Shown here one piece after another: positions 1-64,000 of a stretch of 64,000 nucleotides of DNA (its first letter is position 1; every line of letters begins with the position of its first letter). The notes under the pieces are model-generated. The model saw only the letters and a list, made by a program, of their open reading frames with translations, searched no databases and was not told the origin of the DNA. A program made the translations under genes and the position numbers. Origin of the DNA: Acidobacteriota bacterium (GTDB lineage Bacteria; Acidobacteriota; Blastocatellia; UBA7656); assembly GCA_040754075.1 (NCBI GenBank), contig JBFMDH010000024.1, positions 1 through 64,000 of the forward strand, read 5' to 3'.

Positions 1-35
1 TGGTCATCTGATCTAAAATCTGGTTGACGAAAGTC

Positions 36-100
36 ATAAGCCAATCTCCGATTGTCTGGTGTCTGGAAACATCCATTTAATCGGTATTGGCTTATTTTTT
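36..100 (+). terminator. Intrinsic terminator of an upstream gene outside the window
   Basis: A perfect 10-bp stem (36-45 with 86-95) is continued inward by CCGATT/AATCGG (48-53 with 79-84) and is followed directly by a T run (95-100). It probably ends a plus-strand transcript that begins left of the window. Positions 1-35 hold no recognisable gene. Confidence 0.7.
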
Positions 101-206
101 CATCTCATTTTTTGTCCGAACCATTGTAAGACAACAGTTGCATAAGGTTTAGAATTTTCGTTAATCTTGAATTTCTGAACGCTTTCCAGAGAAAGGATAT
201 GGGTAA

Positions 207-2078
207 ATGGCAGACAACAATAATCATTCGGATAATCTCATCCACACGGATGACTTAACTCAAAATAATATCGAAACGCCCACCAATAATATATCGCAAC
301 CGATGATTGAATCCGGGCAACAAATTCCTGAACCGGTTAATGATTTTTCCAATACCCTTCCTGCAAATCAGGAAGTTCGGTTTACGGAATGGACAAACGT
401 TGATAATAAATCTACAAACCCCATCGGGCAGGCTCCCCGTCCGGTCGAGCCATTTCCTTCGCAGCCACAGTATTATCCAACATTCAACGATGAGTCAGGT
501 TATAGCGATGCACAATACAACGTTTCATCTGCTCAGGGTTCCTTTAATCAGGCTAGAGTAGTTGAATCAACTCCTGCCTTTCCTGATGAACCGATTCCGG
601 TTCGGCGAAAAAAGGCAACCATGTGGATTGCTCTGGGAGTGATTGCCTGTTTGTTATTCAGTTCGATTCTAATCGCGCTGGCGGTTTTTAGAAGTAAGCC
701 CACCGGTGAAGCGCCGGTTTTACCACCCCCCGGTTCATCGAAAGTAGTGAGCGCCCCTTCACCTACGGAACTGTCTAATTCATTTCGTGAAATTGCCAAA
801 GTCATTAAACCGGCAGTCGTTTTTATTCGCATTACCGGAGAATCTGAGGAAGATTCCGGTTTGTTCGGTCAATTTGGACTGCCCCAACAACGGCGTCGCC
901 AGCAAAGCGCGGGGTCGGGGGTCGTGGTTACTCATGACGGCTACATCATCACTAATAATCACGTTGTGCAAAATGCCTCAAAAATTGATGTGACCTTGAG
1001 CGACAATCGCAAATACAAAGCTACGGTGATTGGCACCGACCCGGAAACCGATTTGGCAGTGATTAAAATAAATGACAGTAATTTGCCAACCGCGGTTCTC
1101 GGAAATTCCGATGATGTCCAACAGGGTGATTGGGTGCTGGCGCTCGGCAGCCCGTTCGGTTTGCAACAAACTTTAACCGCGGGAATCGTCAGCGCCACAG
1201 GTCGTGAGTTTGGCAGTAATCTCGGAAAATTTATTCAAACCGATGCTTCGATTAATCCGGGAAATTCCGGTGGCCCGTTGATTTCGATGAACGGTGAAGT
1301 CGTCGGCATTAACTCCTTCATCATTCCGCAACAACTCGGTATGGGTCAGGGCGGAAGTCTCGGAATTGGCTTTGCCGTCACCTCAAACGTCGTTCGCAAT
1401 GTTTTCAGCAGCATCGTTGAACGCGGCAAAGTGTCACGCGGATTTTTAGGTGTTCGACCCGAAGAGGTTGATGAAGCGATTGCCAACTCTTACGGCATTG
1501 AACCGCATTCCGGCGTTTTGGTGCGCGAAGTGATACCGGATACGCCTGCGGAAAAAGCCGGACTGCAAACCGGTGACATCATCACCGCCTTTGAAGGAAA
1601 AAAGGTCACAACCCCATCGGAACTTACCGAAACTGTTGCCTCGCAACCGGTAGGCAAATCCTGCAAGGTCGATTTTATTCGCAACAAACAATCCCAATCG
1701 GCAAACGTGGTGTTAGCTGAACGTACTGCCCAGCAAGCGCGCGCCCAAACTCCAAACCCGCCAACCCCGCAAAGCCCTGAACAGGTCACTGCGCCGGGGT
1801 TGGGCATCACGGTTCAAGCCGTTACCCCGGAAATCGCCGCGCGTTTAAACCTCAAAATTAAATCCGGCGTGGTCGTCAATAACATTGATGCTAGTAGCCC
1901 GACAAGTGGTGATGGTGGATTGCGCCACGGAGATGTCATTCATCGCATTGATAAATTTGAAATCAATTCGGTGAGCGATGTACTACAGGCGGAAAAAGCG
2001 ATTAAAGGAAGCGAGGAAATCGCCATTCAAATCGAAAGAAACGGTCAGATATTTTATTTAAGAATTCCGCTCGATTAA
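207..2078 (+). CDS. HtrA/DegP-family membrane-anchored serine protease with two PDZ domains
   Basis: Trypsin-fold protease of the HtrA (S1C) family, expected to degrade or check misfolded envelope proteins. Layout: a Pro/Asn/Gln-rich cytoplasmic N-terminus of about 135 residues, one membrane helix (about 139-161), then a periplasmic protease domain with His252 (TNNHVV), Asp282 (ETDLAVIKI) and Ser354 (PGNSGGPL). Two PDZ domains follow, at about 400-490 and 530-620. The catalytic triad is complete. The long N-terminal tail before the anchor is unlike E. coli DegP/DegS and recalls the HtrA proteins of Gram-positives and Acidobacteria. The ATG at 207 has a GAAAGGA SD about 10 nt upstream. The gene stands alone between two hairpin terminators. 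Family assignment is secure; substrates are unknown. Confidence 0.95.
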   Translation: MADNNNHSDNLIHTDDLTQNNIETPTNNISQPMIESGQQIPEPVNDFSNTLPANQEVRFTEWTNVDNKSTNPIGQAPRPVEPFPSQPQYYPTFNDESGYSDAQYNVSSAQGSFNQARVVESTPAFPDEPIPVRRKKATMWIALGVIACLLFSSILIALAVFRSKPTGEAPVLPPPGSSKVVSAPSPTELSNSFREIAKVIKPAVVFIRITGESEEDSGLFGQFGLPQQRRRQQSAGSGVVVTHDGYIITNNHVVQNASKIDVTLSDNRKYKATVIGTDPETDLAVIKINDSNLPTAVLGNSDDVQQGDWVLALGSPFGLQQTLTAGIVSATGREFGSNLGKFIQTDASINPGNSGGPLISMNGEVVGINSFIIPQQLGMGQGGSLGIGFAVTSNVVRNVFSSIVERGKVSRGFLGVRPEEVDEAIANSYGIEPHSGVLVREVIPDTPAEKAGLQTGDIITAFEGKKVTTPSELTETVASQPVGKSCKVDFIRNKQSQSANVVLAERTAQQARAQTPNPPTPQSPEQVTAPGLGITVQAVTPEIAARLNLKIKSGVVVNNIDASSPTSGDGGLRHGDVIHRIDKFEINSVSDVLQAEKAIKGSEEIAIQIERNGQIFYLRIPLD

Positions 2079-2100
2079 TTCTTTTCTCCTATTTACCCAA

Positions 2101-2127
2101 AAGCCTCGTAAATCACGAGGCTTTTTT
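2101..2127. terminator. Intrinsic terminator, likely bidirectional
   Basis: An 8-bp stem AGCCTCGT/ACGAGGCT (2102-2109 with 2115-2122) has a 5-nt loop, A residues before it and a T run (2122-2127) after it. It lies between the convergent htrA-like gene and the minus-strand metallo-hydrolase gene and could serve both. Confidence 0.8.
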
Positions 2128-2168
2128 ATGCGGCGGCATTCAAGTTTTGCGTGCAACGATAGAGCAAA

Positions 2169-3128
2169 TCAACCATTCCGGTTGTACTGCATTTCCAGTT
2201 CATACATTCCACGGAAAAGCGAAATCGCCTCCTCTGCCTGATCAAATGATAGGTCACGAAATTCTCGATATGCCCTTTCAACATTAAATATAATTCGCTG
2301 CGGTTCATTCCATCCGGCATATTTTCCTAAATCAATTTTCTTCGCCGCTTCAAAAATCGTTACCCCTCGGTCAAACCAATAACGGGATTCGTGAAGGACG
2401 TACAACAGGTATTCTTTCATTTCCGTGATCCCTTCAACACCGCACATCTGCCCGTGCCCCGGCACAATCACTTCAGGTTCAAGTTTACTGATAAAATCCA
2501 ATGCCTTCACCCATCCATTGAATGTGCCATCCCAACCGATTGGGGTACAAAATCGAAAAAGCACATCACCGGCAAATACGATTCTCTGTTCAGGTAAATG
2601 CACAATCACATCGCCCGAAGTATGCGCCGGTCCCACATAAATTAATTGAACCGGGAGCCCATCCAAATTTAAATCCAACCGCTCATCGAACAAGGTGTTT
2701 GGCGGCGTTAGTTCTACCCCTTCAAAATTCCATTCGGATAATTTCTTTGCCATCGAGGCAATGGCTGGGTCTGGACTTCCGGTTGCGTTTCTTAAACCCT
2801 GCAATGTCTGCGGACTTTCGCGTTGCATTAACTCAGGGCAACGCCGGTGACCGATTAACTCGGCACCTTCAAAAAGCTGATTACCCCAGCAATGATCGCC
2901 ATTACTATGGGTATTGACCACACGTTTGATCGACTGACGCTGAACCCGTTTATAATTTTCGATGAGTTCTCTGGTATGTGGTAAATCCCAGAAGGTATCC
3001 ACGACCAGACCGCCCCCGCGATTGATAAAACCGGAGTTGCTGTAGCCTAATCCCTTATCCTCTTGCAAACAGGCATAAACATCTTTGCCGATTTCTTCGA
3101 GCTGCATTCCTGCTAATGGCTTATTCAA
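2169..3128 (-). CDS. Metallo-beta-lactamase-fold hydrolase with altered metal motif
   Basis: MBL-fold protein of 319 residues. The usual HxHxDH signature appears as H74-S-N76-G-D78-H79, so the second His is Asn. Later ligand motifs are present: an AHTSGD segment, AGDVLF with its bridging Asp, and VPGHGQ. The Asn may change which metal is bound, but the rest of the site looks intact. No signal peptide is seen. The start is TTG: an AGGAG SD lies 7 nt upstream, while the ATG within that spacer is out of frame and meets a stop at once. It is the last gene of the minus-strand DUF1553/DUF1501 series, 64 bp after the DUF1501 gene. The substrate is unknown; related proteins act on thioesters, lactones or small esters. 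Confidence 0.85.
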   Translation of the reverse strand: MNKPLAGMQLEEIGKDVYACLQEDKGLGYSNSGFINRGGGLVVDTFWDLPHTRELIENYKRVQRQSIKRVVNTHSNGDHCWGNQLFEGAELIGHRRCPELMQRESPQTLQGLRNATGSPDPAIASMAKKLSEWNFEGVELTPPNTLFDERLDLNLDGLPVQLIYVGPAHTSGDVIVHLPEQRIVFAGDVLFRFCTPIGWDGTFNGWVKALDFISKLEPEVIVPGHGQMCGVEGITEMKEYLLYVLHESRYWFDRGVTIFEAAKKIDLGKYAGWNEPQRIIFNVERAYREFRDLSFDQAEEAISLFRGMYELEMQYNRNG

Positions 3129-3192
3129 TCATTTACTCCTTCAATCAAATAATTGCCGCAAGGCAATCAACGGTCGCATCAATACAAAAAAT

Positions 3193-4659
3193 TCAGGCGA
3201 GAATTTTTTCCACGACTTCACCATGAACATCGGTCAAGCGGAAATGGCGTCCTTGAAATTTAAAAGTCAATTGTTTGTGGTCAATCCCCAGGCAATGCAT
3301 GATGGTTGCCTGTAAATCATGAACATGAACCGGGTCACGAACTACGTTATAACTGAAATCATCGGTTTCACCGAGACTATATCCGCGTTTAACTCCGCCT
3401 CCCGCAAACCACATGGCAAAACAACGCGGATGGTGGTCACGCCCGTAATTGTTTTCGGTTAATTTTCCCTGACAATAAACCGTTCGCCCAAACTCGCCGC
3501 CCCAAATGACCAGCGTATCATCCAAAAGCCCTCGCTGTTTCAAATCAGCAATCAAAGCGGCGCTCGCCTGATCGGTGCCGCGACATTGCAAAGCTAAATC
3601 CCTGGGCAAATCATTATGTTGATCCCAACCTCGATGATAGAGTTGAATGAAGCGAACATCACGTTCGGCAAGTCGCCGCGCCAGTAAACAATTTGCCGCA
3701 TAGGTTCCGGGCTTTCGCGAATCCCTGCCATATAATTCAAAAGTCGAATCCGGTTCTTTGGATAAATCCATCAACTCCGGCACAGAGGTTTGCATGCGAT
3801 ACGCCATCTCATATTGAGCGATGCGGGTTTCGATTTCCGGGTCGCCATAAGCTTGAGAATTTAATTTATTCAATTTCACAACCGCGTCGAGCATCTGTCG
3901 GCGTGTGGTTCGATTGATTCCCTGCGGGTCTTGCAGGTAAAGCACCGGGTCGCTGCCTGAACGAAACCGCACCCCCTGATAAGCTGAGGGTAAAAAACCG
4001 CTTCCCCACAAACGTGAAAACAACGGTTGATCGGTATTGAGCGCCTGCGCCTGTGAGAGTAAAACCACAAAGGCGGGAATGTTTTGATTCTCGCTTCCAA
4101 GTCCGTAACTCACCCAGGCGCCCATGCTCGGACGACCGGGTTGCTGACTGCCGCTTTGAATGAAGGTGATTGCCGGGTCGTGATTGATGGCATCGGTATT
4201 GACGGTTTTAATAATGGTGATGTCATCAACGATTTTTGCGGTATGCGGCAACAGTTCACTGAGCCAGGTGCCGGTTTGTCCATGCTGTGAAAACTTGAAC
4301 ATCGAATTGACGCAAGGCAGCGAACTCTGCCCGGAAGTCATACCAGTGATGCGTTGCCCCATGCGAACCGATGCCGGTAATTCTTTGCCATGATTTTTTT
4401 GCAAAGCGGGTTTGTAATCAAAAGTATCGATTTGCGAAGGACCACCCGATTGATGCAGAAAGATGACGCGCCTGGCTTTCGGGGCGAAATTTGGAAAACC
4501 GAGGAGTCCGCCGGTCTTGGGGTCACGATTTGCATCCTGAACTGCCCAACCTTCCTGTTTGAACAAACCGGCAAGCGCGGCAACCCCTATGCCTTTACCC
4601 GCCATTCCGAAAAGCTGGCGGCGCGTCAATTTCAATGCCAATTCTTTAATCTGAATCAT
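3193..4659 (-). CDS. DUF1501 protein (sulfatase/alkaline-phosphatase fold), Tat-exported, copy A
   Basis: DUF1501 protein, of the alkaline phosphatase/sulfatase-like superfamily. It begins with a twin-arginine signal ([13 protein letters not shown]) and a hydrophobic stretch, so it should be exported folded. Family segments visible are [14 protein letters not shown] near the N-terminus, the central [19 protein letters not shown] and GRDHHP (probable metal ligands). A longer frame begins at TTG 4698, but ATG 4659 gives an N-terminus like that of the second copy (17786-19231), so I use it; its SD is weak. In Planctomycetes and Acidobacteria, DUF1501 genes sit next to DUF1549/DUF1553 cytochrome genes, as here. 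The reaction is not established; hydrolysis of sulfate or phosphate esters on surface glycans is an inference from the fold. Confidence 0.88.
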
Positions 4660-4711
4660 ACAAACCTGCAACTTAATCTTTTTACAGATTATTCTCAATT
4701 ATTCATTTTCA

Positions 4712-4794
4712 ATTATCCATTGTTTTGCAAAAGTTTTAGCACGAAACTCAAGTACACGGCTTTGCACATTAGTGGACAATGTAAAATGGATAAT
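4712..4794. repeat. Spaced inverted repeat beside the four-helix-bundle gene
   Basis: Perfect 10-bp inverted arms ATTATCCATT (4712-4721) and AATGGATAAT (4785-4794) lie in the AT-rich gap between the DUF1501 gene and the four-helix-bundle gene. The second DUF1553-DUF1501 locus in this window has no such element. It may be a scar or boundary of an insertion; no target duplication was identified. Confidence 0.4.
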
Positions 4795-4811
4795 GGAGAG
4801 TGAATTCTAGC

Positions 4812-5162
4812 CTATTGCCTTTTCGATGTCTTGATAACGGTCGTCAATAATTTTTTCAACTCAATACAATCATCCTGAATTGAATTGAACGCTTTCCCAT
4901 CGATGTATTCACCATCCTGCAAAAGTTGTAGCCAATACTCCGTCTCCGAAGCTTTACGTAAAGCGATAGCCATTTCATTCGTAAAAGTGAGCTTACTTTC
5001 GGCTTCTTGCGCTGATTTGATATGTGCGCCAACATAAGTTCCGGCAATCAAAATTTGCTTGCTTAAAATATATTCCTGTTTCTCTTCGCATAGATATTTG
5101 TACAGACGAACAATTCTAAGCGCAAATTTATAGGATTTCTCAAGCAAAATATTTTCGCCCAT
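4812..5162 (-). CDS. Four-helix-bundle protein (S23/IVS-type)
   Basis: Small helical protein of 116 residues belonging to the four-helix-bundle (23S rRNA intervening-sequence, S23-like) family. Recognised by the opening MGENILLEKSYKFALRIV, the central EAESKLTFTNEMAIALRKASETEYWL and a C-terminal helix ending in LLTTVIKTSKRQ. The start used is the ATG at 5162, four bases after the stop of the upstream DUF1553 gene, with AAAGAG as SD. An ATG at 5189 would overlap that gene and add nine residues atypical of the family. The same fold includes Avd of diversity-generating retroelements, but no reverse transcriptase is nearby. Its molecular role is unknown. It sits inside an operon whose second copy in this window lacks it. 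Confidence 0.85.
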   Translation of the reverse strand: MGENILLEKSYKFALRIVRLYKYLCEEKQEYILSKQILIAGTYVGAHIKSAQEAESKLTFTNEMAIALRKASETEYWLQLLQDGEYIDGKAFNSIQDDCIELKKLLTTVIKTSKRQ

Positions 5163-5166
5163 CGCT

Positions 5167-8100
5167 TTACTCTTTGGTAATCGTTTCATCCAAATTTAAA
5201 ACCGCACTGGCAACCATCGTCCAGGCAGCCAGAACTTCCGGTTCAACTTTGATTGCAATTGCGGATTCACCTATTTTTAAAAGGGACTCGGTAAGCCCTT
5301 TATTATTTTTATAAATCTGCAATTGCTCATCCAAAAGCCGATTTAATATTTGCAATTCGTTCACTGAGGGTTTTCTCGAGGTTGCCAATCGAAAAGCAAA
5401 ACCGATTCGGCTTTGCGTCGTTACCCCGCCTTCACTCAATATACGTTCGGCAAGTTTTCTCGCGGCTTCGATGTAGGTCGGGTCATTCATCAACACCAAT
5501 GCCTGCAATGGTGTGTTGGTAACTGACCGCCGCGCGGTGCATTTCTCTCTATCAGGCGCATCGAAAGTCGCAAGCGATGCCGGCGGTACAGTGCGTTTCC
5601 AGAAGGTATACATACTTCGTCGGTAAAGGTCTTTGCCGTGACTTTGTTTATATTCCTGCGCCGAAAATCCATCTCCGAAAGCCATCTCTTCCCAAAGACC
5701 GGGGGATTGATAAGGAAAAACGCTCGAACCACCAACTGATTGGTTTAACAATCCACTTACGGATAAGGCATTGTCACGCACAAACTCTGCCGGTAATCGA
5801 AAACGCGCGCCACGCGCCAGCAAACGATTCTCCGGGTCTTTTTCGATTAGTTCAGGTGTAACTCTGGATGATTGTCTGTAGGTTGCAGAGGTCGCCAGCA
5901 TTCGCATCATCGCTTTAACATTCCAACCCGATTGAATAAATTCATTGGCTAACCAATCAAGCAATTCTGGATGGACGGGAGGCTCACCCTGTGAACCAAA
6001 ATCTTCTGCGGTTTTGACGATTCCCTGCCCGAATATCATTTGCCAGAATCGGTTCACCGTAACCCGCGCGGTCAGTGGGTTCGACGGCGCAACCAACCAT
6101 CTCGCCAGGGTCAAACGATTTCGTACAGTCCAGCCTGGCAATGGCGGCAATATCGAGGGCACACCGGGTCTGACTTTTTCGGTTTTATTACGATAATCGC
6201 CGCGTCCCAGTATGAAGGTTTCGCGAGGTTTTTCCATCTCGCTCATCACCATTATCGTATTGATTTGTTTGTTCAACGCTTCGCGTTGTTTTTTCAAATC
6301 AGTCAATTCTGCAAATGTCTTTCTTAATGTATCGGGCGCGATATAGGTTAAAAAATAGTCCCGAATTCGTTGGCTTTCTTCTTTCGCTGGTTTAGTGAAG
6401 ATGCGGAGCAGGCTTTGTTGAATCGGATAGTCACGCGCAAGTTGCGGGATTTCGCTTTCGTTCAACAGGCGTTGATAGATTCGCCAATCATCAAGCTGCC
6501 CGCGATAGGGTTTGCCCAACTCCTTATTGCCAATTAAAAATGGCGCTTCGTTTTGAAACGTGCCACTCAAATTATCCTGAATGATGTCGAGATTTTCAGG
6601 TTTCCCGTTGATGAATAATTTCAACCCATTTGCAGAATTTTTCCCATCAAAATTGATTGAGAGATGCTGCCAGCTATTCATCGGCAACCGCGATGTTGAC
6701 CGGATTTGAATGGCTGAGTTTGCCGATGATGACAAGGTAACGACAATTTTTCCTGCCCAATGTTGAATGCCAATCAAGGCAAAATCATCAAGCGCAATTT
6801 CAATTCCCTTGCGGCTACCCGCACTTTCAAGTTTTTGAACGATGTGCGTCAGGCGATTCCCGGACGGGCGTATCCAGAAAGAGAGATTGAACGGTTGTTG
6901 GGTATTGAATTTCTCCGGATTAATTAAACTGACTTCGGAATCGCCGTCAAAACTCAGTGATTTTCCAATTATTCCGTTGCTGAAATTCGGATCGCCGCGA
7001 ATTTTCCTGGCTTCGGGTTGGTTGCCGGTCGCATCCAGATAATTATTTTCTAAATTATAATGCGCAACTAATCCCTGTTTGAGCGAAGCCATCTTGGTCG
7101 TTCTGAATGCTTTTTCCCATTCAACCTGAAGCGGCTTTATCTTTTCATCGGTTAAAGTATTTTCTCTAAACTTAATTTCATTATTGAGCTTATCCAATTG
7201 GGCTTTTTGTTCATCCGAGGGCAATGGCAAAATCGGCATGGCGTTGCCGGTTTGTCCGTCCAGTCCCTTTTCGTTTACTGAATTAAAAAATGCAAAGAAC
7301 TGATAAAACTCTTTTTGGGTAATCGGGTCATATTTATGGCTGTGACAACGGGCACACCCCAAAGTCATCGCCATCCAGGTATTGGCTGTGGTTTCAACCC
7401 GGTCAACCACATATTCGGTTTGATACTCTTCGGGAATCGCGCCGCCTTCAAAATTAATCATGTGATTGCGATTAAACCCCGAAGCGATTTTTTGTTCGGT
7501 TGTCGCATTGGGCAATAAATCGCCTGCCAGTTGTTCAATAGTAAATTGGTCAAACGGTTTGTTTTCATTGAAGCTGCGAATCACCCAGTCGCGCCACACC
7601 CACATATCCCTGTGAGAGTCGATGTGATAGCCGTGGGTGTCTGCATAACGCGCCAGATCAAGCCACGGAAGCGCCATGCGTTCGCCAAAATGTTCAGATG
7701 CTAAAAGTTGGTCTACTACCTTTTCATAAGCATTCGAGGATTGATCAGCAAGGAATTTGTCGATGTCTTCAAGGGTCGGTGGAAGTCCGGTTAAATCCAG
7801 ATGGAGGCGGCGAAGCAGAGTGATTTTGTCAGCTTCAATCGACGGTTTCAAGCCCTCTTTTTCGAGCCTTGAGAGAATAAAATTATCAATTGGATTTCTA
7901 ACCCAACGCCGGTTTTTAACTGTGGGAATTTCCGGTCGTTTCGGCACAACATATGCCCAGTGCATTTCCCATTTCGCGCCTTCATCAATCCACCGGCGGA
8001 TGATTTCGATTTGCGCATCTGTGAGTTTATGCCCCGAATCAACCGGCGGCATACGCATCATCAGGTCAGTTGCAGAAATGCGTTGATACAATCGACTTTT

Positions 8101-8355
8101 CGCAGCGTTGCCGGAAACAATCACCCCGCCGCTTGCAAATACGCCTTCTTTAGTATCAAGGCGTAACTCCGCCATTCGTTTTTTATCATCGGGCCCGTGA
8201 CAGGTGAAACAATTATCCGAAAGAATCGGTCGCACATCACGATTAAAATCTATCGGCTTATTGGTCGTGGTATTTGCTGAGGTTCGCGGCAAAGCGGCAA
8301 ATACGCCGATACTGATCAAACAAGCGAGAATGAATAGTTGAAAAATCCTTTTCAT
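5167..8355 (-). CDS. Planctomycete-type cytochrome/DUF1549-LamG-DUF1553 protein, copy A
   Basis: Large exported protein (1062 residues) with a signal peptide (MKRIFQLFILACLISIGVFA). Domains in order: PSCyt1 c-type cytochrome with heme site C49-F-T-C52-H53; DUF1549 (PSCyt2, about 150-350) containing a second CxxCH at C334-A-R-C337-H338; a LamG/concanavalin-like domain at about 430-620 (VAHYNLENNYLDATG onward); and DUF1553 at about 730-1010. The LamG insert suggests glycan or polysaccharide binding and is absent from the second copy at 14557. With DUF1501 (3193) it forms the usual pair, here split by the four-helix-bundle gene. The substrate and electron acceptor are unknown. The LEKEGLKPS and NRFWQMIFGQGIVKT stretches are typical of the family and place it firmly. 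Confidence 0.92.
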   Translation of the reverse strand: MKRIFQLFILACLISIGVFAALPRTSANTTTNKPIDFNRDVRPILSDNCFTCHGPDDKKRMAELRLDTKEGVFASGGVIVSGNAAKSRLYQRISATDLMMRMPPVDSGHKLTDAQIEIIRRWIDEGAKWEMHWAYVVPKRPEIPTVKNRRWVRNPIDNFILSRLEKEGLKPSIEADKITLLRRLHLDLTGLPPTLEDIDKFLADQSSNAYEKVVDQLLASEHFGERMALPWLDLARYADTHGYHIDSHRDMWVWRDWVIRSFNENKPFDQFTIEQLAGDLLPNATTEQKIASGFNRNHMINFEGGAIPEEYQTEYVVDRVETTANTWMAMTLGCARCHSHKYDPITQKEFYQFFAFFNSVNEKGLDGQTGNAMPILPLPSDEQKAQLDKLNNEIKFRENTLTDEKIKPLQVEWEKAFRTTKMASLKQGLVAHYNLENNYLDATGNQPEARKIRGDPNFSNGIIGKSLSFDGDSEVSLINPEKFNTQQPFNLSFWIRPSGNRLTHIVQKLESAGSRKGIEIALDDFALIGIQHWAGKIVVTLSSSANSAIQIRSTSRLPMNSWQHLSINFDGKNSANGLKLFINGKPENLDIIQDNLSGTFQNEAPFLIGNKELGKPYRGQLDDWRIYQRLLNESEIPQLARDYPIQQSLLRIFTKPAKEESQRIRDYFLTYIAPDTLRKTFAELTDLKKQREALNKQINTIMVMSEMEKPRETFILGRGDYRNKTEKVRPGVPSILPPLPGWTVRNRLTLARWLVAPSNPLTARVTVNRFWQMIFGQGIVKTAEDFGSQGEPPVHPELLDWLANEFIQSGWNVKAMMRMLATSATYRQSSRVTPELIEKDPENRLLARGARFRLPAEFVRDNALSVSGLLNQSVGGSSVFPYQSPGLWEEMAFGDGFSAQEYKQSHGKDLYRRSMYTFWKRTVPPASLATFDAPDREKCTARRSVTNTPLQALVLMNDPTYIEAARKLAERILSEGGVTTQSRIGFAFRLATSRKPSVNELQILNRLLDEQLQIYKNNKGLTESLLKIGESAIAIKVEPEVLAAWTMVASAVLNLDETITKE

Positions 8356-8388
8356 TTCATCCTTATTATTTCGCGATGGTTTTATTCT

Positions 8389-9768
8389 TCAAATTACCGT
8401 CGGGCGCGCAGCTTTCCATTTACCGCGTGTGAAATCGGGAAATCTTACGGGCGCGCTGCCGCGTTTAACTGAAATTTCGCTTAGTGGTCCCGGCACACTC
8501 CAGGTCGCTGCGTCATAAACATCCATATCCGGCGGCAGTCCTTCGCGAAAACATTCAACCAGACGGTAACACATGATGTAATCCATGCCGCCGTGCCCGC
8601 CGAGTTTGCGCGCCACTTCACCGGCAATGCGCCACAACCGGTGTTCAAATTTCTGTTTGTACTCATCAAGGGTCGCCCAGCGATGCCCGCCTTTTTGCCC
8701 ATCAACAAAAATGCGCGGCGGATAATCGCGGAAAATTCCTTTGGTTCCCTGAATCAGGTTAATGCGGTCATAGGGGCGCGGTGTCGAGACATTGTGTTGC
8801 AGCATAATGGTTCGCCCCGAAGCGGTTTTAATCAAAGCCGTGTGATAATCTCCGGTTTTGTAAACCTCTTTCTGGCGCGGGTCATCTGCCGCGAGATTTT
8901 CTTTGCGAAACGCCTCTAATCCCAGATGCACCGAACTCATTGCCACCATCGTCTCTAACCGTTCACCGCGATTGATATTCATATAATTGGCGACCGGACC
9001 CAATCCATGCGTAGTGTACAAATTGGCGTCCCGCAAGGTGTGATGGCGTCTGCGCCACAACCCTTCATCTTTTTTCTCGAACAGAATGCCGCGCAGGTCA
9101 TGATTATAAGCGCATTCGCCGTGAATCAACTCGCCGAGCAAGCCTTCGCGTACCATATTCAAAACGATGGTTTCACTGTAGTCATAACAACAGTTCTCCA
9201 TAATCATGCAATGGCGTCGGTTTTTTTCTGAGGTTTCAACCAGTTTCCAACACTCTTCCAACGTGTAAGCCGCAGGGACTTCTGTGCCGCAATGATGTCC
9301 GTTATTCATTGCCGATAACATCACCGGGACATGCCATTCCCAGGGTGTCGCCGTGTAAACAAAATCAATATCCTCGCGTTTGCAAAGATTTTCAAAATCG
9401 GTATCGCCGTTGGTATACATTGCCGGCGCTGGCTTTCCGGCTTTGGTGACCATATCAACGGCTTTTTGACATTTCTCTTTGACATTGTCACAGAGCGCGG
9501 TGATTTCGACATTTTCTACCGCCAGTAGTTCTCCGAGCACGCTGCGCCCGCGAAGCCCTGTGCCGACAATCGCGATTCGCACTTTGTCGCGTTTTTCAAA
9601 CGGCACACCAATCATGGTTTTATTATTGGCTGGCGGTTCAGTTAGAAATTCAATCGCATTGCCTTTGGCATGGTCAGGGAAAATTCCCGCGAGGCTCATT
9701 CCTGCGCCTGCAACGGCGGCGGATTTCAATAAATCTCTGCGCGACAAATTCGATTCCTTCTTTTTCAT
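8389..9768 (-). CDS. Gfo/Idh/MocA-type GH109 glycosidase, Tat-exported
   Basis: NAD-dependent Gfo/Idh/MocA-fold protein. It starts with a Tat signal (NLSRRDLLKSAAVAGAGMSLAG), followed by a Rossmann motif IVGTGLRGRS and the substrate-domain segments MENCCYDYSETIVLNM, HGECAYNHDLR, THGLGPVANYMNINRG and VPGPLSEISVKRGS. These segments match glycoside hydrolase family 109, whose characterised members are alpha-N-acetylgalactosaminidases that use NAD in a redox-assisted glycosidic cleavage. The likely role is release of GalNAc-type sugars in the periplasm. It overlaps the preceding small Tat gene by 4 nt (ATGA), so the two are translationally coupled. Confidence is high for family and moderate for sugar specificity, since GH109 members also act on other alpha-linked sugars. 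Confidence 0.85.
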   Translation of the reverse strand: MKKKESNLSRRDLLKSAAVAGAGMSLAGIFPDHAKGNAIEFLTEPPANNKTMIGVPFEKRDKVRIAIVGTGLRGRSVLGELLAVENVEITALCDNVKEKCQKAVDMVTKAGKPAPAMYTNGDTDFENLCKREDIDFVYTATPWEWHVPVMLSAMNNGHHCGTEVPAAYTLEECWKLVETSEKNRRHCMIMENCCYDYSETIVLNMVREGLLGELIHGECAYNHDLRGILFEKKDEGLWRRRHHTLRDANLYTTHGLGPVANYMNINRGERLETMVAMSSVHLGLEAFRKENLAADDPRQKEVYKTGDYHTALIKTASGRTIMLQHNVSTPRPYDRINLIQGTKGIFRDYPPRIFVDGQKGGHRWATLDEYKQKFEHRLWRIAGEVARKLGGHGGMDYIMCYRLVECFREGLPPDMDVYDAATWSVPGPLSEISVKRGSAPVRFPDFTRGKWKAARPTVI

Positions 9769-10103
9769 TTCTTCTGTCCTTTTGCCAACTCCAGATATTT
9801 GCGATAGGTGGGACGACTGAGGAGTTTGTACTGAATAATATGAATTGCCTGCGCTACTTCATCGGCATCGGTCGGATGCAGTTTGGGCAACCGGAAAAAT
9901 TTGCCTGCGGCTTCGGCGACCGCTTCCCAACAATCCGCTTCGGCTTCGGTCATCCCGCAAGCAATCACCCGTTGGCGATCCAGTTTCTTCTCGTCTTCAT
10001 TTCTCTCGGCAGTTACCTGAGCATCCGTCACATTGGGCATACCGGCAACCGCTCCGGCAACTGCCATCGATTTTAAAATCTGTCGTCGCGTCAATTCGTC
10101 CAT
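9765..10103 (-). CDS. Small Tat-signal protein coupled to GH109 gene
   Basis: Protein of 112 residues that opens with a twin-arginine signal (ELTRRQILKSMAVAGAVAG) and continues as a short charged, helix-prone segment (CGMTEAEADCWEAVAEAAGKFFRLPKLH gives two Cys and acidic helices). No catalytic motif is visible. Its stop overlaps the ATG of the GH109-type gene by 4 nt, so the two are probably made in fixed ratio. The size, Tat signal and coupling suggest a small partner or chaperone-like subunit of the exported oxidoreductase, by analogy with small subunits of other Tat enzymes; this is inference. I do not recognise a named family. Confidence 0.75.
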   Translation of the reverse strand: MDELTRRQILKSMAVAGAVAGMPNVTDAQVTAERNEDEKKLDRQRVIACGMTEAEADCWEAVAEAAGKFFRLPKLHPTDADEVAQAIHIIQYKLLSRPTYRKYLELAKGQKK

Positions 10104-10177
10104 CTTTCTACTCCTAATTAAAACTCCACATAATCAAGTCAATGCACTTGTATCCTGACCGAAGGTTTGACCGGCTA

Positions 10178-11008
10178 TTATTTCTTAACAACCTCTATAA
10201 GTTTGCTATCCTGATTCAAATAGGTATCTACCAACAAAACGAAGTTTTCAAATTTGTCTTCGCTTGGAGCATCCATGATCAATGCAATAATATTCGGCTG
10301 ATGCTGAAGATGTCTGGCTAATTGACCAAATAATCTATCGTACTCACTTAGGTTTGGAGCTTTTTTAATTTCAATCGCGTACTTTTTCTTCACTAATAGA
10401 TCAAAATTACTTTCACCAAATTCTTCGTTGAGGGAAAATTCCAAAGACTCCAAATGCTTTCTCAATTCAATCTTATACTCTCCCTCACTATTTCTTCGTC
10501 TTGCGGGCGACCATAATCTTATTACTTTTATCAGTTCTTCAAATTCTTGGTCTATTTTTTCCGTTCTTGGCTTTTTCTTTGAAATTGCCTCCTTGATTAG
10601 TTCCAAAACACTTTCATAACCCTTAAATTTTGTTTCTTTAACCCACTCTTCAAATTTCTCTGGAAAGTCGCTCCATTTGATGCTATGCGGCTCTTTCGCT
10701 AACCCTTCAATGCCAGGTTTAAGATCGCGATGAATCCAAGTGGAAGAGGAAGGCAACTTCCCCAGTTCTAAAACAAGATCGCCATATTGTCGCATGATCT
10801 TTTCTCGCGGCGTTCTTTCAAGGCTCAATTTATTGGCGGTATCGCCACACGCTATTTGTAGCTTTGAATAAGCATCTTCTCCAAAAATTTTGATTAAACC
10901 TCGCGAGTGGAAACCCGCATACTCCAAAAATTCCTTATATTTGGGAATGCGCCCGTATTCTTTTTTAAACGCTTCATATTTTTGGATGCAAACTTCTTTA
11001 GATTCCAT
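10178..11008 (-). CDS. Putative PD-(D/E)XK nuclease with HNH_repeat-like N-terminus
   Basis: Protein of 276 residues without a signal peptide. The C-terminal part fits a restriction-endonuclease-like core: a helix with E177/E181, then D203 (NFDLLV), E213-I-K215 (YAIEIKK) and Q229 in a following helix (FGQLARHL), the order of a PD-(D/E)XK site. The N-terminus (YGRIPKYKEFLEYAG, then a second copy around LGKLPSSSTWIH) resembles short repeats found with homing endonucleases, which may bind DNA. The gene is more AT-rich than its operon neighbours and has no obvious link to glycan catabolism, so it looks like an insertion. It could be a lone defence or repair nuclease. Assignment is by motif only; a structure search would decide. 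Confidence 0.55.
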   Translation of the reverse strand: MESKEVCIQKYEAFKKEYGRIPKYKEFLEYAGFHSRGLIKIFGEDAYSKLQIACGDTANKLSLERTPREKIMRQYGDLVLELGKLPSSSTWIHRDLKPGIEGLAKEPHSIKWSDFPEKFEEWVKETKFKGYESVLELIKEAISKKKPRTEKIDQEFEELIKVIRLWSPARRRNSEGEYKIELRKHLESLEFSLNEEFGESNFDLLVKKKYAIEIKKAPNLSEYDRLFGQLARHLQHQPNIIALIMDAPSEDKFENFVLLVDTYLNQDSKLIEVVKK

Positions 11009-11046
11009 GTCTGCTCTTCTATATCTCTATACTTCTACTTTTCGTT

Positions 11047-11346
11047 TCAGCTCAGTTTTGTCCAGAACGTAATGCTTGGCGGGTTTACTAAAAAAGTCTG
11101 CGCTTTGCCGAAGAGTTCCTGCGTGTGAGGCATCTTGAAATGTGTGTCGATGCCGTCCTGATTTGCCCAGACTTCATAAAACATGAATTTGTTGGGCGAT
11201 TCTTTTGATTGATGGCAATCGTAACTGATGCAGGCGGCTTCCGTGCGACTGGCAGCGACCAGTTCGAGTCCAACTTTTTTGAAATCTTCAATGTGTTCCG
11301 GTTTAACTTCCGCCATACCTAAAATAATTACCTTTTCATCCGACAT
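11047..11346 (-). CDS. Antibiotic biosynthesis monooxygenase (ABM/YgiN-like)
   Basis: Protein of 99 residues with the ferredoxin-like ABM fold: the core ACISYDCHQSKESPNKFMFYEVWANQDGIDTHFKMPHTQELF contains the SYD, F.YE.W and H...PH signatures of the family. Members act as cofactor-free quinol or small-aromatic monooxygenases, and some as autoinducer-2 modifying or heme-degrading enzymes; no heme-oxygenase signature is evident here. It is cytosolic. It lies 28 bp downstream of the phosphodiesterase gene on the same strand. The substrate cannot be read from sequence. Confidence 0.85.
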   Translation of the reverse strand: MSDEKVIILGMAEVKPEHIEDFKKVGLELVAASRTEAACISYDCHQSKESPNKFMFYEVWANQDGIDTHFKMPHTQELFGKAQTFLVNPPSITFWTKLS

Positions 11347-11374
11347 GAAAATCGCTCCTTCAATAAATTTGAAA

Positions 11375-12769
11375 TTAAGGTTTTGCTGAACGGTTTATGA
11401 GCAGAACATTTCGCCCTTCGGCATTGGGGAGTTTAACACCAAGCAAACTCGCAAGCGTAGGCGCAATGTCGCGCATATCGATAACACCGAGATTTTTCCC
11501 CGCTTGAATGCCGGGTCCCACAATAAAGAATGCCGAATTCATTTCGGGAAAATCGGCAAGGAATCCATGTCCTCCTCCGGGAAGGCGACCAACGGTTATC
11601 GGTCCTTCAAAATTGCCGCTGATGTAATGTTCGGGCTTGGTGCAAACGATGAATGCCGCATTCGGAAAGCCGCCGGTCTGGTTGAGTTCTTCGCCTTCAA
11701 AAAACTTGTAAACACCGCTTTTTTCGTCGGCGACCAGGCGGGTTAAAATGTCGCGCACTTTATTTTTCGTTTCCCTATCATTCGGGTCTTTTAAAATCAC
11801 CGCCGAAGTCGCTCCCGAATTCCAGATAATCGCCCGCCACGATTTCAACTTCCCTTTCTCATCCAATTCAATCAGCCCGGCTTCGCGCAAAGCGAAATTC
11901 AACCGCACCTCTTTATTCAATTTAAAAAAGCCGTGGTCTGATACCACGCAAAAATAGGCACGCCCATTTCCGGCTTTTTCAGCCGAAGCGCGAACGTTGC
12001 CAATGAGTTCGTCAAGTTCTTCAAGGGTTTGATAGGTTTCTTTACTGTAGGGACCATGTGAATGCTGCTCTTCATCAAGCGCCGAAAAATATCCCGTATG
12101 AAAATTCGGCTTTTTATTTTCCAGAATGTAGCTGTTAATGGCTGAGCGTTGGCGTTCGGCTTTGATTGAATAATCGTAACCTTCGGGATAATTGCCTACG
12201 GCTTTTTCAACTTCGGTCAGTAACCCTTTGGTTGAAACGGCGCGCAACAGTTTCCGGTCTTCGGCGGTCGAAGCGCGCCAGATTTGCGCGATGTTAAAGG
12301 TGATGTTTGCGCCGACCGTCACCGGCCAATCCACGCTTGAACTTTTCATTCCCGCATGGTTGACCGCTTCCCAGAGCGTCAGGGCTTTGATGTCTTCGGC
12401 ATACCACATCCAGCCACCTTGATTTTTGCTAAACGGGTCGAAAGGCGAGTTCGCATAAATCCCATGCCGCGCAGGAGCGACACCTGTCACCATCGTCGTA
12501 TGACTCGGATAGGTGACGGTTGGCATCATGCCTTTGACGCCGGTTGCAAATGCGCCCTCTTTAACCAGACGGCGAAGGTTGGGAATTTTCAGACCGAGTT
12601 TATCGGCTTCGAGAATATAATCGGGTTTCATTCCATCAATCGAGAGCAGGACAACCGGGATTTTCGCCTTCGTCCGTTGTTGCGCCAAGGTGGATTGAAA
12701 ACTTATTCCGAAAATTAAATTTAGAATTAAAAGACAAAGAAGAGTTCTTTGCATAAAAGATTTATTCAT
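11375..12769 (-). CDS. Exported nucleotide pyrophosphatase/phosphodiesterase-family protein
   Basis: Alkaline-phosphatase-superfamily enzyme of the type I phosphodiesterase/nucleotide pyrophosphatase family, with an N-terminal signal peptide ending near TLAQQR. Metal-site motifs: LSIDGMKPDY (Asp), the nucleophile Thr in PTVTYPSHTTMVTG, DEEQHSHGP (Asp and His), VSDHGF (Asp-His) and GGGHGF (His). The site is complete, so activity on phosphodiesters or phosphonate/sulfate-like esters is expected. ATG 12769 is preferred over ATG 12775, because the AGGCGG SD directly abuts 12775 but is 6 nt from 12769. The start lies inside the end of the small membrane ORF, which implies coupling with the symporter genes: uptake plus extracytoplasmic hydrolysis. 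Function beyond the family is inference. Confidence 0.88.
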   Translation of the reverse strand: MNKSFMQRTLLCLLILNLIFGISFQSTLAQQRTKAKIPVVLLSIDGMKPDYILEADKLGLKIPNLRRLVKEGAFATGVKGMMPTVTYPSHTTMVTGVAPARHGIYANSPFDPFSKNQGGWMWYAEDIKALTLWEAVNHAGMKSSSVDWPVTVGANITFNIAQIWRASTAEDRKLLRAVSTKGLLTEVEKAVGNYPEGYDYSIKAERQRSAINSYILENKKPNFHTGYFSALDEEQHSHGPYSKETYQTLEELDELIGNVRASAEKAGNGRAYFCVVSDHGFFKLNKEVRLNFALREAGLIELDEKGKLKSWRAIIWNSGATSAVILKDPNDRETKNKVRDILTRLVADEKSGVYKFFEGEELNQTGGFPNAAFIVCTKPEHYISGNFEGPITVGRLPGGGHGFLADFPEMNSAFFIVGPGIQAGKNLGVIDMRDIAPTLASLLGVKLPNAEGRNVLLINRSAKP

Positions 12770-12908
12770 GTTCATCCGCCTGATTTTTAGATAAACGCGC
12801 CAGCATGTGTTTTATGTCCGCTACACCTTTGATTGCCACATAGACGGTAATCGTCAAATACCAGACCACACACGCCATCGTGACTGCCCACCAGAACCAA
12901 TGATTCAT
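12762..12908 (-). CDS. 48-residue membrane protein, probable symporter accessory subunit
   Basis: Short ORF of 48 codons. It starts at an ATG that overlaps the symporter stop codon (ATGA, 12905-12908) and ends inside the start of the phosphodiesterase gene. The product begins MNHWFWWAVTMACVVWYLTI, contains one hydrophobic helix (about 4-26), then a basic turn and a short charged tail ending in QADEHE. The Trp-rich start and single helix look like small subunits found next to sodium:solute symporters of the SSS family. Both junctions overlap, which argues for real translation. No homology search was possible; a chance ORF cannot be fully excluded. Confidence 0.72.
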   Translation of the reverse strand: MNHWFWWAVTMACVVWYLTITVYVAIKGVADIKHMLARLSKNQADEHE

Positions 12909-14392
12909 TGACTCGCCTCCTTCGCTTGAGGTTTTAATAATGAACCGATGACCATCGCCACAGCCGATGCTACATAAGCCGCAATCCCCGAATAATACGG
13001 GCCGATGCGTTTTGCCAAATCAATGGTTGATGGGAGTTGTTCGATTACCAGATAAGTGATGGGCAAAGCCGCACTGACGAAAATCGAAGCCGCCGCGCCC
13101 CAATTATTGGCGCGTTTCCAATAGCAGGAGGCAATCAGTAATACCGAAATGCTTGCCAGGTAAATCGTGCCGGTCACTCCCAAATATGTCCACAAATCCC
13201 CTTTCAAGGGATACCATAATCCGTAAAGTAAAAGGAAAATTCCGATAATTGCGACTATCGAACGGTTCCAGAATAAACCTTTTTTTTCGCTCCATCTGGT
13301 TTTTCTAAAGGGAGCCATAATGTCGTTATAAATCACGCTTCCCCAGGTGAGCATATAAGATGAATCCGTAGACATATCGGCAGCAAGCATCGCCGCAATT
13401 AAAATTCCCATCAGTCCTGCCGGTACAAAGGTCGAGAGAAATCTCGGCATCGCTTCCAGTGTATTGATTGGCTCGCCAAGGTTATCGGAAAACATCACGT
13501 TTGTTGCAAGCGCCGCAATGCCCCAGATGCCCGGAATTAAAAAGCGACAGACGAAAAAGAAACTGGTTCGCGTATAAATTTTCTTTCCGGTCTCGGAATC
13601 TTTGGCGGCAAGCACTCTGGCAATCGTTGTCTGCCAGGTTAAAACCGCTGCGGTGTTCAACAACGCATTGAACAGCACATATTCCCAACCCATTGTTGAA
13701 TTGACAAAGGGATTAAAACCTCCCGCGCCATATTCGGTTTCAACGGTTGCGACCAGTTTATCCCAACCGATATTCACCAAAATTAAAATCGTCACGATAA
13801 TCAACCCGGCGCTCATCACTACGAACTGCAAAAAGTCGGTGATTAAAACCGAAAGCATGCCGCCTAAAATTGTGTAGACCGCAACCCCGATTAATAACAC
13901 CGTCATCATGATTTCGAGATAGCGAACATCCAACCCGGCAACCAGTACGAGAAATTGTCCGCCGGTTCGTAAAAAAACTCCCATATTTAAAAGACCGCCA
14001 AGCACAATGACCACACCTGCTGCCCAGCGAATGCGTTGCCCGAACTGTTTTTCAATCAATTCGGGAATCGTAATTACTCCTGAATCGCGCAATGGCTTGA
14101 TACAAAACCCGGTCACGCCAATCACCAACATTGCAAGCGCCATCAAAATTCCGGGGGTTGCTCCCGCAAAGCCTTTTTCATAGCCATTCTGCGCCGTGTA
14201 CATGCAGGTGACGATGCCGAATTCCGTAGCGGCAAGTGAAGCGATGCCGAGGTAGACATCCATTTCGCGACCGGCGACCAGGAAATGCTCGACTTTACCG
14301 ACGTATTTGCGAACCCAAAGCCCAGCGACCATTGTAACGAGGAGATAAAGACCGACGATGCTACCGTCCAACAGCCAGTTGAAACGCGACAT
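12905..14392 (-). CDS. Sodium:solute symporter (SSS family)
   Basis: Integral membrane protein of 495 residues with about 13 hydrophobic helices, of the SSS (SLC5-like) family. Recognised by GREMDVYLGIASLAATEFG, the long loop before GVITIPELIEKQFG, and AADMSTDSSYMLTWGSVIYNDI (the conserved helix-8 region that carries sodium-site residues). It couples sodium entry to uptake of a small organic solute, probably a sugar or organic acid released by the neighbouring exported enzymes. The longest frame begins at TTG 14407, but ATG 14392 has AAAGGA 7 nt upstream and is chosen. It is first in the minus-strand series and shares a divergent control region with the DUF1553 gene at 14557. The substrate is not predictable. 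Confidence 0.92.
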   Translation of the reverse strand: MSRFNWLLDGSIVGLYLLVTMVAGLWVRKYVGKVEHFLVAGREMDVYLGIASLAATEFGIVTCMYTAQNGYEKGFAGATPGILMALAMLVIGVTGFCIKPLRDSGVITIPELIEKQFGQRIRWAAGVVIVLGGLLNMGVFLRTGGQFLVLVAGLDVRYLEIMMTVLLIGVAVYTILGGMLSVLITDFLQFVVMSAGLIIVTILILVNIGWDKLVATVETEYGAGGFNPFVNSTMGWEYVLFNALLNTAAVLTWQTTIARVLAAKDSETGKKIYTRTSFFFVCRFLIPGIWGIAALATNVMFSDNLGEPINTLEAMPRFLSTFVPAGLMGILIAAMLAADMSTDSSYMLTWGSVIYNDIMAPFRKTRWSEKKGLFWNRSIVAIIGIFLLLYGLWYPLKGDLWTYLGVTGTIYLASISVLLIASCYWKRANNWGAAASIFVSAALPITYLVIEQLPSTIDLAKRIGPYYSGIAAYVASAVAMVIGSLLKPQAKEASQ

Positions 14393-14480
14393 TACAATTC
14401 CTTTCAAGGTGCTGCGAATAAAAAATCAAAGGTGAATCATTTTTGTTGAAGGCTCAAAAGTTTCTTTGATGGCATCTCTA

Positions 14481-14509
14481 TTGTCAACCGTAAAACTCTC
14501 CAATATTAT
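14481..14509 (+). promoter_or_regulatory. Sigma70-type promoter for the copy-B DUF1553 operon
   Basis: TTGTCA (14481-14486), 17 nt, then TATTAT (14504-14509): five of six matches to each consensus box at ideal spacing. Transcription would begin near 14516, about 40 nt before ATG 14557. A start at TTG 14509 would lie inside the -10 box, so it is unlikely. Confidence 0.6.
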
Positions 14510-14556
14510 TGCAGTCTATAAAAGTTCGTGATAAGAGTTGGCAACGAGAAATTGAA

Positions 14557-17500
14557 ATGATGAGCAGAGTGAAAATACCATATTCCAAAAGCCTTCAAAC
14601 CAATTTCATCAAACAGGTTATTTGTTTGTTGGCAATTCCGCTTTCGATTTATACAACCTTTTCACAAACGAAAAGTTCGCCCGCCATTGATTTCAACCGC
14701 GACATCAAGCCGATATTTGAGCGCCATTGTCTGGCTTGCCATAGCGCCAAAAAAGCGATGGGCGGACTCAGGCTTGATGACGCCACCGCTGCGATGAACG
14801 GGGGCATTTCCGGCGCAGTCATTATTCCGGGAAAAGCCAGTGAAAGCCGTCTGCTGCAACGAATTCTGGGGTTAAAAGATGAAGCGCGTATGCCGATGGG
14901 AAGCGCGCCGCTCTCGAATTTACAAATCAACAAAATCCGTCGGTGGATTGATGAAGGCGCAAACTGGAACCCCATGAATCAGCCCAGACCCCTCAACCAC
15001 TCTGATGGTGAATCGCAATCCACAATCCGCAATCCGCAATCCGCAATCAATAAGCATTGGGCATATGTGAAACCCGTACAACCGAAAGTTCCCGAGGTGT
15101 TAAATAAGCAATGGATTCGCAACCCGATTGATAATTTCATCCTGTCACGTTTAGAGAAAGAAGGCTTGAAGCCCTCACCCGAAGCCAACAAAGAAACCTT
15201 GATTCGCCGACTCTATCTCGATTTAATCGGATTGCCCCCTTCGCCCAAAGCGGTTGATGATTTTTTAGCCGACACCAGCGCGACCGCTTATGAAAAAGTA
15301 GTTGACCAGTTGCTCGCCTCCGAACATTACGGCGAACGCCTGGCGCGTCACTGGCTGGATTTGGCGCGCTATGCCGACACCAATGGTTATGAAAAAGATA
15401 ATCGCCGGGTGATGTGGAAATATCGCGACTGGGTGATTCGCAGCTTTAATGAAGATAAACCTTTCGACCAGTTTACTATCGAACAAATCGCCGGAGATAT
15501 GCTGCCCGATGCAACCATTGACCAGAAAATCGCTACTGGATTTCATCGCAATACTTTGCTCAATCAGGAAGGCGGCGTTGACCCGGAAGAAGCCCGCTTT
15601 GAAGTTTTAATCGACCGCGTCAACACCACTTCAACCGTCTGGTTGGGTACGACACTCGGTTGCGCGCAATGTCACAATCATAAATATGACCCATTCACCC
15701 AAAAAGATTTCTATCGCTTCATGGCGTTTTTTGATAACAACCAATACCACTTTGAAGGCAATCCTTTAGAGCGTTGGGCAATTGAACCGAAACTCTATCT
15801 TGCAACAACCGAACAGGAAGCCCGCAAAAAAGCCATTGAAGAAGAAATCAAAAAGGTTGAAAACAATTTAAAAACCAGCACACCGGAGCTGATTCAACAA
15901 CAGAGCGAATGGGAGCGTGAAGTTCGTGACGCAGAAAAGGCTTGGGTTCCTTTGGAAATCACTTCGGTTTTGACGACCAACGGTACGAAGCTAAGCAAAT
16001 CAACCGACAAGACGATTCTCGCGACCGCGCCATTTGCCAATCGCGATGAGTATGTCATCAAGGCGACGACCAGTTTATCGAACCTCACTGCGCTCAGGCT
16101 TGAAGCCTTACCGGATGCCGGTTTGCCAAGAGGAGGACCGGGTTGTGATCCATACGGAGGGTTTGCCATTCAATCCATAGAAATGGCAGTGACTCCGAAT
16201 GATGGTTCAAGCCCTCAAAAAATCAAATTCAATAACGCGAAAGCAGATGATGGGAATGCCACGGCTGTCTTGTTGAATACCTCAAGTGGTTGGTTGATCG
16301 ACCAGACGAATGAAAACCTGCGACTCCCCAGGCAATTGGTACTGGTTGCCGAAAAGCCATTTGGAAATTCTTCACTCACCAATCTTGAAATAAAGATACG
16401 CCAGTCTCATCCGTCGAATAAATTACTGCTGGGTAAATTCAGATTGTCCGTCACTGCCTCGAACAATCCGACAAGTGTGGTAAACATTCATGGTAAATTG
16501 CGCCCGATTATTCAAATCGCCAGCGATTCACGAACAACTGAACAACAGAAACAACTGAGTGATTATTATCGCGGAATGACACCGCTGTTGGATAAAGAGC
16601 GAAAACTGCTTTCGGAATTAAAAAGCACGGTCGATAAACTCAATATCCCAACCGCTGAAATTCTCGGTGAAAAACCAACCTTTGAACGCCCATCGACGTT
16701 CATTCGCATAAAAGGCAGTTTCACCAATAAAGGCGAAAAAGTATTTGCCGACACACCGGCTTCGCTCCCCCCGCTTCCACAAGATCAAATGCCCAATCGT
16801 TTAGGGCTGGCGCGTTGGTTGGTGAGTAAAGAAAACCCTTTGGTTGCGAGAGTGACGGTTAATCGGTTTTGGGAACAGATTTTCGGACACGGCATGGTTG
16901 AAACCAGCGAAGATTTTGGCACGCAGGGGGAACGTCCCACGCACCCCGAATTACTTGACTGGCTCGCTTCGGAGTTCATGAAAACCTGGCGTGTTAAAGC
17001 TTTTTTGCGAATGATTGTGACCTCGTCGACTTATCGTCAAACTTCAAAAATAAACCCGGAGTTGACCGCGCGCGACCCGTATAATCGATTGCTTGCCAGA
17101 GGCGCGCGCTTTCGCCTGGAAGCCGAAATGATACGCGATGTCACACTGGCAACCAGCGGACTTTTAAATCCCAAAGTTGGCGGCGAAAGCGTTTTCCCAT
17201 ATCAACCCGAAGGCATCTGGGACAATCCCTATAACCGGGATCGTTGGATTATCAGTGAAGGCGGCGATAAATTTCGGCGTGGGCTTTACACCTTCGTTCG
17301 TCGCACCGCGCCATATCCGAGTATGGTGAGTTTTGATGCGCCGAGTCGTGAGTTTTGTACAGTGAGAAGAGTGCGAACCAACACCCCGCTTCAGGCGTTG
17401 ACGACATTAAATGATGAAGCATTTTTTATCGCCGCGAGAGCCTTGGCACAAAGAATGGTTCATTCATCTCAATCAGCAATAAAGGAAAAAATAACTTTTG

Positions 17501-17727
17501 GATTCAGGTTATGCACCTCTCGCAAACCGAGTGAGCAGGAGGTCAATCGCTTAATCGGGCTTTATGAACAACAGGTATTGAAATATTCCCAAGATATTCA
17601 AAGCGCAAAAAATTTATTGAAAGAGCAAGTTGCGGGTTTGAGTGACAACCAAATTCCCGAACTTGCGGCAATGACGATTGTCGCCAATGTCTTGTTGAAT
17701 CTGGATGAGACCTTAACCAAAGAGTAG
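14557..17727 (+). CDS. Planctomycete-type cytochrome/DUF1549-DUF1553 protein, copy B
   Basis: Second copy of the exported cytochrome-DUF1549-DUF1553 family in this window (1056 residues from ATG 14557). After a hydrophobic export segment ([17 protein letters not shown]) comes PSCyt1 with CLACH at residues 58-62, a linker encoded by a DNA tandem repeat, DUF1549 with a second heme motif CAQCH, then a beta-rich region (about 470-680) in place of the LamG domain of copy A, and the C-terminal DUF1553. Both copies end in LNLDET.TKE. The promoter at 14481 excludes the upstream TTG. The DUF1501 partner follows after 58 bp. The function is unknown: probably an electron-transferring, periplasmic enzyme acting with the sulfatase-fold partner. 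Confidence 0.92.
15023..15048 (+). repeat. In-frame 7-bp tandem repeat inside the cytochrome gene
   Basis: Three perfect copies of CAATCCG (15023-15043) plus a partial fourth, with a degenerate unit upstream. It lies in the linker between the PSCyt1 domain and DUF1549 and encodes [10 protein letters not shown]. Because the unit is 7 bp, gain or loss of one unit would shift the frame. Confidence 0.75.
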
Positions 17728-17785
17728 CTTGATTTCATTTTTTGTGGTCGTCTTAAAAAATGCTTGATGGGTTTCGGTGGATACA

Positions 17786-19231
17786 ATGGCTAATGAACAA
17801 TACAGTTTAAAACAAATTACTCGCCGCCATTTTTTTAAGCAGTCGGGTTTGGGCATTGGTGGAATGGCGCTCGCTTCGCTGCTCAACGAAAATATATTTG
17901 CCGGTCAATCCAACACGAATCCCTTTGCCCCGCGAAGCCCGCATTTTAAAGCAAAAGCCAGGAGCATCATTTATCTGTTTATGGCAGGCGCGCCATCGCA
18001 GTTGGATTTATTCGATTACAAACCAAATCTCAATAAATATGACGGGCAAAGCATTCCCGAAGAGTTTATTAAAGGCGAACGATTCGCCTTCATTAAAGGA
18101 ACGCCCAAGCTACTGGGTTCACCATATGCTTTCAAAAAACATGGCAACTCAGGCGCGGAAATTTCTGAACTCTTACCGCAGCTTGCCGGCGTTGCTGATG
18201 ATATATCCATCATTCGCACGGTTCACACCACCCAATTCAATCATGCCCCGGCACAGATTTTCATGAATAGCGGTCATCAAATCGTCGGGCGACCGAGTAT
18301 GGGCGCATGGCTTTCGTATGGACTGGGAACCGAAAGTCAGGAGTTGCCGGGATTCGTGGTTTTGCTATCGGGCGCAAGCAACCCCGACGGCGGAAAATCC
18401 TGTTGGAGTAGCGGCTTTTTACCGACCTACTATCAAGGCGTAGAGTTTCGTCGACAAGGCGAACCGGTGCTGTTCGTTACCAATCCCGATGGCATGACTT
18501 CGGAAACCCGTCGCGCATCATTGGACGCTTTGAAAGATTTAAATCAAATCCATAGTGCAGAAATTGGCGACCCGGAAATCGCCACCCGAATCGCGGCTTA
18601 TGAAATGGCTTATCGCATGCAATCGAGCGTGCCTTCACTTACAGACATCAACAGCGAACCGAAACACATACATGAAATGTATGGCACTGAACCCGGCAAA
18701 TCGTCTTTTGCAAATAACTGTCTGTTGGCGAGAAGGCTGGTGCAACGTGGCGTTCGCTTCGTTCAACTCTATCATCGCGGTTGGGATCATCACGGAACCG
18801 GAAGAGGCGATGATTTGGTCAATTCCCTGCCGACGCTTTGCCGTCAGGTGGACCGAGCCGCCGCAGCGTTAATCAACGATTTAAAGCAACAGGGCTTGTT
18901 CGATTCAACATTGGTGGTATGGGGTGGCGAGTTTGGCAGAACGCCAATGAATGAAGAGCGGCAAGGTTCAAAATATCTGGGGCGCGACCATCATCCTAAA
19001 GCCTTTTCAATGTGGATGGCTGGGGGTGGAATAAAACCCGGAGTGACCTATGGACAAACCGACGACCTCGGCTATCACCCTGTCGAAGATGCCGTCGAAG
19101 TTCACGATTTGCACGCCACGATTTTGCATTTAATGGGAATCGACCACACGAAACTGACATACAAATTTCAAGGTCGTGATTTTCGCTTAACCGATGTGAG
19201 CGGCAAGGTGATGCAAAAATTACTTGCTTGA
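17786..19231 (+). CDS. DUF1501 protein (sulfatase/alkaline-phosphatase fold), Tat-exported, copy B
   Basis: 481-residue homologue of the protein at 3193-4659 with the same landmarks: twin-arginine start ([17 protein letters not shown]), [52 protein letters not shown] and the terminal [13 protein letters not shown]. It should act outside the cytoplasm beside the cytochrome-DUF1553 protein encoded 58 bp upstream. GTG 17777 would add three residues; ATG 17786 has GGTGG at a suitable distance and is used. The reaction is unknown; the sulfatase-like fold suggests ester hydrolysis but no formylglycine motif (C/SxPxR) was found, so it is not a classical sulfatase. Confidence 0.9.
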
Positions 19232-19284
19232 AAATAACCGCAACCAAACTACAACCTGACAAAATAGTTATTAAGCGAGGAAAA

Positions 19285-20316
19285 ATGTTTTCAAATTCCA
19301 ATATGCCGACCCGGCGAAATTTTTTATTCGGATTATCCGCAACCTTAACCATCTCGACTCTCGCGCCTCGATTCCTGGCTAAACCCTCCGCTTCACCAAT
19401 CATTCTTGGAAGCGGCAATCATCGCTATGAATGGATTCCGAATTGGGCGAAACTTCCCGAAGGCATGAAATTCGGCAACACACATGGCGCAGTGGTAATT
19501 GACGGCAAAGGACGTGTGTTGATGAACACCGATTCGGAAAACGCCATCATGATCTTTGATGCCAACGGTAACTTTATCAAAGCCTGGGGCAAGGAATGGC
19601 AAAACGGCACACACGGCATGGCTTTATTCAAAGAAGGTAAAACCGAATATGTTTACCTGACGCATTTCAATCGCCATCAATTCGCCAAATGCACTTTGGA
19701 AGGCGAAATCGTATGGGTGAAAGATTATCCGAAAGAATCGGGTGTTTATCAAAAAGCCGATGAGTTCAAACCGACGGGAATTGCCTTTGCCCCGAATGGC
19801 GATTTTTATGTGACCGATGGCTATGGCAAATCCTACGTTCATCATTACAACTCGAAAGCCGAATATGTTCGCAGTTGGGGTGGCGCTGGAAAAGATGCAG
19901 GTCAACTGCGTCAACCGCATGGCATCTGGGTCGATACCCGTGAAAAGACCCCAAGAGTTCTGGTCGCAGACCGCGCCAATCATCGACTGCAATTTTTTTC
20001 GCTTGATGGAAAATATTTAAGCATGGTCACGGAAGACCTGCGATTGCCGAGTAATTTCCATCAACGCGGCGGCGACATTGTCATCGCTGACCTCGAAGGG
20101 CGTGTGACGATAATTGATAAAAATAATCGCGTGGTAACTCACTTAGGCGATAATCAAGACCCGAAATTACGCGGGCAAAACCCGGTTTTGCCGGACAAAT
20201 GGAAAGACGGACAATTTATCTCTCCCCATTGTGTGCGCTGGGATACACAAGGAAATCTCTATGTTGCCGAGTGGCTTTCGACCGGGAGAGTTTCCAAATT
20301 GAAACGCTTGAAATGA
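19285..20316 (+). CDS. NHL-repeat beta-propeller protein, Tat-exported
   Basis: Protein of 343 residues with a Tat signal (PTRRNFLFGLSATLTIS) and a six-bladed NHL-type propeller: repeats include GAVVIDGKGRVLMNTDSENAIMIFD, FKPTGIAFAPNGDFYVTDGYG, LRQPHGIWVD and RVLVADRANHRLQFF. It resembles the lyase half of peptidylglycine amidating enzymes and other extracellular NHL proteins, but no catalytic assignment is safe. ATG 19285 has a strong AGGA SD; the longer frame from TTG 19228, overlapping the DUF1501 stop, would bury the Tat signal. It is third in the copy-B operon and may bind or process the same substrate as its partners. Confidence 0.85.
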   Translation: MFSNSNMPTRRNFLFGLSATLTISTLAPRFLAKPSASPIILGSGNHRYEWIPNWAKLPEGMKFGNTHGAVVIDGKGRVLMNTDSENAIMIFDANGNFIKAWGKEWQNGTHGMALFKEGKTEYVYLTHFNRHQFAKCTLEGEIVWVKDYPKESGVYQKADEFKPTGIAFAPNGDFYVTDGYGKSYVHHYNSKAEYVRSWGGAGKDAGQLRQPHGIWVDTREKTPRVLVADRANHRLQFFSLDGKYLSMVTEDLRLPSNFHQRGGDIVIADLEGRVTIIDKNNRVVTHLGDNQDPKLRGQNPVLPDKWKDGQFISPHCVRWDTQGNLYVAEWLSTGRVSKLKRLK

Positions 20317-20467
20317 CCATCAAAAATTGAAAATTAGTTGTAAAAAATTGTTTCAGGCGAAACCGTCCATTGCTCATATCGTTTAAATTATGGTATTTCT
20401 GTTTTTTCGCACAAAACATTAGTGGATTGCCTTGTGCTATCACAATGTAGGAGTATCAAGAAGTTTA

Positions 20468-21832
20468 ATGGCAAATGATTTAGATGCGTCGCAAAGTCCC
20501 AGCCCGAATTCGCCGAGTTTACCCATTGTTACGGAGCCGAAAAAAACCGAAGTCGGTAATTACTTCGTTTCAAATTACCCGGCGTTTTCTAAGTGGCAAC
20601 CGGAATTTATTCCGAATGTCTACGAAACATTGAACCGTCCGCCGCGAGTCGAAGAACCGCTTGGTCTCTACATTCATATTCCCTTTTGTCGCAAACGCTG
20701 CAAATTCTGCTACTTTAAAATCTACACAGACAAAAACGCTTCGGATATTGAAACCTATCTGAACGCCTTGATTAAAGAGAACGAACTGTACAGCCGGACG
20801 AATGCCTTTCAAGGTCGGCAACTTAGATTTGCCTATTTCGGCGGGGGGACGCCTTCCTATATCAGCGAACGGCAATTGCAATATCTGGTTGAAGGATTAA
20901 ATCAACACATTAGTTGGCAAAATGCCGAAGAGGTGACGTTTGAATGTGAACCGGGAACCTTGCAAAAATCGAAACTCGAAATGCTTAAACAAATCGGCGT
21001 CACCCGCTTGAGTCTTGGCGTCGAGCATTTCGATGACGATATTTTGGAAGCCAACGGACGCGCCCATCTTTCACCGGAAATCTATCGCGCTTACGATTGG
21101 GCGCGTGAAGTTGACTTCCCGCAAATCAATATCGATTTAATCGCCGGAATGATAGGCGAATCCGAAGAACGCTGGCAACGCTGCATCCAAAAAGCCATCG
21201 AACTCGAACCCGATTCGGTAACCATTTACCAGATGGAGTTGCCGTTCAATACGGTGATTTCGCGAGAGATGATTGAAAAAGGTCTGGATTCGCCGATTGC
21301 CGATTGGCAGAACAAACGGCGTTGGGTCGATTTCGCTTTTGCGGAATTTCAAAAACGCGGCTATGAAATCATCAGCGCCTATACCGTCGCGAACGCCAGA
21401 AAACATTGCCGGTTTATTTATACGGATGCCTTGTGGCATGGCGGCGATATGATTGGGCTGGGGGTTTCTTCGTTTTCGCATTTTGACGGCGTGCATTTTC
21501 AAAACCTTCATCATTTCGAGGAATATACGCAATTGCTCGAAACCGAAGCGTTGCCCTTGCTTCGCGCTTTGCCGCTTACCAAAAAGCAACGCTTGATTCG
21601 CGAATTAATTTTACAACTCAAAACCGGAAAACTGGATTTGCAATATTTCGCCAGGAAATTTTCAGTCGATGTTTGGCAGGAATTTGCAGCGGTATTTAAT
21701 AGCCTGGTTGAAAAAGAATTTTTATTCCGAACCGAATCACAGATTGAACTCACACGCAGTGGATTATTACAGGTCGATAGTTTTCTATCGGAATTTTTTG
21801 AACCGGAGCAGAAACCGGTTCGTTACGTTTAA
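20468..21832 (+). CDS. HemN/HemW-like radical SAM protein
   Basis: Radical SAM enzyme of 454 residues with the 4Fe-4S motif C74-RKR-C78-KF-C81, followed by YFKIYTDKN, the SAM-binding FGGGTPSY (about 134-141), the ECEPGTL strand and a TRLSLGVEHFDDDIL segment typical of the coproporphyrinogen-oxidase-like group. The C-terminal HemN-like winged-helix region is present. The position after the third Cys is Y-F, as in several HemN-like enzymes that are not heme synthesis enzymes. Eight bases separate it from a halogenase-like gene, so it probably serves a specialised pathway rather than heme synthesis. The ATG at 20468 is used; GTG 20432 would add residues with no support. Confidence 0.85.
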   Translation: MANDLDASQSPSPNSPSLPIVTEPKKTEVGNYFVSNYPAFSKWQPEFIPNVYETLNRPPRVEEPLGLYIHIPFCRKRCKFCYFKIYTDKNASDIETYLNALIKENELYSRTNAFQGRQLRFAYFGGGTPSYISERQLQYLVEGLNQHISWQNAEEVTFECEPGTLQKSKLEMLKQIGVTRLSLGVEHFDDDILEANGRAHLSPEIYRAYDWAREVDFPQINIDLIAGMIGESEERWQRCIQKAIELEPDSVTIYQMELPFNTVISREMIEKGLDSPIADWQNKRRWVDFAFAEFQKRGYEIISAYTVANARKHCRFIYTDALWHGGDMIGLGVSSFSHFDGVHFQNLHHFEEYTQLLETEALPLLRALPLTKKQRLIRELILQLKTGKLDLQYFARKFSVDVWQEFAAVFNSLVEKEFLFRTESQIELTRSGLLQVDSFLSEFFEPEQKPVRYV

Positions 21833-21840
21833 ATATCACT

Positions 21841-23244
21841 ATGGAAAAACACCACAATCAATATGATGTTATTGTTATGGGCGGAGGACCTGCCGGTAGT
21901 TCGGTAGCCAGCATTCTTGCCCGCGAAGGTCGCAAGGTCATTCTTTTTGAAAAAGAGCAGTTCCCGCGTCATCACATTGGCGAATCGTTTATGACCGACA
22001 CTTACTGGACATTTCAACGAATGGGCTTTTTGGAAAAGCTCAAAGCCAGCCCCTTTGTTCACAAATACAGTGTTCAGTTCGCCAACCCTGCGGGAAAAGA
22101 ATCCCGTCCTTTCTACTTTTTTGAAGCCAACCATCACGAAAGCGCAGTTACGTGGCAAGTGACCCGCGCGGTATTTGATGAAATGCTCATCAATCATGCT
22201 GCCGAACAAGGCGTCACCGTTCATCAAAAAACCCCCGTAAAACAGGTGATTTTTGATGGCGAACAGGCAATCGGGGTGGAAGCGCAAATGACTGATGGCA
22301 CGGTTCAACAATTTTTTGCGAAAGTCGTCGTCGATGCCACAGGTCAGACCGCTATGCTATCGAACAAACTGCGCTGGCGCATGCGCGACCCCAGGCTGAA
22401 AAAAGCTGTTCTTTATTCTTATTTTAAAGGCGCGCATCGTGAGCCGGATTTAAATGGCGGCGCGACCCTGGTGTTAAGAACTCAGACCGGCAGCAATGGT
22501 TGGTTCTGGTATATCCCGCTTGAAAATGACATCACCAGTGTCGGTGTGGTGGCTGACCCGGATTATCTGGTGAAAGGTCGCGGACAAGACCTCGCCAAAA
22601 TTTTCAACGAAGAGGTTGAAAAGTGTGAGCCGTGTCGTCGTCGCGTGGCAGATGGTGAACGAGTCGATAAAATCTATTCGATTCTCGATTATTCTTATCG
22701 CTCGAAACAAAACTCCGGCGATGGGTTTATTTTAATCGGCGATGCCTATGGCTTTCTCGACCCGATTTATTCATCGGGAATTCTCCTGGCATTCAAGATG
22801 GCGGAACTTGCTGCCGATGCTATTCACGATGCTTTTAAGCATAATGATTTTTCGCGAGCGCGGCTCGGACAATTTCAACCGAAACTCGATAAAGGCATCG
22901 AGTCGATGCGCAAACTGGTTTATGCGTTTTATAACGAGGGCTTCAGTTTTTCGCGATTCCTCAAGAAATATCCCGATTATCGCGTCAATATCATCAACCT
23001 GTTAATCGGCGATGTATTTCGCGAAGGGGTTGATGAAGTCTATGGACCGATGGCTGAATTCGCAGACATCCCGCCACCGCTGTACGAAGAAGTTTTAAGT
23101 AACGCCAGCAACGGCAACGGGGCAAAGGGCATAGAAGAAGGTAACGGATTTTCCGCGAAGTATAAATATTTCGATGACGGGGTGACAACACAAACCCTCA
23201 GTCAATCCAACATCGGGCCTTTCATAACAGAAACCGGCGACTAA
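21841..23244 (+). CDS. FAD-dependent halogenase-like monooxygenase
   Basis: Flavoprotein of 467 residues. The FAD site GGGPAGSSVAS lies at 14-24 and HIGES at 45-49. Flavin-halogenase fingerprints are present: W221-F-W223-Y-I225-P226 (WxWxIP) and F305-LD-P308-IY-S311-S-G313 (FxxPxxSxG), with Lys75 in FVHKYSVQF as the candidate catalytic lysine. It could chlorinate or brominate an electron-rich aromatic, or be a related oxygenase or reductase that kept these motifs. No carrier protein or polyketide gene is nearby. It is coupled to the radical SAM gene (8-nt gap) with no SD of its own visible. Fold and cofactor are confident; halogenation itself is inference. Confidence 0.82.
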   Translation: MEKHHNQYDVIVMGGGPAGSSVASILAREGRKVILFEKEQFPRHHIGESFMTDTYWTFQRMGFLEKLKASPFVHKYSVQFANPAGKESRPFYFFEANHHESAVTWQVTRAVFDEMLINHAAEQGVTVHQKTPVKQVIFDGEQAIGVEAQMTDGTVQQFFAKVVVDATGQTAMLSNKLRWRMRDPRLKKAVLYSYFKGAHREPDLNGGATLVLRTQTGSNGWFWYIPLENDITSVGVVADPDYLVKGRGQDLAKIFNEEVEKCEPCRRRVADGERVDKIYSILDYSYRSKQNSGDGFILIGDAYGFLDPIYSSGILLAFKMAELAADAIHDAFKHNDFSRARLGQFQPKLDKGIESMRKLVYAFYNEGFSFSRFLKKYPDYRVNIINLLIGDVFREGVDEVYGPMAEFADIPPPLYEEVLSNASNGNGAKGIEEGNGFSAKYKYFDDGVTTQTLSQSNIGPFITETGD

Positions 23245-23250
23245 ATAAAC

Positions 23251-23269
23251 AGGCGGTCAATGACCGCCT
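23251..23269. terminator. GGCGGTCA hairpin after the halogenase-like gene
   Basis: A near-perfect palindrome AGGCGGTCA/TGACCGCCT (23251-23259 with 23261-23269) begins 7 nt after the halogenase-like stop. It lacks a strong T run but is well placed to end the radical SAM/halogenase transcript. Its core resembles the GCGGTC hairpins at 27075-27149 and 59313. Confidence 0.55.
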
Positions 23270-23306
23270 TCTGATTTATTACAAAACCTAAATTTTTTCT
23301 CAATTT

Positions 23307-23966
23307 ATGGAACAGTCAAACCCTTTACTCGTTGCTGTAACTTCCTATCCACCAGATGATTCTCTTATACAGAGAACACTTCTTAAACTTGAAGATTTGT
23401 TTCAATGGTTAAAAGAAAATCATAAAGTTGATAAACGTATTCAGTTTGTCAATTTGAAGGAGCAGTACCCTACTTGGTCAACCATTATAAATCGGGTAAT
23501 TGATAATTCTTTAAAAACGAAAGGTTTTATTAGCTCAAAATTTATTTCCACCCTAGTTTCAGTTTCAAATTACACCAGAGATGTCGCCTTCTCATTTATT
23601 GACCAAGAAACTATTTTCCTAAAACCTCTCATAAAGGAAATCATGGATACTTCTATTGGTACTCATGAAATCCCAAAGGCGATTTTTATCTCAGCACCTG
23701 ATTTACCACTTTCTATTGGGAAAGGTATGTGGGGTGAATGTATAGGTGTATATCCTGGTGCTGTTGCAATTGAGGTTTCAGAATACAAAGAATCTATATT
23801 CCATGAATGCTTGCATATTTTTGGCGTTTCAGAAGGTTACGATGAAAATACAAAAGACACATATCCAGATTGTGTTAATTGTTGGATGCAATATGAAGCT
23901 ATTCACGGTTCTGGGCTTTGTCAAAAACATTTAAATGAATTACAGAAATTTTTGAAAAACATTTAG
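23307..23966 (+). CDS. Archaemetzincin-like zinc metalloprotease
   Basis: Cytosolic-looking protein of 219 residues with H166-E-C-L-H170-xx-G173 (HExxHxxG) followed by C189-VN-C192-W-M194 and C205. This order, zinc helix then CxxCxM with the Met-turn, matches archaemetzincins, although the third zinc ligand and the final Cys pair differ from the textbook motif. The natural substrates of archaemetzincins are poorly known. The gene is much more AT-rich than its neighbours, lacks a clear SD, and is followed by an AT-rich non-coding stretch, all suggesting recent acquisition. Protease identity is likely; the exact family is moderately sure. Confidence 0.65.
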   Translation: MEQSNPLLVAVTSYPPDDSLIQRTLLKLEDLFQWLKENHKVDKRIQFVNLKEQYPTWSTIINRVIDNSLKTKGFISSKFISTLVSVSNYTRDVAFSFIDQETIFLKPLIKEIMDTSIGTHEIPKAIFISAPDLPLSIGKGMWGECIGVYPGAVAIEVSEYKESIFHECLHIFGVSEGYDENTKDTYPDCVNCWMQYEAIHGSGLCQKHLNELQKFLKNI

Positions 23967-24182
23967 CCCCCCCACTCTCAAAATCCGCATCAATGATGAA
24001 ACCAACAATGGTCAAGAAATTTCCAAACAAATATTCAAACTAGCGAAAATGGTTTCTCCAATGCCACTAAAATATAAAATTCGTTAATAGTCATTCGGCG
24101 TGCCTGTCAGCAAAGAAAATTGTAGATATTTAGTCAATCTCTTAGGATTCCATCCTTCGTTCGATTCTCGCTTTAATCTAAC
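23967..24182. other. AT-rich gap with possible remnant of a coding sequence
   Basis: No complete gene is seen. One plus-strand frame stays open from about 23977 to a stop at 24085-24087 and reads like a protein tail (starting LKIRINDETNNGQEI) but has no start. It may be debris from the same acquisition that brought the metalloprotease gene. A GTTCGATTC stretch near 24164 recalls a tRNA T-loop but no stem pairs around it. Confidence 0.25.
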
Positions 24183-24899
24183 TCAATTTCGATTAATCAC
24201 GATTCTCAATGCGGCTTGTTTGAGCGCCTGACTGACGGCGCTGGATTTGGCTATCTGACGGATTTCCGGTTCTGGTAAGGTCGGAAGTAATTTCAATGCC
24301 AACGGTGTAGGTGTCCGGGGATTATGAACCAGGGCGCTGCGGATTTCCGAGTTACTCGCCCAGATTGTGGTTTTGGCAATTAAATCGGCAGTCGCGGTTG
24401 CCAACAAGGGTGAGCGGGCAATGCGCACAACCTCTTCAGTTGTAATGCGGGGATTTTTGAGCAGCGAATACAAAACCTGTGCATCGTTATCCTGAAGCAA
24501 AACGGTTCGTTCACTGCGGTCGGCTTTTGGCGCGAGCAATAATTTTTCTACACGCGATAGATTGCGAATTCGATCCCAGGTATTCGACTCTGCCGGGGTG
24601 GAGGACGTTTGGTTGACTGCGGGTTTGGATAAAAGAGCAGCCAGTATCTCATCCGGTTTTATATCGAAAGCCACCGCAAATGCCGACGCCATAACTTGAA
24701 CTACGGTTGCTGAGATTTGCGCTTCACCGGCATCAATTAATTTTAATGTCAGTTGCATAGGCGAAAACGGCTGGAGTTCGGTACTGGTGGGAATCAGCAA
24801 ACCTCCGGCAGAAATATTGTTGGCGTATTCAATTCGCAACTCGTCTTCGCTCTCGAATTCTACGGCAAAATGTTCCGACGTGATTGCAACAGTTTTCAA
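24183..24899 (-). CDS. PilZ-like domain protein with helical repeat C-terminus
   Basis: Protein of 238 residues. Residues 1-95 look like a PilZ domain: FESEDELRIEYANNISAGGLLIPT carries the N-x-S-x-x-G signature, while the upstream RxxxR arginines used for c-di-GMP binding are not obvious, so nucleotide binding is doubtful. Residues 105-238 are helix-rich with repeats (LLQDNDAQVLYSLLKNPRITTEEVVRIARSP, then ALVHNPRTPTPLALKLLPTLP) similar to leucine-rich-variant/DUF2336-type scaffolds. The start is a TTG preceded by GGGGA; no better start exists before the PilZ domain. It stands alone, divergent from the histidine phosphatase gene. A role in surface motility or signalling is a guess from the domain. 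Confidence 0.7.
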   Translation of the reverse strand: MKTVAITSEHFAVEFESEDELRIEYANNISAGGLLIPTSTELQPFSPMQLTLKLIDAGEAQISATVVQVMASAFAVAFDIKPDEILAALLSKPAVNQTSSTPAESNTWDRIRNLSRVEKLLLAPKADRSERTVLLQDNDAQVLYSLLKNPRITTEEVVRIARSPLLATATADLIAKTTIWASNSEIRSALVHNPRTPTPLALKLLPTLPEPEIRQIAKSSAVSQALKQAALRIVINRN

Positions 24900-25020
24900 A
24901 TCCCCAACCTCATCGTGTAATCTGTTAATTCTCGTTATTCATTTTTACTACAGTCGTACTCAGTGGACTAGACTTAAAAATTCGAGAAACCAGACTACTT
25001 CAAGCCGTGGAGTTAAGAGA

Positions 25021-25608
25021 ATGACCTTTTTGAAATTAAAAAATCGCCTGTTGTTTTATATGCTCATAACCTTGCTGCTGTTATCGTTTACCCCTTCGCC
25101 AATCAGTGCCGACGAACCGGTAAAAATCACCACGGTCTATCTTGTTCGTCATGCAGAAAAACAGGTTGTTTCATCCGGTCAGCAAATGATGTCCGCAAAC
25201 GACCCGCCACTGACTGATGAAGGGAAAGCGCGAGCCAGAAATTTAGCGCGAATGCTCGGCAAAGCTGACATCAAAACCATCATCACTTCGCAATATCTGC
25301 GCACCAAACAGACCGCCGAACCGCTGGCTGAATCGTTGAATTTAACTGCGATTGTTTTGCCGATTTCGGCTGCCCCCGCAGACCGCAATAAGGTTTCCGA
25401 GCAATCCATTAAAAATATTGTCGAGAAAATTTATCAAAGCGGCGGAGAATCGGTTTTAGTGGTCGGGCATACCAACACCTTGCCGGAAGTCATTAAGATG
25501 CTGGGCGGCGGGACGATTGCCGAAATTCCCGAAACCGATTATGACAACCTGTTCATCGTCACGGTGCTTGGGAAGGGCAAAGCTAAAATAGCGCGAATGC
25601 GATTTTAA
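25021..25608 (+). CDS. Exported histidine phosphatase family protein
   Basis: Phosphoglycerate-mutase-like protein of 195 residues with an N-terminal hydrophobic signal (LLFYMLITLLLLSF). It has the catalytic LVRHAEK motif, with the histidine that becomes phosphorylated, a second-site VVGHTNT histidine, and the TSQYLRTKQTAEPLA strand-helix containing the conserved Arg. It is a likely periplasmic phosphatase of unknown substrate, similar to SixA/PhoE-like proteins. ATG 25021 has GGAG 8 nt upstream; the open frame extends far upstream into the PilZ gene but the extra part has no support. Confidence 0.88.
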   Translation: MTFLKLKNRLLFYMLITLLLLSFTPSPISADEPVKITTVYLVRHAEKQVVSSGQQMMSANDPPLTDEGKARARNLARMLGKADIKTIITSQYLRTKQTAEPLAESLNLTAIVLPISAAPADRNKVSEQSIKNIVEKIYQSGGESVLVVGHTNTLPEVIKMLGGGTIAEIPETDYDNLFIVTVLGKGKAKIARMRF

Positions 25609-25655
25609 AATCCTGCAAACTATCTGCGAATTCAGAAGGCATGATAATGCCAGCC

Positions 25656-26216
25656 TCAACCCGATGGCTGAGGTTCGGTAAGCTGAATGGTTTTTCCCAT
25701 GCGAATAATCGCCAGGAATTCTCCATCGGGCATTGGCACATCTATTTTTTCAATCGGGTGATAGCCAACTGCTGCATAGAGTGGTTCGCCAGGTAAAGTT
25801 GCTGCAAGTTCCAGGCGATTAAATCCAGACTCACGGGCAGCATTTTCGCAAGCTGAAATAATCCGTTTGCCAATTCCTTTTCTTGTCCAGTCAGGATGGA
25901 CAAAAAAGGCGCGAATGCGCGCCGGTTCACTTTGCGGGTCAAGTAAACCATCCTCATCACCTTTCATCTGGTCGCCGCCAAAAAGCGTTTTTCGTTTGCT
26001 CCACCCGCCGCAACCAACAATTTGATGATTGCTTTCTGCAACAAAATAAGTCCCGTCATCTATCAACTGACTATCCACGCCAAAGATGTGAATGATGGCA
26101 CTCTCGATTTGTGCAGGTGTGTAATATCCGCCGCTCAAGCCGCGAACCGATAAGGGGATCAATTCTTCAAGTACCGGAATATCGTCTCTGGTTGCCAAAC
26201 GAATTTCAACAGCCAT
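25656..26216 (-). CDS. GNAT-family N-acetyltransferase
   Basis: GNAT acetyltransferase of 186 residues with the acetyl-CoA-binding signature in RIRAFFVHPDWTRKGIGKRIISACENAARESGF (the R/QxxGxG/A loop is RKGIGK) and a C-terminal YAAVGYHPIEK beta-strand. It acts in the cytoplasm; the acceptor amine is unknown. It is 22 bp downstream of fabG on the same strand and may be co-transcribed with it. Confidence 0.87.
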   Translation of the reverse strand: MAVEIRLATRDDIPVLEELIPLSVRGLSGGYYTPAQIESAIIHIFGVDSQLIDDGTYFVAESNHQIVGCGGWSKRKTLFGGDQMKGDEDGLLDPQSEPARIRAFFVHPDWTRKGIGKRIISACENAARESGFNRLELAATLPGEPLYAAVGYHPIEKIDVPMPDGEFLAIIRMGKTIQLTEPQPSG

Positions 26217-26238
26217 GTTGCACCGCCAAAATTACTTA

Positions 26239-26985
26239 TTAAATCGCCAATCCACCGTCGGCTTGAATCACCTGACCGGTAATGTATTGCGCCTCATCTG
26301 AAAGCAGAAAAGCAACAATCTTGGCGACTTCATCAACCGTTCCATATCTGCCCAGCGGGATATTTTCAATCATTTTCGCCCGGTAATCTTCGGTCAAGCT
26401 GCTGGTCATATCGGTTTCAATCAATCCCAGTGCCAGCGCATTGACCGTCACATTGCGTTTTGCAACCTCTTTAGCCAGGGCTTTGGTAAACCCGATTAGA
26501 CCGGCTTTAGACGCTGAGTAATTGGTTTGCCCAGCCATTCCGACAACCCCACTGATTGAAGAAATATTCAAGATGGAGCCTTTGCGCTGGCGTACCATCA
26601 CGGCAACCGCGGGTTTGGTGATATTAAAAACGCCTTTTAAATTGGTATCCATCACCGCATCCCAATCGGCTTCGCTCATGCGCATAATCAAATTATCGCG
26701 GGTGATACCGGCGTTGTTGACCAGGTAATCCACTGAACCGAATTGTGTTTTAACTTCCTGAACGATTTTTTCAGCCGCATCGGCATCGACGGCATCGGCT
26801 TGAAAGCCAATGGCTTTTCCGCTTGAAGATTCAATTTCGGCGACCAGCGCATCCGCCATTTCTGTGTTTTTGCTATAAGTAAACGCGACCTTTGCACCAA
26901 GTCTTGCCAACTCCTTCACAATGGCGCGTCCGATGCCTCGCGACCCTCCGGTTACAATTGCTGACTTCCCCTCAAAACCTGACAT
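26239..26985 (-). CDS. fabG: 3-oxoacyl-ACP reductase FabG
   Basis: Short-chain dehydrogenase of 248 residues: NADP-binding TGGSRGIG (12-19), NNAG (90-93), catalytic Ser142/143, Tyr156 and Lys160 (NYSASKAG), and the closing YITGQVIQADGGLAI. The length and the NITKPAV.VM and ETDMTSSL segments match FabG, which reduces 3-oxoacyl-ACP in fatty-acid elongation. No other fab genes are adjacent, so a role in another SDR reaction is possible. A GGAGG SD precedes ATG 26985. Confidence 0.85.
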   Translation of the reverse strand: MSGFEGKSAIVTGGSRGIGRAIVKELARLGAKVAFTYSKNTEMADALVAEIESSSGKAIGFQADAVDADAAEKIVQEVKTQFGSVDYLVNNAGITRDNLIMRMSEADWDAVMDTNLKGVFNITKPAVAVMVRQRKGSILNISSISGVVGMAGQTNYSASKAGLIGFTKALAKEVAKRNVTVNALALGLIETDMTSSLTEDYRAKMIENIPLGRYGTVDEVAKIVAFLLSDEAQYITGQVIQADGGLAI

Positions 26986-27074
26986 GACTCCTCCGATAAA
27001 TAATTCTTTAATGATAATTTTTTATGCCAATATCATAGAGCCGTTCGCGATTGGTATAACTAAGCAGTATTAAG

Positions 27075-27149
27075 GCGCGGTCAAAAACCGCTTCCTCAAT
27101 TTTGGTAAATTGTAATGCAAACGCGGTCAAAGACCGCTTGCTCAACTCT
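27075..27149. repeat. Two tandem copies of a GCGGTC hairpin repeat
   Basis: Two related units lie 46 bp apart in the gap between fabG and the menC-like gene. The first (from 27075) has core GCGGTCAAAAACCGC; the second (27122-27149) has GCGGTCAAAGACCGC followed by TTGCTCAACTCT. The second unit is identical over 28 nt to 59313-59340. Each core can fold as a 6-bp hairpin. A 75-codon open frame across these units is judged an artefact. The rest of the 281-bp gap holds nothing recognised. Confidence 0.8.
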
Positions 27150-27266
27150 AATTGTTTTGCGAACTGCTCTGAAATCGGCTCCTGTAGCCAGTTTGGCAGT
27201 AATAAACCTGGCTTCGTAAATATTTTTTTTAGCAATTCCCTCTTACGCTTTAATTGCGATTAAATC

Positions 27267-28379
27267 TTAAAGATTGACTTCTTCCCTTTTCACGACCAGT
27301 GATTCGATGCGCTGTTCATTGACTTCATAGCCAATGCCGATGCCTGACGGAGCGGGAATCGTGCCCCGTTCACTCACTTCAACCGGCGGTTCGATAATAT
27401 CCTGTTCCCAGTAACGTTTTGAGGCAGAGACATCACCGGGCAAGGTAAAGCCTCGATGTGTTGACATGGCGATGTTATGCGCGCGCCCAATGCCGGATTC
27501 AAGCATGCCGCCACACCAAACCGGAATGCCATTATCGGCACAGAAATTTTGAATGGCTCTGGCTTCCGTATGACCGCCGACCCGCCCAAGTTTGATATTG
27601 ATTATTTTACAGGAACCCAGTTCAACGGCGTCTCTGGCATCTTTAAGTGAAGTGATTGATTCATCCAGACAAATGGCGGTGTTAATCTGGCGTTGCAATT
27701 TGGCATGATCGACGAGGTCACCGGGTTGCAAAGGCTGTTCAATCAACAACAGGTTGAATTCATCAAGGGCTTTAAATACGGCAACGTCGTTTAAGGTATA
27801 GGCTGAGTTGGCATCGACCGTCAGTTTAATATCAGGATATTTATTGCGAACCGCTTTGACCAGTTCAACATCCTTACCCGGTTTAATTTTGAGCTTAATG
27901 CGTTGGTAACCGGCTTCAACTTCCCGTGTAACTTTTTCCAGTAAAACCTCTATGCTTGATTGCAACCCGATGGAAACGCCGGAATTGATTTCGCTCTGGG
28001 TGCCGCCCAAATGATGCCACAATGGTAAATGATTGAGACGAGCTTCCAAATCCCAGATGGCGCATTCGACGCCACCTTTTGCCATACGATTGCCGCGAAT
28101 CCTATCCAACGCGCTATTCACTTGTTCGGCGCTCTCAATTTTCGCTTGTGAAAGAAGTGGAACGGCAAATTTCGTGATGATGTGCCAGGCGCTTTCGATA
28201 GTTTCGTGATTGAAGAAAGGGTCTTCGGGTGCGGTACATTCGCCATAACCGATAGCCCCGGATTTATCGAAAGCCCGAATCAATAAAATCCGACGGTGCG
28301 TGGTCACCCCAAAACTGGTTTCAAACGGATGAATTAATTGCAGATGGATTTCTCGTAAATCAATTTTTTCTAATTGCAT
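27267..28379 (-). CDS. MenC-like o-succinylbenzoate synthase / N-succinylamino-acid racemase
   Basis: Enolase-superfamily enzyme of 370 residues (muconate-lactonising subgroup). Catalytic residues visible: K162-L-K164 (IKLKIK), metal ligands D189 (TVDANSAY), E214 (LLIEQPL) and D239 (CLDESI), and K263 (INIKLGR). It belongs to the MenC2 group, whose members are either o-succinylbenzoate synthases of menaquinone synthesis or N-succinylamino-acid racemases, or both. A GNAT gene lies 11 bp upstream in the same direction, as in the racemase operons, and no other men gene is in the window. The second in-frame ATG (28379) is chosen: AAAGGA lies 6 nt before it but touches the first. Confidence 0.85.
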
Positions 28380-28390
28380 AATCATTCCTT

Positions 28391-29164
28391 TTAATTGTAG
28401 GTTTCATAACGAAATTGCGCTTCATCATTGCCAAATAAATACGAACTGGTTTGGGTTTGTTCATCACGAACAAACCCGCGAACGATATACCCTTTTTCCA
28501 ATTCTCCTAGCATTTTTTCCCTGACGCCCAGTCGCCATTCGATATGTTGCTCCAAGGAAATCGCTTTCACTTTTTCAATATTGTCAGGGATTTCAACCAC
28601 CCCCAACGGCGATTCAATTTTCGGACGATTGCCTGCTAAAACCGATTCCACGTGCGGAGACTTCACCCACCATTCGGCAATCACGCGATCCGATGGTAAA
28701 TGCGCATCAAAAACCGTGGAAATGCCTTCTCCATAATAGTTGATTTTATAGGTGCGAATGATGGCTCCGAGTTTGTTGATATTGAAATGGGCATTGCGCG
28801 ATTGCAGAGGGTCGAATGACCAGAAAATCATCGGCACAGAGTTAGCGATGGCATGGTCACGTTGCGCCAGTTTCAAGCGAAAGCCGATGTCACGATGTCG
28901 CAATTCTTCAACCACTCCTGCAAGGTGTGAATGATAAACGACCTGTTTATTGTTTAGCGCAATTGAGGTATGCACAAAGCCGACGATTCTCCCTGATGAG
29001 TCGAAGGCTCCGAAGGTCGGGGCATTGCAATTTTTGGAAATCATGTACAACCGAATTGGCATAATATCGATGTCATCATCATCAAAAACCGCGCGCTCCA
29101 GAGCAATACATTGTTGGTAATCGTCGATTGAGACACATTCCCTGATCGTAATTTCATCGGACAT
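28391..29164 (-). CDS. GNAT-family acyltransferase (COG3375-type)
   Basis: Protein of 257 residues in the large-GNAT group resembling COG3375: [23 protein letters not shown] at the start, [33 protein letters not shown] for the acyl-CoA binding region, and the characteristic [32 protein letters not shown]. In Geobacillus-type operons a GNAT next to an N-succinylamino-acid racemase succinylates D-amino acids; here the pair is adjacent and co-directional, which supports a similar job. The deacylase that would complete the path is not in the window. The substrate is inference. Confidence 0.8.
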
Positions 29165-29305
29165 AACGGCTGAGTATAATCTACCAACTCATACAAGGAA
29201 AGCGATGAAAAGCGATGTACAAACGAGTCCAAATCAGATGGCAACTTTAATCGGTTGGCAGCGTATGTACATTGTGTGAGCGGGTGACTTATTATTGGGG
29301 TGATT

Positions 29306-30109
29306 ATGTCTGACCAAAATTTTTTTGATAAAGCCGAAATCAAAGCACGCCGCATATTTGAAAAACTCGGTGCCAGGGTTGATGCAAAATTTTCATCCGA
29401 AAATGTATCGACCCTAAGCCAGCGTGAGGTCAGTGATTTAATCGACAAGTTGGAACGCGAAATTGACAGCCATTTAAAGCCCAATTCACAGGGCTTGAAA
29501 TCAATTCCTCCGCCTTTTTTCAAAGTTTTAATTCCCTATGAACGGGCACCACAAATCAACCCTAAGTATCTGGAATCGCTGGTCAGCGAATTAAAAACTG
29601 CGCTTTTGGAACACATGGTAAACCGGCGATATGAGCGACCAAAAGTGATTCGCCTGGCAATCGCGCGGGACTTTTTTGAAAAATCGATTGGGGTTAAAAG
29701 TTATTTTGAGGAAAAGGATTGGCAGGTGTTAAGCAATGATTTACTGGCTCCCAAACTTGATGCGTCCAAAGTGTTAGAGCCGGCAAAAAAATCAACCGAT
29801 GTTTGCCAATTAAATCTTCGTTCAGATGATGGGCAACTCTTTCAGGTCGAATTGAAAGCCAATGCCGCTCCGGTTAGCATCGGACGGACTGCCGGAAACC
29901 GTATTCGCATCGAAGATGCCAGCATCTCCAGGCAACATTGTTCAATCTCCTTGCGCAGTGATGGACGGATTGTCGTCGCCGATTTGGGAAGCGCCAATGG
30001 CACAGCGATCAATAATCGCTTCCTGAACCAAAACGAAGCGGGAGTGATAAAAATCGGAGATGTACTTTCAATAGGCGACGTGAATTTAACCGTAGAAGAC
30101 CTCAGTTGA
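29306..30109 (+). CDS. FHA-domain protein with DUF3662-like N-terminus
   Basis: Cytoplasmic protein of 267 residues. The first 130 residues resemble the N-terminal domain of actinobacterial FhaA (DUF3662), and the C-terminal 90 residues are a full FHA domain: SIGRTAGNRIRIEDASISRQHCSI, with the conserved GR, S and H, then LGSANGTAINNRFL. FHA domains bind phosphothreonine peptides. It stands 58 bp upstream of a PBP gene, and an FtsW/RodA gene follows, the same company FhaA/FhaB keep, so it probably helps control peptidoglycan synthesis. No Ser/Thr kinase is in the window. ATG 29306, with GGGG 5 nt before it, is preferred over GTG 29300. Confidence 0.85.
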   Translation: MSDQNFFDKAEIKARRIFEKLGARVDAKFSSENVSTLSQREVSDLIDKLEREIDSHLKPNSQGLKSIPPPFFKVLIPYERAPQINPKYLESLVSELKTALLEHMVNRRYERPKVIRLAIARDFFEKSIGVKSYFEEKDWQVLSNDLLAPKLDASKVLEPAKKSTDVCQLNLRSDDGQLFQVELKANAAPVSIGRTAGNRIRIEDASISRQHCSISLRSDGRIVVADLGSANGTAINNRFLNQNEAGVIKIGDVLSIGDVNLTVEDLS

Positions 30110-30167
30110 ACGACTCACCTGATTGAATCGGTTAATCATCGGTCGGTAATATTTTTGAACCAAAATT

Positions 30168-31952
30168 ATGTTGATTCCTAAAATCCTCACGGTCATTTTT
30201 ATACTGGTTGCGCTAGGGTTAGTCGTCCTTTTAATAATCGCCGCCTGGAAACATCGCAACCCACCCATCCCTGAAACTGATTTGGAAGATTTGAAAGATT
30301 TAGGTCCGGTGGCAACCAATCGCTGGTTATATGTCCTTCGCGTTTTTTTTATTCTCATGTTAATCACCCTGCTAGGGTTTCATTCCTTCTGGGCATTTCG
30401 CGCCGATCATCAACCCGAATTTATTCAGGCTAAAAAATATGATCAAAGGAATCGTCGGCTTGCCGAAAGCGGACTGAAAGGTTGGGTGCTGGATCGCACC
30501 GGAAACCTGGAAAACGCCTTGATTCGTTACCGTTCGGACAATGGGGTAATCGTTCGAGAATATCCGCTCGGTGGCGCGGCGGTTCACCTAACCGGATTTT
30601 CCGATTTCATTCTTGGTTCAGGCGGAATGGAACACGCTTATCGGGATTGGTTGACCGAACCGACCAGTGTGATGAATCAACTCCAATCCCCTACGCCTGT
30701 GGGCAAAGATTTAAAAGTATCGGTCGATAGCAGTTTGCAACGTGAAGCCTATAATTTAATACAATCCACCAACCAACCGGCTGCGGCTGTGGTTTTATTA
30801 CTCCCAAACAATGAAGTTCTGGCAATGGCATCAACGCCAACCTTTGACCCGCATATCATCGAGGATGACAAAGCCTGGGATAAACTGACCTCACAGGTTG
30901 AAGACGCGCAACCAATAAGCCCGATGGTCAACCGCGCGCTTGGTACACTGGTCACCGGAGGCTCGGCATTTTATTATCGCCCCGGTTCAACCTTTAAAAC
31001 CTTCATTGCCGCGGTCGCAATCGATTTAGGAATTACCGAAGAAAAATTCACCTGTCGGGCAGAAGGCTTCACACCGCCGGGTTCAGGACGTGAAATAAAG
31101 GATTATCGCGGAGAAGTTCATGGAACCATCGGTCTCAGGGATGCCTTCACACATTCGTGTAATCAATATTTTTCGCAATTGGGATTGAAAATCGGCAGAG
31201 AGCGTTTAGCTACCTATGCAAAAAAATTACATTTCACGGTTTCGCCCGATGACAACACCCGTCGCGCCTTTGACCTTTGGCATAGTGAACACGGCGATAA
31301 GGATGATTTCAATTATGTTTTTGCTCCACCGGTACACAAAATGAATCTTTCGTCGAAAGCCACGGATTATGATGTCGCGTTACAATCCATCGGACAGGGC
31401 TTTACGGATTTAACGGTGATGGAGATGGCGGTGTTATCCGCGACGGTTGCAAACAGCGATGGCAAATATATTGCGCCGACTTTTGAAACTGGCGGACAGA
31501 AAAAAGAGATAACTGATTTTATTAAACCGCAATCCGCCGCAAAACTACGCGAACTGATGAAACTGGTGGTGCAATCAGGCACCGCGCAGGGGGCATTTTC
31601 GAGTTATTCGGGACGCTTTACCGCCGGGGGCAAAACCGGAACCGCTGATCGCGATGTGCTGGTCTTTGATAAGGCAACCGGAAAACCTGTGCTTGATTAC
31701 AAAGACAAAGACGGGAATCCACATTATAAGTTCACAGGTTATACGGATTCCTGGTTTATCGGATTTGCGCCGGCGGATAATCCGCAAATCGCCTTCGCAG
31801 TGATGGTTGAAAACGGCGGGCAGGGCGCAAAAGCCGCTGCGCCGATTGCCGCAAAATTAATTGAAAAAGCTCAGTCACTCGGTTATGTTCGTAGTGGTCA
31901 ACACTCTCAGGCACCATCTCGGAAACCATCCAAAACGAGCGGGAATCAATAA
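30168..31952 (+). CDS. Penicillin-binding transpeptidase (PbpA/class B-like)
   Basis: Membrane-anchored D,D-transpeptidase of 594 residues. There are two N-terminal hydrophobic helices (about 4-26 and 53-78), then a short pedestal and a transpeptidase domain with S274-T-F-K277, S-C-N (THSCNQYF) and K-T-G (GGKTGTAD). All three active-site motifs are intact. The compact pedestal is like PbpA of the FhaA-RodA-PbpA clusters rather than a long FtsI. It cross-links peptidoglycan at the outer face of the membrane. It follows the FHA gene and precedes a di-heme cytochrome gene and the RodA/FtsW partner. Two TM helices rather than one is unusual for class B PBPs. Confidence 0.9.
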   Translation: MLIPKILTVIFILVALGLVVLLIIAAWKHRNPPIPETDLEDLKDLGPVATNRWLYVLRVFFILMLITLLGFHSFWAFRADHQPEFIQAKKYDQRNRRLAESGLKGWVLDRTGNLENALIRYRSDNGVIVREYPLGGAAVHLTGFSDFILGSGGMEHAYRDWLTEPTSVMNQLQSPTPVGKDLKVSVDSSLQREAYNLIQSTNQPAAAVVLLLPNNEVLAMASTPTFDPHIIEDDKAWDKLTSQVEDAQPISPMVNRALGTLVTGGSAFYYRPGSTFKTFIAAVAIDLGITEEKFTCRAEGFTPPGSGREIKDYRGEVHGTIGLRDAFTHSCNQYFSQLGLKIGRERLATYAKKLHFTVSPDDNTRRAFDLWHSEHGDKDDFNYVFAPPVHKMNLSSKATDYDVALQSIGQGFTDLTVMEMAVLSATVANSDGKYIAPTFETGGQKKEITDFIKPQSAAKLRELMKLVVQSGTAQGAFSSYSGRFTAGGKTGTADRDVLVFDKATGKPVLDYKDKDGNPHYKFTGYTDSWFIGFAPADNPQIAFAVMVENGGQGAKAAAPIAAKLIEKAQSLGYVRSGQHSQAPSRKPSKTSGNQ

Positions 31953-31970
31953 TATTTTTGAAGTGCATTT

Positions 31971-33224
31971 ATGAAATTTTTCAAGTTATTCATCGCTATA
32001 TTACTTTCGTTCGGTTATGCGATCTGCTTTTCAGTTGATTCACGTTCCCAGGTTTCTGATGGCGAAAAAATTGTTTATCAGGAAGCGCCGGTTGGCATCG
32101 ACGATATAACCAACGGACATGTTTCACAGGAATTTTTTAATAAAGGCATCGGGTTATTTCGCAAACATTTTATTGACCGTGAAGGATTGGGACCCATTTT
32201 TAACGGCGAGATGTGTACTCGTTGCCACCAGTTCCCTACTATCGGCGGTTCCGGGTTGATTATGGTGATTCGCGCCGGCATCTTTGACGGGAAAAATTTC
32301 AAATCGCCGATTGATGGTACAGTCATTCAAACCAATGCCATTCCGCCGCAAATCCGCAAGACTGTGCAACCTGATTTCAATGTCGTGACGAACCGCATGC
32401 CAACCAGTATGCTGGGCGATGGGTTTATCGAAGCAATTGATGACAGTACCATTCGCGCCATTGCCGCCGAACAACCCAAAATCAGTAAAGGAAAGATTGC
32501 CGGTGAAATCATTGAGGTTCCGGTTATAGAATCACCCGGTAAAACCCGCGTTGGTCGATTCGGCTGGAAAAATTCTCACGCCAGTATCTTTTCATTTGTC
32601 GCTGAAGCCTTGAGAAATGAGTTGGGTGTCACCAGTGAATTTTATCCCAATGAAATTTCATTTTTCGGCAAATCGGTTGCCGAGTTTGACCGCGCCAAAG
32701 ACCCGGAAATTGACAAATCAAAAATCAATTTGATTGCCGATTTCATACGGTCTACCAAATCCCCTGAGAATTATTCAAAGAAAATCAAATCATCTGAAAT
32801 GCTCGAAGGGGATAAAATTTTTACCTCCATCGGCTGTGCGATTTGCCATGTCCCAACGATTAAAACCGCTGCCGTCGGCACAGTGATTAATGGTGGAGCT
32901 TTTAAAGTCACAGACGCATTAGGCAACAAAATCGTTCATCCCTACAGCGATTTTCTGTTGCATGACGTGGGAACCGGAGACGGGATTCTCGAAACGAATA
33001 ATCCCTCATCGCGCAATAAAATCCGAACCGCGCCGTTGTGGGGAATTGGTGCGCGCCTTGAAAAATTAAAAGATAATCTCCTTTGGTTACACAACGGCAG
33101 CGCAAAAAATTTAACTGAAGCGATTTTGAAACATCGTGGTGAAGCAGCGACCGTAACCGAAGGGTTTCAAAAATTACCGGAAGAAAAGAAGCGATTGTTA
33201 ATGAAATTTTTAGAATCTCTTTGA
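31971..33224 (+). CDS. Di-heme oxidoreductase (DHOR/COG3488-like)
   Basis: Exported cytochrome of 417 residues with a signal peptide (MKFFKLFIAILLSFGYAICF). Heme sites: C82-TR-C85-H86 followed by QFPTIGGSG, and CAICH near 286-290 followed by VPTIKT. The segments GPIFNGEMCTRCH, GRFGWKNSHASI, RTAPLWGIGAR and WLHNGSAKNLTEAI are typical of the di-heme oxidoreductase family (COG3488/DUF1111), related to the MauG/CCP fold. It would accept or donate electrons in the periplasm; the substrate is unknown. Its place between the PBP and RodA/FtsW genes, 18 and 30 bp away, is odd: no functional link with cell-wall synthesis is known. Confidence 0.85.
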   Translation: MKFFKLFIAILLSFGYAICFSVDSRSQVSDGEKIVYQEAPVGIDDITNGHVSQEFFNKGIGLFRKHFIDREGLGPIFNGEMCTRCHQFPTIGGSGLIMVIRAGIFDGKNFKSPIDGTVIQTNAIPPQIRKTVQPDFNVVTNRMPTSMLGDGFIEAIDDSTIRAIAAEQPKISKGKIAGEIIEVPVIESPGKTRVGRFGWKNSHASIFSFVAEALRNELGVTSEFYPNEISFFGKSVAEFDRAKDPEIDKSKINLIADFIRSTKSPENYSKKIKSSEMLEGDKIFTSIGCAICHVPTIKTAAVGTVINGGAFKVTDALGNKIVHPYSDFLLHDVGTGDGILETNNPSSRNKIRTAPLWGIGARLEKLKDNLLWLHNGSAKNLTEAILKHRGEAATVTEGFQKLPEEKKRLLMKFLESL

Positions 33225-33254
33225 AACCCGATGAGTGGTTTCATTTGATAAGCT

Positions 33255-34922
33255 ATGGAAGAAGCTAAAAAAATTAAATTTAAACGAACCCGTCCGACGC
33301 TCCATCTCCTGCTGATTGGGGTGATTTTCGGGCTTTGCATTACCGGGTATCTGGCGATTATCTGGTCGGGTGATTTGCGTGGCTATGACGCCAGTAAAGT
33401 GGTTGCCTTTCGGGATGTGCTGTTATTGATTCCGGTGTTTATGGTTTTCTTCTGGTTGGTTCGCAAACAAAAATTTCGCGGAGAAATGTTGATCTACACG
33501 GCTGCTATTTTTCTATTCGGAATCGGCACGCTTCTCCAGTTTCGTTTATTTGCTGACCCGGAATATGGTGCGCGCGGCATTACAAAATCGGTCGAACGCC
33601 GCGAAAAAGCGCAGGCGGTTCGATTGCTCAATATCAAAACCGCTTATGATGATGAGAAAAAGGCATTCATGTTCGGAAGTAGCGAAGCGGTTCCGAAAGA
33701 ACCTGCGGACCTCGATGACAAAGCCGACAAAAGTTTTGGACTGGCATATGTTTTAAAATCAACGGACACCTACATTCCCATTTTGGCGTTTGTCACTTTC
33801 ATCGTTGCATTTCTGATTTTTAAAGATGACCGTTGGCTGCTATGGATACAAAGCCACTCTTTCATTTTAGGACTCGCCACAGGAATCATTATGGTCATCC
33901 TCTCGATAATGGTTTTAATCTGGGGAGCCAATGGCAAGCTATTCGGACAAACCCCCTGGGAAAGCGTTAAAATCCTCTTCTTATTAAGCTATGCCGGAAT
34001 CCTTGCTGATACCTATCGCCACCTGCGAAGAACCAAATGGGGATTACCAACCGCCAGACATTTTATTCCCTTCGTCATTATCGCGGCGATGCCGGTGATT
34101 CCGTTTTTCTTGCTTCATGACTTTGGGCAACTATTGGTCTTTTTCGGCGTATTTTTGATGCTCTATGTCATCGCGGTTCGCAATCAAGCCAAACTGCTCT
34201 ATGCCATCGCATTGGTTGCTGTCATTTTTGTTTTATCAATCGGGGTTTCAAAACTCACCACCGGATTTGGGATTCCGGGTTATGTGCAGTTTCGCTTTCA
34301 CGTCTGGCTGGATATGTGGAATCCGCCTGCACCGGATACTTCCTGGTGGAAACGGGATTTCGAGAATTACGTTAAGCTGAAAAAAATCAACCTTGAATCA
34401 AGCGACGCGGATGAGATTGCTCGTTTAAATCGGGAAGCCTGGCGCGACAAAACCTTACAACTATCACAGGGGCTTTTTGGTATCAATGAAGGAGGAATCG
34501 AAGGTGAAGGTTTGGGATTGGGCTATCCCGAAACGGTTCCGGTGTCGGATTCGGATTTTATTTATGCCGCTATCTCGGAAGAGACCGGTTTTATCGGCGG
34601 ATTAACCATTCTGCTGGCGCTTGCGGTTATTGTATTCGGGGGAACGGCTATCGCGCTCGGCGCAAGTGATATGTTCACCAAGTTACTCGCCACAGGGTTG
34701 ACGGCATTCGTGGCTTTTCAGGCAATCGTCAACCTAGGAGGCGTCTTGCGACTACTTCCAATGACCGGGATTACTTTGCCCTTTGTCAGTCACGGCGGGT
34801 GGTCATTACTGACTTCATTTGCAATGCTGGGGATTTTGTTGGCAATCTCGCACCGCAACGCCATCCGTAATCAAACCATGATTGAAAAAGCCGAAGAACC
34901 CATATTTCAACCGGTGAGATAA
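33255..34922 (+). CDS. FtsW/RodA/SpoVE-family peptidoglycan glycosyltransferase
   Basis: Polytopic protein of 555 residues of the SEDS family, with about 10-12 membrane helices. Recognised by the C-terminal GEGLGLGYPETVPVSDSDFIYAAISEETGFIGG, LPMTGITLPFVSHGGWSLL (normally SYGG) and the central FLLHDFGQLLVFFGVFLMLYVIA with the Asp of the SEDS active region. It is longer than usual because of two hydrophilic insertions: one after the third helix (about 110-175) and the large extracytoplasmic loop (about 360-430). It polymerises lipid II with the class B PBP encoded upstream. RodA or FtsW cannot be told apart here; pairing with a PbpA-like gene favours RodA. Confidence 0.88.
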   Translation: MEEAKKIKFKRTRPTLHLLLIGVIFGLCITGYLAIIWSGDLRGYDASKVVAFRDVLLLIPVFMVFFWLVRKQKFRGEMLIYTAAIFLFGIGTLLQFRLFADPEYGARGITKSVERREKAQAVRLLNIKTAYDDEKKAFMFGSSEAVPKEPADLDDKADKSFGLAYVLKSTDTYIPILAFVTFIVAFLIFKDDRWLLWIQSHSFILGLATGIIMVILSIMVLIWGANGKLFGQTPWESVKILFLLSYAGILADTYRHLRRTKWGLPTARHFIPFVIIAAMPVIPFFLLHDFGQLLVFFGVFLMLYVIAVRNQAKLLYAIALVAVIFVLSIGVSKLTTGFGIPGYVQFRFHVWLDMWNPPAPDTSWWKRDFENYVKLKKINLESSDADEIARLNREAWRDKTLQLSQGLFGINEGGIEGEGLGLGYPETVPVSDSDFIYAAISEETGFIGGLTILLALAVIVFGGTAIALGASDMFTKLLATGLTAFVAFQAIVNLGGVLRLLPMTGITLPFVSHGGWSLLTSFAMLGILLAISHRNAIRNQTMIEKAEEPIFQPVR

Positions 34923-34939
34923 ATCATCGAAACTTAAAA

Positions 34940-34956
34940 CCGGCTCCGGGAGCCGA
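34940..34956. terminator. Hairpin between convergent genes
   Basis: CGGCTC/GAGCCG stem (34941-34946 with 34950-34955), loop of 3, placed in the 36-bp gap between the RodA/FtsW stop and the stop of the minus-strand DUF2238 gene. There is no long T run; it is a terminator by position and shape. Confidence 0.5.
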
Positions 34957-34958
34957 TT

Positions 34959-35582
34959 TCAAGGCTTTTCGTTTTCGAGTTGCTGTAGCTGTTGATTGTG
35001 GAACTTAGTTAAAAAAAGTTGCGCCAGGATTGCGCCAATAAATGCCAGAAACATATCGCTTTGGGTATCCCAGATGTACCCTTGCGTTCCTAAAAAGGAA
35101 TCACCGGCGCTTCCCGATAAAATCGCCACCCACCATTCAATAAATTCATAAAACGCGCTGATGCTTAAACAGATGGCAACAATCAATACGAACTGCCAGC
35201 TCTGACCATTTATCACGCGATTTCTAATCAGCACCTCGCGGGAAATCATCGCCGGAATAAATCCCTGGGCGAAATGCCCGACCTTGTCATAGTTATTCCG
35301 ACCGGAATGCAGCACATCGCGAAGCCAATTGAATAAGGGAACTTCGGCGTAGGTATAATGTCCACCGACGATTAAAATCAGACAATGGATGAAAATCAAA
35401 AAATAAACCAGGTTGGTAAACCGGAAGCGATTATAGATGAACGCCAAAATACCGACCCCGATGATTGCCGGAAACACTTCCAATATCCAGGTGAAATAAT
35501 CATGCGGTTTGATAGCCGATAATCCGAGCGCGATTAGGAATCCGACAAGCAGAATCAGGTGAAATCGAGAAGAATTTTTCAA
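34959..35582 (-). CDS. DUF2238 (YjdF-like) membrane protein
   Basis: Membrane protein of 207 residues with six or seven hydrophobic helices. The DUF2238 hallmark is clear: GGHYTYAEVPLFNW, NNYDKVGHFAQGF, FYEFIEWW and GYIWDTQSDMFLAFIGA, with conserved His, Asp and Glu residues inside the membrane that could bind a metal or lipid head group. Its biochemical role is not known. It is transcribed alone toward the RodA/FtsW gene. Confidence 0.88.
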   Translation of the reverse strand: MKNSSRFHLILLVGFLIALGLSAIKPHDYFTWILEVFPAIIGVGILAFIYNRFRFTNLVYFLIFIHCLILIVGGHYTYAEVPLFNWLRDVLHSGRNNYDKVGHFAQGFIPAMISREVLIRNRVINGQSWQFVLIVAICLSISAFYEFIEWWVAILSGSAGDSFLGTQGYIWDTQSDMFLAFIGAILAQLFLTKFHNQQLQQLENEKP

Positions 35583-35663
35583 ACATCCCTCCGGTCAGTT
35601 TTTCCTTGAGGTTATTCACCACCCACAATTTATAAAAGCCGGATGGTTTTCGCTAAAGGCAAA

Positions 35664-36563
35664 TTATTTATACTTGCCCGGGTGCGAATCTTTGATTTTA
35701 AGTTGCACATTTTTATCATGGGTCATGATTAACAGTTTGCGGTCATTGAGAGAGTTGACGCCCACGGGGCTATAGGTCAGTCTGTACCAATTTTTCCGCA
35801 AGTCCTCAGAAATCACCTTTGCCGCTTCTTCATTTTTATTAATCGGATAAATCGAACCGCCGGTGCCGCCGGTTAATTTTTCCAGCACGACGGGGGGTTT
35901 GGGCTTATCGCGTAAAAGCGCGCCGCGTGTGCGGTCTGCAACCTTGAGCGCATATAGAAGTATGTTGGCTTCCTGCAAGGTTTTCAGCGCGACATCGAAT
36001 TTGGTTTTACTCTCGCTATCATAGCCATCGGTAATCAGGATGATAGCGCGTTTTTCAATACCGGTTTTTGCCTGCTGCTCCAATGCGTCCGTGACCGCAA
36101 CCAAAGCATCGAACAAATTCGGGAAACCCTTGCGGATAATTTTAGTGGCACTGGTTTGCAATTTTTTCAGATCAGGAGTCATGTCTTCGATGATTTCGGC
36201 ATTCTCGTTATAGCCGACAATCATCATCTGGTCATCCTCGTATAATTCATTAATCAGCGAACCGACCGCCTTTTGTAATATTTCCGATTCAACCCGTAAA
36301 TCACCGCTACTATCAATCATCAGGACGATTCGCGAGCCGGCATCCACTTTATAAAAGGTTTCAACCTCCTGTTGAACCGCCTGGTCATACAATTCAAAAT
36401 CATCCTTGGATATGGCTTTTCCTTCAGGACAATGAACGATGACGTTTAAGGTCACGTTGCGGCGTCCAGCCGAACCGCTCTTCCCTGATTGCCCTACAGC
36501 CTGCAACGAATTGACCGAAATAAATACCAGCAGAATAATAAAAATAAATTTGATTGACCGCAC
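35664..36563 (-). CDS. Exported VWFA-domain protein (acidobacterial type)
   Basis: Protein of 299 residues with a signal peptide (RSIKFIFIILLVFISVNSLQAVG) and a von Willebrand factor A domain from about residue 75: VLMIDSSGDLR is a MIDAS-like start (DxSxD; the second Ser is replaced by Gly, giving D-S-S-G-D), then ILITDGYDSESK. It matches the VWFA-related domain common in Acidobacteria. The long frame opens with a TTG at 36689, but no SD is there. GTG 36563 has GGGAG 7 nt upstream and puts the signal peptide at the N-terminus, so it is chosen. It probably takes part in surface adhesion or protein assembly; partners are unknown. Confidence 0.82.
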   Translation of the reverse strand: MRSIKFIFIILLVFISVNSLQAVGQSGKSGSAGRRNVTLNVIVHCPEGKAISKDDFELYDQAVQQEVETFYKVDAGSRIVLMIDSSGDLRVESEILQKAVGSLINELYEDDQMMIVGYNENAEIIEDMTPDLKKLQTSATKIIRKGFPNLFDALVAVTDALEQQAKTGIEKRAIILITDGYDSESKTKFDVALKTLQEANILLYALKVADRTRGALLRDKPKPPVVLEKLTGGTGGSIYPINKNEEAAKVISEDLRKNWYRLTYSPVGVNSLNDRKLLIMTHDKNVQLKIKDSHPGKYK

Positions 36564-36882
36564 GAATTGACTCCCGAATGAATTAAAAAAAATTGCACGA
36601 GCCAGTGGAATTATTTCAGTCAAATTCCCTCTTATGCAATGGAATTTTTCAATTCCCGGTTTTATTTCGATGAATTTCCGGTTATTCAATTTTAAACTAT
36701 CGGCGTGAACTTCCGTTTAATCTTTACGACCATCTATCACTCAATTCATCGTTCAAAAACTCTTGCAACCTGCACTGAAGCATATTTGAAAATTTAATAT
36801 TCGCGCCGGGCAATCGCGCGATGGACAATCCACTATTCAAGAATATATCCTTCCACTGCATCTTCATTACGATAATTTCTCT
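36564..36882. other. 319-bp intergenic region
   Basis: Between the divergent VWFA and carboxyltransferase genes. It must contain the promoters for both. I see no hairpin terminator, repeat or conserved RNA in it, and the open frames that cross it have no support. Confidence 0.5.
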
Positions 36883-38511
36883 ATGGAAAATCAAACCACA
36901 ATCACTAATCGGCAACATTTTGAAGCCTTAGTCAATGACCTGAAAACCCTTGAAGATCAATTGAAAATGGGCGGTGGTGCCGACCGCATCGCGAGAGAAC
37001 ATAAACGCGGAAAATTAACTGCCCGCGAGCGAATACGTCTGCTGCTTGATGAGGATACCTTTTTTCTCGAAACCGGACTATTAATCGCTTATGACCAATA
37101 CGATGGTCAGGCTCCGGCGGCAGGCGTGATCACCGGGCTTGGGACAATTCATGGACGTGAAGTCATCGTCGTCGCCAATGACGGAACCGTGAAAGCCGGT
37201 TCCTGGTGGCCCGAAACCGTGCGCAAAGTTTTGCGGATGCAGGAAGCTGCTATGCGTTGCCGGATTCCGATTATTTATCTGGTTGATTCTGCCGGGGTCA
37301 ATTTGCCGTATCAAAGCGGCGTATTTCCGGGGCAATACGGAGGCGGTCGAATCTTTTTTTATAACTCGGTAATGCGACGACATTTAAAAGTCCCGCAACT
37401 GGCTGCGGTAATGGGGCAATGTGTAGCCGGTGGCGCATATCTTCCGGCACTATCGGATGTCATTATCATGGTTGAAGGAACCTCTTTTATGGGACTGGGC
37501 GGACCAAACCTGGTAAAGGGCGCAGTCGGTCAAACCATTGATGCCGAATCGCTCGGTGGAGCGCGCGTTCATAATGAAATTTCCGGCGTAGCGCATTATC
37601 TGGTTAAAAATGACGAAGCGTGTATTGCGAAACTTCGCAAACTGATATTGGAACTGCCAGCAAAACCGGCTCCGCATGTAACCATCGCTGAAAGTCACGA
37701 ACCCCAAAAACCATTATCCGAGATTTACGACATCATCCCGGCAGACCATCGCCATCCCTATAATATGTATGACTTGCTTGCCTGCATTCTTGATGACGGC
37801 GAGATTGATGAATTTCAGGCTGAATATGCCAAAGAGATGATTTGCGGGTTTGGGCGGATTTGCGGCATTCCGGTTGGCGTGATAGTCAATAATCGGGGAT
37901 TGATTCGCGGGGCGAAAGGCAAACCGCCGAAATTCGGCGGTATTATCTATAAAGATTCAGCCGAAAAAGTCGCTTACTTTATCGAAAATTGCAATCGCCA
38001 TGAGACCCCGCTTTTATTTTTGCAAGACGTATCCGGGTTTATGGTCGGCACCGATGCCGAGTATTCGGGAATCATTCGCGCCGGTGCGCAGTTTGTCGAA
38101 GCGATGGCGACCACCAATGTGCCGAAAATCGTGTTGACCATCAATCACGCATCGGGAGCCGGATATTACGCAATGGCAGGACAAGGGTTTGACCCCGATT
38201 TCATTTTCACTTTGCCAACCGGTCGAATGGGCGTCATGGAAGGTGATTCGGCGGTGATGGCACTATTTAGCGCCGAACTCGAAAAATTACAAAAAGCCGG
38301 TAAGGAACCAAGCGTTGAGATGAAAGCCGAAATGGAACGGGTACGCGCCAAATACGAACTCGAACTGGATGCCAGGTATGCTGCGGCTCGCGGATTCGTT
38401 GATGCCATTGTGACCCCTGAAGAATTACGCAACGTCCTGGAACTGGCTCTCAGAGCCACTTTGAACAATCCCGGCCCGCATCTCGGCGTTTTCGTTTTAC
38501 CCCAAAATTGA
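36883..38511 (+). CDS. Acyl-CoA carboxylase carboxyltransferase (beta) subunit
   Basis: Carboxyltransferase of 542 residues of the crotonase superfamily, as in methylcrotonyl-, geranyl- or propionyl-CoA carboxylases. N-terminal domain: GGGADRIAREHKRGKLTARERI, VDSAGVNLPYQ, VFPGQYGGGRIFFYNSVM, MGQCVAGGAYLPALSD. C-terminal domain: VSGFMVGTDAEYSGIIRAGAQ, NHASGAGYYAMAG, TGRMGVMEGDSAV. The LPYQ/VFP region is closest to the MCC-type beta subunit. It moves carboxyl from biotin to an acyl-CoA and needs a biotin carboxylase/BCCP alpha subunit, which is not in the window. Involvement in leucine or branched-acyl-CoA catabolism is likely. ATG 36883 lacks a strong SD. Confidence 0.9.
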   Translation: MENQTTITNRQHFEALVNDLKTLEDQLKMGGGADRIAREHKRGKLTARERIRLLLDEDTFFLETGLLIAYDQYDGQAPAAGVITGLGTIHGREVIVVANDGTVKAGSWWPETVRKVLRMQEAAMRCRIPIIYLVDSAGVNLPYQSGVFPGQYGGGRIFFYNSVMRRHLKVPQLAAVMGQCVAGGAYLPALSDVIIMVEGTSFMGLGGPNLVKGAVGQTIDAESLGGARVHNEISGVAHYLVKNDEACIAKLRKLILELPAKPAPHVTIAESHEPQKPLSEIYDIIPADHRHPYNMYDLLACILDDGEIDEFQAEYAKEMICGFGRICGIPVGVIVNNRGLIRGAKGKPPKFGGIIYKDSAEKVAYFIENCNRHETPLLFLQDVSGFMVGTDAEYSGIIRAGAQFVEAMATTNVPKIVLTINHASGAGYYAMAGQGFDPDFIFTLPTGRMGVMEGDSAVMALFSAELEKLQKAGKEPSVEMKAEMERVRAKYELELDARYAAARGFVDAIVTPEELRNVLELALRATLNNPGPHLGVFVLPQN

Positions 38512-38601
38512 GTGCGGGTGTAAACAGCCGATTATGTTTCGATGAGCGGAAATCGAAGCTTGACGAAGAGCAAATCTAATCAACTAAGAGGAGAGTAGAA
38601 A

Positions 38602-39651
38602 ATGCATACCAGAGCAATTAAAGTGTTTTGCTTTACCTTCTTCATTTTATTTGCCGGATTTATGATGAGCGGGTGCAATCGGGTTGACGATGGTGGGTAC
38701 AAGCCGGAAATCCAGCCGCTTCCCAAACCCTGGGATGCCTACGCGGCAATGGAAATTCCCGGTGATAATCCGATGACTCCTGAAAAAGTAGCCCTGGGGC
38801 GACAATTGTTTTTTGATGAACGGTTGAGCGTTGACGGTTCTCGCTCCTGTTATTCCTGTCATGTGTGTGAGAAAGGCTTGACCGACGGATTACCGAAAGC
38901 CGTCGGGGTAAACAATCAAACTTTGGCACGTAGTAGCCCAACTCTTTGGAATATCGGTTATCACAAAGAATATTATTGGGATGGACGAAGTATCTCGCTT
39001 GAAAAGCAGGCAATGGCGGCATGGAAAGCTAAAAACATGGGCGCGGAAGGCAAAGAACAGGAGATCGTCGCAAAGATAAATGCCCTCGCCGGGTATCGAG
39101 CGCAATTTAAAAAGGTTTTTAATTCCGACGCCACCGCCGAAAATATCATGATGGCGATTGCTGCTTATGAACGAACGATCATTGCCAATGATACGGCATG
39201 GGATAAATTCCGCGCCGGGAATGAATCAGCAATGAGCGATGAAGCCAAGCGCGGTTGGCAAGTGTTTCAGGATTTGAAATGCAATGACTGTCACGACGGT
39301 GTTTTGCTTACCGACCAGCGTTATCATAATGTCGGTATCGGAATGGATAAGCCGGAACCGGATGTCGGGCGTTTCAAACAAACCCAAAATCCCGAAGACA
39401 CCGGGGCATTCAAAACCCCGATGCTTCGCGATGTGGCAAAATCTGCCCCATATTTTCATGACGGCAGCATCGCGACCTTGGAAGAAGCGGTTGATTTCAT
39501 GGTCGGCGGTGGAAAGGATAATCAGTATAAGGATAAAAATTTGAAAAAGAATGAAATCACCAAAGAACAAAGGGCTGATTTGATTGCCTTTTTGAAGTCT
39601 TTATCGGTTGAAGATTGTAAAATTATCAAACCCGCGCTTCCCCAAAAATAA
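38602..39651 (+). CDS. Di-heme cytochrome c peroxidase/MauG-family lipoprotein
   Basis: Protein of 349 residues with a lipobox (FMMSGC, lipidated Cys25) and two heme motifs: C83-YS-C86-H87 (high-potential type position) and C227-ND-C230-H231. Family segments include LGRQLFFDERLSVDGSRSCYSCH, WNIGYHKEYYWDGR, AYERTIIANDTAWDKF and FKTPMLRDVAKSAPYFHDGS. Bacterial CCPs reduce hydrogen peroxide with periplasmic electrons; MauG-like members oxidise proteins. Lipid anchoring would keep it at a membrane face. A GAGGAG SD precedes the ATG. The gene is followed by a perfect 11-bp hairpin and then a lipoprotein gene. Confidence 0.9.
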   Translation: MHTRAIKVFCFTFFILFAGFMMSGCNRVDDGGYKPEIQPLPKPWDAYAAMEIPGDNPMTPEKVALGRQLFFDERLSVDGSRSCYSCHVCEKGLTDGLPKAVGVNNQTLARSSPTLWNIGYHKEYYWDGRSISLEKQAMAAWKAKNMGAEGKEQEIVAKINALAGYRAQFKKVFNSDATAENIMMAIAAYERTIIANDTAWDKFRAGNESAMSDEAKRGWQVFQDLKCNDCHDGVLLTDQRYHNVGIGMDKPEPDVGRFKQTQNPEDTGAFKTPMLRDVAKSAPYFHDGSIATLEEAVDFMVGGGKDNQYKDKNLKKNEITKEQRADLIAFLKSLSVEDCKIIKPALPQK

Positions 39652-39660
39652 TTTTCAGCG

Positions 39661-39691
39661 GTAATGGGTTAAAAATTGATTAACCCATTAC
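39661..39691 (+). terminator. Hairpin between peroxidase and lipoprotein genes
   Basis: Perfect 11-bp stem GTAATGGGTTA/TAACCCATTAC (39661-39671 with 39681-39691) and a 9-nt loop, 9 bp after the peroxidase stop. Weak T run (CCATTCCTT) after it, so it may attenuate rather than fully stop transcription. Confidence 0.55.
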
Positions 39692-39717
39692 CCATTCCTT
39701 CCTTCGAGGTACGCTTC

Positions 39718-40629
39718 ATGAAAACTCAAAATACACGGTTATGGTTTTTCGCTTTTTCCATTCTGGCAACATTTTGGCTAATCAGTTGTTCCGACTCGAA
39801 ACCTGCAAATAATGCCAATACTCCATCATCCAAAAACGCCAACACCCGAACTTATGCACCGGATGAAACGCCTGCCAATGCAAAACCGATGGGAAGCGCC
39901 GCGCCCGGTTTTTATACCATCGGGGATGACGCGGAAGTAAAATTACAAATCACCGCGCCGAAAGCCGGTGAAGTAATAGCCGGAAATGCAATCGCTCCGA
40001 CTTTTTCAATCACCGATTATCCGATTTATAAAGATGTTCAACGAAATCGCGGACAAAGTATTCATGTGGTGCTGGACAATGAACCGTATTATTCAAATTA
40101 CAATCTCAACGAACCGTTTAAAGCAGCCGATGGAAAATTCGATAATCTAAAAGAAGGGTTGCATATCTTACGGGCTTTTCCGGCAAGAGAATGGCACGAA
40201 TCAATTAAAAAGGAGGACGGTTCCTGTTTTGCCATCTCAACTTTTTACGTTAAAAACCAAACTCGTGAGACCGTAGATTTAACCAAACCGCTTCTGACCT
40301 ATTCAAAACCTGCGGGTGAATATCGCTGGCAAGGCGATCCGCGCGGCGTGATGATTGATTTTTATGTCAGCAATGCAAGAATTGGTCAGAGCGACTTTAA
40401 GGTTCGCTATTCAATCAACAATGGCAAACCCCAATTAATCAGTCGCTGGGATGCAAAATGGATTAAGTGGGAAGAGTTATCGCCGGGGGAGTTCACCATC
40501 GTAATGGATTTGGTCGATAAAGATAACAAACACGTGCCATTCAAAGTCGGTAATCAGGATTTCAATCAGGTTGAAAGGACATTTAAAATCCTTGCCGAAA
40601 GTGAAAGACCCTCAAAAGCGGAAAATTAA
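39718..40629 (+). CDS. Lipoprotein of unknown function
   Basis: Protein of 303 residues with a lipoprotein signal (FWLISC) and an Asn/Ala/Ser-rich tether (residues 25-50). The rest is beta-rich: KLQITAPKAGEVIAGNAIAPTFSITDYPIY, NEPYYSNYNLNEPFKAADGKFDNLKEGLHILRAFPAREWHES, suggesting two immunoglobulin-like sandwiches. No enzyme motif is seen. It follows the peroxidase gene and is ended by a strong terminator. ATG 39718, with GAGG 9 nt upstream, makes the signal sequence N-terminal; the longer frame from 39676 would not. I do not recognise a named family. Confidence 0.75.
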   Translation: MKTQNTRLWFFAFSILATFWLISCSDSKPANNANTPSSKNANTRTYAPDETPANAKPMGSAAPGFYTIGDDAEVKLQITAPKAGEVIAGNAIAPTFSITDYPIYKDVQRNRGQSIHVVLDNEPYYSNYNLNEPFKAADGKFDNLKEGLHILRAFPAREWHESIKKEDGSCFAISTFYVKNQTRETVDLTKPLLTYSKPAGEYRWQGDPRGVMIDFYVSNARIGQSDFKVRYSINNGKPQLISRWDAKWIKWEELSPGEFTIVMDLVDKDNKHVPFKVGNQDFNQVERTFKILAESERPSKAEN

Positions 40630-40647
40630 TTCGGGATTCTGAATATT

Positions 40648-40691
40648 GAATCGGGCAATGCCATCATGAGTTCACATTGCCCGATTCCCTT
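40648..40691 (+). terminator. Strong intrinsic terminator
   Basis: Perfect 13-bp stem GAATCGGGCAATG/CATTGCCCGATTC (40648-40660 with 40675-40687), 14-nt loop, then CCTTTT. It ends the peroxidase-lipoprotein transcript and lies 40 bp before the stop of the convergent molybdoenzyme gene. Confidence 0.85.
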
Positions 40692-40727
40692 TTGAGTTCA
40701 TTCGGTCAATCAATAACGCCCCAATCG

Positions 40728-41654
40728 CTAATCTTCATCTGCTACTTTGAGTTTAATGCTTGGGTAGGTAGTTGTTTGGTTCCCCTCTTCATCAAAAGCT
40801 CTCACGATGAGCTTATGAGTTCCAGGGCTGAGTTTTAAATGAGCATCCCAATAACTCCAAACCCAGGGGTTATAATTTTTGTGTACTTTAGCGGGTTTCC
40901 AGGATTTTCCACTATCGCTTGTGACTTCAACCCGACGAATCAATTTGCCGTTGCTGGCAATCGCATATCCTTCAACCACCACCACATCATCAAAAACCAT
41001 ATCGCCATTTCGCGGTCGGGAAATAATTACCCTTACTTCATTATCGGGGTCTGAATGCGCCACCGAATGCGTCACGCCCTGTTCAACTTTGGTGAGCAGT
41101 TGAATTTCGTTTATCCATTTAATCGCGCTGGTTTCAAAGTCGTTTGGAATAATCACCCGCAATGGATAGCCATCCATCCTGGTGAGCGGTTCGCCATTCA
41201 TTTCGTAAGCCAGCAATACTTCAGGATGAAGCGCTTTTTTAATCGGGATTGCCCCTGCTGAGGTCATGACTTTGGGGTTAGCCAAACCTTCATTTCCACC
41301 TAAAAACACCACGTGAGTCGCCTCTGGTTTAATCCCTGTGGCTAATAATAAGTGACGCAAACGTATGCCTCCCCATTTGGCTAGTTGATTATTCTTGGTC
41401 ACTCCATCACGGCAAAACGGTGCCATTAAATTTACTTTGGGAAAATCCTCATGAATATCATCAAGCGTCAGACTCAATCTTTTTATGACCAAGCCATCAA
41501 CGGTCAACCGGTAACTTTCGCTGTTGAATCCGGGGATTGATTGAAATGAATGCTCGCCTGGGAAAATATTTGCATCCGGCGCGGCGTCAAGCGCGGTGGC
41601 TTCAAATGAAATTGATTGACTTGAATAATCCTTTTGCATTTTGGCACTGAACAT
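40728..41654 (-). CDS. Sulfite-oxidase-family molybdopterin oxidoreductase
   Basis: Protein of 308 residues with the two sulfite-oxidase domains: a molybdopterin domain (about 45-185; C81 in LMAPFCRDGV is at the place of the Mo-ligating Cys, WGGIRLRHLLLATG, and YEMNGEPLTRMDGYPLRVIIP) and a Mo-co dimerisation domain (about 205-305; RRVEVTSDSGKSWKPAKV). It oxidises sulfite or a similar oxoanion. No signal peptide is visible. The N-terminus is shorter than in most family members. The longest frame starts at GTG 41756, but ATG 41654 has GGAGG 5 nt upstream and is chosen. A c-di-AMP riboswitch lies in its leader. It stands near a persulfide dioxygenase gene, whose product releases sulfite. Confidence 0.85.
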   Translation of the reverse strand: MFSAKMQKDYSSQSISFEATALDAAPDANIFPGEHSFQSIPGFNSESYRLTVDGLVIKRLSLTLDDIHEDFPKVNLMAPFCRDGVTKNNQLAKWGGIRLRHLLLATGIKPEATHVVFLGGNEGLANPKVMTSAGAIPIKKALHPEVLLAYEMNGEPLTRMDGYPLRVIIPNDFETSAIKWINEIQLLTKVEQGVTHSVAHSDPDNEVRVIISRPRNGDMVFDDVVVVEGYAIASNGKLIRRVEVTSDSGKSWKPAKVHKNYNPWVWSYWDAHLKLSPGTHKLIVRAFDEEGNQTTTYPSIKLKVADED

Positions 41655-41920
41655 AAACCCTCCGTTCCATCTAATCCCAATTAGGGAAATAGACCTGTCG
41701 AGAATTGGATAAAACCGATTTATCCCTGGTTTCGAGTAAATGAAATTCACCGACACGGACGCCGTATCTTTAGAATTCCAATAAATTTTAGAAGGGAGTT
41801 ATGCGGGAAAGTTACTTTAGAGGAATTGGCTTCGTAACCAATCGAAGATTCTCTATTCCCAACCAATTATCAATCGAAATTTTTGTATAGCGGATTGATG
41901 AATCGGTTCCCTTCCTTTTA
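41655..41920 (-). other. Leader between riboswitch aptamer and molybdoenzyme gene
   Basis: 266 nt of untranslated leader between the aptamer and ATG 41654. I looked for a terminator with a U run that could be the expression platform and found none; only short pairings such as ATTGGTT/AACCAAT near 41827-41843. Control may therefore act on translation or RNA stability, or the platform is not obvious by eye. A 29-codon plus-strand frame at 41801 is probably spurious. Confidence 0.45.
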
Positions 41921-42050
41921 GCCTACGAGGTTAGCTGACGGGCTTGGGCTGGAAGTACCCTACGCAAAATCTGCGATGCGCCCCATGCTCTTAAACAAGA
42001 GCGTTGGTTCCCCCGTGTCGTTCACAGCGTGTGAACGACTTCGGCAGATA
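41921..42050 (-). promoter_or_regulatory. ydaO/yuaA-type (c-di-AMP) riboswitch aptamer
   Basis: Read on the minus strand, the RNA contains the conserved blocks of the ydaO motif: CGGGGGAACCAA, then a hairpin arm, GGGGCGCAUC, GGGUACUUCC, and the near-invariant 3' block CCGUCAGCUAACCUCGUAGGC at 41921-41941. A strong 9-bp hairpin (GUCGUUCAC/GUGAACGAC) replaces the small 5' stem. P1 is short (GCC/GGC). The family binds cyclic di-AMP and usually lowers expression of potassium-transport or cell-wall genes. Here it leads a sulfite-oxidase-like gene. Identity is from motif recall, not a covariance search. Confidence 0.82.
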
Positions 42051-42066
42051 AATTGTCAACGAGTGA

Positions 42067-42096
42067 ATGGTAAATTTTTATCTTGAACGCTGTCAA
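42067..42096 (-). promoter_or_regulatory. Promoter of the riboswitch-molybdoenzyme transcript
   Basis: On the minus strand TTGACA (42096-42091), an 18-nt spacer, then TACCAT (42072-42067). Start of transcription is predicted near 42060, about 10 nt before the aptamer, which fits a riboswitch leader. The -35 box is perfect; the -10 box matches 4 of 6. Confidence 0.6.
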
Positions 42097-42173
42097 CCGG
42101 TAATTCATCTTGATGAGTGGGATTATTATGGGCTTGTACCCTTGGGCTTTCGGAAAGTGAATAAATGGCTGAA

Positions 42174-42707
42174 TTACCGGCGATTTCGTAGCAGTTTAAT
42201 TATTTCCTCAACGATTTGGTCAATGGTTTGCTCACCGGCAAAAATCCGCAAATCAGCTTGGGCATAAGCGCTGCTTCGCTGGTTAAACAACTCTTGAACC
42301 AAGGTTTTATTGCGAGCAAGCGGCCTTGACCCGTCAAATTCAATCCGTGTAAGTATCGTGGCAATCGGGCAGTCCAACCAAATCGAAACGCCCATTCCTC
42401 TGGTCAACTGCTGATTTTTCTCGTTCACAAATGCCCCTCCACCAAGGGCAATCACCGCCTCACACAATTGTTTACAATCACTCAAAGTTTGACTTTCAAG
42501 TTCTCGAAAAAACGCTTCACCCGATTCGCGAAAAATATCCGGGATACTTTTTTCAACTCGCTTGACAATTAAATCATCAAGGTCAAAAAACTGCCGGTTC
42601 AGGTTTTCAGCCAGCGCCCGACCGATGGTGGTTTTGCCAGCGCCCATAAATCCGACCAGAAAAATATGCCCGTTGGTTTTCAATGAATTTTTACACACAT
42701 CATTCAT
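42174..42707 (-). CDS. aroK: Shikimate kinase
   Basis: P-loop kinase of 177 residues: GFMGAGKT (residues 19-26) is the Walker A motif, DLDDLI carries the shikimate-binding Asp, FRESGEAFFRELE holds the conserved Arg and Glu, and IALGGGAF is the GGG loop. It phosphorylates shikimate with ATP in the aromatic amino-acid path. Its start overlaps the stop of the ArsR gene by 4 nt (ATGA), so translation is coupled to a regulator gene rather than to aroB or aroC. aroA lies about 1.9 kb away on the same strand, with a divergent gene between. Confidence 0.93.
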   Translation of the reverse strand: MNDVCKNSLKTNGHIFLVGFMGAGKTTIGRALAENLNRQFFDLDDLIVKRVEKSIPDIFRESGEAFFRELESQTLSDCKQLCEAVIALGGGAFVNEKNQQLTRGMGVSIWLDCPIATILTRIEFDGSRPLARNKTLVQELFNQRSSAYAQADLRIFAGEQTIDQIVEEIIKLLRNRR

Positions 42708-43054
42708 CGGTTTGAAAAACCTCTGACCGCCCCATGTTTTGCGGCAAGGTGGTTATCGATACTTGAACAGACGGTCTCGCATAGAGTAAAAATCCCTTCG
42801 TCCGCGACTTTATAAAAGGTATTCAAACCCTCTTTGCGTCGGGTGACGATTCCTTCGTTAAGTAAAATGCCTAAATGTTTCGAGACATTTGCTTGCCCGC
42901 TGCCCGTGGCATCAACGATTTCCGTAACGCTCATCTCACCCTCTCCAAGGGCATTTAAAATTTTCAACCGCATCGGTTCAGATAATGCCCGAAATCGAAC
43001 GGCGATAAGTTCAAGCGCCTCATCAGTCAATTCTTTTCGCTGTTTTTTTCCCAT
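42704..43054 (-). CDS. ArsR-family transcriptional repressor
   Basis: Winged-helix regulator of 116 residues: FRALSEPMRLKILNALGEGEMSVTEIVDATGSGQANVSKHLGILLNEGIVTRRKEG is a complete ArsR domain. The C-terminal helix has Cys92 and Cys96 (LCETVCSSIDNH) plus Asp and His residues, a possible thiol/persulfide switch or metal site. BigR/SqrR persulfide sensors have one Cys in the N-terminal part and one at the C-terminal helix; here both are in the C-terminal helix, so a related but different sensor is possible. It is divergent from a persulfide dioxygenase-rhodanese gene, the usual BigR target type. It has a strong SD (AAGGAGG). Confidence 0.88.
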   Translation of the reverse strand: MGKKQRKELTDEALELIAVRFRALSEPMRLKILNALGEGEMSVTEIVDATGSGQANVSKHLGILLNEGIVTRRKEGLNTFYKVADEGIFTLCETVCSSIDNHLAAKHGAVRGFSNR

Positions 43055-43079
43055 GCTTCCTCCTTAAAACCGCAACACT

Positions 43080-43109
43080 AAATTACCACATAGTTATATA
43101 TGTAAACAA
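43080..43109 (-). promoter_or_regulatory. arsR-aroK promoter with a palindromic operator in the spacer
   Basis: Minus strand: TTGTTT (43109-43104), 18 nt, TAATTT (43085-43080), 26 nt before ATG 43054. The imperfect palindrome ACATAGTTATATATGT (43088-43103; arms ACATA/TATGT) fills the spacer, the classic place for an ArsR operator. A repressor there would control its own gene and possibly the divergent gene at 43234. Confidence 0.55.
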
Positions 43110-43233
43110 CTGGATAAATTTTTAATATTGGCAGCAACATCCGACTCAGTTGGGTTGCCATTGCTCTGAATAAATAGTAGTTTTCCCTTTCATCGGAAAG
43201 ATTGTAGAAAAAATTCTGCAATTTGGAGGGGGT

Positions 43234-44616
43234 ATGTCTTTCAAACAATTCTATCTGGGCTGTTTGGCTCATGCTTCTTACTTAATTGGCTCCCAGGGGG
43301 ATGCCGCTGTCATTGACCCGCAACGCGACATCGAACAATACCTATCCGAAGCCAGCCAAGCAGGCTTGAAAATCAAGTACATTATCGAAACCCATCTGCA
43401 CGCCGATTTCGTCAGCGGTCATCGAGAGTTGGCTGAAAAAACCGGCGCGCAAATCGTTTTCGGAGAAAAAGCCAGGGCGAACTTTCCGCATCTTGCGGTT
43501 CGGGATGGCGATGAATTACCGGTTGGCAATATAACCTTGAAGATTTTAGAGACTCCGGGACATACCCCTGAAAGTATTTCGATTCTCGCCATTGATGCAA
43601 CCGGTAGTGAAACTCCGAAAAGGCTGTTTACCGGCGACACCCTGTTTATCGGTGATGTCGGACGACCCGACCTGGTTGGCGCAAAAGGCTATACCGCTGA
43701 AGTCATGGCGGGAATGCTTTACGATAGCCTGCATAATAAAATATTAACCCTTGATGACCAGGTTGAGGTCTACCCGGCACATGGCGCGGGTTCGATGTGC
43801 GGTAGAAATATTTCAAGTGATACCTTTTCAACCCTCGGCAACCAACGGAGATTTAATTACGCGCTGCAACCGATGAGTAGAGAATCATTCATTAAATTAA
43901 TGACCACAGACCTTCCCGAAGCGCCTGCCTATTTTCCGGTTGATGCCGAATTGAACCGACAGGGTGCAGGTTCACTCAAGGATTTACCAGAGCTTCCGGC
44001 GCTTTCGCCCAAGGAAATTATTGCGTTATTCCAACACGGAGCCACCATTCTGGATGTTAGAAATGCTGCCGCTTATGGAGCCGGACACATCAAAGATTCA
44101 ATTAATATCGCGCTTGGCGGACAATTTGCCTCGTGGTCTGGATGTTTGTTGAATTTAAACGAGCCAATCATCATCGTCTCGGAAAGCCAGGAAGGCGTGA
44201 ATGAAGCGCAAATGCGTTTAGCGCGTGTCGGCATTGAAAACGTAAAAGGTTATCTCGACGGTGGTATTAAATCCTGGAGCGATGCCGGCTTGCCGCTGGC
44301 AACCATTGCACAAATCAGTGTTGAAGAACTTCAACAACGGCTCAATGAAAATAAACATCTCCAATTAATTGATGTAAGACGCACGGGTGAATTTAAGAAC
44401 GGGCACGCGCCCGGCGCAATCAATATCCCGCTCGCGTCGATTGCAAAGGCAAATCTTTCGGTGGATTCGCTTGAACCTACACTGGTGATTTGTGCGGGCG
44501 GTTATCGTTCGAGTGCGGCAACCAGTATTTTAGAGCGCCGGGGTTTTCAAAATCTCTGCAATATAGTTGGTGGAACCAGCGCCTGGATTAATGCCGGGTT
44601 GCCAATCGAAAATTAG
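43234..44616 (+). CDS. CstB-like persulfide dioxygenase-rhodanese fusion
   Basis: Protein of 460 residues with three modules. An N-terminal MBL-fold persulfide dioxygenase carries H54-L-H56-A-D58-FVSGH63, later GHTPESI and PAHGAGSMCG. A middle rhodanese-like domain (about 260-352) lacks an active Cys (IIIVSESQEG). A C-terminal rhodanese (about 360-456) has C420 in VICAGGYRS. This order is that of Staphylococcus CstB, which converts per- and polysulfides to sulfite and thiosulfate. The site is complete. It is divergent from an ArsR gene with an operator-like palindrome and has a GGAGGGGG SD. Its stop directly abuts that of aroA. Confidence 0.88.
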   Translation: MSFKQFYLGCLAHASYLIGSQGDAAVIDPQRDIEQYLSEASQAGLKIKYIIETHLHADFVSGHRELAEKTGAQIVFGEKARANFPHLAVRDGDELPVGNITLKILETPGHTPESISILAIDATGSETPKRLFTGDTLFIGDVGRPDLVGAKGYTAEVMAGMLYDSLHNKILTLDDQVEVYPAHGAGSMCGRNISSDTFSTLGNQRRFNYALQPMSRESFIKLMTTDLPEAPAYFPVDAELNRQGAGSLKDLPELPALSPKEIIALFQHGATILDVRNAAAYGAGHIKDSINIALGGQFASWSGCLLNLNEPIIIVSESQEGVNEAQMRLARVGIENVKGYLDGGIKSWSDAGLPLATIAQISVEELQQRLNENKHLQLIDVRRTGEFKNGHAPGAINIPLASIAKANLSVDSLEPTLVICAGGYRSSAATSILERRGFQNLCNIVGGTSAWINAGLPIEN

Positions 44617-45963
44617 TCATTTTTCATTACGAGGGTTTTCAATGATCGTTCCTTCACCGCAGAGTTCCGTGAGTAATTCATAAAATTCAGGGAACGAAAC
44701 CGCTGCACAATCTGCACCGATAATTTCCGTTTCACCGGATGCAAGCAACCCGGCGATGGTAAATGCCATTGCGATTCGATGGTCGCCTTCTGAATGAATC
44801 TTTGCTGCCTTCAAGGTCTGTTTGCCGCTGATTGCCAAGCCATCCTCGAACTCATCGACTTCAACGCCCATCGCTCGCAATCCTTCGGTTACAGTTTTGA
44901 GTCGGTCGCTTTCCTTAATTCGCAATTCGCGAGCATCGCGGATTTTCAAACGACCGGCAATTTGTGTTGCGATGACAGCAAGAATGGGTATTTCATCAAT
45001 GAGGTTTGGAATGATGTCACCGGACAAAACCATTCCTTCTTTTTCAGTTTTCAATTCCGAAAAGAAAATGCGCAAATCACCAACCGGTTCCATATGTCGC
45101 AGGGTAATATTTTCTCGAATAATAGTGGCTCCGAGGTTTTCCAGTACATTTAGAAATGCAGTTCGGGTCGGGTTTAAATTTATGTTTTTTATGAGCAATT
45201 GCGAATCAGGGAGCAACAAAGCCGCCGCAATTAAAAAAGCCGCAGATGAGACATCACCGGGAACCTGATAGGCAACCGGATGAAGTTCGACTTGTCCCTG
45301 AATAGAAATTTTATTGGTTGCCCGCAAAGTTTCAATCTTCGCGCCAAATTCCTTGAGCATGAGTTCCGAGTGGTTGCGCGATAATTCAGGCTCTGAAACG
45401 GTGGTCTCGCCATCGGCAAATATCCCTGCAAACAGGACACAGGTTTTCACCTGGGCGCTGGCAACCGGCGTGTGATAATCAATCGGGCGAAGTCGGTTTC
45501 CGTGAATGGTCAGGGGAGCAAAATTCCCCTCAGTCGCGGTAATCGTCGCGCCCATCAGGGTTAAAGGTTCAATGATGCGCTTCATCGGTCTTCGTCGGAT
45601 GCTGGCATCCCCGTCAACAATTGATTGAAAATTTTGCCCGGCAAGGATGCCGCTTAACATTCGGATGGTCGAACCGGAATTGCCGACAAATAATTCAACC
45701 GGTAATTTTGCCGGCTGATAACCGCGAAGACCGCGACCATGAATTTCGATGGTTTGATTATTTTCGACGACTGCGATTCCCAGTTTTTTTATACAATCGA
45801 GGGTGGCGTGACAATCGGCGCTCGATGCAAATCCCTGAATGGTTGAACAGCCCTCGGCAATCGACGCCAACATTGCCACACGATGGGAAATGGATTTATC
45901 ACCGGGGACTTGAACGGTTCCGATAACCTTTGAATTGCCTCTGATTCTTATGTTTCTTGACAT
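44617..45963 (-). CDS. aroA: 3-phosphoshikimate 1-carboxyvinyltransferase (EPSP synthase)
   Basis: EPSP synthase of 448 residues: the PEP-site PGDKSISHR near residue 20, NSGSTIRMLSG (instead of the NAGTA form), SRNHSELMLKEFGA, IPILAVIA, and KESDRL with the conserved Arg. It joins PEP to shikimate-3-phosphate. The NSGST version of the PEP loop is typical of class II-like enzymes, which can be less glyphosate-sensitive. ATG 45963 is chosen over TTG 45987. It converges exactly on the CstB-like gene (stop codons adjacent, zero gap), leaving no room for a terminator between them. Confidence 0.93.
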   Translation of the reverse strand: MSRNIRIRGNSKVIGTVQVPGDKSISHRVAMLASIAEGCSTIQGFASSADCHATLDCIKKLGIAVVENNQTIEIHGRGLRGYQPAKLPVELFVGNSGSTIRMLSGILAGQNFQSIVDGDASIRRRPMKRIIEPLTLMGATITATEGNFAPLTIHGNRLRPIDYHTPVASAQVKTCVLFAGIFADGETTVSEPELSRNHSELMLKEFGAKIETLRATNKISIQGQVELHPVAYQVPGDVSSAAFLIAAALLLPDSQLLIKNINLNPTRTAFLNVLENLGATIIRENITLRHMEPVGDLRIFFSELKTEKEGMVLSGDIIPNLIDEIPILAVIATQIAGRLKIRDARELRIKESDRLKTVTEGLRAMGVEVDEFEDGLAISGKQTLKAAKIHSEGDHRIAMAFTIAGLLASGETEIIGADCAAVSFPEFYELLTELCGEGTIIENPRNEK

Positions 45964-46039
45964 GGTAACTTTCGCTATGTTACACAATGACGCGCTTCGT
46001 GACTACTCAGTTTTTAGGTTTAAGAAAGGCTGACGCTTG

Positions 46040-46468
46040 ATGACGGAAACTTTAGACCTGTCCCTTCCGAGCAAATTGGAATCTGCCGAAACGGTTAGCT
46101 CTGAGGTAAAAATTGCTGCAGCCAAAATCGGATTTGAAGATGATGATGCAAACTGGGTAGAATTGGCGGTTCATGAAGCAGTAATCAATGCGATTACACA
46201 TGGCAATAAACACTCAGATGTGAAAAAGGTCGAGGTCAAGCTTATCATTGAAGATGATGCCTTGACGGTTTACATACGCGATAAAGGCGAGGGGTTTGAT
46301 CCAACGCAATTGCCAGACCCAACGGATGTCGATAATTTGTTGAAACCAAGTGGTCGGGGAATTTTTTATATGCGTACTTTCATGGACGAAGTCGAGCATT
46401 CATTGCACCCCGAAGGGGGAACCATTGTGCGATTAAAAAAATGGAAGCGCCAACAACAATCAGCTTAA
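46040..46468 (+). CDS. RsbW-like anti-sigma factor / serine kinase
   Basis: HATPase_c_2 protein of 142 residues: ELAVHEAVINAITHGN (N-box with the Mg-binding Asn), IRDKGEGFDP (G1 box) and PSGRGIFYMRTFMDEVE (G2 box). It resembles RsbW/SpoIIAB-type anti-sigma kinases, which hold a sigma factor and phosphorylate a STAS antagonist. The STAS gene follows after 15 bp. No sigma factor or PP2C phosphatase is in the window, so the target is unknown. ATG 46040 is used; the TTG before it would add one residue. Confidence 0.88.
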   Translation: MTETLDLSLPSKLESAETVSSEVKIAAAKIGFEDDDANWVELAVHEAVINAITHGNKHSDVKKVEVKLIIEDDALTVYIRDKGEGFDPTQLPDPTDVDNLLKPSGRGIFYMRTFMDEVEHSLHPEGGTIVRLKKWKRQQQSA

Positions 46469-46483
46469 AAGGAGAATAAGAAA

Positions 46484-46831
46484 ATGTCTCAATTGAGTCT
46501 CAAACAACGGGAAGCAGGTGATGTAACGGTTTTGGATTTATCAGGAAAAATCACCATCGGTGAAGGAAGCGTGCAATTGCGCGAAGCGGTTCGCGGATTA
46601 CTCGATAACGGCAAAAATAAAATTTTATTGAACCTTGGTGATGTTTCTTATGTTGACAGTTCAGGCATCGGTGAATTGGTCAGTTCCTATACAACCGTAA
46701 ATAAAGCCGGTGGACAGTTGAAACTTTTAAATTTGACAAAAAAAATTCAAGACCTTCTGGCGATTACCAAACTCCTCACGGTATTTGAAATTCATGAAGA
46801 TGAAGGCACCGCTTTAAGCAGCTTTAAATAA
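46484..46831 (+). CDS. STAS-domain anti-sigma factor antagonist
   Basis: STAS protein of 115 residues: [25 protein letters not shown] and [15 protein letters not shown], with Ser60 in the DSSG motif as the expected phosphorylation site. Unphosphorylated it would bind the RsbW-like kinase encoded just upstream and free a sigma factor. AAAGGAG precedes the ATG. A terminator follows, so this two-gene operon is closed. Confidence 0.92.
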
Positions 46832-46860
46832 AATCTTCCAATCATCTTTGAACCCAAAAC

Positions 46861-46897
46861 GGCGCGAGATTCCTGAACGAGAATGCCGCGCCTTTTT
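46861..46897 (+). terminator. Terminator of the RsbW/STAS operon
   Basis: GGCGCG/CGCGCC stem (46861-46866 with 46887-46892), continued inward by ATTC/GAAT, and a T run at 46893-46897. It separates the partner-switch operon from the caspase-like gene, which needs its own promoter or readthrough. Confidence 0.8.
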
Positions 46898-46914
46898 GCT
46901 TTGTAAGTAGCATC

Positions 46915-49137
46915 ATGAGTCAATCTAAAAGCAGACGAATAGGGATGGGATTCTTTCTACTCAACCTTCTGTTCGTGTGGCTTCCCTTGGGTTACGCACA
47001 AACCACCCAGCCCGTTTCCCCTCCATCTAAATCGTGGGCAGTTGTTATTGGGGTTTCTAAATATCCAAAACTTCCCGGCGGATACCAAATCCAATTTGCC
47101 GATAAAGATGCATTGGCTTTCGCTGAAGCCATGCGGAAAATCTGCGGTGATAATGTTCGCACCTTTATCAATCAGGAAGCGACAGTTTCCTCGATTAAGG
47201 AAGCCGTGGGTAACTGGCTGGCGCGTTCGACTACCGAAAACGATACGGTTTACATCTTCTTTTCCGGTCACGGATTTTATGAAAAAGAATACGGAGAATC
47301 CTATTTTTTAACCTTCGATTCGGATGCCAATGTTCCCTACTCATCGGCTGTTTCATTAAAAGATTTCGCCTATGCAATTGGTAAACGTGTGCGCGCCCGC
47401 CGGGTATTACTAATTGCCGACGCCATGCGACAGGATTATTTTGATAGCGAGAAATATGGCGATGCGTCGAAAAATTTTGTTCAGGCAATCGATCAAGTAA
47501 CCGAGTCGCGTTCCGGTATTTCAAGTTTGCTTGCCAATAAAGGCGGCGAGTTTTCCCGCGAAGGTCAACGATGGGAAGGACACGGCGTTTTTACACGGTA
47601 TGTGCTTGAAGCAATCAATAAGGCTTCGGATAAAAATCGCGATGGCGTCTTAAACGGGGATGAACTTTTCGATTTCATCGCCTCGAGAATTTCTCAAGAC
47701 ACTTCCAATAAACAGCATCCAACACGTTTAGGAAATGGGTTTTCAGAAATCGCCTGGGCAAAGGTTGCAGGTTCACCGGAAAAGAGTGTTTCGTCGAATC
47801 CCGTCAATGCGGTTACAAAACCTGACAAACCGGTAATCGTAGCCAAAGCCGAAGAGCCGCAAATTCCGAAACTGGAAACAGCAAAAGTTGAAACCAAAGC
47901 ACCGGAAAATAAACCTTCACCTGCGGCACCTCAGATTAATTCCACGACGAATCAGCAATCACCACAACCACCAATCAACCGTCCATCAGTGATTGAGGCA
48001 CCCCAAGTTCAAGCGCCAAAACCCAAGCAACAACCGGTTAATAAGCCTCAGACTACAACGCCACCCGTGAATCAACCTGCGCAAATCGCCAAGTCCAATC
48101 CGCCGGTTTCACCGACAACCAAGGTTGAGCCGCCTAAATCGGTGGCAACTAATTCTCCAACATCATCTGCTCAACCCAATAAAGCGCCTGCACAACCTAC
48201 AATTTCGGAACCGAAAGTTATCACTAAACCGGAACCGGTGAAGGTTCCCAAACCCGCAATCATTACCAGCGAAACGCCCAGTGCGGTAAAAACCTCGCCA
48301 AATGCACCCAGTGTTATCGCTACCTCTAAAGAAACTGCGGCTCCGCCATCGCCTATGCTTTTTGAATTTGAAGAGGCGATAAAAACCGCTCGCCTGCTTG
48401 AACCCAAAGGCAATTGCGCCTGGGATTACTATCAACAACTGAGCACGCAAGCGAATGCTTCGGCTGATGTGTATAAATTAAAACTCCGTTTGACTGAAGC
48501 CTTAATAAAAGGCGGGAAAGAAATCATTGGCAGCTATTCAACAACCGATTCGGTGTCGGATCGTGTGGACGATATTCGTCGGGCTGGACAAATGTTTTCC
48601 AAAGCCCGCGCGCTTTCACCTGAAACTAACGAGGCTTTGCTGCTTGAAAAACTGAGCGCCGCGCAAGCCCTCCTCGCTTTGCAATTTTACGATGAAGCCG
48701 AGCGGGCACTGATGCAATTACCTAAATCGGCATTCGTTGAAAATGCCTTCGGTTTGGTATACGCCGGGCGGCTGGACTATTGGAAAGCCGAACGTGCTTA
48801 CCAAAATGCCATTGCGCAGGATGCCAACTGGTTTGCGCCGCATTACAATTTAGGCTTGCTTTTTCGCGCTCAGAAAAAAGAGGAAGCGCTCGGCGCATTT
48901 GAGCAGGCGGCAAAAGTTGAAAGCAAAAATGCGGCGATATTTCTTGCGCTTGGTGATGAATATTTTTCACAAAGCAAATGGCAACAGGCGGCAGAAAATT
49001 ATCGCAAAGCGGTAAACCTCAAACCCTACGATGACACCTTGCATACCAAATTAGGTCACGCGCTTTATAGTCAAGGTTTGCGCGACGAAGCCAATCGCGA
49101 GTATCAAAAAGCCAAAGAGTTACGCAGCAAACAATAG
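46915..49137 (+). CDS. Exported caspase-fold protein without catalytic Cys, with TPR repeats
   Basis: Protein of 740 residues: signal peptide (1-29), a peptidase C14/caspase-like domain (about 38-275), a long Pro/Lys/Thr-rich linker (about 285-475) and four or so TPRs (about 545-735). The domain has the His motif FFSGHGF (His119), but the place of the catalytic Cys, normally DACHSG, reads D-A-M171-R-Q, so it cannot be a Cys protease by the normal mechanism. It may have become a binding scaffold or recogniser. The TPRs suggest protein partners outside the cytoplasm. The rest of the fold (WAVVIGVSKYPKLP, DVNKD-like calcium loop DKNRDGVLNGDELF) is well kept. The DKNRDGVLNGDELF segment looks like a calcium-binding EF-hand loop. 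Confidence 0.85.
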   Translation: MSQSKSRRIGMGFFLLNLLFVWLPLGYAQTTQPVSPPSKSWAVVIGVSKYPKLPGGYQIQFADKDALAFAEAMRKICGDNVRTFINQEATVSSIKEAVGNWLARSTTENDTVYIFFSGHGFYEKEYGESYFLTFDSDANVPYSSAVSLKDFAYAIGKRVRARRVLLIADAMRQDYFDSEKYGDASKNFVQAIDQVTESRSGISSLLANKGGEFSREGQRWEGHGVFTRYVLEAINKASDKNRDGVLNGDELFDFIASRISQDTSNKQHPTRLGNGFSEIAWAKVAGSPEKSVSSNPVNAVTKPDKPVIVAKAEEPQIPKLETAKVETKAPENKPSPAAPQINSTTNQQSPQPPINRPSVIEAPQVQAPKPKQQPVNKPQTTTPPVNQPAQIAKSNPPVSPTTKVEPPKSVATNSPTSSAQPNKAPAQPTISEPKVITKPEPVKVPKPAIITSETPSAVKTSPNAPSVIATSKETAAPPSPMLFEFEEAIKTARLLEPKGNCAWDYYQQLSTQANASADVYKLKLRLTEALIKGGKEIIGSYSTTDSVSDRVDDIRRAGQMFSKARALSPETNEALLLEKLSAAQALLALQFYDEAERALMQLPKSAFVENAFGLVYAGRLDYWKAERAYQNAIAQDANWFAPHYNLGLLFRAQKKEEALGAFEQAAKVESKNAAIFLALGDEYFSQSKWQQAAENYRKAVNLKPYDDTLHTKLGHALYSQGLRDEANREYQKAKELRSKQ

Positions 49138-49141
49138 CTCT

Positions 49142-50338
49142 CTACTTTTTCTTTTTTTCTTCTTCAATTTTTTGCGACAGGTTAATCAAGTAAATTTCCT
49201 TGTCCGGCTCCTGGTCTTCCAAGGTTACTGTATTTTTTGAAACCTGCTTTTGAATCGGCGGTTTGGGCAGTTCCCGTTCGCCGCCAAAAATAATCTGCTC
49301 ATTGGTTAAAAAAACCGGTGAATGAATGTTATAGCCTTTGGTGGTTAATCGGATGATTTGTTGAGTAGTTGAATCGTACATGAAGAGATGCGCGCCTCTT
49401 TCCGAAGGCGCAATAAAAGCGATTAAATTACCATCAGGAGAAACCGCCGGTGCATATTTCGGCAAATCAGGTTCCGGGAAATCTTTTATCTCCAGAGTCG
49501 CCATATCCAGCAGATAAAGATTGTCCTGTTGTTCCGGTTGTTTCTGTGCCCAAAGCACTACGGAATTTTTTTGTGGAATAAACACAAATTTATGAATGCG
49601 AGCGAGACGGTCTTCGGTTAAATCGCGAAGCGGTTTGCCTTTCAAGTCATACTCCCAGAGCGAATGCCGACCGCTGGATTCTTCAATTTTAACCAGAAAA
49701 ATGGATTTGCCGTCTTTGAGTATAGTTGCCCGAATCGTGGAGGCTTCATCATCGGTGAAATATTCGCCTTTGCCGCCGGTTAAGCCAATCGAAGCGATGT
49801 GCAAGATGCCAAAAGCCGCGCCTTCGAGCGGGCTTTCATCGGTTGTATAAAAAATTTTTTTGCCATCCGGTGCAAAGACCGGTTCTTTATCGGTGAAATT
49901 ATTGGCGGTCAATCGCTTGATCGTCCCGGTATCCAGTTTCACTGTATAAATGTCTGCGAAACTTCCCATATCGCCGAAACCGGCAAAGGCAATGGTCGAA
50001 CTGTCAGGAGACCAGGCAGGGTCGTTTGCGCCCCATTTCATGTTGGTAAGCGGTGCGCGAACCGAAAAGTCAGTCAAATCCATGACATAGAGATTGGGCG
50101 GAAAATTCGGTTTTTTCGCGATGAATGCCAGGTATTTTTTATCCGGTGAAATCGACCCGATGGCATATAATCCAACCCCAACCGTTAATTTCTTCACCGC
50201 AAATTTTTCCGGCAGCGGTTTGTCTTTCTCCTCCTTCTTGTCTTTTTGTGCAAATGCCGCAAAATTCAACGTTAAAACGCTCACAAGGTATAATCCCAGG
50301 GCAAGCCAGACAGTATATTGCTTTGATTTATTTTTCAT
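49142..50338 (-). CDS. TolB-like PD40 beta-propeller protein
   Basis: Exported protein of 398 residues (signal peptide QYTVWLALGLYLVSVLTLNFAAFA) with WD40-like/PD40 repeats: ISPDKKYLAFIAKKPNFPPNLYVMDL, WSPDSSTIAFAGFG, FAPDGKKIFYTTD, VSPDGNLIAFIAPS. It is a TolB-type propeller or the propeller half of an S9 peptidase without the peptidase. It probably binds proteins or carbohydrates in the periplasm. It converges with the caspase-fold gene (4-bp gap). Confidence 0.82.
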   Translation of the reverse strand: MKNKSKQYTVWLALGLYLVSVLTLNFAAFAQKDKKEEKDKPLPEKFAVKKLTVGVGLYAIGSISPDKKYLAFIAKKPNFPPNLYVMDLTDFSVRAPLTNMKWGANDPAWSPDSSTIAFAGFGDMGSFADIYTVKLDTGTIKRLTANNFTDKEPVFAPDGKKIFYTTDESPLEGAAFGILHIASIGLTGGKGEYFTDDEASTIRATILKDGKSIFLVKIEESSGRHSLWEYDLKGKPLRDLTEDRLARIHKFVFIPQKNSVVLWAQKQPEQQDNLYLLDMATLEIKDFPEPDLPKYAPAVSPDGNLIAFIAPSERGAHLFMYDSTTQQIIRLTTKGYNIHSPVFLTNEQIIFGGERELPKPPIQKQVSKNTVTLEDQEPDKEIYLINLSQKIEEEKKKK

Positions 50339-50481
50339 TTTATTTCCTAAAATTGGATTTCAAAAATGATGCCACTTCAATTTTCCACAAGCAACTTGGA
50401 GATTCATTTCCGCCTCAAATGCCTCTCTTTAGTTTCGGTTTTTTCGATGCTATGATTCAAATTTCAAGAGGGTAAATCATT

Positions 50482-52053
50482 ATGAGTCGTTTGATGTTCG
50501 TTTTCCTTTCAGGAACTGAAAAAGGCAAAACCAGAATTTTTACTCAATCAACCGTTTCCATCGGCACCTCAGACTCCTATGACCTGACGCTGGTTGCCGA
50601 AGAAGGTGGTTTATTACCTGAAGGGCTAATTGCAGAAATCACTAACGAGCCGAACGACATTCTTAAATTGATACCCCGTTATAAAACCGATTTTTTTCCC
50701 ATTACGATAAACGGGGAACCGGTTTCACCGGAAATGAATGGCATCGAATTGCAGGATGGCGACACCATTCATTTCGGGCACGGGCTATCGAGCGCCAGTA
50801 TTTTATTTCAGGTAATGCCTGAAAATTTTTCGACTGCCAGTCTGGTTCATCAGGGACGCAGGGCATTAGACCCGACGCCCTCCCCGCAACCCGTACACCC
50901 CTTAACTGCGACCTTATTTGTAAAAGAATTGTCAGCCAGTTTATGGGCTGAGGTGCCACGCAAAATCAAACTCATCGGACTGGGTTCGGTTGGTATACTG
51001 ACATTAATTTTACTGTTTATCATCTTTTTTAATTTTTTGATTCTTCATCGCAATACCACACAGATTGAAAGTTTGCGAAAGCAAGCGGAAAAATCGGAAA
51101 CTACACGCCTACAGGATCAGGAAATCATCAAGGAGCAACAGGATGAGATAAAACGTTTACGTGATATTACCGAACAATCCAGACAATTTACCCAACGCAT
51201 TGCCGAACAATTCAGCCAGAGCGTTTGTTTGATTGTCGGCAGTTATACCTTTGTTGAAAAAGGCACCGGCAAGGTTTTGAAATATGAAACCGTAGATAAT
51301 TCGAGCGGCGCGCCAATTGATAAAAATGGCAATCTGCTGGCATCCGTAGACGGCGCGGGTGAACCGGTGCGGATTGATTACACCGGAACCGGGTTTGTGA
51401 TTAAACAGGGAATGATTGCCACCAATCGCCATATCGTAAAGCCCTGGGCGAGCGATTCGGTGGCGCAACTCATCTTGAGTCAAAGTTCAAATCTGCGCCC
51501 CCAACTGGATAAACTCGCGGCATTCTTTCCTTCGATTAAAAAAGAGTTTGATTTGAAAGAAGCTATCTCTTCGGATAAGTATGATATTTCGCTCTGTTCA
51601 TTTGAACAGGACGAAACCGCTTTGCCGGAAATTCCCATGAGTACGGATGATCCGCGTTCAATTATCGGTGAATCAGTGGTCGTGCTCGGTTACCCGACCG
51701 GTGTTGATGGGCTTTTACAACGCATAGACGATGAAGGAATGCGCCGGGAAATATTGCGTCAACACGGCGCGTCGGCTGAAGATGTGGCGGTCGGACTTGC
51801 CAGCCGTGGATTGATTCGCCCGCTAACGACCACCGGAAATGTCACTGACGCTTTACCGAACCGGCTGGTTCACAGCGCCCAAACGACTGAAGGGGGTTCC
51901 GGCAGTCCGATTTTTGATCGTGAAGGCAGAGTGATTGCCATCAATTCAGCAATCTTGACGCCGACTGATGGCGGACAAAGTTTTGGCGGATCAAATTTTG
52001 GGGTTCCCATCAAAGCCACCTATGACTTGCTCCTTGCTTTTCAGAAACAGTAA
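50482..52053 (+). CDS. FHA-like/TM/coiled-coil/trypsin-like serine protease fusion
   Basis: Protein of 523 residues. Residues 1-112 form an FHA-like beta-sandwich (VSIGTSDSYDLTL, ITINGEPV, LQDGDTIHFG) in which the GR and SxxH residues needed for phosphothreonine are missing. One membrane helix (162-188) and a coiled coil (192-245) follow, then a trypsin-type domain with H317 (ATNRHIV), D368 (KYDISLC) and S474 (EGGSGSPIF). The triad is complete though GGSGSP differs from the HtrA GNSGGP. No PDZ. It looks like a sensor that links a cytoplasmic FHA-like head to an extracytoplasmic protease. No clear SD; ATG 50482 follows AGAGGGTAAATCATT. Confidence 0.85.
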   Translation: MSRLMFVFLSGTEKGKTRIFTQSTVSIGTSDSYDLTLVAEEGGLLPEGLIAEITNEPNDILKLIPRYKTDFFPITINGEPVSPEMNGIELQDGDTIHFGHGLSSASILFQVMPENFSTASLVHQGRRALDPTPSPQPVHPLTATLFVKELSASLWAEVPRKIKLIGLGSVGILTLILLFIIFFNFLILHRNTTQIESLRKQAEKSETTRLQDQEIIKEQQDEIKRLRDITEQSRQFTQRIAEQFSQSVCLIVGSYTFVEKGTGKVLKYETVDNSSGAPIDKNGNLLASVDGAGEPVRIDYTGTGFVIKQGMIATNRHIVKPWASDSVAQLILSQSSNLRPQLDKLAAFFPSIKKEFDLKEAISSDKYDISLCSFEQDETALPEIPMSTDDPRSIIGESVVVLGYPTGVDGLLQRIDDEGMRREILRQHGASAEDVAVGLASRGLIRPLTTTGNVTDALPNRLVHSAQTTEGGSGSPIFDREGRVIAINSAILTPTDGGQSFGGSNFGVPIKATYDLLLAFQKQ

Positions 52054-52130
52054 GTTCTGTGGAGGGTCAATTCCCGGCAATGCTATCTAACCTCTTTAGC
52101 GGATGTGCAAACCCACCGGCGTAACAGTTT

Positions 52131-52187
52131 GGTACTCCAGATGAACTTTGGGAGAGCATTTTCAATTCAAAGTTCATCTGAAATACC
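52131..52187. repeat. Inverted repeat between convergent genes
   Basis: Arms at 52131-52149 and 52169-52187 pair over a perfect 12-bp core (CAGATGAACTTT/AAAGTTCATCTG) plus GGTA/TACC at the outer ends; 19-nt loop. It sits 78 bp after the FHA-protease stop. It could terminate that transcript or be a small mobile-element remnant. The rest of the gap shows nothing else. Confidence 0.55.
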
Positions 52188-52233
52188 ACTTCGTAAAAAC
52201 CCAAATTTTGGCTTTACTTTAGTTTTATAAAAA

Positions 52234-52686
52234 TTAAGAGTTGTGATTGAGGGTCAGCGAACTCTCATCATTCCAATTGGCAATTTCCACACCGCTGAAT
52301 TTCAATAATTCATCTTCTTTGGTCGGCGGAGAAACCACATCGAAGGTAATGTTATCAAATTTGCTTTGCCCGCGATAAAAAGCCGTTCGATGGCCTCTCC
52401 CGTTGGTAAATTCAATGGTCTGAATTCCCCATTTTCCGAGGGCAGCGTTTTCCGGGATTTCAACCGGTATTTCAAAAAGCGAATATTGATAAATTGCTTC
52501 CGGCGGGATGTGGACTTCACCATAGGCAAATTTTGCTTTACTGGTGTTAGAAACACTGAATTGAAAGCATTGAACATAAATTTTCTGGATGCCTGCCGGG
52601 TCACTTGCACGAATTCTGAGCATCAACTTATTACCCGCGACCACCGTAATTTCAGCAGAGTTGCTGGGTTGCAAACTCACAGCCAT
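52234..52686 (-). CDS. Hypothetical beta-rich protein
   Basis: Protein of 150 residues, no signal peptide or membrane helix. The first half (EITVVAGNKLMLRIRASDPAGIQKIYVQCFQFS) reads like an immunoglobulin-like or cadherin-like sandwich; the second half has ALGKWGIQTIEFTNGRGHRTAFYRG, typical of bacterial Ig-like folds. I do not recognise the family and see no catalytic motif. A GAGGTG SD precedes ATG 52686. Gene is alone on the minus strand. Confidence 0.6.
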   Translation of the reverse strand: MAVSLQPSNSAEITVVAGNKLMLRIRASDPAGIQKIYVQCFQFSVSNTSKAKFAYGEVHIPPEAIYQYSLFEIPVEIPENAALGKWGIQTIEFTNGRGHRTAFYRGQSKFDNITFDVVSPPTKEDELLKFSGVEIANWNDESSLTLNHNS

Positions 52687-52834
52687 GTCTTCACCTCGCT
52701 ATGTATGATTTCAAATTTTTTGTGAGGAGTATTTTATTGTGAGGTTGTTTATTAATATTCGCAGGGCAGAGTCTATTGATTTTTCCTCAAACCTGCGTGA
52801 GATAATATGGATTGTTTTTTGCGGAGTCAAGTTG

Positions 52835-52880
52835 CCGAAGTTTGAAGAATAATTTTATAACAATTTTCTTCAAACTTCGG
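52835..52880 (-). terminator. 15-bp perfect inverted repeat after the TPR gene
   Basis: CCGAAGTTTGAAGAA (52835-52849) and its exact complement at 52866-52880, loop 16, begin 5 bp beyond the stop of the minus-strand TPR gene. There is no U run directly after it, so it may stabilise the 3' end rather than terminate by itself. Confidence 0.6.
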
Positions 52881-52885
52881 TGTGA

Positions 52886-54700
52886 TTATTGCTTTTGTCC
52901 GAAAGGTTTTTGTTTGCCTTCCAACGCTTCTTTATATGCGCCGTTAGGGATATTGTCGCCAAGGGCAATCGCCTTCTCATATTCTTCGAGCGCATCTTTG
53001 CGAAATTCCTGAAAATCGTAAATGCGACCAATCAAAACATGACACCATTGAATCAGCCATCTTTCGGTTTCCGGCGAAGCATTAGCAATTGCCTGACGAT
53101 AAAGTTTAATCGCCATTTCCAATCGGTCATGCTGCGCCTGAATCATATCGTTTTCATCGGATTTTGCATCCTCTTCGGCTTTGCTCAGCGATTGATTGAT
53201 AATGCGCGCCATGCCATAAAGTCCACGGGCATTTTTCGGGTCAGCAGCCAATACCTCTTCCAAAACCGCGCGCGCTTCAACAAACCGTTTCTGGCGAATC
53301 AGGTCATCCGATTCAATGACTTTTTTCGCAATTGCAGTCATCGCCGGTTCGCCAACCGATGAACTGGTTTCGCTGGCTTTCTTTCTTGCTGCCATCACGC
53401 GATTGACCGCTGCCATAAACTCATCGGGGCGTTTCTCTTCCCTCTCCCATTTCACCGTAGCCAGCATTTGATCGTAAAAATCTTCAATTCCGATGCCGAC
53501 CTGTTCCAACCCTTTGAGTTGTTCATAGAAATGGAACACCAATACCGCGCCACTCAGATATGCCTGAGCAATATCATAGGTCGCTTCATCTTCGGTGTAG
53601 GGGTCGGATAAATTTGAACTATTACGCTTCATTCTCGCAGCCGCAGCCCGCGCCAATGACTCGCGAACGATTTGATAGACGCTTGCCTGAAATTCTTTCG
53701 AGGTTGACGGTACACTTTTCACCAGCTTCAACATCTGGTCTCGGTAAGCAAGCGAGGTCTTGAGTTTGCGTTCAATCATCGGGTCGATAACAAAGCGAAT
53801 CAAGGCATTGCGAATCGCATCCAGGTTGACAAATTTGGATGGACCAAAAGCGACGTTATAATCATCGCCTACACGACGCGATAAATCTTCACGGGCATTT
53901 AATAAATCATCTCTCGCAAACGCCGAATTCAATGAAGCCAGTGGATCAGGAACAATAAACACCTGACGTGTGCGGGTTCTGGCAACCGTAATCTCTTTTT
54001 TCACCTTTGCCCCTTGTTGCTCCTGAGTCAACACCAACGGTTTCATATTAACCACGGTTTCCGGTCGCACTTTGAAATATTCAAGAATCTGGAAAATCAA
54101 CGACCCGACCGGACGGCGATATTCGGCGGCGTAGGCTTCCGAAACCGACAGGTATTTTTGCGCCAGTTCTCTGATATTCGAGCGAATATAAAATTCGCGC
54201 ACCAGGTCGCTAAATGGCATTAAGGTTTTTAAATCTTCCGGCACATTGACGCCTTCACGTGTATAAATCGTGAACGAAGGCGGCGGGTTCATCATCAAAC
54301 TGAGCGCCGCATAACGCGCTGCATCTGCGCCTTCATCTACCCCCTGACGCCGGTTAGCCTGATAAAAAGCTTTTAATTTCTGCTTTACATCCGCAGGAAC
54401 ACGTCCTTCGAGGTCTTTTCTGAGTTCGGCGCGCGCCGGCGACAGGGGTTGCCCGCCTGGCTCATAGTCAAAACCCGCCGCATTGATTGCTGCCATCACC
54501 ACAAACGTCCGAACATCGGATTCTAATCGAACATTGACATCTGCCGGGACGATGTAGCTGCCGCCGGTTTGGGTCACTGACTGCGCCGGCTTACTCGCTG
54601 TTGTTGGTGGTTTACTTTCAGTTTTAGGTTGCGGTTGTTGCGCGTTGAAATTGGGTTGTAACAACACTGCGATAATCAACAAGTAAAAAAATCTTCTCAT
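52886..54700 (-). CDS. Exported TPR-containing protein of unknown function
   Basis: Protein of 604 residues from ATG 54700, which begins with a signal peptide (RRFFYLLIIAVLLQPNFNA) and a Gln/Pro/Lys/Thr-rich segment. The middle (about 60-380) is helical with no known motif (FVVMAAINAAGFDYEPGGQPLSPARAELRKDL). C-terminal TPR-like repeats at about 450-595 (RQKRFVEARAVLEEVLAADPKNARGLYGMARI, then DALEEYEKAIALGDN). A frame from 54919 is longer by 73 residues but passes through the terminator hairpin of the upstream gene. Likely periplasmic scaffold; typical of Acidobacteria. No enzymatic role seen. Confidence 0.75.
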   Translation of the reverse strand: MRRFFYLLIIAVLLQPNFNAQQPQPKTESKPPTTASKPAQSVTQTGGSYIVPADVNVRLESDVRTFVVMAAINAAGFDYEPGGQPLSPARAELRKDLEGRVPADVKQKLKAFYQANRRQGVDEGADAARYAALSLMMNPPPSFTIYTREGVNVPEDLKTLMPFSDLVREFYIRSNIRELAQKYLSVSEAYAAEYRRPVGSLIFQILEYFKVRPETVVNMKPLVLTQEQQGAKVKKEITVARTRTRQVFIVPDPLASLNSAFARDDLLNAREDLSRRVGDDYNVAFGPSKFVNLDAIRNALIRFVIDPMIERKLKTSLAYRDQMLKLVKSVPSTSKEFQASVYQIVRESLARAAAARMKRNSSNLSDPYTEDEATYDIAQAYLSGAVLVFHFYEQLKGLEQVGIGIEDFYDQMLATVKWEREEKRPDEFMAAVNRVMAARKKASETSSSVGEPAMTAIAKKVIESDDLIRQKRFVEARAVLEEVLAADPKNARGLYGMARIINQSLSKAEEDAKSDENDMIQAQHDRLEMAIKLYRQAIANASPETERWLIQWCHVLIGRIYDFQEFRKDALEEYEKAIALGDNIPNGAYKEALEGKQKPFGQKQ

Positions 54701-54738
54701 AACTTCGTAATTTTTCTGATTGAAATTGGGTTCAAAAT

Positions 54739-54774
54739 GAGAACGAAACCTGAACACAAACTTGTCTCGTTCTC
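54739..54774 (-). terminator. Terminator of the P5C dehydrogenase gene
   Basis: On the minus strand GAGAACGAGAC pairs with GTTTCGTTCTC (10 of 11, counting a G-U pair), 14-nt loop, followed by ATTTTG. It lies 16 bp after the stop at 54790 and before the TPR gene start. Confidence 0.6.
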
Positions 54775-54789
54775 TCATACATAAAATTG

Positions 54790-56343
54790 TTACCACTTTT
54801 CGGATACCGATTTCGCCTGCATAAAGAGCAAGAGATAATCCCGTCCACCGGCTTTTGAATCCGTACCGGACATATTGAATCCCCCGAACGGATGAACGTC
54901 TACCAATGCGCCTGTACATTTGCGATTTAGATAAAGATTGCCAACATGAAAATCGAGTCGCGCCTGTTCAAGCCTCGCCCGAACATTTGAATAGACTGCG
55001 CCAGTCAGTCCGAACTGTGTGTTATTGGCAATATTCAATGCCTGATTGAAATCCTTGGCTTTAAAGGTCGCGAGAACCGGGCCAAATATTTCTTCCTGAG
55101 AAATGCGCGCCATCGGGTCAACCTCGGAAACCACGGTTGGTTGAATAAACCACCCCTGTTCCAATCCTGGGACATGCACGCCGCCGGTTCTAAGTTGCCC
55201 TTCCCCTTTACCGATGTCGATGTAATTCGTGATAGATTCATAGGCGCTTTTACTGGCAACCGGACCCATCCAGTTAGTTTGGTCTTTGGTCGGACCGACT
55301 TTGATTTTCGCCGCGCGATCCGCTACCCGACCCACCACTTCATCATAAACATCTTCGACCACAACTAAACGCGAACAGGCTGAACATTTCTGACCGGAAA
55401 ATCCAAATGCCGAAGCCACCACGCCATCAACCACGTCATTTAGGTTCGCCGTTTCATCAACCACTATCGTATCCTTACCGCCCATTTCAGCGACCACACG
55501 CTTTATCCATAATTGCCCTTCGGCGGTTTTTGCCGCGAGTTCATTGATATGCAAGCCGACATCTTTGGAACCGGTGAAGGCGATGAAACGAGTGCGGGCG
55601 TTGCCCACCAGATAATCGCCGATGCGTCCGCCGCTACCGGGAACAAAATTCACTACTCCGGGCGGCAGCCCTGCCTCTTCTAAAATCTCTACGAATTTTG
55701 CAGCAATCACCGGGCTGTCACTCGATGGTTTTAAAATAACCGTGTTGCCCGTAACCACAGACGCCATCGTCATTCCCGCCATAATTGCCAATGGAAAATT
55801 CCAGGGGGGAATGACGATGCCAACGCCGAGCGGAATATAATAGAGTTCATTTTGCTCACCCGCCAACGGGGTTAATTCATGCCCGCGACTATAACGGATG
55901 GCTTCGCGGGCATAGAATTCGGCAAAATCAATGGCTTCGGCAACATCTGCGTCAGCCTCTGCCCACGATTTACCGACTTCGAGAATAATCCATGCTGATA
56001 GCTCTGCCTTTCGACGCCGCATAATCGCGGCGGCTTTCAGTAAAACTCGTGCGCGAACTTCGGCAGACACCCGTTTCCATTCATTGAAGGCTTTAGTGGC
56101 TTCATCCATCGCTTGATCGGCAAGCGCAATGTCAGCTTTGTGACAACTACCGATGATTTCATTGAAGTTCGATGGATTGGGCGAAATCAGCATATCGCCG
56201 GTTGTATAGCGGTTGCCGCCGATTATCAGGGAATATTCACGCCCGAGTTGGGTTTCAACATGGGCAATGGCTTCACGCATGGCAGCGGCATGGCGTTCAT
56301 CCGCAAAGTTAGTAAACGGTTCATTGGCAAAGGGAGGTAGCAT
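54790..56343 (-). CDS. L-glutamate gamma-semialdehyde (1-pyrroline-5-carboxylate) dehydrogenase
   Basis: Aldehyde dehydrogenase of 517 residues of the RocA/PruA type. Markers: VIPPWNFPLAIMAG, TGSKDVG at the NAD site, VAEMGGKDTIVVDE with the general-base Glu, GFSGQKCSACSR with the catalytic Cys, and EEIFGPVLATFKAKDF. It oxidises glutamate semialdehyde, formed by proline dehydrogenase, to glutamate. No proline dehydrogenase gene or domain is in the window. The C-terminal GGFNMSGTDSKAGG is typical. Its start ATG 56343 has AAAGGAAAC upstream. Confidence 0.93.
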   Translation of the reverse strand: MLPPFANEPFTNFADERHAAAMREAIAHVETQLGREYSLIIGGNRYTTGDMLISPNPSNFNEIIGSCHKADIALADQAMDEATKAFNEWKRVSAEVRARVLLKAAAIMRRRKAELSAWIILEVGKSWAEADADVAEAIDFAEFYAREAIRYSRGHELTPLAGEQNELYYIPLGVGIVIPPWNFPLAIMAGMTMASVVTGNTVILKPSSDSPVIAAKFVEILEEAGLPPGVVNFVPGSGGRIGDYLVGNARTRFIAFTGSKDVGLHINELAAKTAEGQLWIKRVVAEMGGKDTIVVDETANLNDVVDGVVASAFGFSGQKCSACSRLVVVEDVYDEVVGRVADRAAKIKVGPTKDQTNWMGPVASKSAYESITNYIDIGKGEGQLRTGGVHVPGLEQGWFIQPTVVSEVDPMARISQEEIFGPVLATFKAKDFNQALNIANNTQFGLTGAVYSNVRARLEQARLDFHVGNLYLNRKCTGALVDVHPFGGFNMSGTDSKAGGRDYLLLFMQAKSVSEKW

Positions 56344-56503
56344 GGATTTTGTTTCCTTTCTGAATGTGCTGAGACTCTGAATGAAAAAGGTATCAATCGC
56401 CCTGTTCTGGCGTCAACTACGCCGCAAGATAAAACTCTTGCTCAACTTTGAGCAATTAATTATCACCTGTTGCATATTCAAATTTATGTGGGAGAATGTC
56501 GAA

Positions 56504-56995
56504 ATGATGAAAACCGGTATCGCGCAAAAAACCTTGGTGATTTGTTTAACAACATTGCTTTTCAGTCTTTCAACTTTCGCCAGCCCGACACCATTTAGAC
56601 CTGCGCCAACCAAAGTCGGCGAGTGGTTGAAACAATCGGGCTTTCAATACAAACAGGCTGCCGACGAAGTCTGGGTGGTTCAAGCTAAAGGCGAAGCGAT
56701 GCCGAATTTTGAAATGTTGGTCGCCACCAACCAGGGCGTCGTGGTTATCGGCGTGGTCATGGCAAACAAGAAAAATCTCAAGCTTTCAACTGACTTTCTT
56801 TACAAACTTTTGAAATTGAATCACGAACGTGATTTCGCCAAAATCGGTTTTGATAACGACGATGATTTGTTTGTGCGGGTTGAACGAAAAATTGACACCC
56901 TGACCGCAGAAGATTTTATCGCCAATCTGAAAAATATCGTCGGCGCGGCTGATGGATTATACACGGAAATTAAACCTTACCTGATTTCTCAATAA
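56504..56995 (+). CDS. Exported YbjN/chaperone-like small protein
   Basis: Protein of 163 residues with a signal peptide (QKTLVICLTTLLFSLSTFA) and a domain (about 32-160) like YbjN/type III secretion chaperone folds: VGEWLKQSGFQYKQAADEVWVV, FEMLVATNQGVVVIGVVMANKKNL, KIGFDNDDDLFVRVERKIDTLTAEDF. Function is unknown. GGGAG lies 9 nt before ATG 56504; the frame extends upstream to 56381 but that part would hide the signal peptide. A hairpin follows. Confidence 0.7.
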   Translation: MMKTGIAQKTLVICLTTLLFSLSTFASPTPFRPAPTKVGEWLKQSGFQYKQAADEVWVVQAKGEAMPNFEMLVATNQGVVVIGVVMANKKNLKLSTDFLYKLLKLNHERDFAKIGFDNDDDLFVRVERKIDTLTAEDFIANLKNIVGAADGLYTEIKPYLISQ

Positions 56996-57000
56996 ACAGC

Positions 57001-57028
57001 CGGGCTGATTGATTCTACTTTCAGCCCG
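57001..57028 (+). terminator. Hairpin after the YbjN-like gene
   Basis: Perfect 8-bp stem CGGGCTGA/TCAGCCCG (57001-57008 with 57021-57028), 12-nt loop, 6 bp beyond the stop. There is no T run, so a terminator by position only. Confidence 0.5.
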
Positions 57029-57144
57029 TCGATTCAATCCACTTTATCTCATTTGGAAATTCCCATTGATTGCGTTTCCTACTTTGGTGTGCTTTCATTT
57101 CTTCTTTATTCAAAACTGCCAGTTGTTAAAAGGAGAACGGTTCG

Positions 57145-58419
57145 ATGAATTTGTTTGATGACCTCCAGTCCAGAGGTTTGATTTATGATTTTACTGAAGG
57201 CGCTAAAGAAAAAGTCACCAGTGAAAAAGTGACCGCCTACATTGGCTTCGACCCGACTGCAGCAAGTCTGCATGTGGGTTCGCTGCTGCCCATTATGTGC
57301 CTGGCTCGTTTGCAAAGATATGGACACACACCCATCGCCATTGTCGGCGGGGGCACAGGTTTAATCGGCGACCCCAGCGGCAAAGCCAAAGAACGTCTGT
57401 TGCTCACTAAAGAATTGGTCGAAGAAAATTTGCAAGGCATAAAGAAACAACTGGAATTGTTCCTGGATTTCGAGAGCGCAACCAACCCCGCGCAAATCAT
57501 CAACAATGCCGACTGGCTGGCTTCGATTTCGATGATTGATTTCATGCGCGATGTGGGAAAACATTTCACCGTCAATTCAATGCTCGATAAAGAATCGGTC
57601 AAACGTCGCCTCGAAAAAGAAGAGGGCATCTCGTTTACAGAGTTCAGCTATTCCCTGCTGCAAGCCTATGACTTTCTGGTTCTCAATGAAAAATCCAATT
57701 GCACATTGCAAATGGGCGGTAGCGACCAGTGGGGCAACATCATTGCCGGAATCGATTTGATTCGCCGCGTCAAACAGACAAAAGCCTATGGCATCGTCTT
57801 CCCGTTGGTGACGACATCGACCGGCGTGAAATTCGGCAAGACCGAAGCCGGTGCCGTGTGGCTGGATGGCAAACTCACCTCGCCATACCGGTTTTATCAA
57901 TTCTGGCTGAACACTACCGACGCGGATACCATTACCTATTTGAAATATTTCACCTGGTTGTCGATTGAAGAAATCAACGAACTCGCAGCCGCAATGCAAG
58001 CCGCGCCGGAAAAACGTGAAGCGCAAAAACGTTTGGCTTCGGAACTCACGCGAACCCTTCACGGTGAAGCCGAACTCGCCAATGCCATCAAAGCCTCTGA
58101 AGCCCTGTTTGGCGGTGATATTTCCGATTTACGCGCTGAAGCGGTTCTGGATATTTTCAACGACGTTCCATCAAGTGAAATTCAACGCAATGATTTCGCG
58201 GGTGAAGGAATCGGCATTGTGGATTTATTCGCGCAATCGAAACTTGTCCCATCAAAAGGCGAAGCGCGAAGATTGGTTGAAAGCGGCGGCGCTTACCTCA
58301 ATAACCATCGCCTTACCGATGTAAAAAAACGGGTGAGCAGTTCCGATTTTATTGACAACCAGTTTCTGGTTTTGCGGAAAGGTCAAAAGCAATATCATTT
58401 GATAAAAGTCATCGGATAA
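57145..58419 (+). CDS. tyrS: Tyrosyl-tRNA synthetase
   Basis: Class I aminoacyl-tRNA synthetase of 424 residues, bacterial TyrRS type: YIGFDPTAASLHVGSLLPI with the HIGH-like HVGS, QMGGSDQWGNI for tyrosine binding, KFGKTEAGAVW as the KMSKS-like loop, and a C-terminal S4 RNA-binding domain (about 358-424; LVPSKGEARRLVESGGAYLNN). Charges tRNA-Tyr. Strong AAGGAG SD before ATG 57145. Length is normal. Confidence 0.96.
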   Translation: MNLFDDLQSRGLIYDFTEGAKEKVTSEKVTAYIGFDPTAASLHVGSLLPIMCLARLQRYGHTPIAIVGGGTGLIGDPSGKAKERLLLTKELVEENLQGIKKQLELFLDFESATNPAQIINNADWLASISMIDFMRDVGKHFTVNSMLDKESVKRRLEKEEGISFTEFSYSLLQAYDFLVLNEKSNCTLQMGGSDQWGNIIAGIDLIRRVKQTKAYGIVFPLVTTSTGVKFGKTEAGAVWLDGKLTSPYRFYQFWLNTTDADTITYLKYFTWLSIEEINELAAAMQAAPEKREAQKRLASELTRTLHGEAELANAIKASEALFGGDISDLRAEAVLDIFNDVPSSEIQRNDFAGEGIGIVDLFAQSKLVPSKGEARRLVESGGAYLNNHRLTDVKKRVSSSDFIDNQFLVLRKGQKQYHLIKVIG

Positions 58420-58514
58420 AGGTAACAAAAACCAACATCTCTCTTTTTGAATCCATTCGTTTGTTTGGTTTCGTAGGATGATTAAATTTTATCTCAACGG
58501 TAAAGGAGCATCCG

Positions 58515-59270
58515 ATGAACGAAACGAAGATGAATTATCGCGGCGGCGATATTTTGCTCACCAAAAATAAACCGCGCGGTTTACCCTTTTTAAAACCGCT
58601 CTATGCGCCGCCACCCTATCAATACACCGGCGATATTGTGTTTATGATTGCTTATGAAGCCGAAGAAGCAAGTATCAGAGAGGTCTTGCCGCGTGAACTC
58701 GAACCGTTGCCGGGAAATGTCGTGGTGATGTGTTTCTTTATCTGTCCAGAGGTCACAGGAATGGGCGCTCACAATTTTACGATGCCCTGCATTCCAGTGC
58801 GATATGGCGATTACCTCGGACAATTTGTTCCTTACCTGTATACCAGCACCGACGCCAGCCTCGCCTGTTATCGCGAAGGGCAAGGCTGGCCTGCGGTATT
58901 GGGCGAAACAGAAATTACCGAATCGAATGGCAGCATTGAAGCCAGATTAACGCGAAATGGTAAAGAAATCATTCGCGCCACCGGAAGCGTGGACGGCGAC
59001 ACCATTGCCTCGCTCGATTTTCTGCCGATAATTCTATACAAAGAAATTCCCACGATTGATGGCAAAGGTTGTGACGCAGCTTATTTTCTTACCTCAACCT
59101 CTCTGTTGACCAACCTGGATTTCAAAGCCGGTAGTGGAGAGTTTCGCTTCATTGATGCGGGTGATGACCCGATTGCGCGACTCCAACCAATTAATTTTCA
59201 AGCCGCGCTTTATGGAACGCTCGATGATTTTTATCCCGAAACCATAAGGATTTTGGAAGAATTAAAATAA
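58515..59270 (+). CDS. Acetoacetate decarboxylase-like protein lacking the Schiff-base lysine
   Basis: Protein of 251 residues of the acetoacetate decarboxylase superfamily: IREVLPRELEPLPGNVVVMCFF, YGDYLGQFVPYLYTSTDASLACYREGQGWPAVLGETEI and FLTSTSLLTNLDFK. True decarboxylases have a G-x-P-K-K stretch whose first Lys forms the Schiff base; here the stretch is G125?-W-P126-A127-V128, so the Lys is gone. Either it catalyses a different reaction or only binds ligand. Related lysine-keeping members include aldolase-dehydratases. AAAGGAG precedes the ATG. It stands 95 bp after tyrS. Confidence 0.8.
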   Translation: MNETKMNYRGGDILLTKNKPRGLPFLKPLYAPPPYQYTGDIVFMIAYEAEEASIREVLPRELEPLPGNVVVMCFFICPEVTGMGAHNFTMPCIPVRYGDYLGQFVPYLYTSTDASLACYREGQGWPAVLGETEITESNGSIEARLTRNGKEIIRATGSVDGDTIASLDFLPIILYKEIPTIDGKGCDAAYFLTSTSLLTNLDFKAGSGEFRFIDAGDDPIARLQPINFQAALYGTLDDFYPETIRILEELK

Positions 59271-59310
59271 GCGCGAGAGCTTTAATCCCTCGCGCTTATT
59301 GATCGACCTA

Positions 59311-59340
59311 AGCGCGGTCAAAGACCGCTTGCTCAACTCT
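59311..59340. repeat. GCGGTC hairpin repeat acting as terminator of convergent genes
   Basis: GCGGTCAAAGACCGC hairpin plus TTGCTCAACTCT; identical over 28 nt to 27122-27149. It lies in the 74-bp gap between the convergent acetoacetate-decarboxylase-like and amidohydrolase genes, 4 bp before the latter's stop. Confidence 0.75.
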
Positions 59341-59344
59341 TTAT

Positions 59345-62300
59345 TTATCGCGGGTCATTTCTCCACCAGTATTGCTCGTCTAATTTTTTGACCTTGGGAT
59401 AGATGCAATCCAAAGTATCACCATCGAACAATTCACCGTTCTTCATCACCATCCGAATCGTATTGGTGTTGCGAATATCCGAGAGCGGGTCTTTATCGAA
59501 AATCACCAAATCGGCAAGCTTTCCGACTTCAAGTGACCCGACATCCTGATTCAAGCCGATGGCTTCAGCGCCAAAAATGGTTGCGACTTTCAATGCCTCG
59601 TGCGGCGTCAGTCCACCCGATTGCAAATTCCAGATTTCCCAATGACAACCGATGCCCTGCATCTGCCCGTGTCCACCAAGACAAGCGCGACCTCCGGCTT
59701 TAACTACCGCCGCAACACCTTTGGCGATGCCTTGATGCCCATACTCTTCGGGCGCAAACCATTGCCCGCGCCGACGCATCATCGAATCGACCAACTCACG
59801 CGGAATGAACCGGCGCAGCTTTTGATTGTGTAGCGGGTCTGTGGTTTCAAAGTAAAAATTTTCACTCCACGGCGCGCCATAAGCCACCAGGGTTGTCGGC
59901 GTATAGTAGGTTTGCGATTTGGCAACAAACATCGCGACATCTTTGTAAAGCGGTTGAATGGGCAGCGCGTGTTCATTGCCGCTGAATCCGTCAATCATTT
60001 GCGACAAATCAAGCTTCATATCCAATGCGCCTTCGGTAGTCGGGGTGATTTGATACTCTTTGCAAGCCATCGCCACCCATTGCCGAACGATGCGGTCACC
60101 TACGACATATTCCTTCAAGGTATCGGTTTTATAAGCCTCTCTGTAGCGTTTGATGTATGCGAAAGTCGCGTCTTTATCGGTCAAACCGGAACCTGAAAAC
60201 ACCCCGGGTCCGGTTGTATAAATTCGTGGGCCAAGGATTTCGCCGGTTTCAACCATATCCGCATAAGCGTATATGTCTGTGGTCGCGCTTTGCGGGTCGC
60301 GAGTCGTGGTGACGCCATACGCGAGATTAGCGAGATATTGCCAGACCTGAGTTTGATGTACATCACGCGGCGGCCACATATGCGCGTGAACGTCAACGAA
60401 ACCCGGCGTGATGGTTTTACCGGTCACGTCAATGATTTTCGCGCCCGCAGGAATTTGCACTTTACCTTTCGCGCCGAGCGCGGTGATGCGATTGTCGGTG
60501 ATGACGATGTCGCCTTTATCAATAACTTCATCGCCTTTCATGGTGACGATTTTTGCGCCGCTTAAAACGACAGTGCCGGTATTTTTGGCGCGCGGTTGTT
60601 CAACAGCGATGTTGAAGGTTTCAGGTTTATCGGCGCTGATATTCTGGCGATAGAAAGTTGCCCCCCAAGACCAGGTAACGGTTTTGCCATCCGAAGACCA
60701 GGCGAGATAATCGCCGCCTTCGAGCGACATTTTTTTCACTGGGACAGAAGATGGCGCAGTACCCCCTTGAATGTTGACGTTGACGGTCTCTTTACCGGCT
60801 TTAGGAATGGTTACCAGATAATGTTTGCCTTGTAAATCAACAAACGCCTGACCGCCATCCGGCGAAATTTTAATCATACTTGCAGAGGCAGGATTGGGCG
60901 GCATCCCTGTGCCATCGACTTTTAAAATCGGTCGTCGATCCAACCCATCCAGACGAACCGAAACCAACGTGCCGTTGAAGGTCGTCAGAAAAACCCGGTT
61001 CGGGTCACGACTAAAATGCGGATAGCGTCCGCCTTGGGTTGATGAAATCAAGGTTGATGCGCCACCACCCGATGGGATATAGCGCAAATCCGAAGCTGTG
61101 TTGCCACCAACGCCGGTTATCTCACCGTCCTGATGACCATGTAAAACCGCTTCTTCTTCGGATAAAAACTGATGGTCTTTGTCGCGGATGTCTGCATACA
61201 ACTGGTCATCAATCGCTCCAGATGTGAAAACAATTTTCGAGCCGTCGGGCGAATAGACCGGATAAGCGTAATAGGCAGGGTTTGGGGATAATTGCTGTGG
61301 CGTCCCGCCACCGGCATTCACGCTGAAAATATGCCCCCCGGTGCTTGACCAGGTGACGAAGGCGATGCGATTGCCATCCGGCGACCACGCGGGCATAAAT
61401 TCGCCGACCGTCAAATTGGTCAGGCGTTTCGGCGTGCCGCCTGGCAAATCCATTACGTAGATTTTATTGAATGCGGTAAACGCCAGACGTTTGCCATCCG
61501 GCGACATGGTCGGGTAGCGAATCAATCTGGCTCTGACATTCGGGCTGTCATCAACCCGGTAGTTGAAATGCAAGCGCGGCGCAATGTCTACGGCAACCTG
61601 TGCGTTAAATGGAATGGTGGTCGCCTGCCCCGTAGCGAAATCCACACGCTTAATTTTTCCGTCAACCGGAACGATTAACGATTTGCCATCCGGCATAAAC
61701 GCATAACCCGGAAAAACGTCGCGGGTGGCGCGGGATTCCTGATCGTCGCGCGTGACATTGTTAATCAACCAGCGTTCCTGATTGGTTTCGAGGTTGCGCA
61801 CCCGCAATGCGGTCTTGGTTTCATACCGCGTGGCATAAACCAGATTTTTACCATCGGGTGAAACCATCGGTCGCATGGCGCTTCCCTGCGCATTGGTGAT
61901 GGTTGCGGTTTCACTGGTATCACGATCAAACCGAACCACCTGCCACATGGGAAACTGTGCGTTGTAATTAAACGGACCTACACGTTGCGCCCAGAAAATG
62001 TATTTGCCATCGGAAGAAGCAACCGCGCCCATTTTATTTAATGCGGGACCTCCGGTGGCAGGCTGTCCGGGTTGCGGCGGAGGTGGCGGCGGTGTGCCTA
62101 CGCTGATGCCCGTGCCACCATCAACGTGATACATATAAACGTGAAACGTTCCGATGCCGCGGTCAGATTTCGATGCAAGGACATATTTTCCATCAGGCGA
62201 CCACGAAGGCGACACGTACATCTGCATCGGATTGCCGCGCCCTTTGGTTAGCGGTTTGGCGTCAGTGCCATCGACATTACAAATCCACAAATTCTCCGCT

Positions 62301-62653
62301 CCGCTGCGGTCGCTGATGTAAACGATTTTTTTACCATCGGGCGAAAACCTCGGTTGAGAATCAAATGGCATTCCGCCGATGATGCGTTTGGCTTCGCCGC
62401 CATTTATCGGCAAGGTGTAAATATCGCCGAGCAAATCAAAGACGATTAACTGACCATCCGAAGAGACATCCAGAGACATCCAGGTTCCCTCATCGGTAGT
62501 GAATTCAACTTTGCTTTCGGCTTTTAAAGGTAATTCTTCGTCTTTTTTCTTCTCATCTTTCTTTTCTTCCTGAGCGAAAGAAGCAAGTGGCAATGAGATT
62601 ACAAGCATCATCAGCAATGCGATAAAGGCGCGAAACTTTGAGCAACAGAGCAT
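59345..62653 (-). CDS. Exported PD40-propeller/amidohydrolase fusion protein
   Basis: Protein of 1102 residues: signal peptide (FRAFIALLMMLVISLPLASFA), a Lys/Glu tract, a long N-terminal TolB-type part with many PD40 repeats (FSPDGKKIVYISDRSGAENLW, SPSWSPDGKYVLASK, WSPDGNRIAFVTW), then an amidohydrolase domain from about 710 with VDVHAHMWPP (metal-binding HxH), CLGGHGQMQGIGCHWEI and ADLVIFDKDPLSDI. Such chimeras are frequent in Acidobacteria. It probably hydrolyses an amide in the periplasm (imidazolonepropionase-like group); the substrate is unknown. ATG 62653 has AAGGAGG at a good distance; ATG 62683 would lie ten codons upstream without one. Confidence 0.85.
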   Translation of the reverse strand: MLCCSKFRAFIALLMMLVISLPLASFAQEEKKDEKKKDEELPLKAESKVEFTTDEGTWMSLDVSSDGQLIVFDLLGDIYTLPINGGEAKRIIGGMPFDSQPRFSPDGKKIVYISDRSGAENLWICNVDGTDAKPLTKGRGNPMQMYVSPSWSPDGKYVLASKSDRGIGTFHVYMYHVDGGTGISVGTPPPPPPQPGQPATGGPALNKMGAVASSDGKYIFWAQRVGPFNYNAQFPMWQVVRFDRDTSETATITNAQGSAMRPMVSPDGKNLVYATRYETKTALRVRNLETNQERWLINNVTRDDQESRATRDVFPGYAFMPDGKSLIVPVDGKIKRVDFATGQATTIPFNAQVAVDIAPRLHFNYRVDDSPNVRARLIRYPTMSPDGKRLAFTAFNKIYVMDLPGGTPKRLTNLTVGEFMPAWSPDGNRIAFVTWSSTGGHIFSVNAGGGTPQQLSPNPAYYAYPVYSPDGSKIVFTSGAIDDQLYADIRDKDHQFLSEEEAVLHGHQDGEITGVGGNTASDLRYIPSGGGASTLISSTQGGRYPHFSRDPNRVFLTTFNGTLVSVRLDGLDRRPILKVDGTGMPPNPASASMIKISPDGGQAFVDLQGKHYLVTIPKAGKETVNVNIQGGTAPSSVPVKKMSLEGGDYLAWSSDGKTVTWSWGATFYRQNISADKPETFNIAVEQPRAKNTGTVVLSGAKIVTMKGDEVIDKGDIVITDNRITALGAKGKVQIPAGAKIIDVTGKTITPGFVDVHAHMWPPRDVHQTQVWQYLANLAYGVTTTRDPQSATTDIYAYADMVETGEILGPRIYTTGPGVFSGSGLTDKDATFAYIKRYREAYKTDTLKEYVVGDRIVRQWVAMACKEYQITPTTEGALDMKLDLSQMIDGFSGNEHALPIQPLYKDVAMFVAKSQTYYTPTTLVAYGAPWSENFYFETTDPLHNQKLRRFIPRELVDSMMRRRGQWFAPEEYGHQGIAKGVAAVVKAGGRACLGGHGQMQGIGCHWEIWNLQSGGLTPHEALKVATIFGAEAIGLNQDVGSLEVGKLADLVIFDKDPLSDIRNTNTIRMVMKNGELFDGDTLDCIYPKVKKLDEQYWWRNDPR

Positions 62654-62903
62654 ACATCCTCCTTGTGATGAAACAACGGTCATGGGTTTTTAGGGAAACG
62701 ATTGAATGCGCAGGAAAAATCCGGCGTGAGTGAAACGAATCTTCCGGCAATTCAATCAACCCGAAAAACCATTGGCTGGGTTCCATTGTTTTTAATGATT
62801 TCGGTTGTGAGAGCGAAACTATAAACAATCCACGCAGCTTTTGAAAACCATTTTATCTGTTTATAATCGTCTGCCGTTTTATTTTAAATTTGGAGAATCA
62901 TTC

Positions 62904-63920
62904 ATGAAAGCCGCAATCGTTAAGGAATTCAAAGACCCATTGGTCATCGAAGACGCGCCCAATCCGCAACCCGCCGACGATGAAGTGTTAATCAAAGTTG
63001 AAGCCTGCGGCGTGTGTCATTCGGATTTACATCTGGCAGAAGGCGACTGGTCTCAGATGAATAAAATTGTCAAAAAACCTTTGATTTTAGGGCACGAAGT
63101 CGTTGGTCGGGTGATTGCAACGGGCGACGCGGTTGAACACCTCAAGGTTGGCGACCGCGTTGGAGTTGCCTGGATTCACTGGGCTTGCGGCGAATGCGAA
63201 ATCTGTCTCGAAGGCAATGAAAATATGTGTCCGAAACAGATGATTTCAGGCGCAACGGTTGATGGCGGGTATGCCGAGTTGATGACTGCCAAAGCTTCGC
63301 ATGCATTGAAAGTTCCTGACAACCTTTCATCCGAAGAAGCCGCGCCGCTGTTCTGCGCAGGCGTGACCGTATACCGTGCGTTAAAGCACGCGCAGATTAA
63401 ACCGGGACAGCGGGTTGCCATTTTCGGCATTGGCGGGCTTGGGCATCTGGGCGTGCAAATCGCCAAAGCGATGGGTGGAGAGGTCATTGCCGTTGATGTC
63501 AATGATGAGAAACTGGAATTTGCCAAAGCCCTCGGCGCAACTCACACGATAAATGCCGCGACCGAAAAGACCGCGCCTGCAATTCAGAAATTGGGCGGCG
63601 CGCACGTGGCGGTCGTCACCTCCGCCGCCAAAGCGGCATATGATACGGCTTTTTATTCCCTGAGAGCCGGTGGGACGATTGTTGTCGTGGGGCTACCGGC
63701 TGAATCGCTGACTTTTCCGGCAATCGCGATGGTGGCGCGTGAAGCCCGGGTGATCGCTTCAGCAGTCGGAACCCGCCAAGATTTACGCGAAATACTCAAC
63801 CTCGCGGCAACCGGCAAGGTGAAATGTAAAATCGAAACCCGCCCGGTTGAAACGATTAATGAAATTTTCGATGAGATGCGCCAAGGCAAAATTTCCGGGA
63901 GAGTGGTGTTGAAATTTTAA
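62904..63920 (+). CDS. Zinc-dependent alcohol dehydrogenase
   Basis: Medium-chain dehydrogenase of 338 residues. Catalytic zinc: CGVCHSD (Cys, His) and GHEVVGRV with HE; structural zinc: CGECEICLEGNENMC, four Cys. NAD site: GIGGLGHLGVQIAKAMG. Closest to the AdhP/AdhA group that oxidises simple primary alcohols. It is cytoplasmic. GGAG lies about 8 nt upstream of ATG 62904; the frame from 62841 adds a stretch without family similarity. The 80 bases that follow hold no gene. Confidence 0.92.
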   Translation: MKAAIVKEFKDPLVIEDAPNPQPADDEVLIKVEACGVCHSDLHLAEGDWSQMNKIVKKPLILGHEVVGRVIATGDAVEHLKVGDRVGVAWIHWACGECEICLEGNENMCPKQMISGATVDGGYAELMTAKASHALKVPDNLSSEEAAPLFCAGVTVYRALKHAQIKPGQRVAIFGIGGLGHLGVQIAKAMGGEVIAVDVNDEKLEFAKALGATHTINAATEKTAPAIQKLGGAHVAVVTSAAKAAYDTAFYSLRAGGTIVVVGLPAESLTFPAIAMVAREARVIASAVGTRQDLREILNLAATGKVKCKIETRPVETINEIFDEMRQGKISGRVVLKF

Positions 63921-64000
63921 TTGGTAAATGTATCCCCTGGTTTGAAGAAATTATTTAAGTGGAACTTGCCTATGTTCTATCCATAATGTGCAACTTTAAG

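Follow-up and report, generated by a model that had tools for sequence, protein, structure and literature searches.

Cyclic di-AMP (c-di-AMP) is known for its control of potassium, osmotic and cell-wall functions. The riboswitch class that senses it (ydaO/yuaA, RF00379) has been reported to act on transporters of K+ and amino acids and on genes for cell-wall or osmotic functions (PMC7266159), and a member from Dehalobacter favours termination in vitro (PMC9337991). Here we analyse an aptamer of this class in the window, the whole 64,000-nt stretch of DNA under study, which lies on contig C24 of a 7.58 Mb Acidobacteriota genome (G000). Judged by the genes that follow the aptamer in this and other genomes, its link with sulfur appears to be real, with sulfate uptake as the main target.

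Results

A c-di-AMP aptamer with its own promoter

The features of the locus are, in the order of transcription:

42067..42096, minus strand: sigma-70-type promoter TTGACA-N18-TACCAT, matching 10 of 12 consensus bases and lying 10 nt before the aptamer
41870..42068, minus strand: segment paralogous to the leader of the sulfate operon on contig C1 (locus L034), by pairwise local alignment
41905..42056, minus strand: c-di-AMP riboswitch aptamer (ydaO/yuaA, RF00379), 81.3 bits, cut-off 38, full model
41655..41904, minus strand: leader that joins the aptamer to the start codon, with a weakly C-rich, G-poor stretch at about 41785-41854; search for an intrinsic terminator negative
40728..41654, minus strand: orphan gene of the sulfite oxidase fold (308 aa), first gene downstream of the aptamer, its ATG at 41654 preceded by GGAGG

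The RNA in the window is an ordinary member of RF00379. The cmscan match spans positions 1-134 of the 134 in the model with an E value of 2.5e-17, the cut-off being the Rfam gathering score, and it is the sole Rfam match inside the window. The window copy agrees at all 39 columns whose conservation among 138 aptamers is 90% or higher. Covariance score and conserved columns together rule out a chance or look-alike aptamer and bear out the ydaO riboswitch that the original prediction had placed on the minus strand. The extent then proposed, 41921-42096, hits the right site, but its limits take in the promoter and cut the 3' end of the aptamer. The promoter had been recognized correctly: TTGACA begins at 42096 and TACCAT ends at 42067. 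In each of the family's five sulfate-operon leaders, the sequences show a TTGAMA-N17/18-TAnnAT pattern at the corresponding position ahead of the aptamer, and no second promoter-like site was found on the minus strand between aroK and the sulfite-oxidase-fold gene.

The start codon stands 250 nt beyond the end of the aptamer model. A search for a minus-strand intrinsic terminator across this leader found none, and its minimum-energy folds revealed no convincing switch or alternative structure. The C-rich, G-poor stretch contains 18 C and 9 G in 70 nt, and in the predicted fold a 7-nt element is complementary to the aptamer tail (GAAGGGA/TCCCTTC). These features may be taken as weak hints of a Rho-dependent or other expression platform. 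The same scan found no terminator either in the single-copy sulfate leaders L036, L037 and L038 of the family, so that a missing terminator is no proof of lost function.

Two of the outcomes named beforehand as speaking against the prediction, the lack of a covariance match above threshold and the lack of a diadenylate cyclase, did not occur. G000 encodes one such enzyme with a DAC domain (149 bits) in the gene order cdaA-cdaR-glmM, cdaR and glmM being named by reading the sequence. From the presence of this gene the host is predicted to be able to make c-di-AMP.

Duplication from a sulfate-operon leader

Besides the window copy, G000 carries exactly one other RF00379 site, at locus L034 on contig C1 (74.9 bits). 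This aptamer heads a complete sulfate ABC-transporter operon, sbp-cysT-cysW-porin-cysA. Its Sbp scores 242.7 against TIGR00971 (cut-off 155.5) and one permease 265.6 against TIGR02139 (cut-off 246.1). The second permease exceeds the cut-off of the general permease model TIGR00969 and is best named CysW, yet it stays under the CysW equivalog's own cut-off; CysA carries ABC_tran. A strong terminator, GAGCGCGGAG-loop-CTCCGCGCTC-TTTTT, follows the C1 aptamer, and the in vitro termination behaviour of the Dehalobacter riboswitch (PMC9337991) would fit this layout. In the sulfate operon led by the aptamer, cysA (L294:2409-4289) is fused to a C-terminal universal-stress-protein (Usp) domain. In KdpD a Usp domain binds c-di-AMP (PMC8214093), and by analogy the domain on CysA could conceivably provide a second layer of c-di-AMP control.

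The window and C1 aptamers are 79% identical, the next best match of the window copy being 59%, and among 95 class aptamers no other exceeds 61% identity to either G000 copy. In a tree of 138 aptamers the two form sister branches with a support of 0.965. Homology between them begins 12 nt before the aptamer, extends about 35 nt beyond it and ends just before the C1 terminator. In the four other genomes of the family that bear the riboswitch, it occurs once per genome and always stands at the sulfate operon. The simplest reading of these sequence relationships is that the window aptamer is a duplicate, made in the G000 lineage, of the sulfate leader. A horizontal arrival is not favoured, the closest relative being the other copy in G000; viral contigs, scanned for an exact pattern from the window aptamer, gave no match.

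Differences between the two copies fall at none of the 39 conserved columns and at 36 of the 122 other columns (Fisher 1.3e-5). The first hairpin has five substitutions between them, and all its pairs are kept, two via changes on both sides; five randomly placed changes preserve pairing in this way in 0.3% of trials (random P 0.003). Because the conserved columns are intact and stem pairing is preserved, both G000 aptamers appear to have been kept functional by selection, although the stem changes could all be on the C1 side.

Aptamer-led sulfate operons in other genomes

An RF00379 aptamer precedes sulfate operons in 13 genomes:

L034, L035, L036, L037, L038: family of G000 (five genomes)
L072, L075, L110, L112, L115: another family of the class (five genomes)
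L250, L271: other Acidobacteriota groups (two genomes)
L240, 91.7 bits: Candidatus Neomarinimicrobiota (one genome)

The Sbp proteins of L034 and ten further loci exceed the TIGR00971 cut-off; for L036 and L038 the identification comes from alignment with the L034 Sbp, to which their proteins are 76-77% identical. A motif search of 80 Sbp loci from many phyla detected the aptamer at two of them, L240 and L170, the latter apparently belonging to the genome of family member G005. The association of aptamer and sulfate operon is real; it is also restricted, since no other of the 80 loci gave a match. At L240:1476-5191 the aptamer leads a DUF2490 gene followed by sbp-cysT-cysW, a layout found likewise in L112 of the Acidobacteriota, and transfer of the whole unit is possible.

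Other targets of the aptamer in the class are potassium- or amino-acid-permease-like, KdpA-like, M23 peptidase, Ddl, SPFH and FAD/NAD-binding genes, names beyond the Pfam and NCBIfam matches having been read from sequence. The aptamer stands before the gene for an FAD-NAD(P)-binding protein in L041, L051, L056, L060, L062, L067, L082, L085, L093, L104, L120 and L124; this protein is PF13454 in the one locus scanned, and a large acyl-CoA-synthetase-like gene follows in most of these loci.

An element conserved over about 110 nt lies 3' of the RF00379 aptamer at L047:5145-5292 and in 24 further loci (L042, L048, L057, L068, L070, L071, L073, L076, L079, L081, L090, L091, L092, L095, L097, L099, L102, L106, L108, L111, L113, L114, L118 and L123). 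It has invariant GAAG and GTCTTCTC blocks and is without a conserved open reading frame. In most loci an intrinsic terminator follows, often with a convergent M1-peptidase gene next, and an Rfam scan of three loci returned no family besides the aptamer. From its sequence, the combined aptamer and element looks like a c-di-AMP-controlled small RNA.

An orphan gene with the sulfite oxidase fold

The assignment of the first downstream gene to the sulfite oxidase family holds for domains and fold, and is not supported for the identity of the enzyme. The protein contains PF00174 Oxidored_molyb (2e-34) and PF03404 Mo-co_dimer (1.4e-13), and the best PDB match that Foldseek returned for its AlphaFold model (mean pLDDT 80) is SorA sulfite dehydrogenase (E 6.5e-28). 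With SorA and SUOX it shares these two domains, the fold, R166, K179 and the Mo-ligand Cys: C81, its only Cys, sits in the invariant Mo-ligand column of 23 homologues. It differs from them in its length of 308 aa, in G84 in place of the Asn after the Cys, in D161 in place of the His of HGFP, and in a shortened C-terminus. There is no Tyr in residues 186-206, the region of the catalytic Tyr, and no export signal is evident. Its scores are far under the cut-offs of all the sulfite dehydrogenase equivalogs (128 against 600 bits for SorA, 111 against 420 for SoxC and 71.5 against 570 for SorT). On these sequence grounds, naming the product a sulfite oxidase is not justified. The model also matches PruR, a pterin-binding protein of the same fold (Foldseek 7.5e-06 and 1.9e-05), and a pterin-binding role without catalysis is possible.

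The best relatives in 396 genomes of the phylum have an overall identity of about 31-33%, with local stretches of no more than 41%; no orthologue was found in 58 relatives, in the 396 phylum genomes or in the genome contig scan. A comparison of the leader in relatives, as originally suggested, places the aptamer before sulfate operons; the pairing of aptamer and window gene cannot be compared across genomes because the gene is without an orthologue.

Adjoining the riboswitch, at 42704-44616 of the window, an ArsR-family regulator gene is divergent from a gene encoding a fusion of metallo-beta-lactamase and double rhodanese, which resembles persulfide dioxygenase with sulfurtransferase domains. 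The two are possibly a sulfide-detoxification pair, and such neighbours make a sulfur role of the window gene plausible.

Discussion

Based on these observations, we propose that a genuine aptamer, together with its promoter, was duplicated from the sulfate leader, now heads the transcript of the orphan gene and lets c-di-AMP act there, an explanation towards which we lean with some reserve. At the sulfate operon, c-di-AMP binding would favour the terminator after the aptamer, as an OFF switch of the kind known from studied members of the riboswitch class, and at high c-di-AMP sulfate uptake would fall. The window copy would then bring the sulfite-oxidase-like gene under the same signal. Since the window leader lacks the ancestral terminator, Rho-dependent termination or translation control would be needed at this gene. 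As far as the sequences go, c-di-AMP control of the window gene is plausible.

Is the window copy still a switch? The promoter and aptamer might have been copied without a platform, leaving a duplicated relic that binds its ligand and switches nothing while the copied promoter drives the gene. The homology with C1 does stop just before the terminator, and the window leader yielded none. With 30% differences at the other columns, however, a relic of such age should not have a fully conserved core, and single-copy sulfate leaders of the family (L036, L037 and L038) are likewise terminator-free by the same scan; we regard such a relic as unlikely, while giving it real weight. It is considerably less probable that the window RNA works as a small regulatory RNA on its own, or on a target other than this gene, which would then have an undetected promoter of its own. 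At least 25 relatives do have an RF00379 aptamer with a terminated non-coding element behind it and then a convergent gene, but the window leader has no apparent counterpart of the element that those RNAs conserve, and it also offers neither a terminator before the gene nor another promoter-like site on the minus strand. Very improbable, finally, is a drift in which the family's aptamers exchanged c-di-AMP for an adenine nucleotide related to sulfur, such as pAp or APS. Adenine nucleotides do arise in sulfate assimilation, and both G000 copies precede sulfur-tied genes; against this, all 39 conserved columns are shared with aptamers that precede potassium-permease-like and cell-wall genes, and G000 possesses a diadenylate cyclase.

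What are the implications of a duplicated aptamer for c-di-AMP signalling? Returning to the explanation that we favour, the window copy offers a clean example, inside a single genome, of a riboswitch that was duplicated and placed on a new gene. A broader proposal, which we advance tentatively and hold to be somewhat short of probable, is that c-di-AMP controls sulfur-oxyanion metabolism in Acidobacteriota by means of a cassette that was established on sulfate uptake and then copied to a sulfite-oxidase-fold gene, where it would work with a platform other than an intrinsic terminator. The original prediction had tied c-di-AMP to sulfur oxyanions through the window gene. The tie itself gains from the ancestry of the aptamer in a sulfate-operon leader and from the 13 genomes; the part that rested on the gene is weakened, as its product is no demonstrable sulfite oxidase and its leader presents no clear platform. 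With a conserved aptamer before sulfate-uptake operons in several Acidobacteriota families and also in a second phylum, the roles of c-di-AMP would extend to sulfate nutrition. A possible chemical reason for such a link lies in shared enzymes: pAp, a by-product of sulfate assimilation, and pApA, a breakdown product of c-di-AMP, can share DHH-DHHA1 phosphatases. The literature searched, Block 2010 and Nelson 2013 not among it, contained no report of a c-di-AMP riboswitch with sulfate transport, and the sulfate regulon of this riboswitch is probably new.

How does the locus compare with described systems? In relation to the RF00379 class, the window match is full length with an intact core, the genome has a cyclase, and the C1 copy displays the terminator layout of a transcriptional switch (PMC9337991); the window copy differs in being without a recognizable terminator. 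The genes behind the second G000 aptamer make up a complete operon of the sulfate ABC-transporter type (sbp/cysP-cysT-cysW-cysA), which differs from that type by its c-di-AMP riboswitch leader, described for such an operon in none of the papers searched, by the porin inside the operon and by the Usp domain that ends CysA. Set against the known targets of the riboswitch class (PMC7266159), those described here are a sulfate-uptake operon and a sulfite-oxidase-fold gene.
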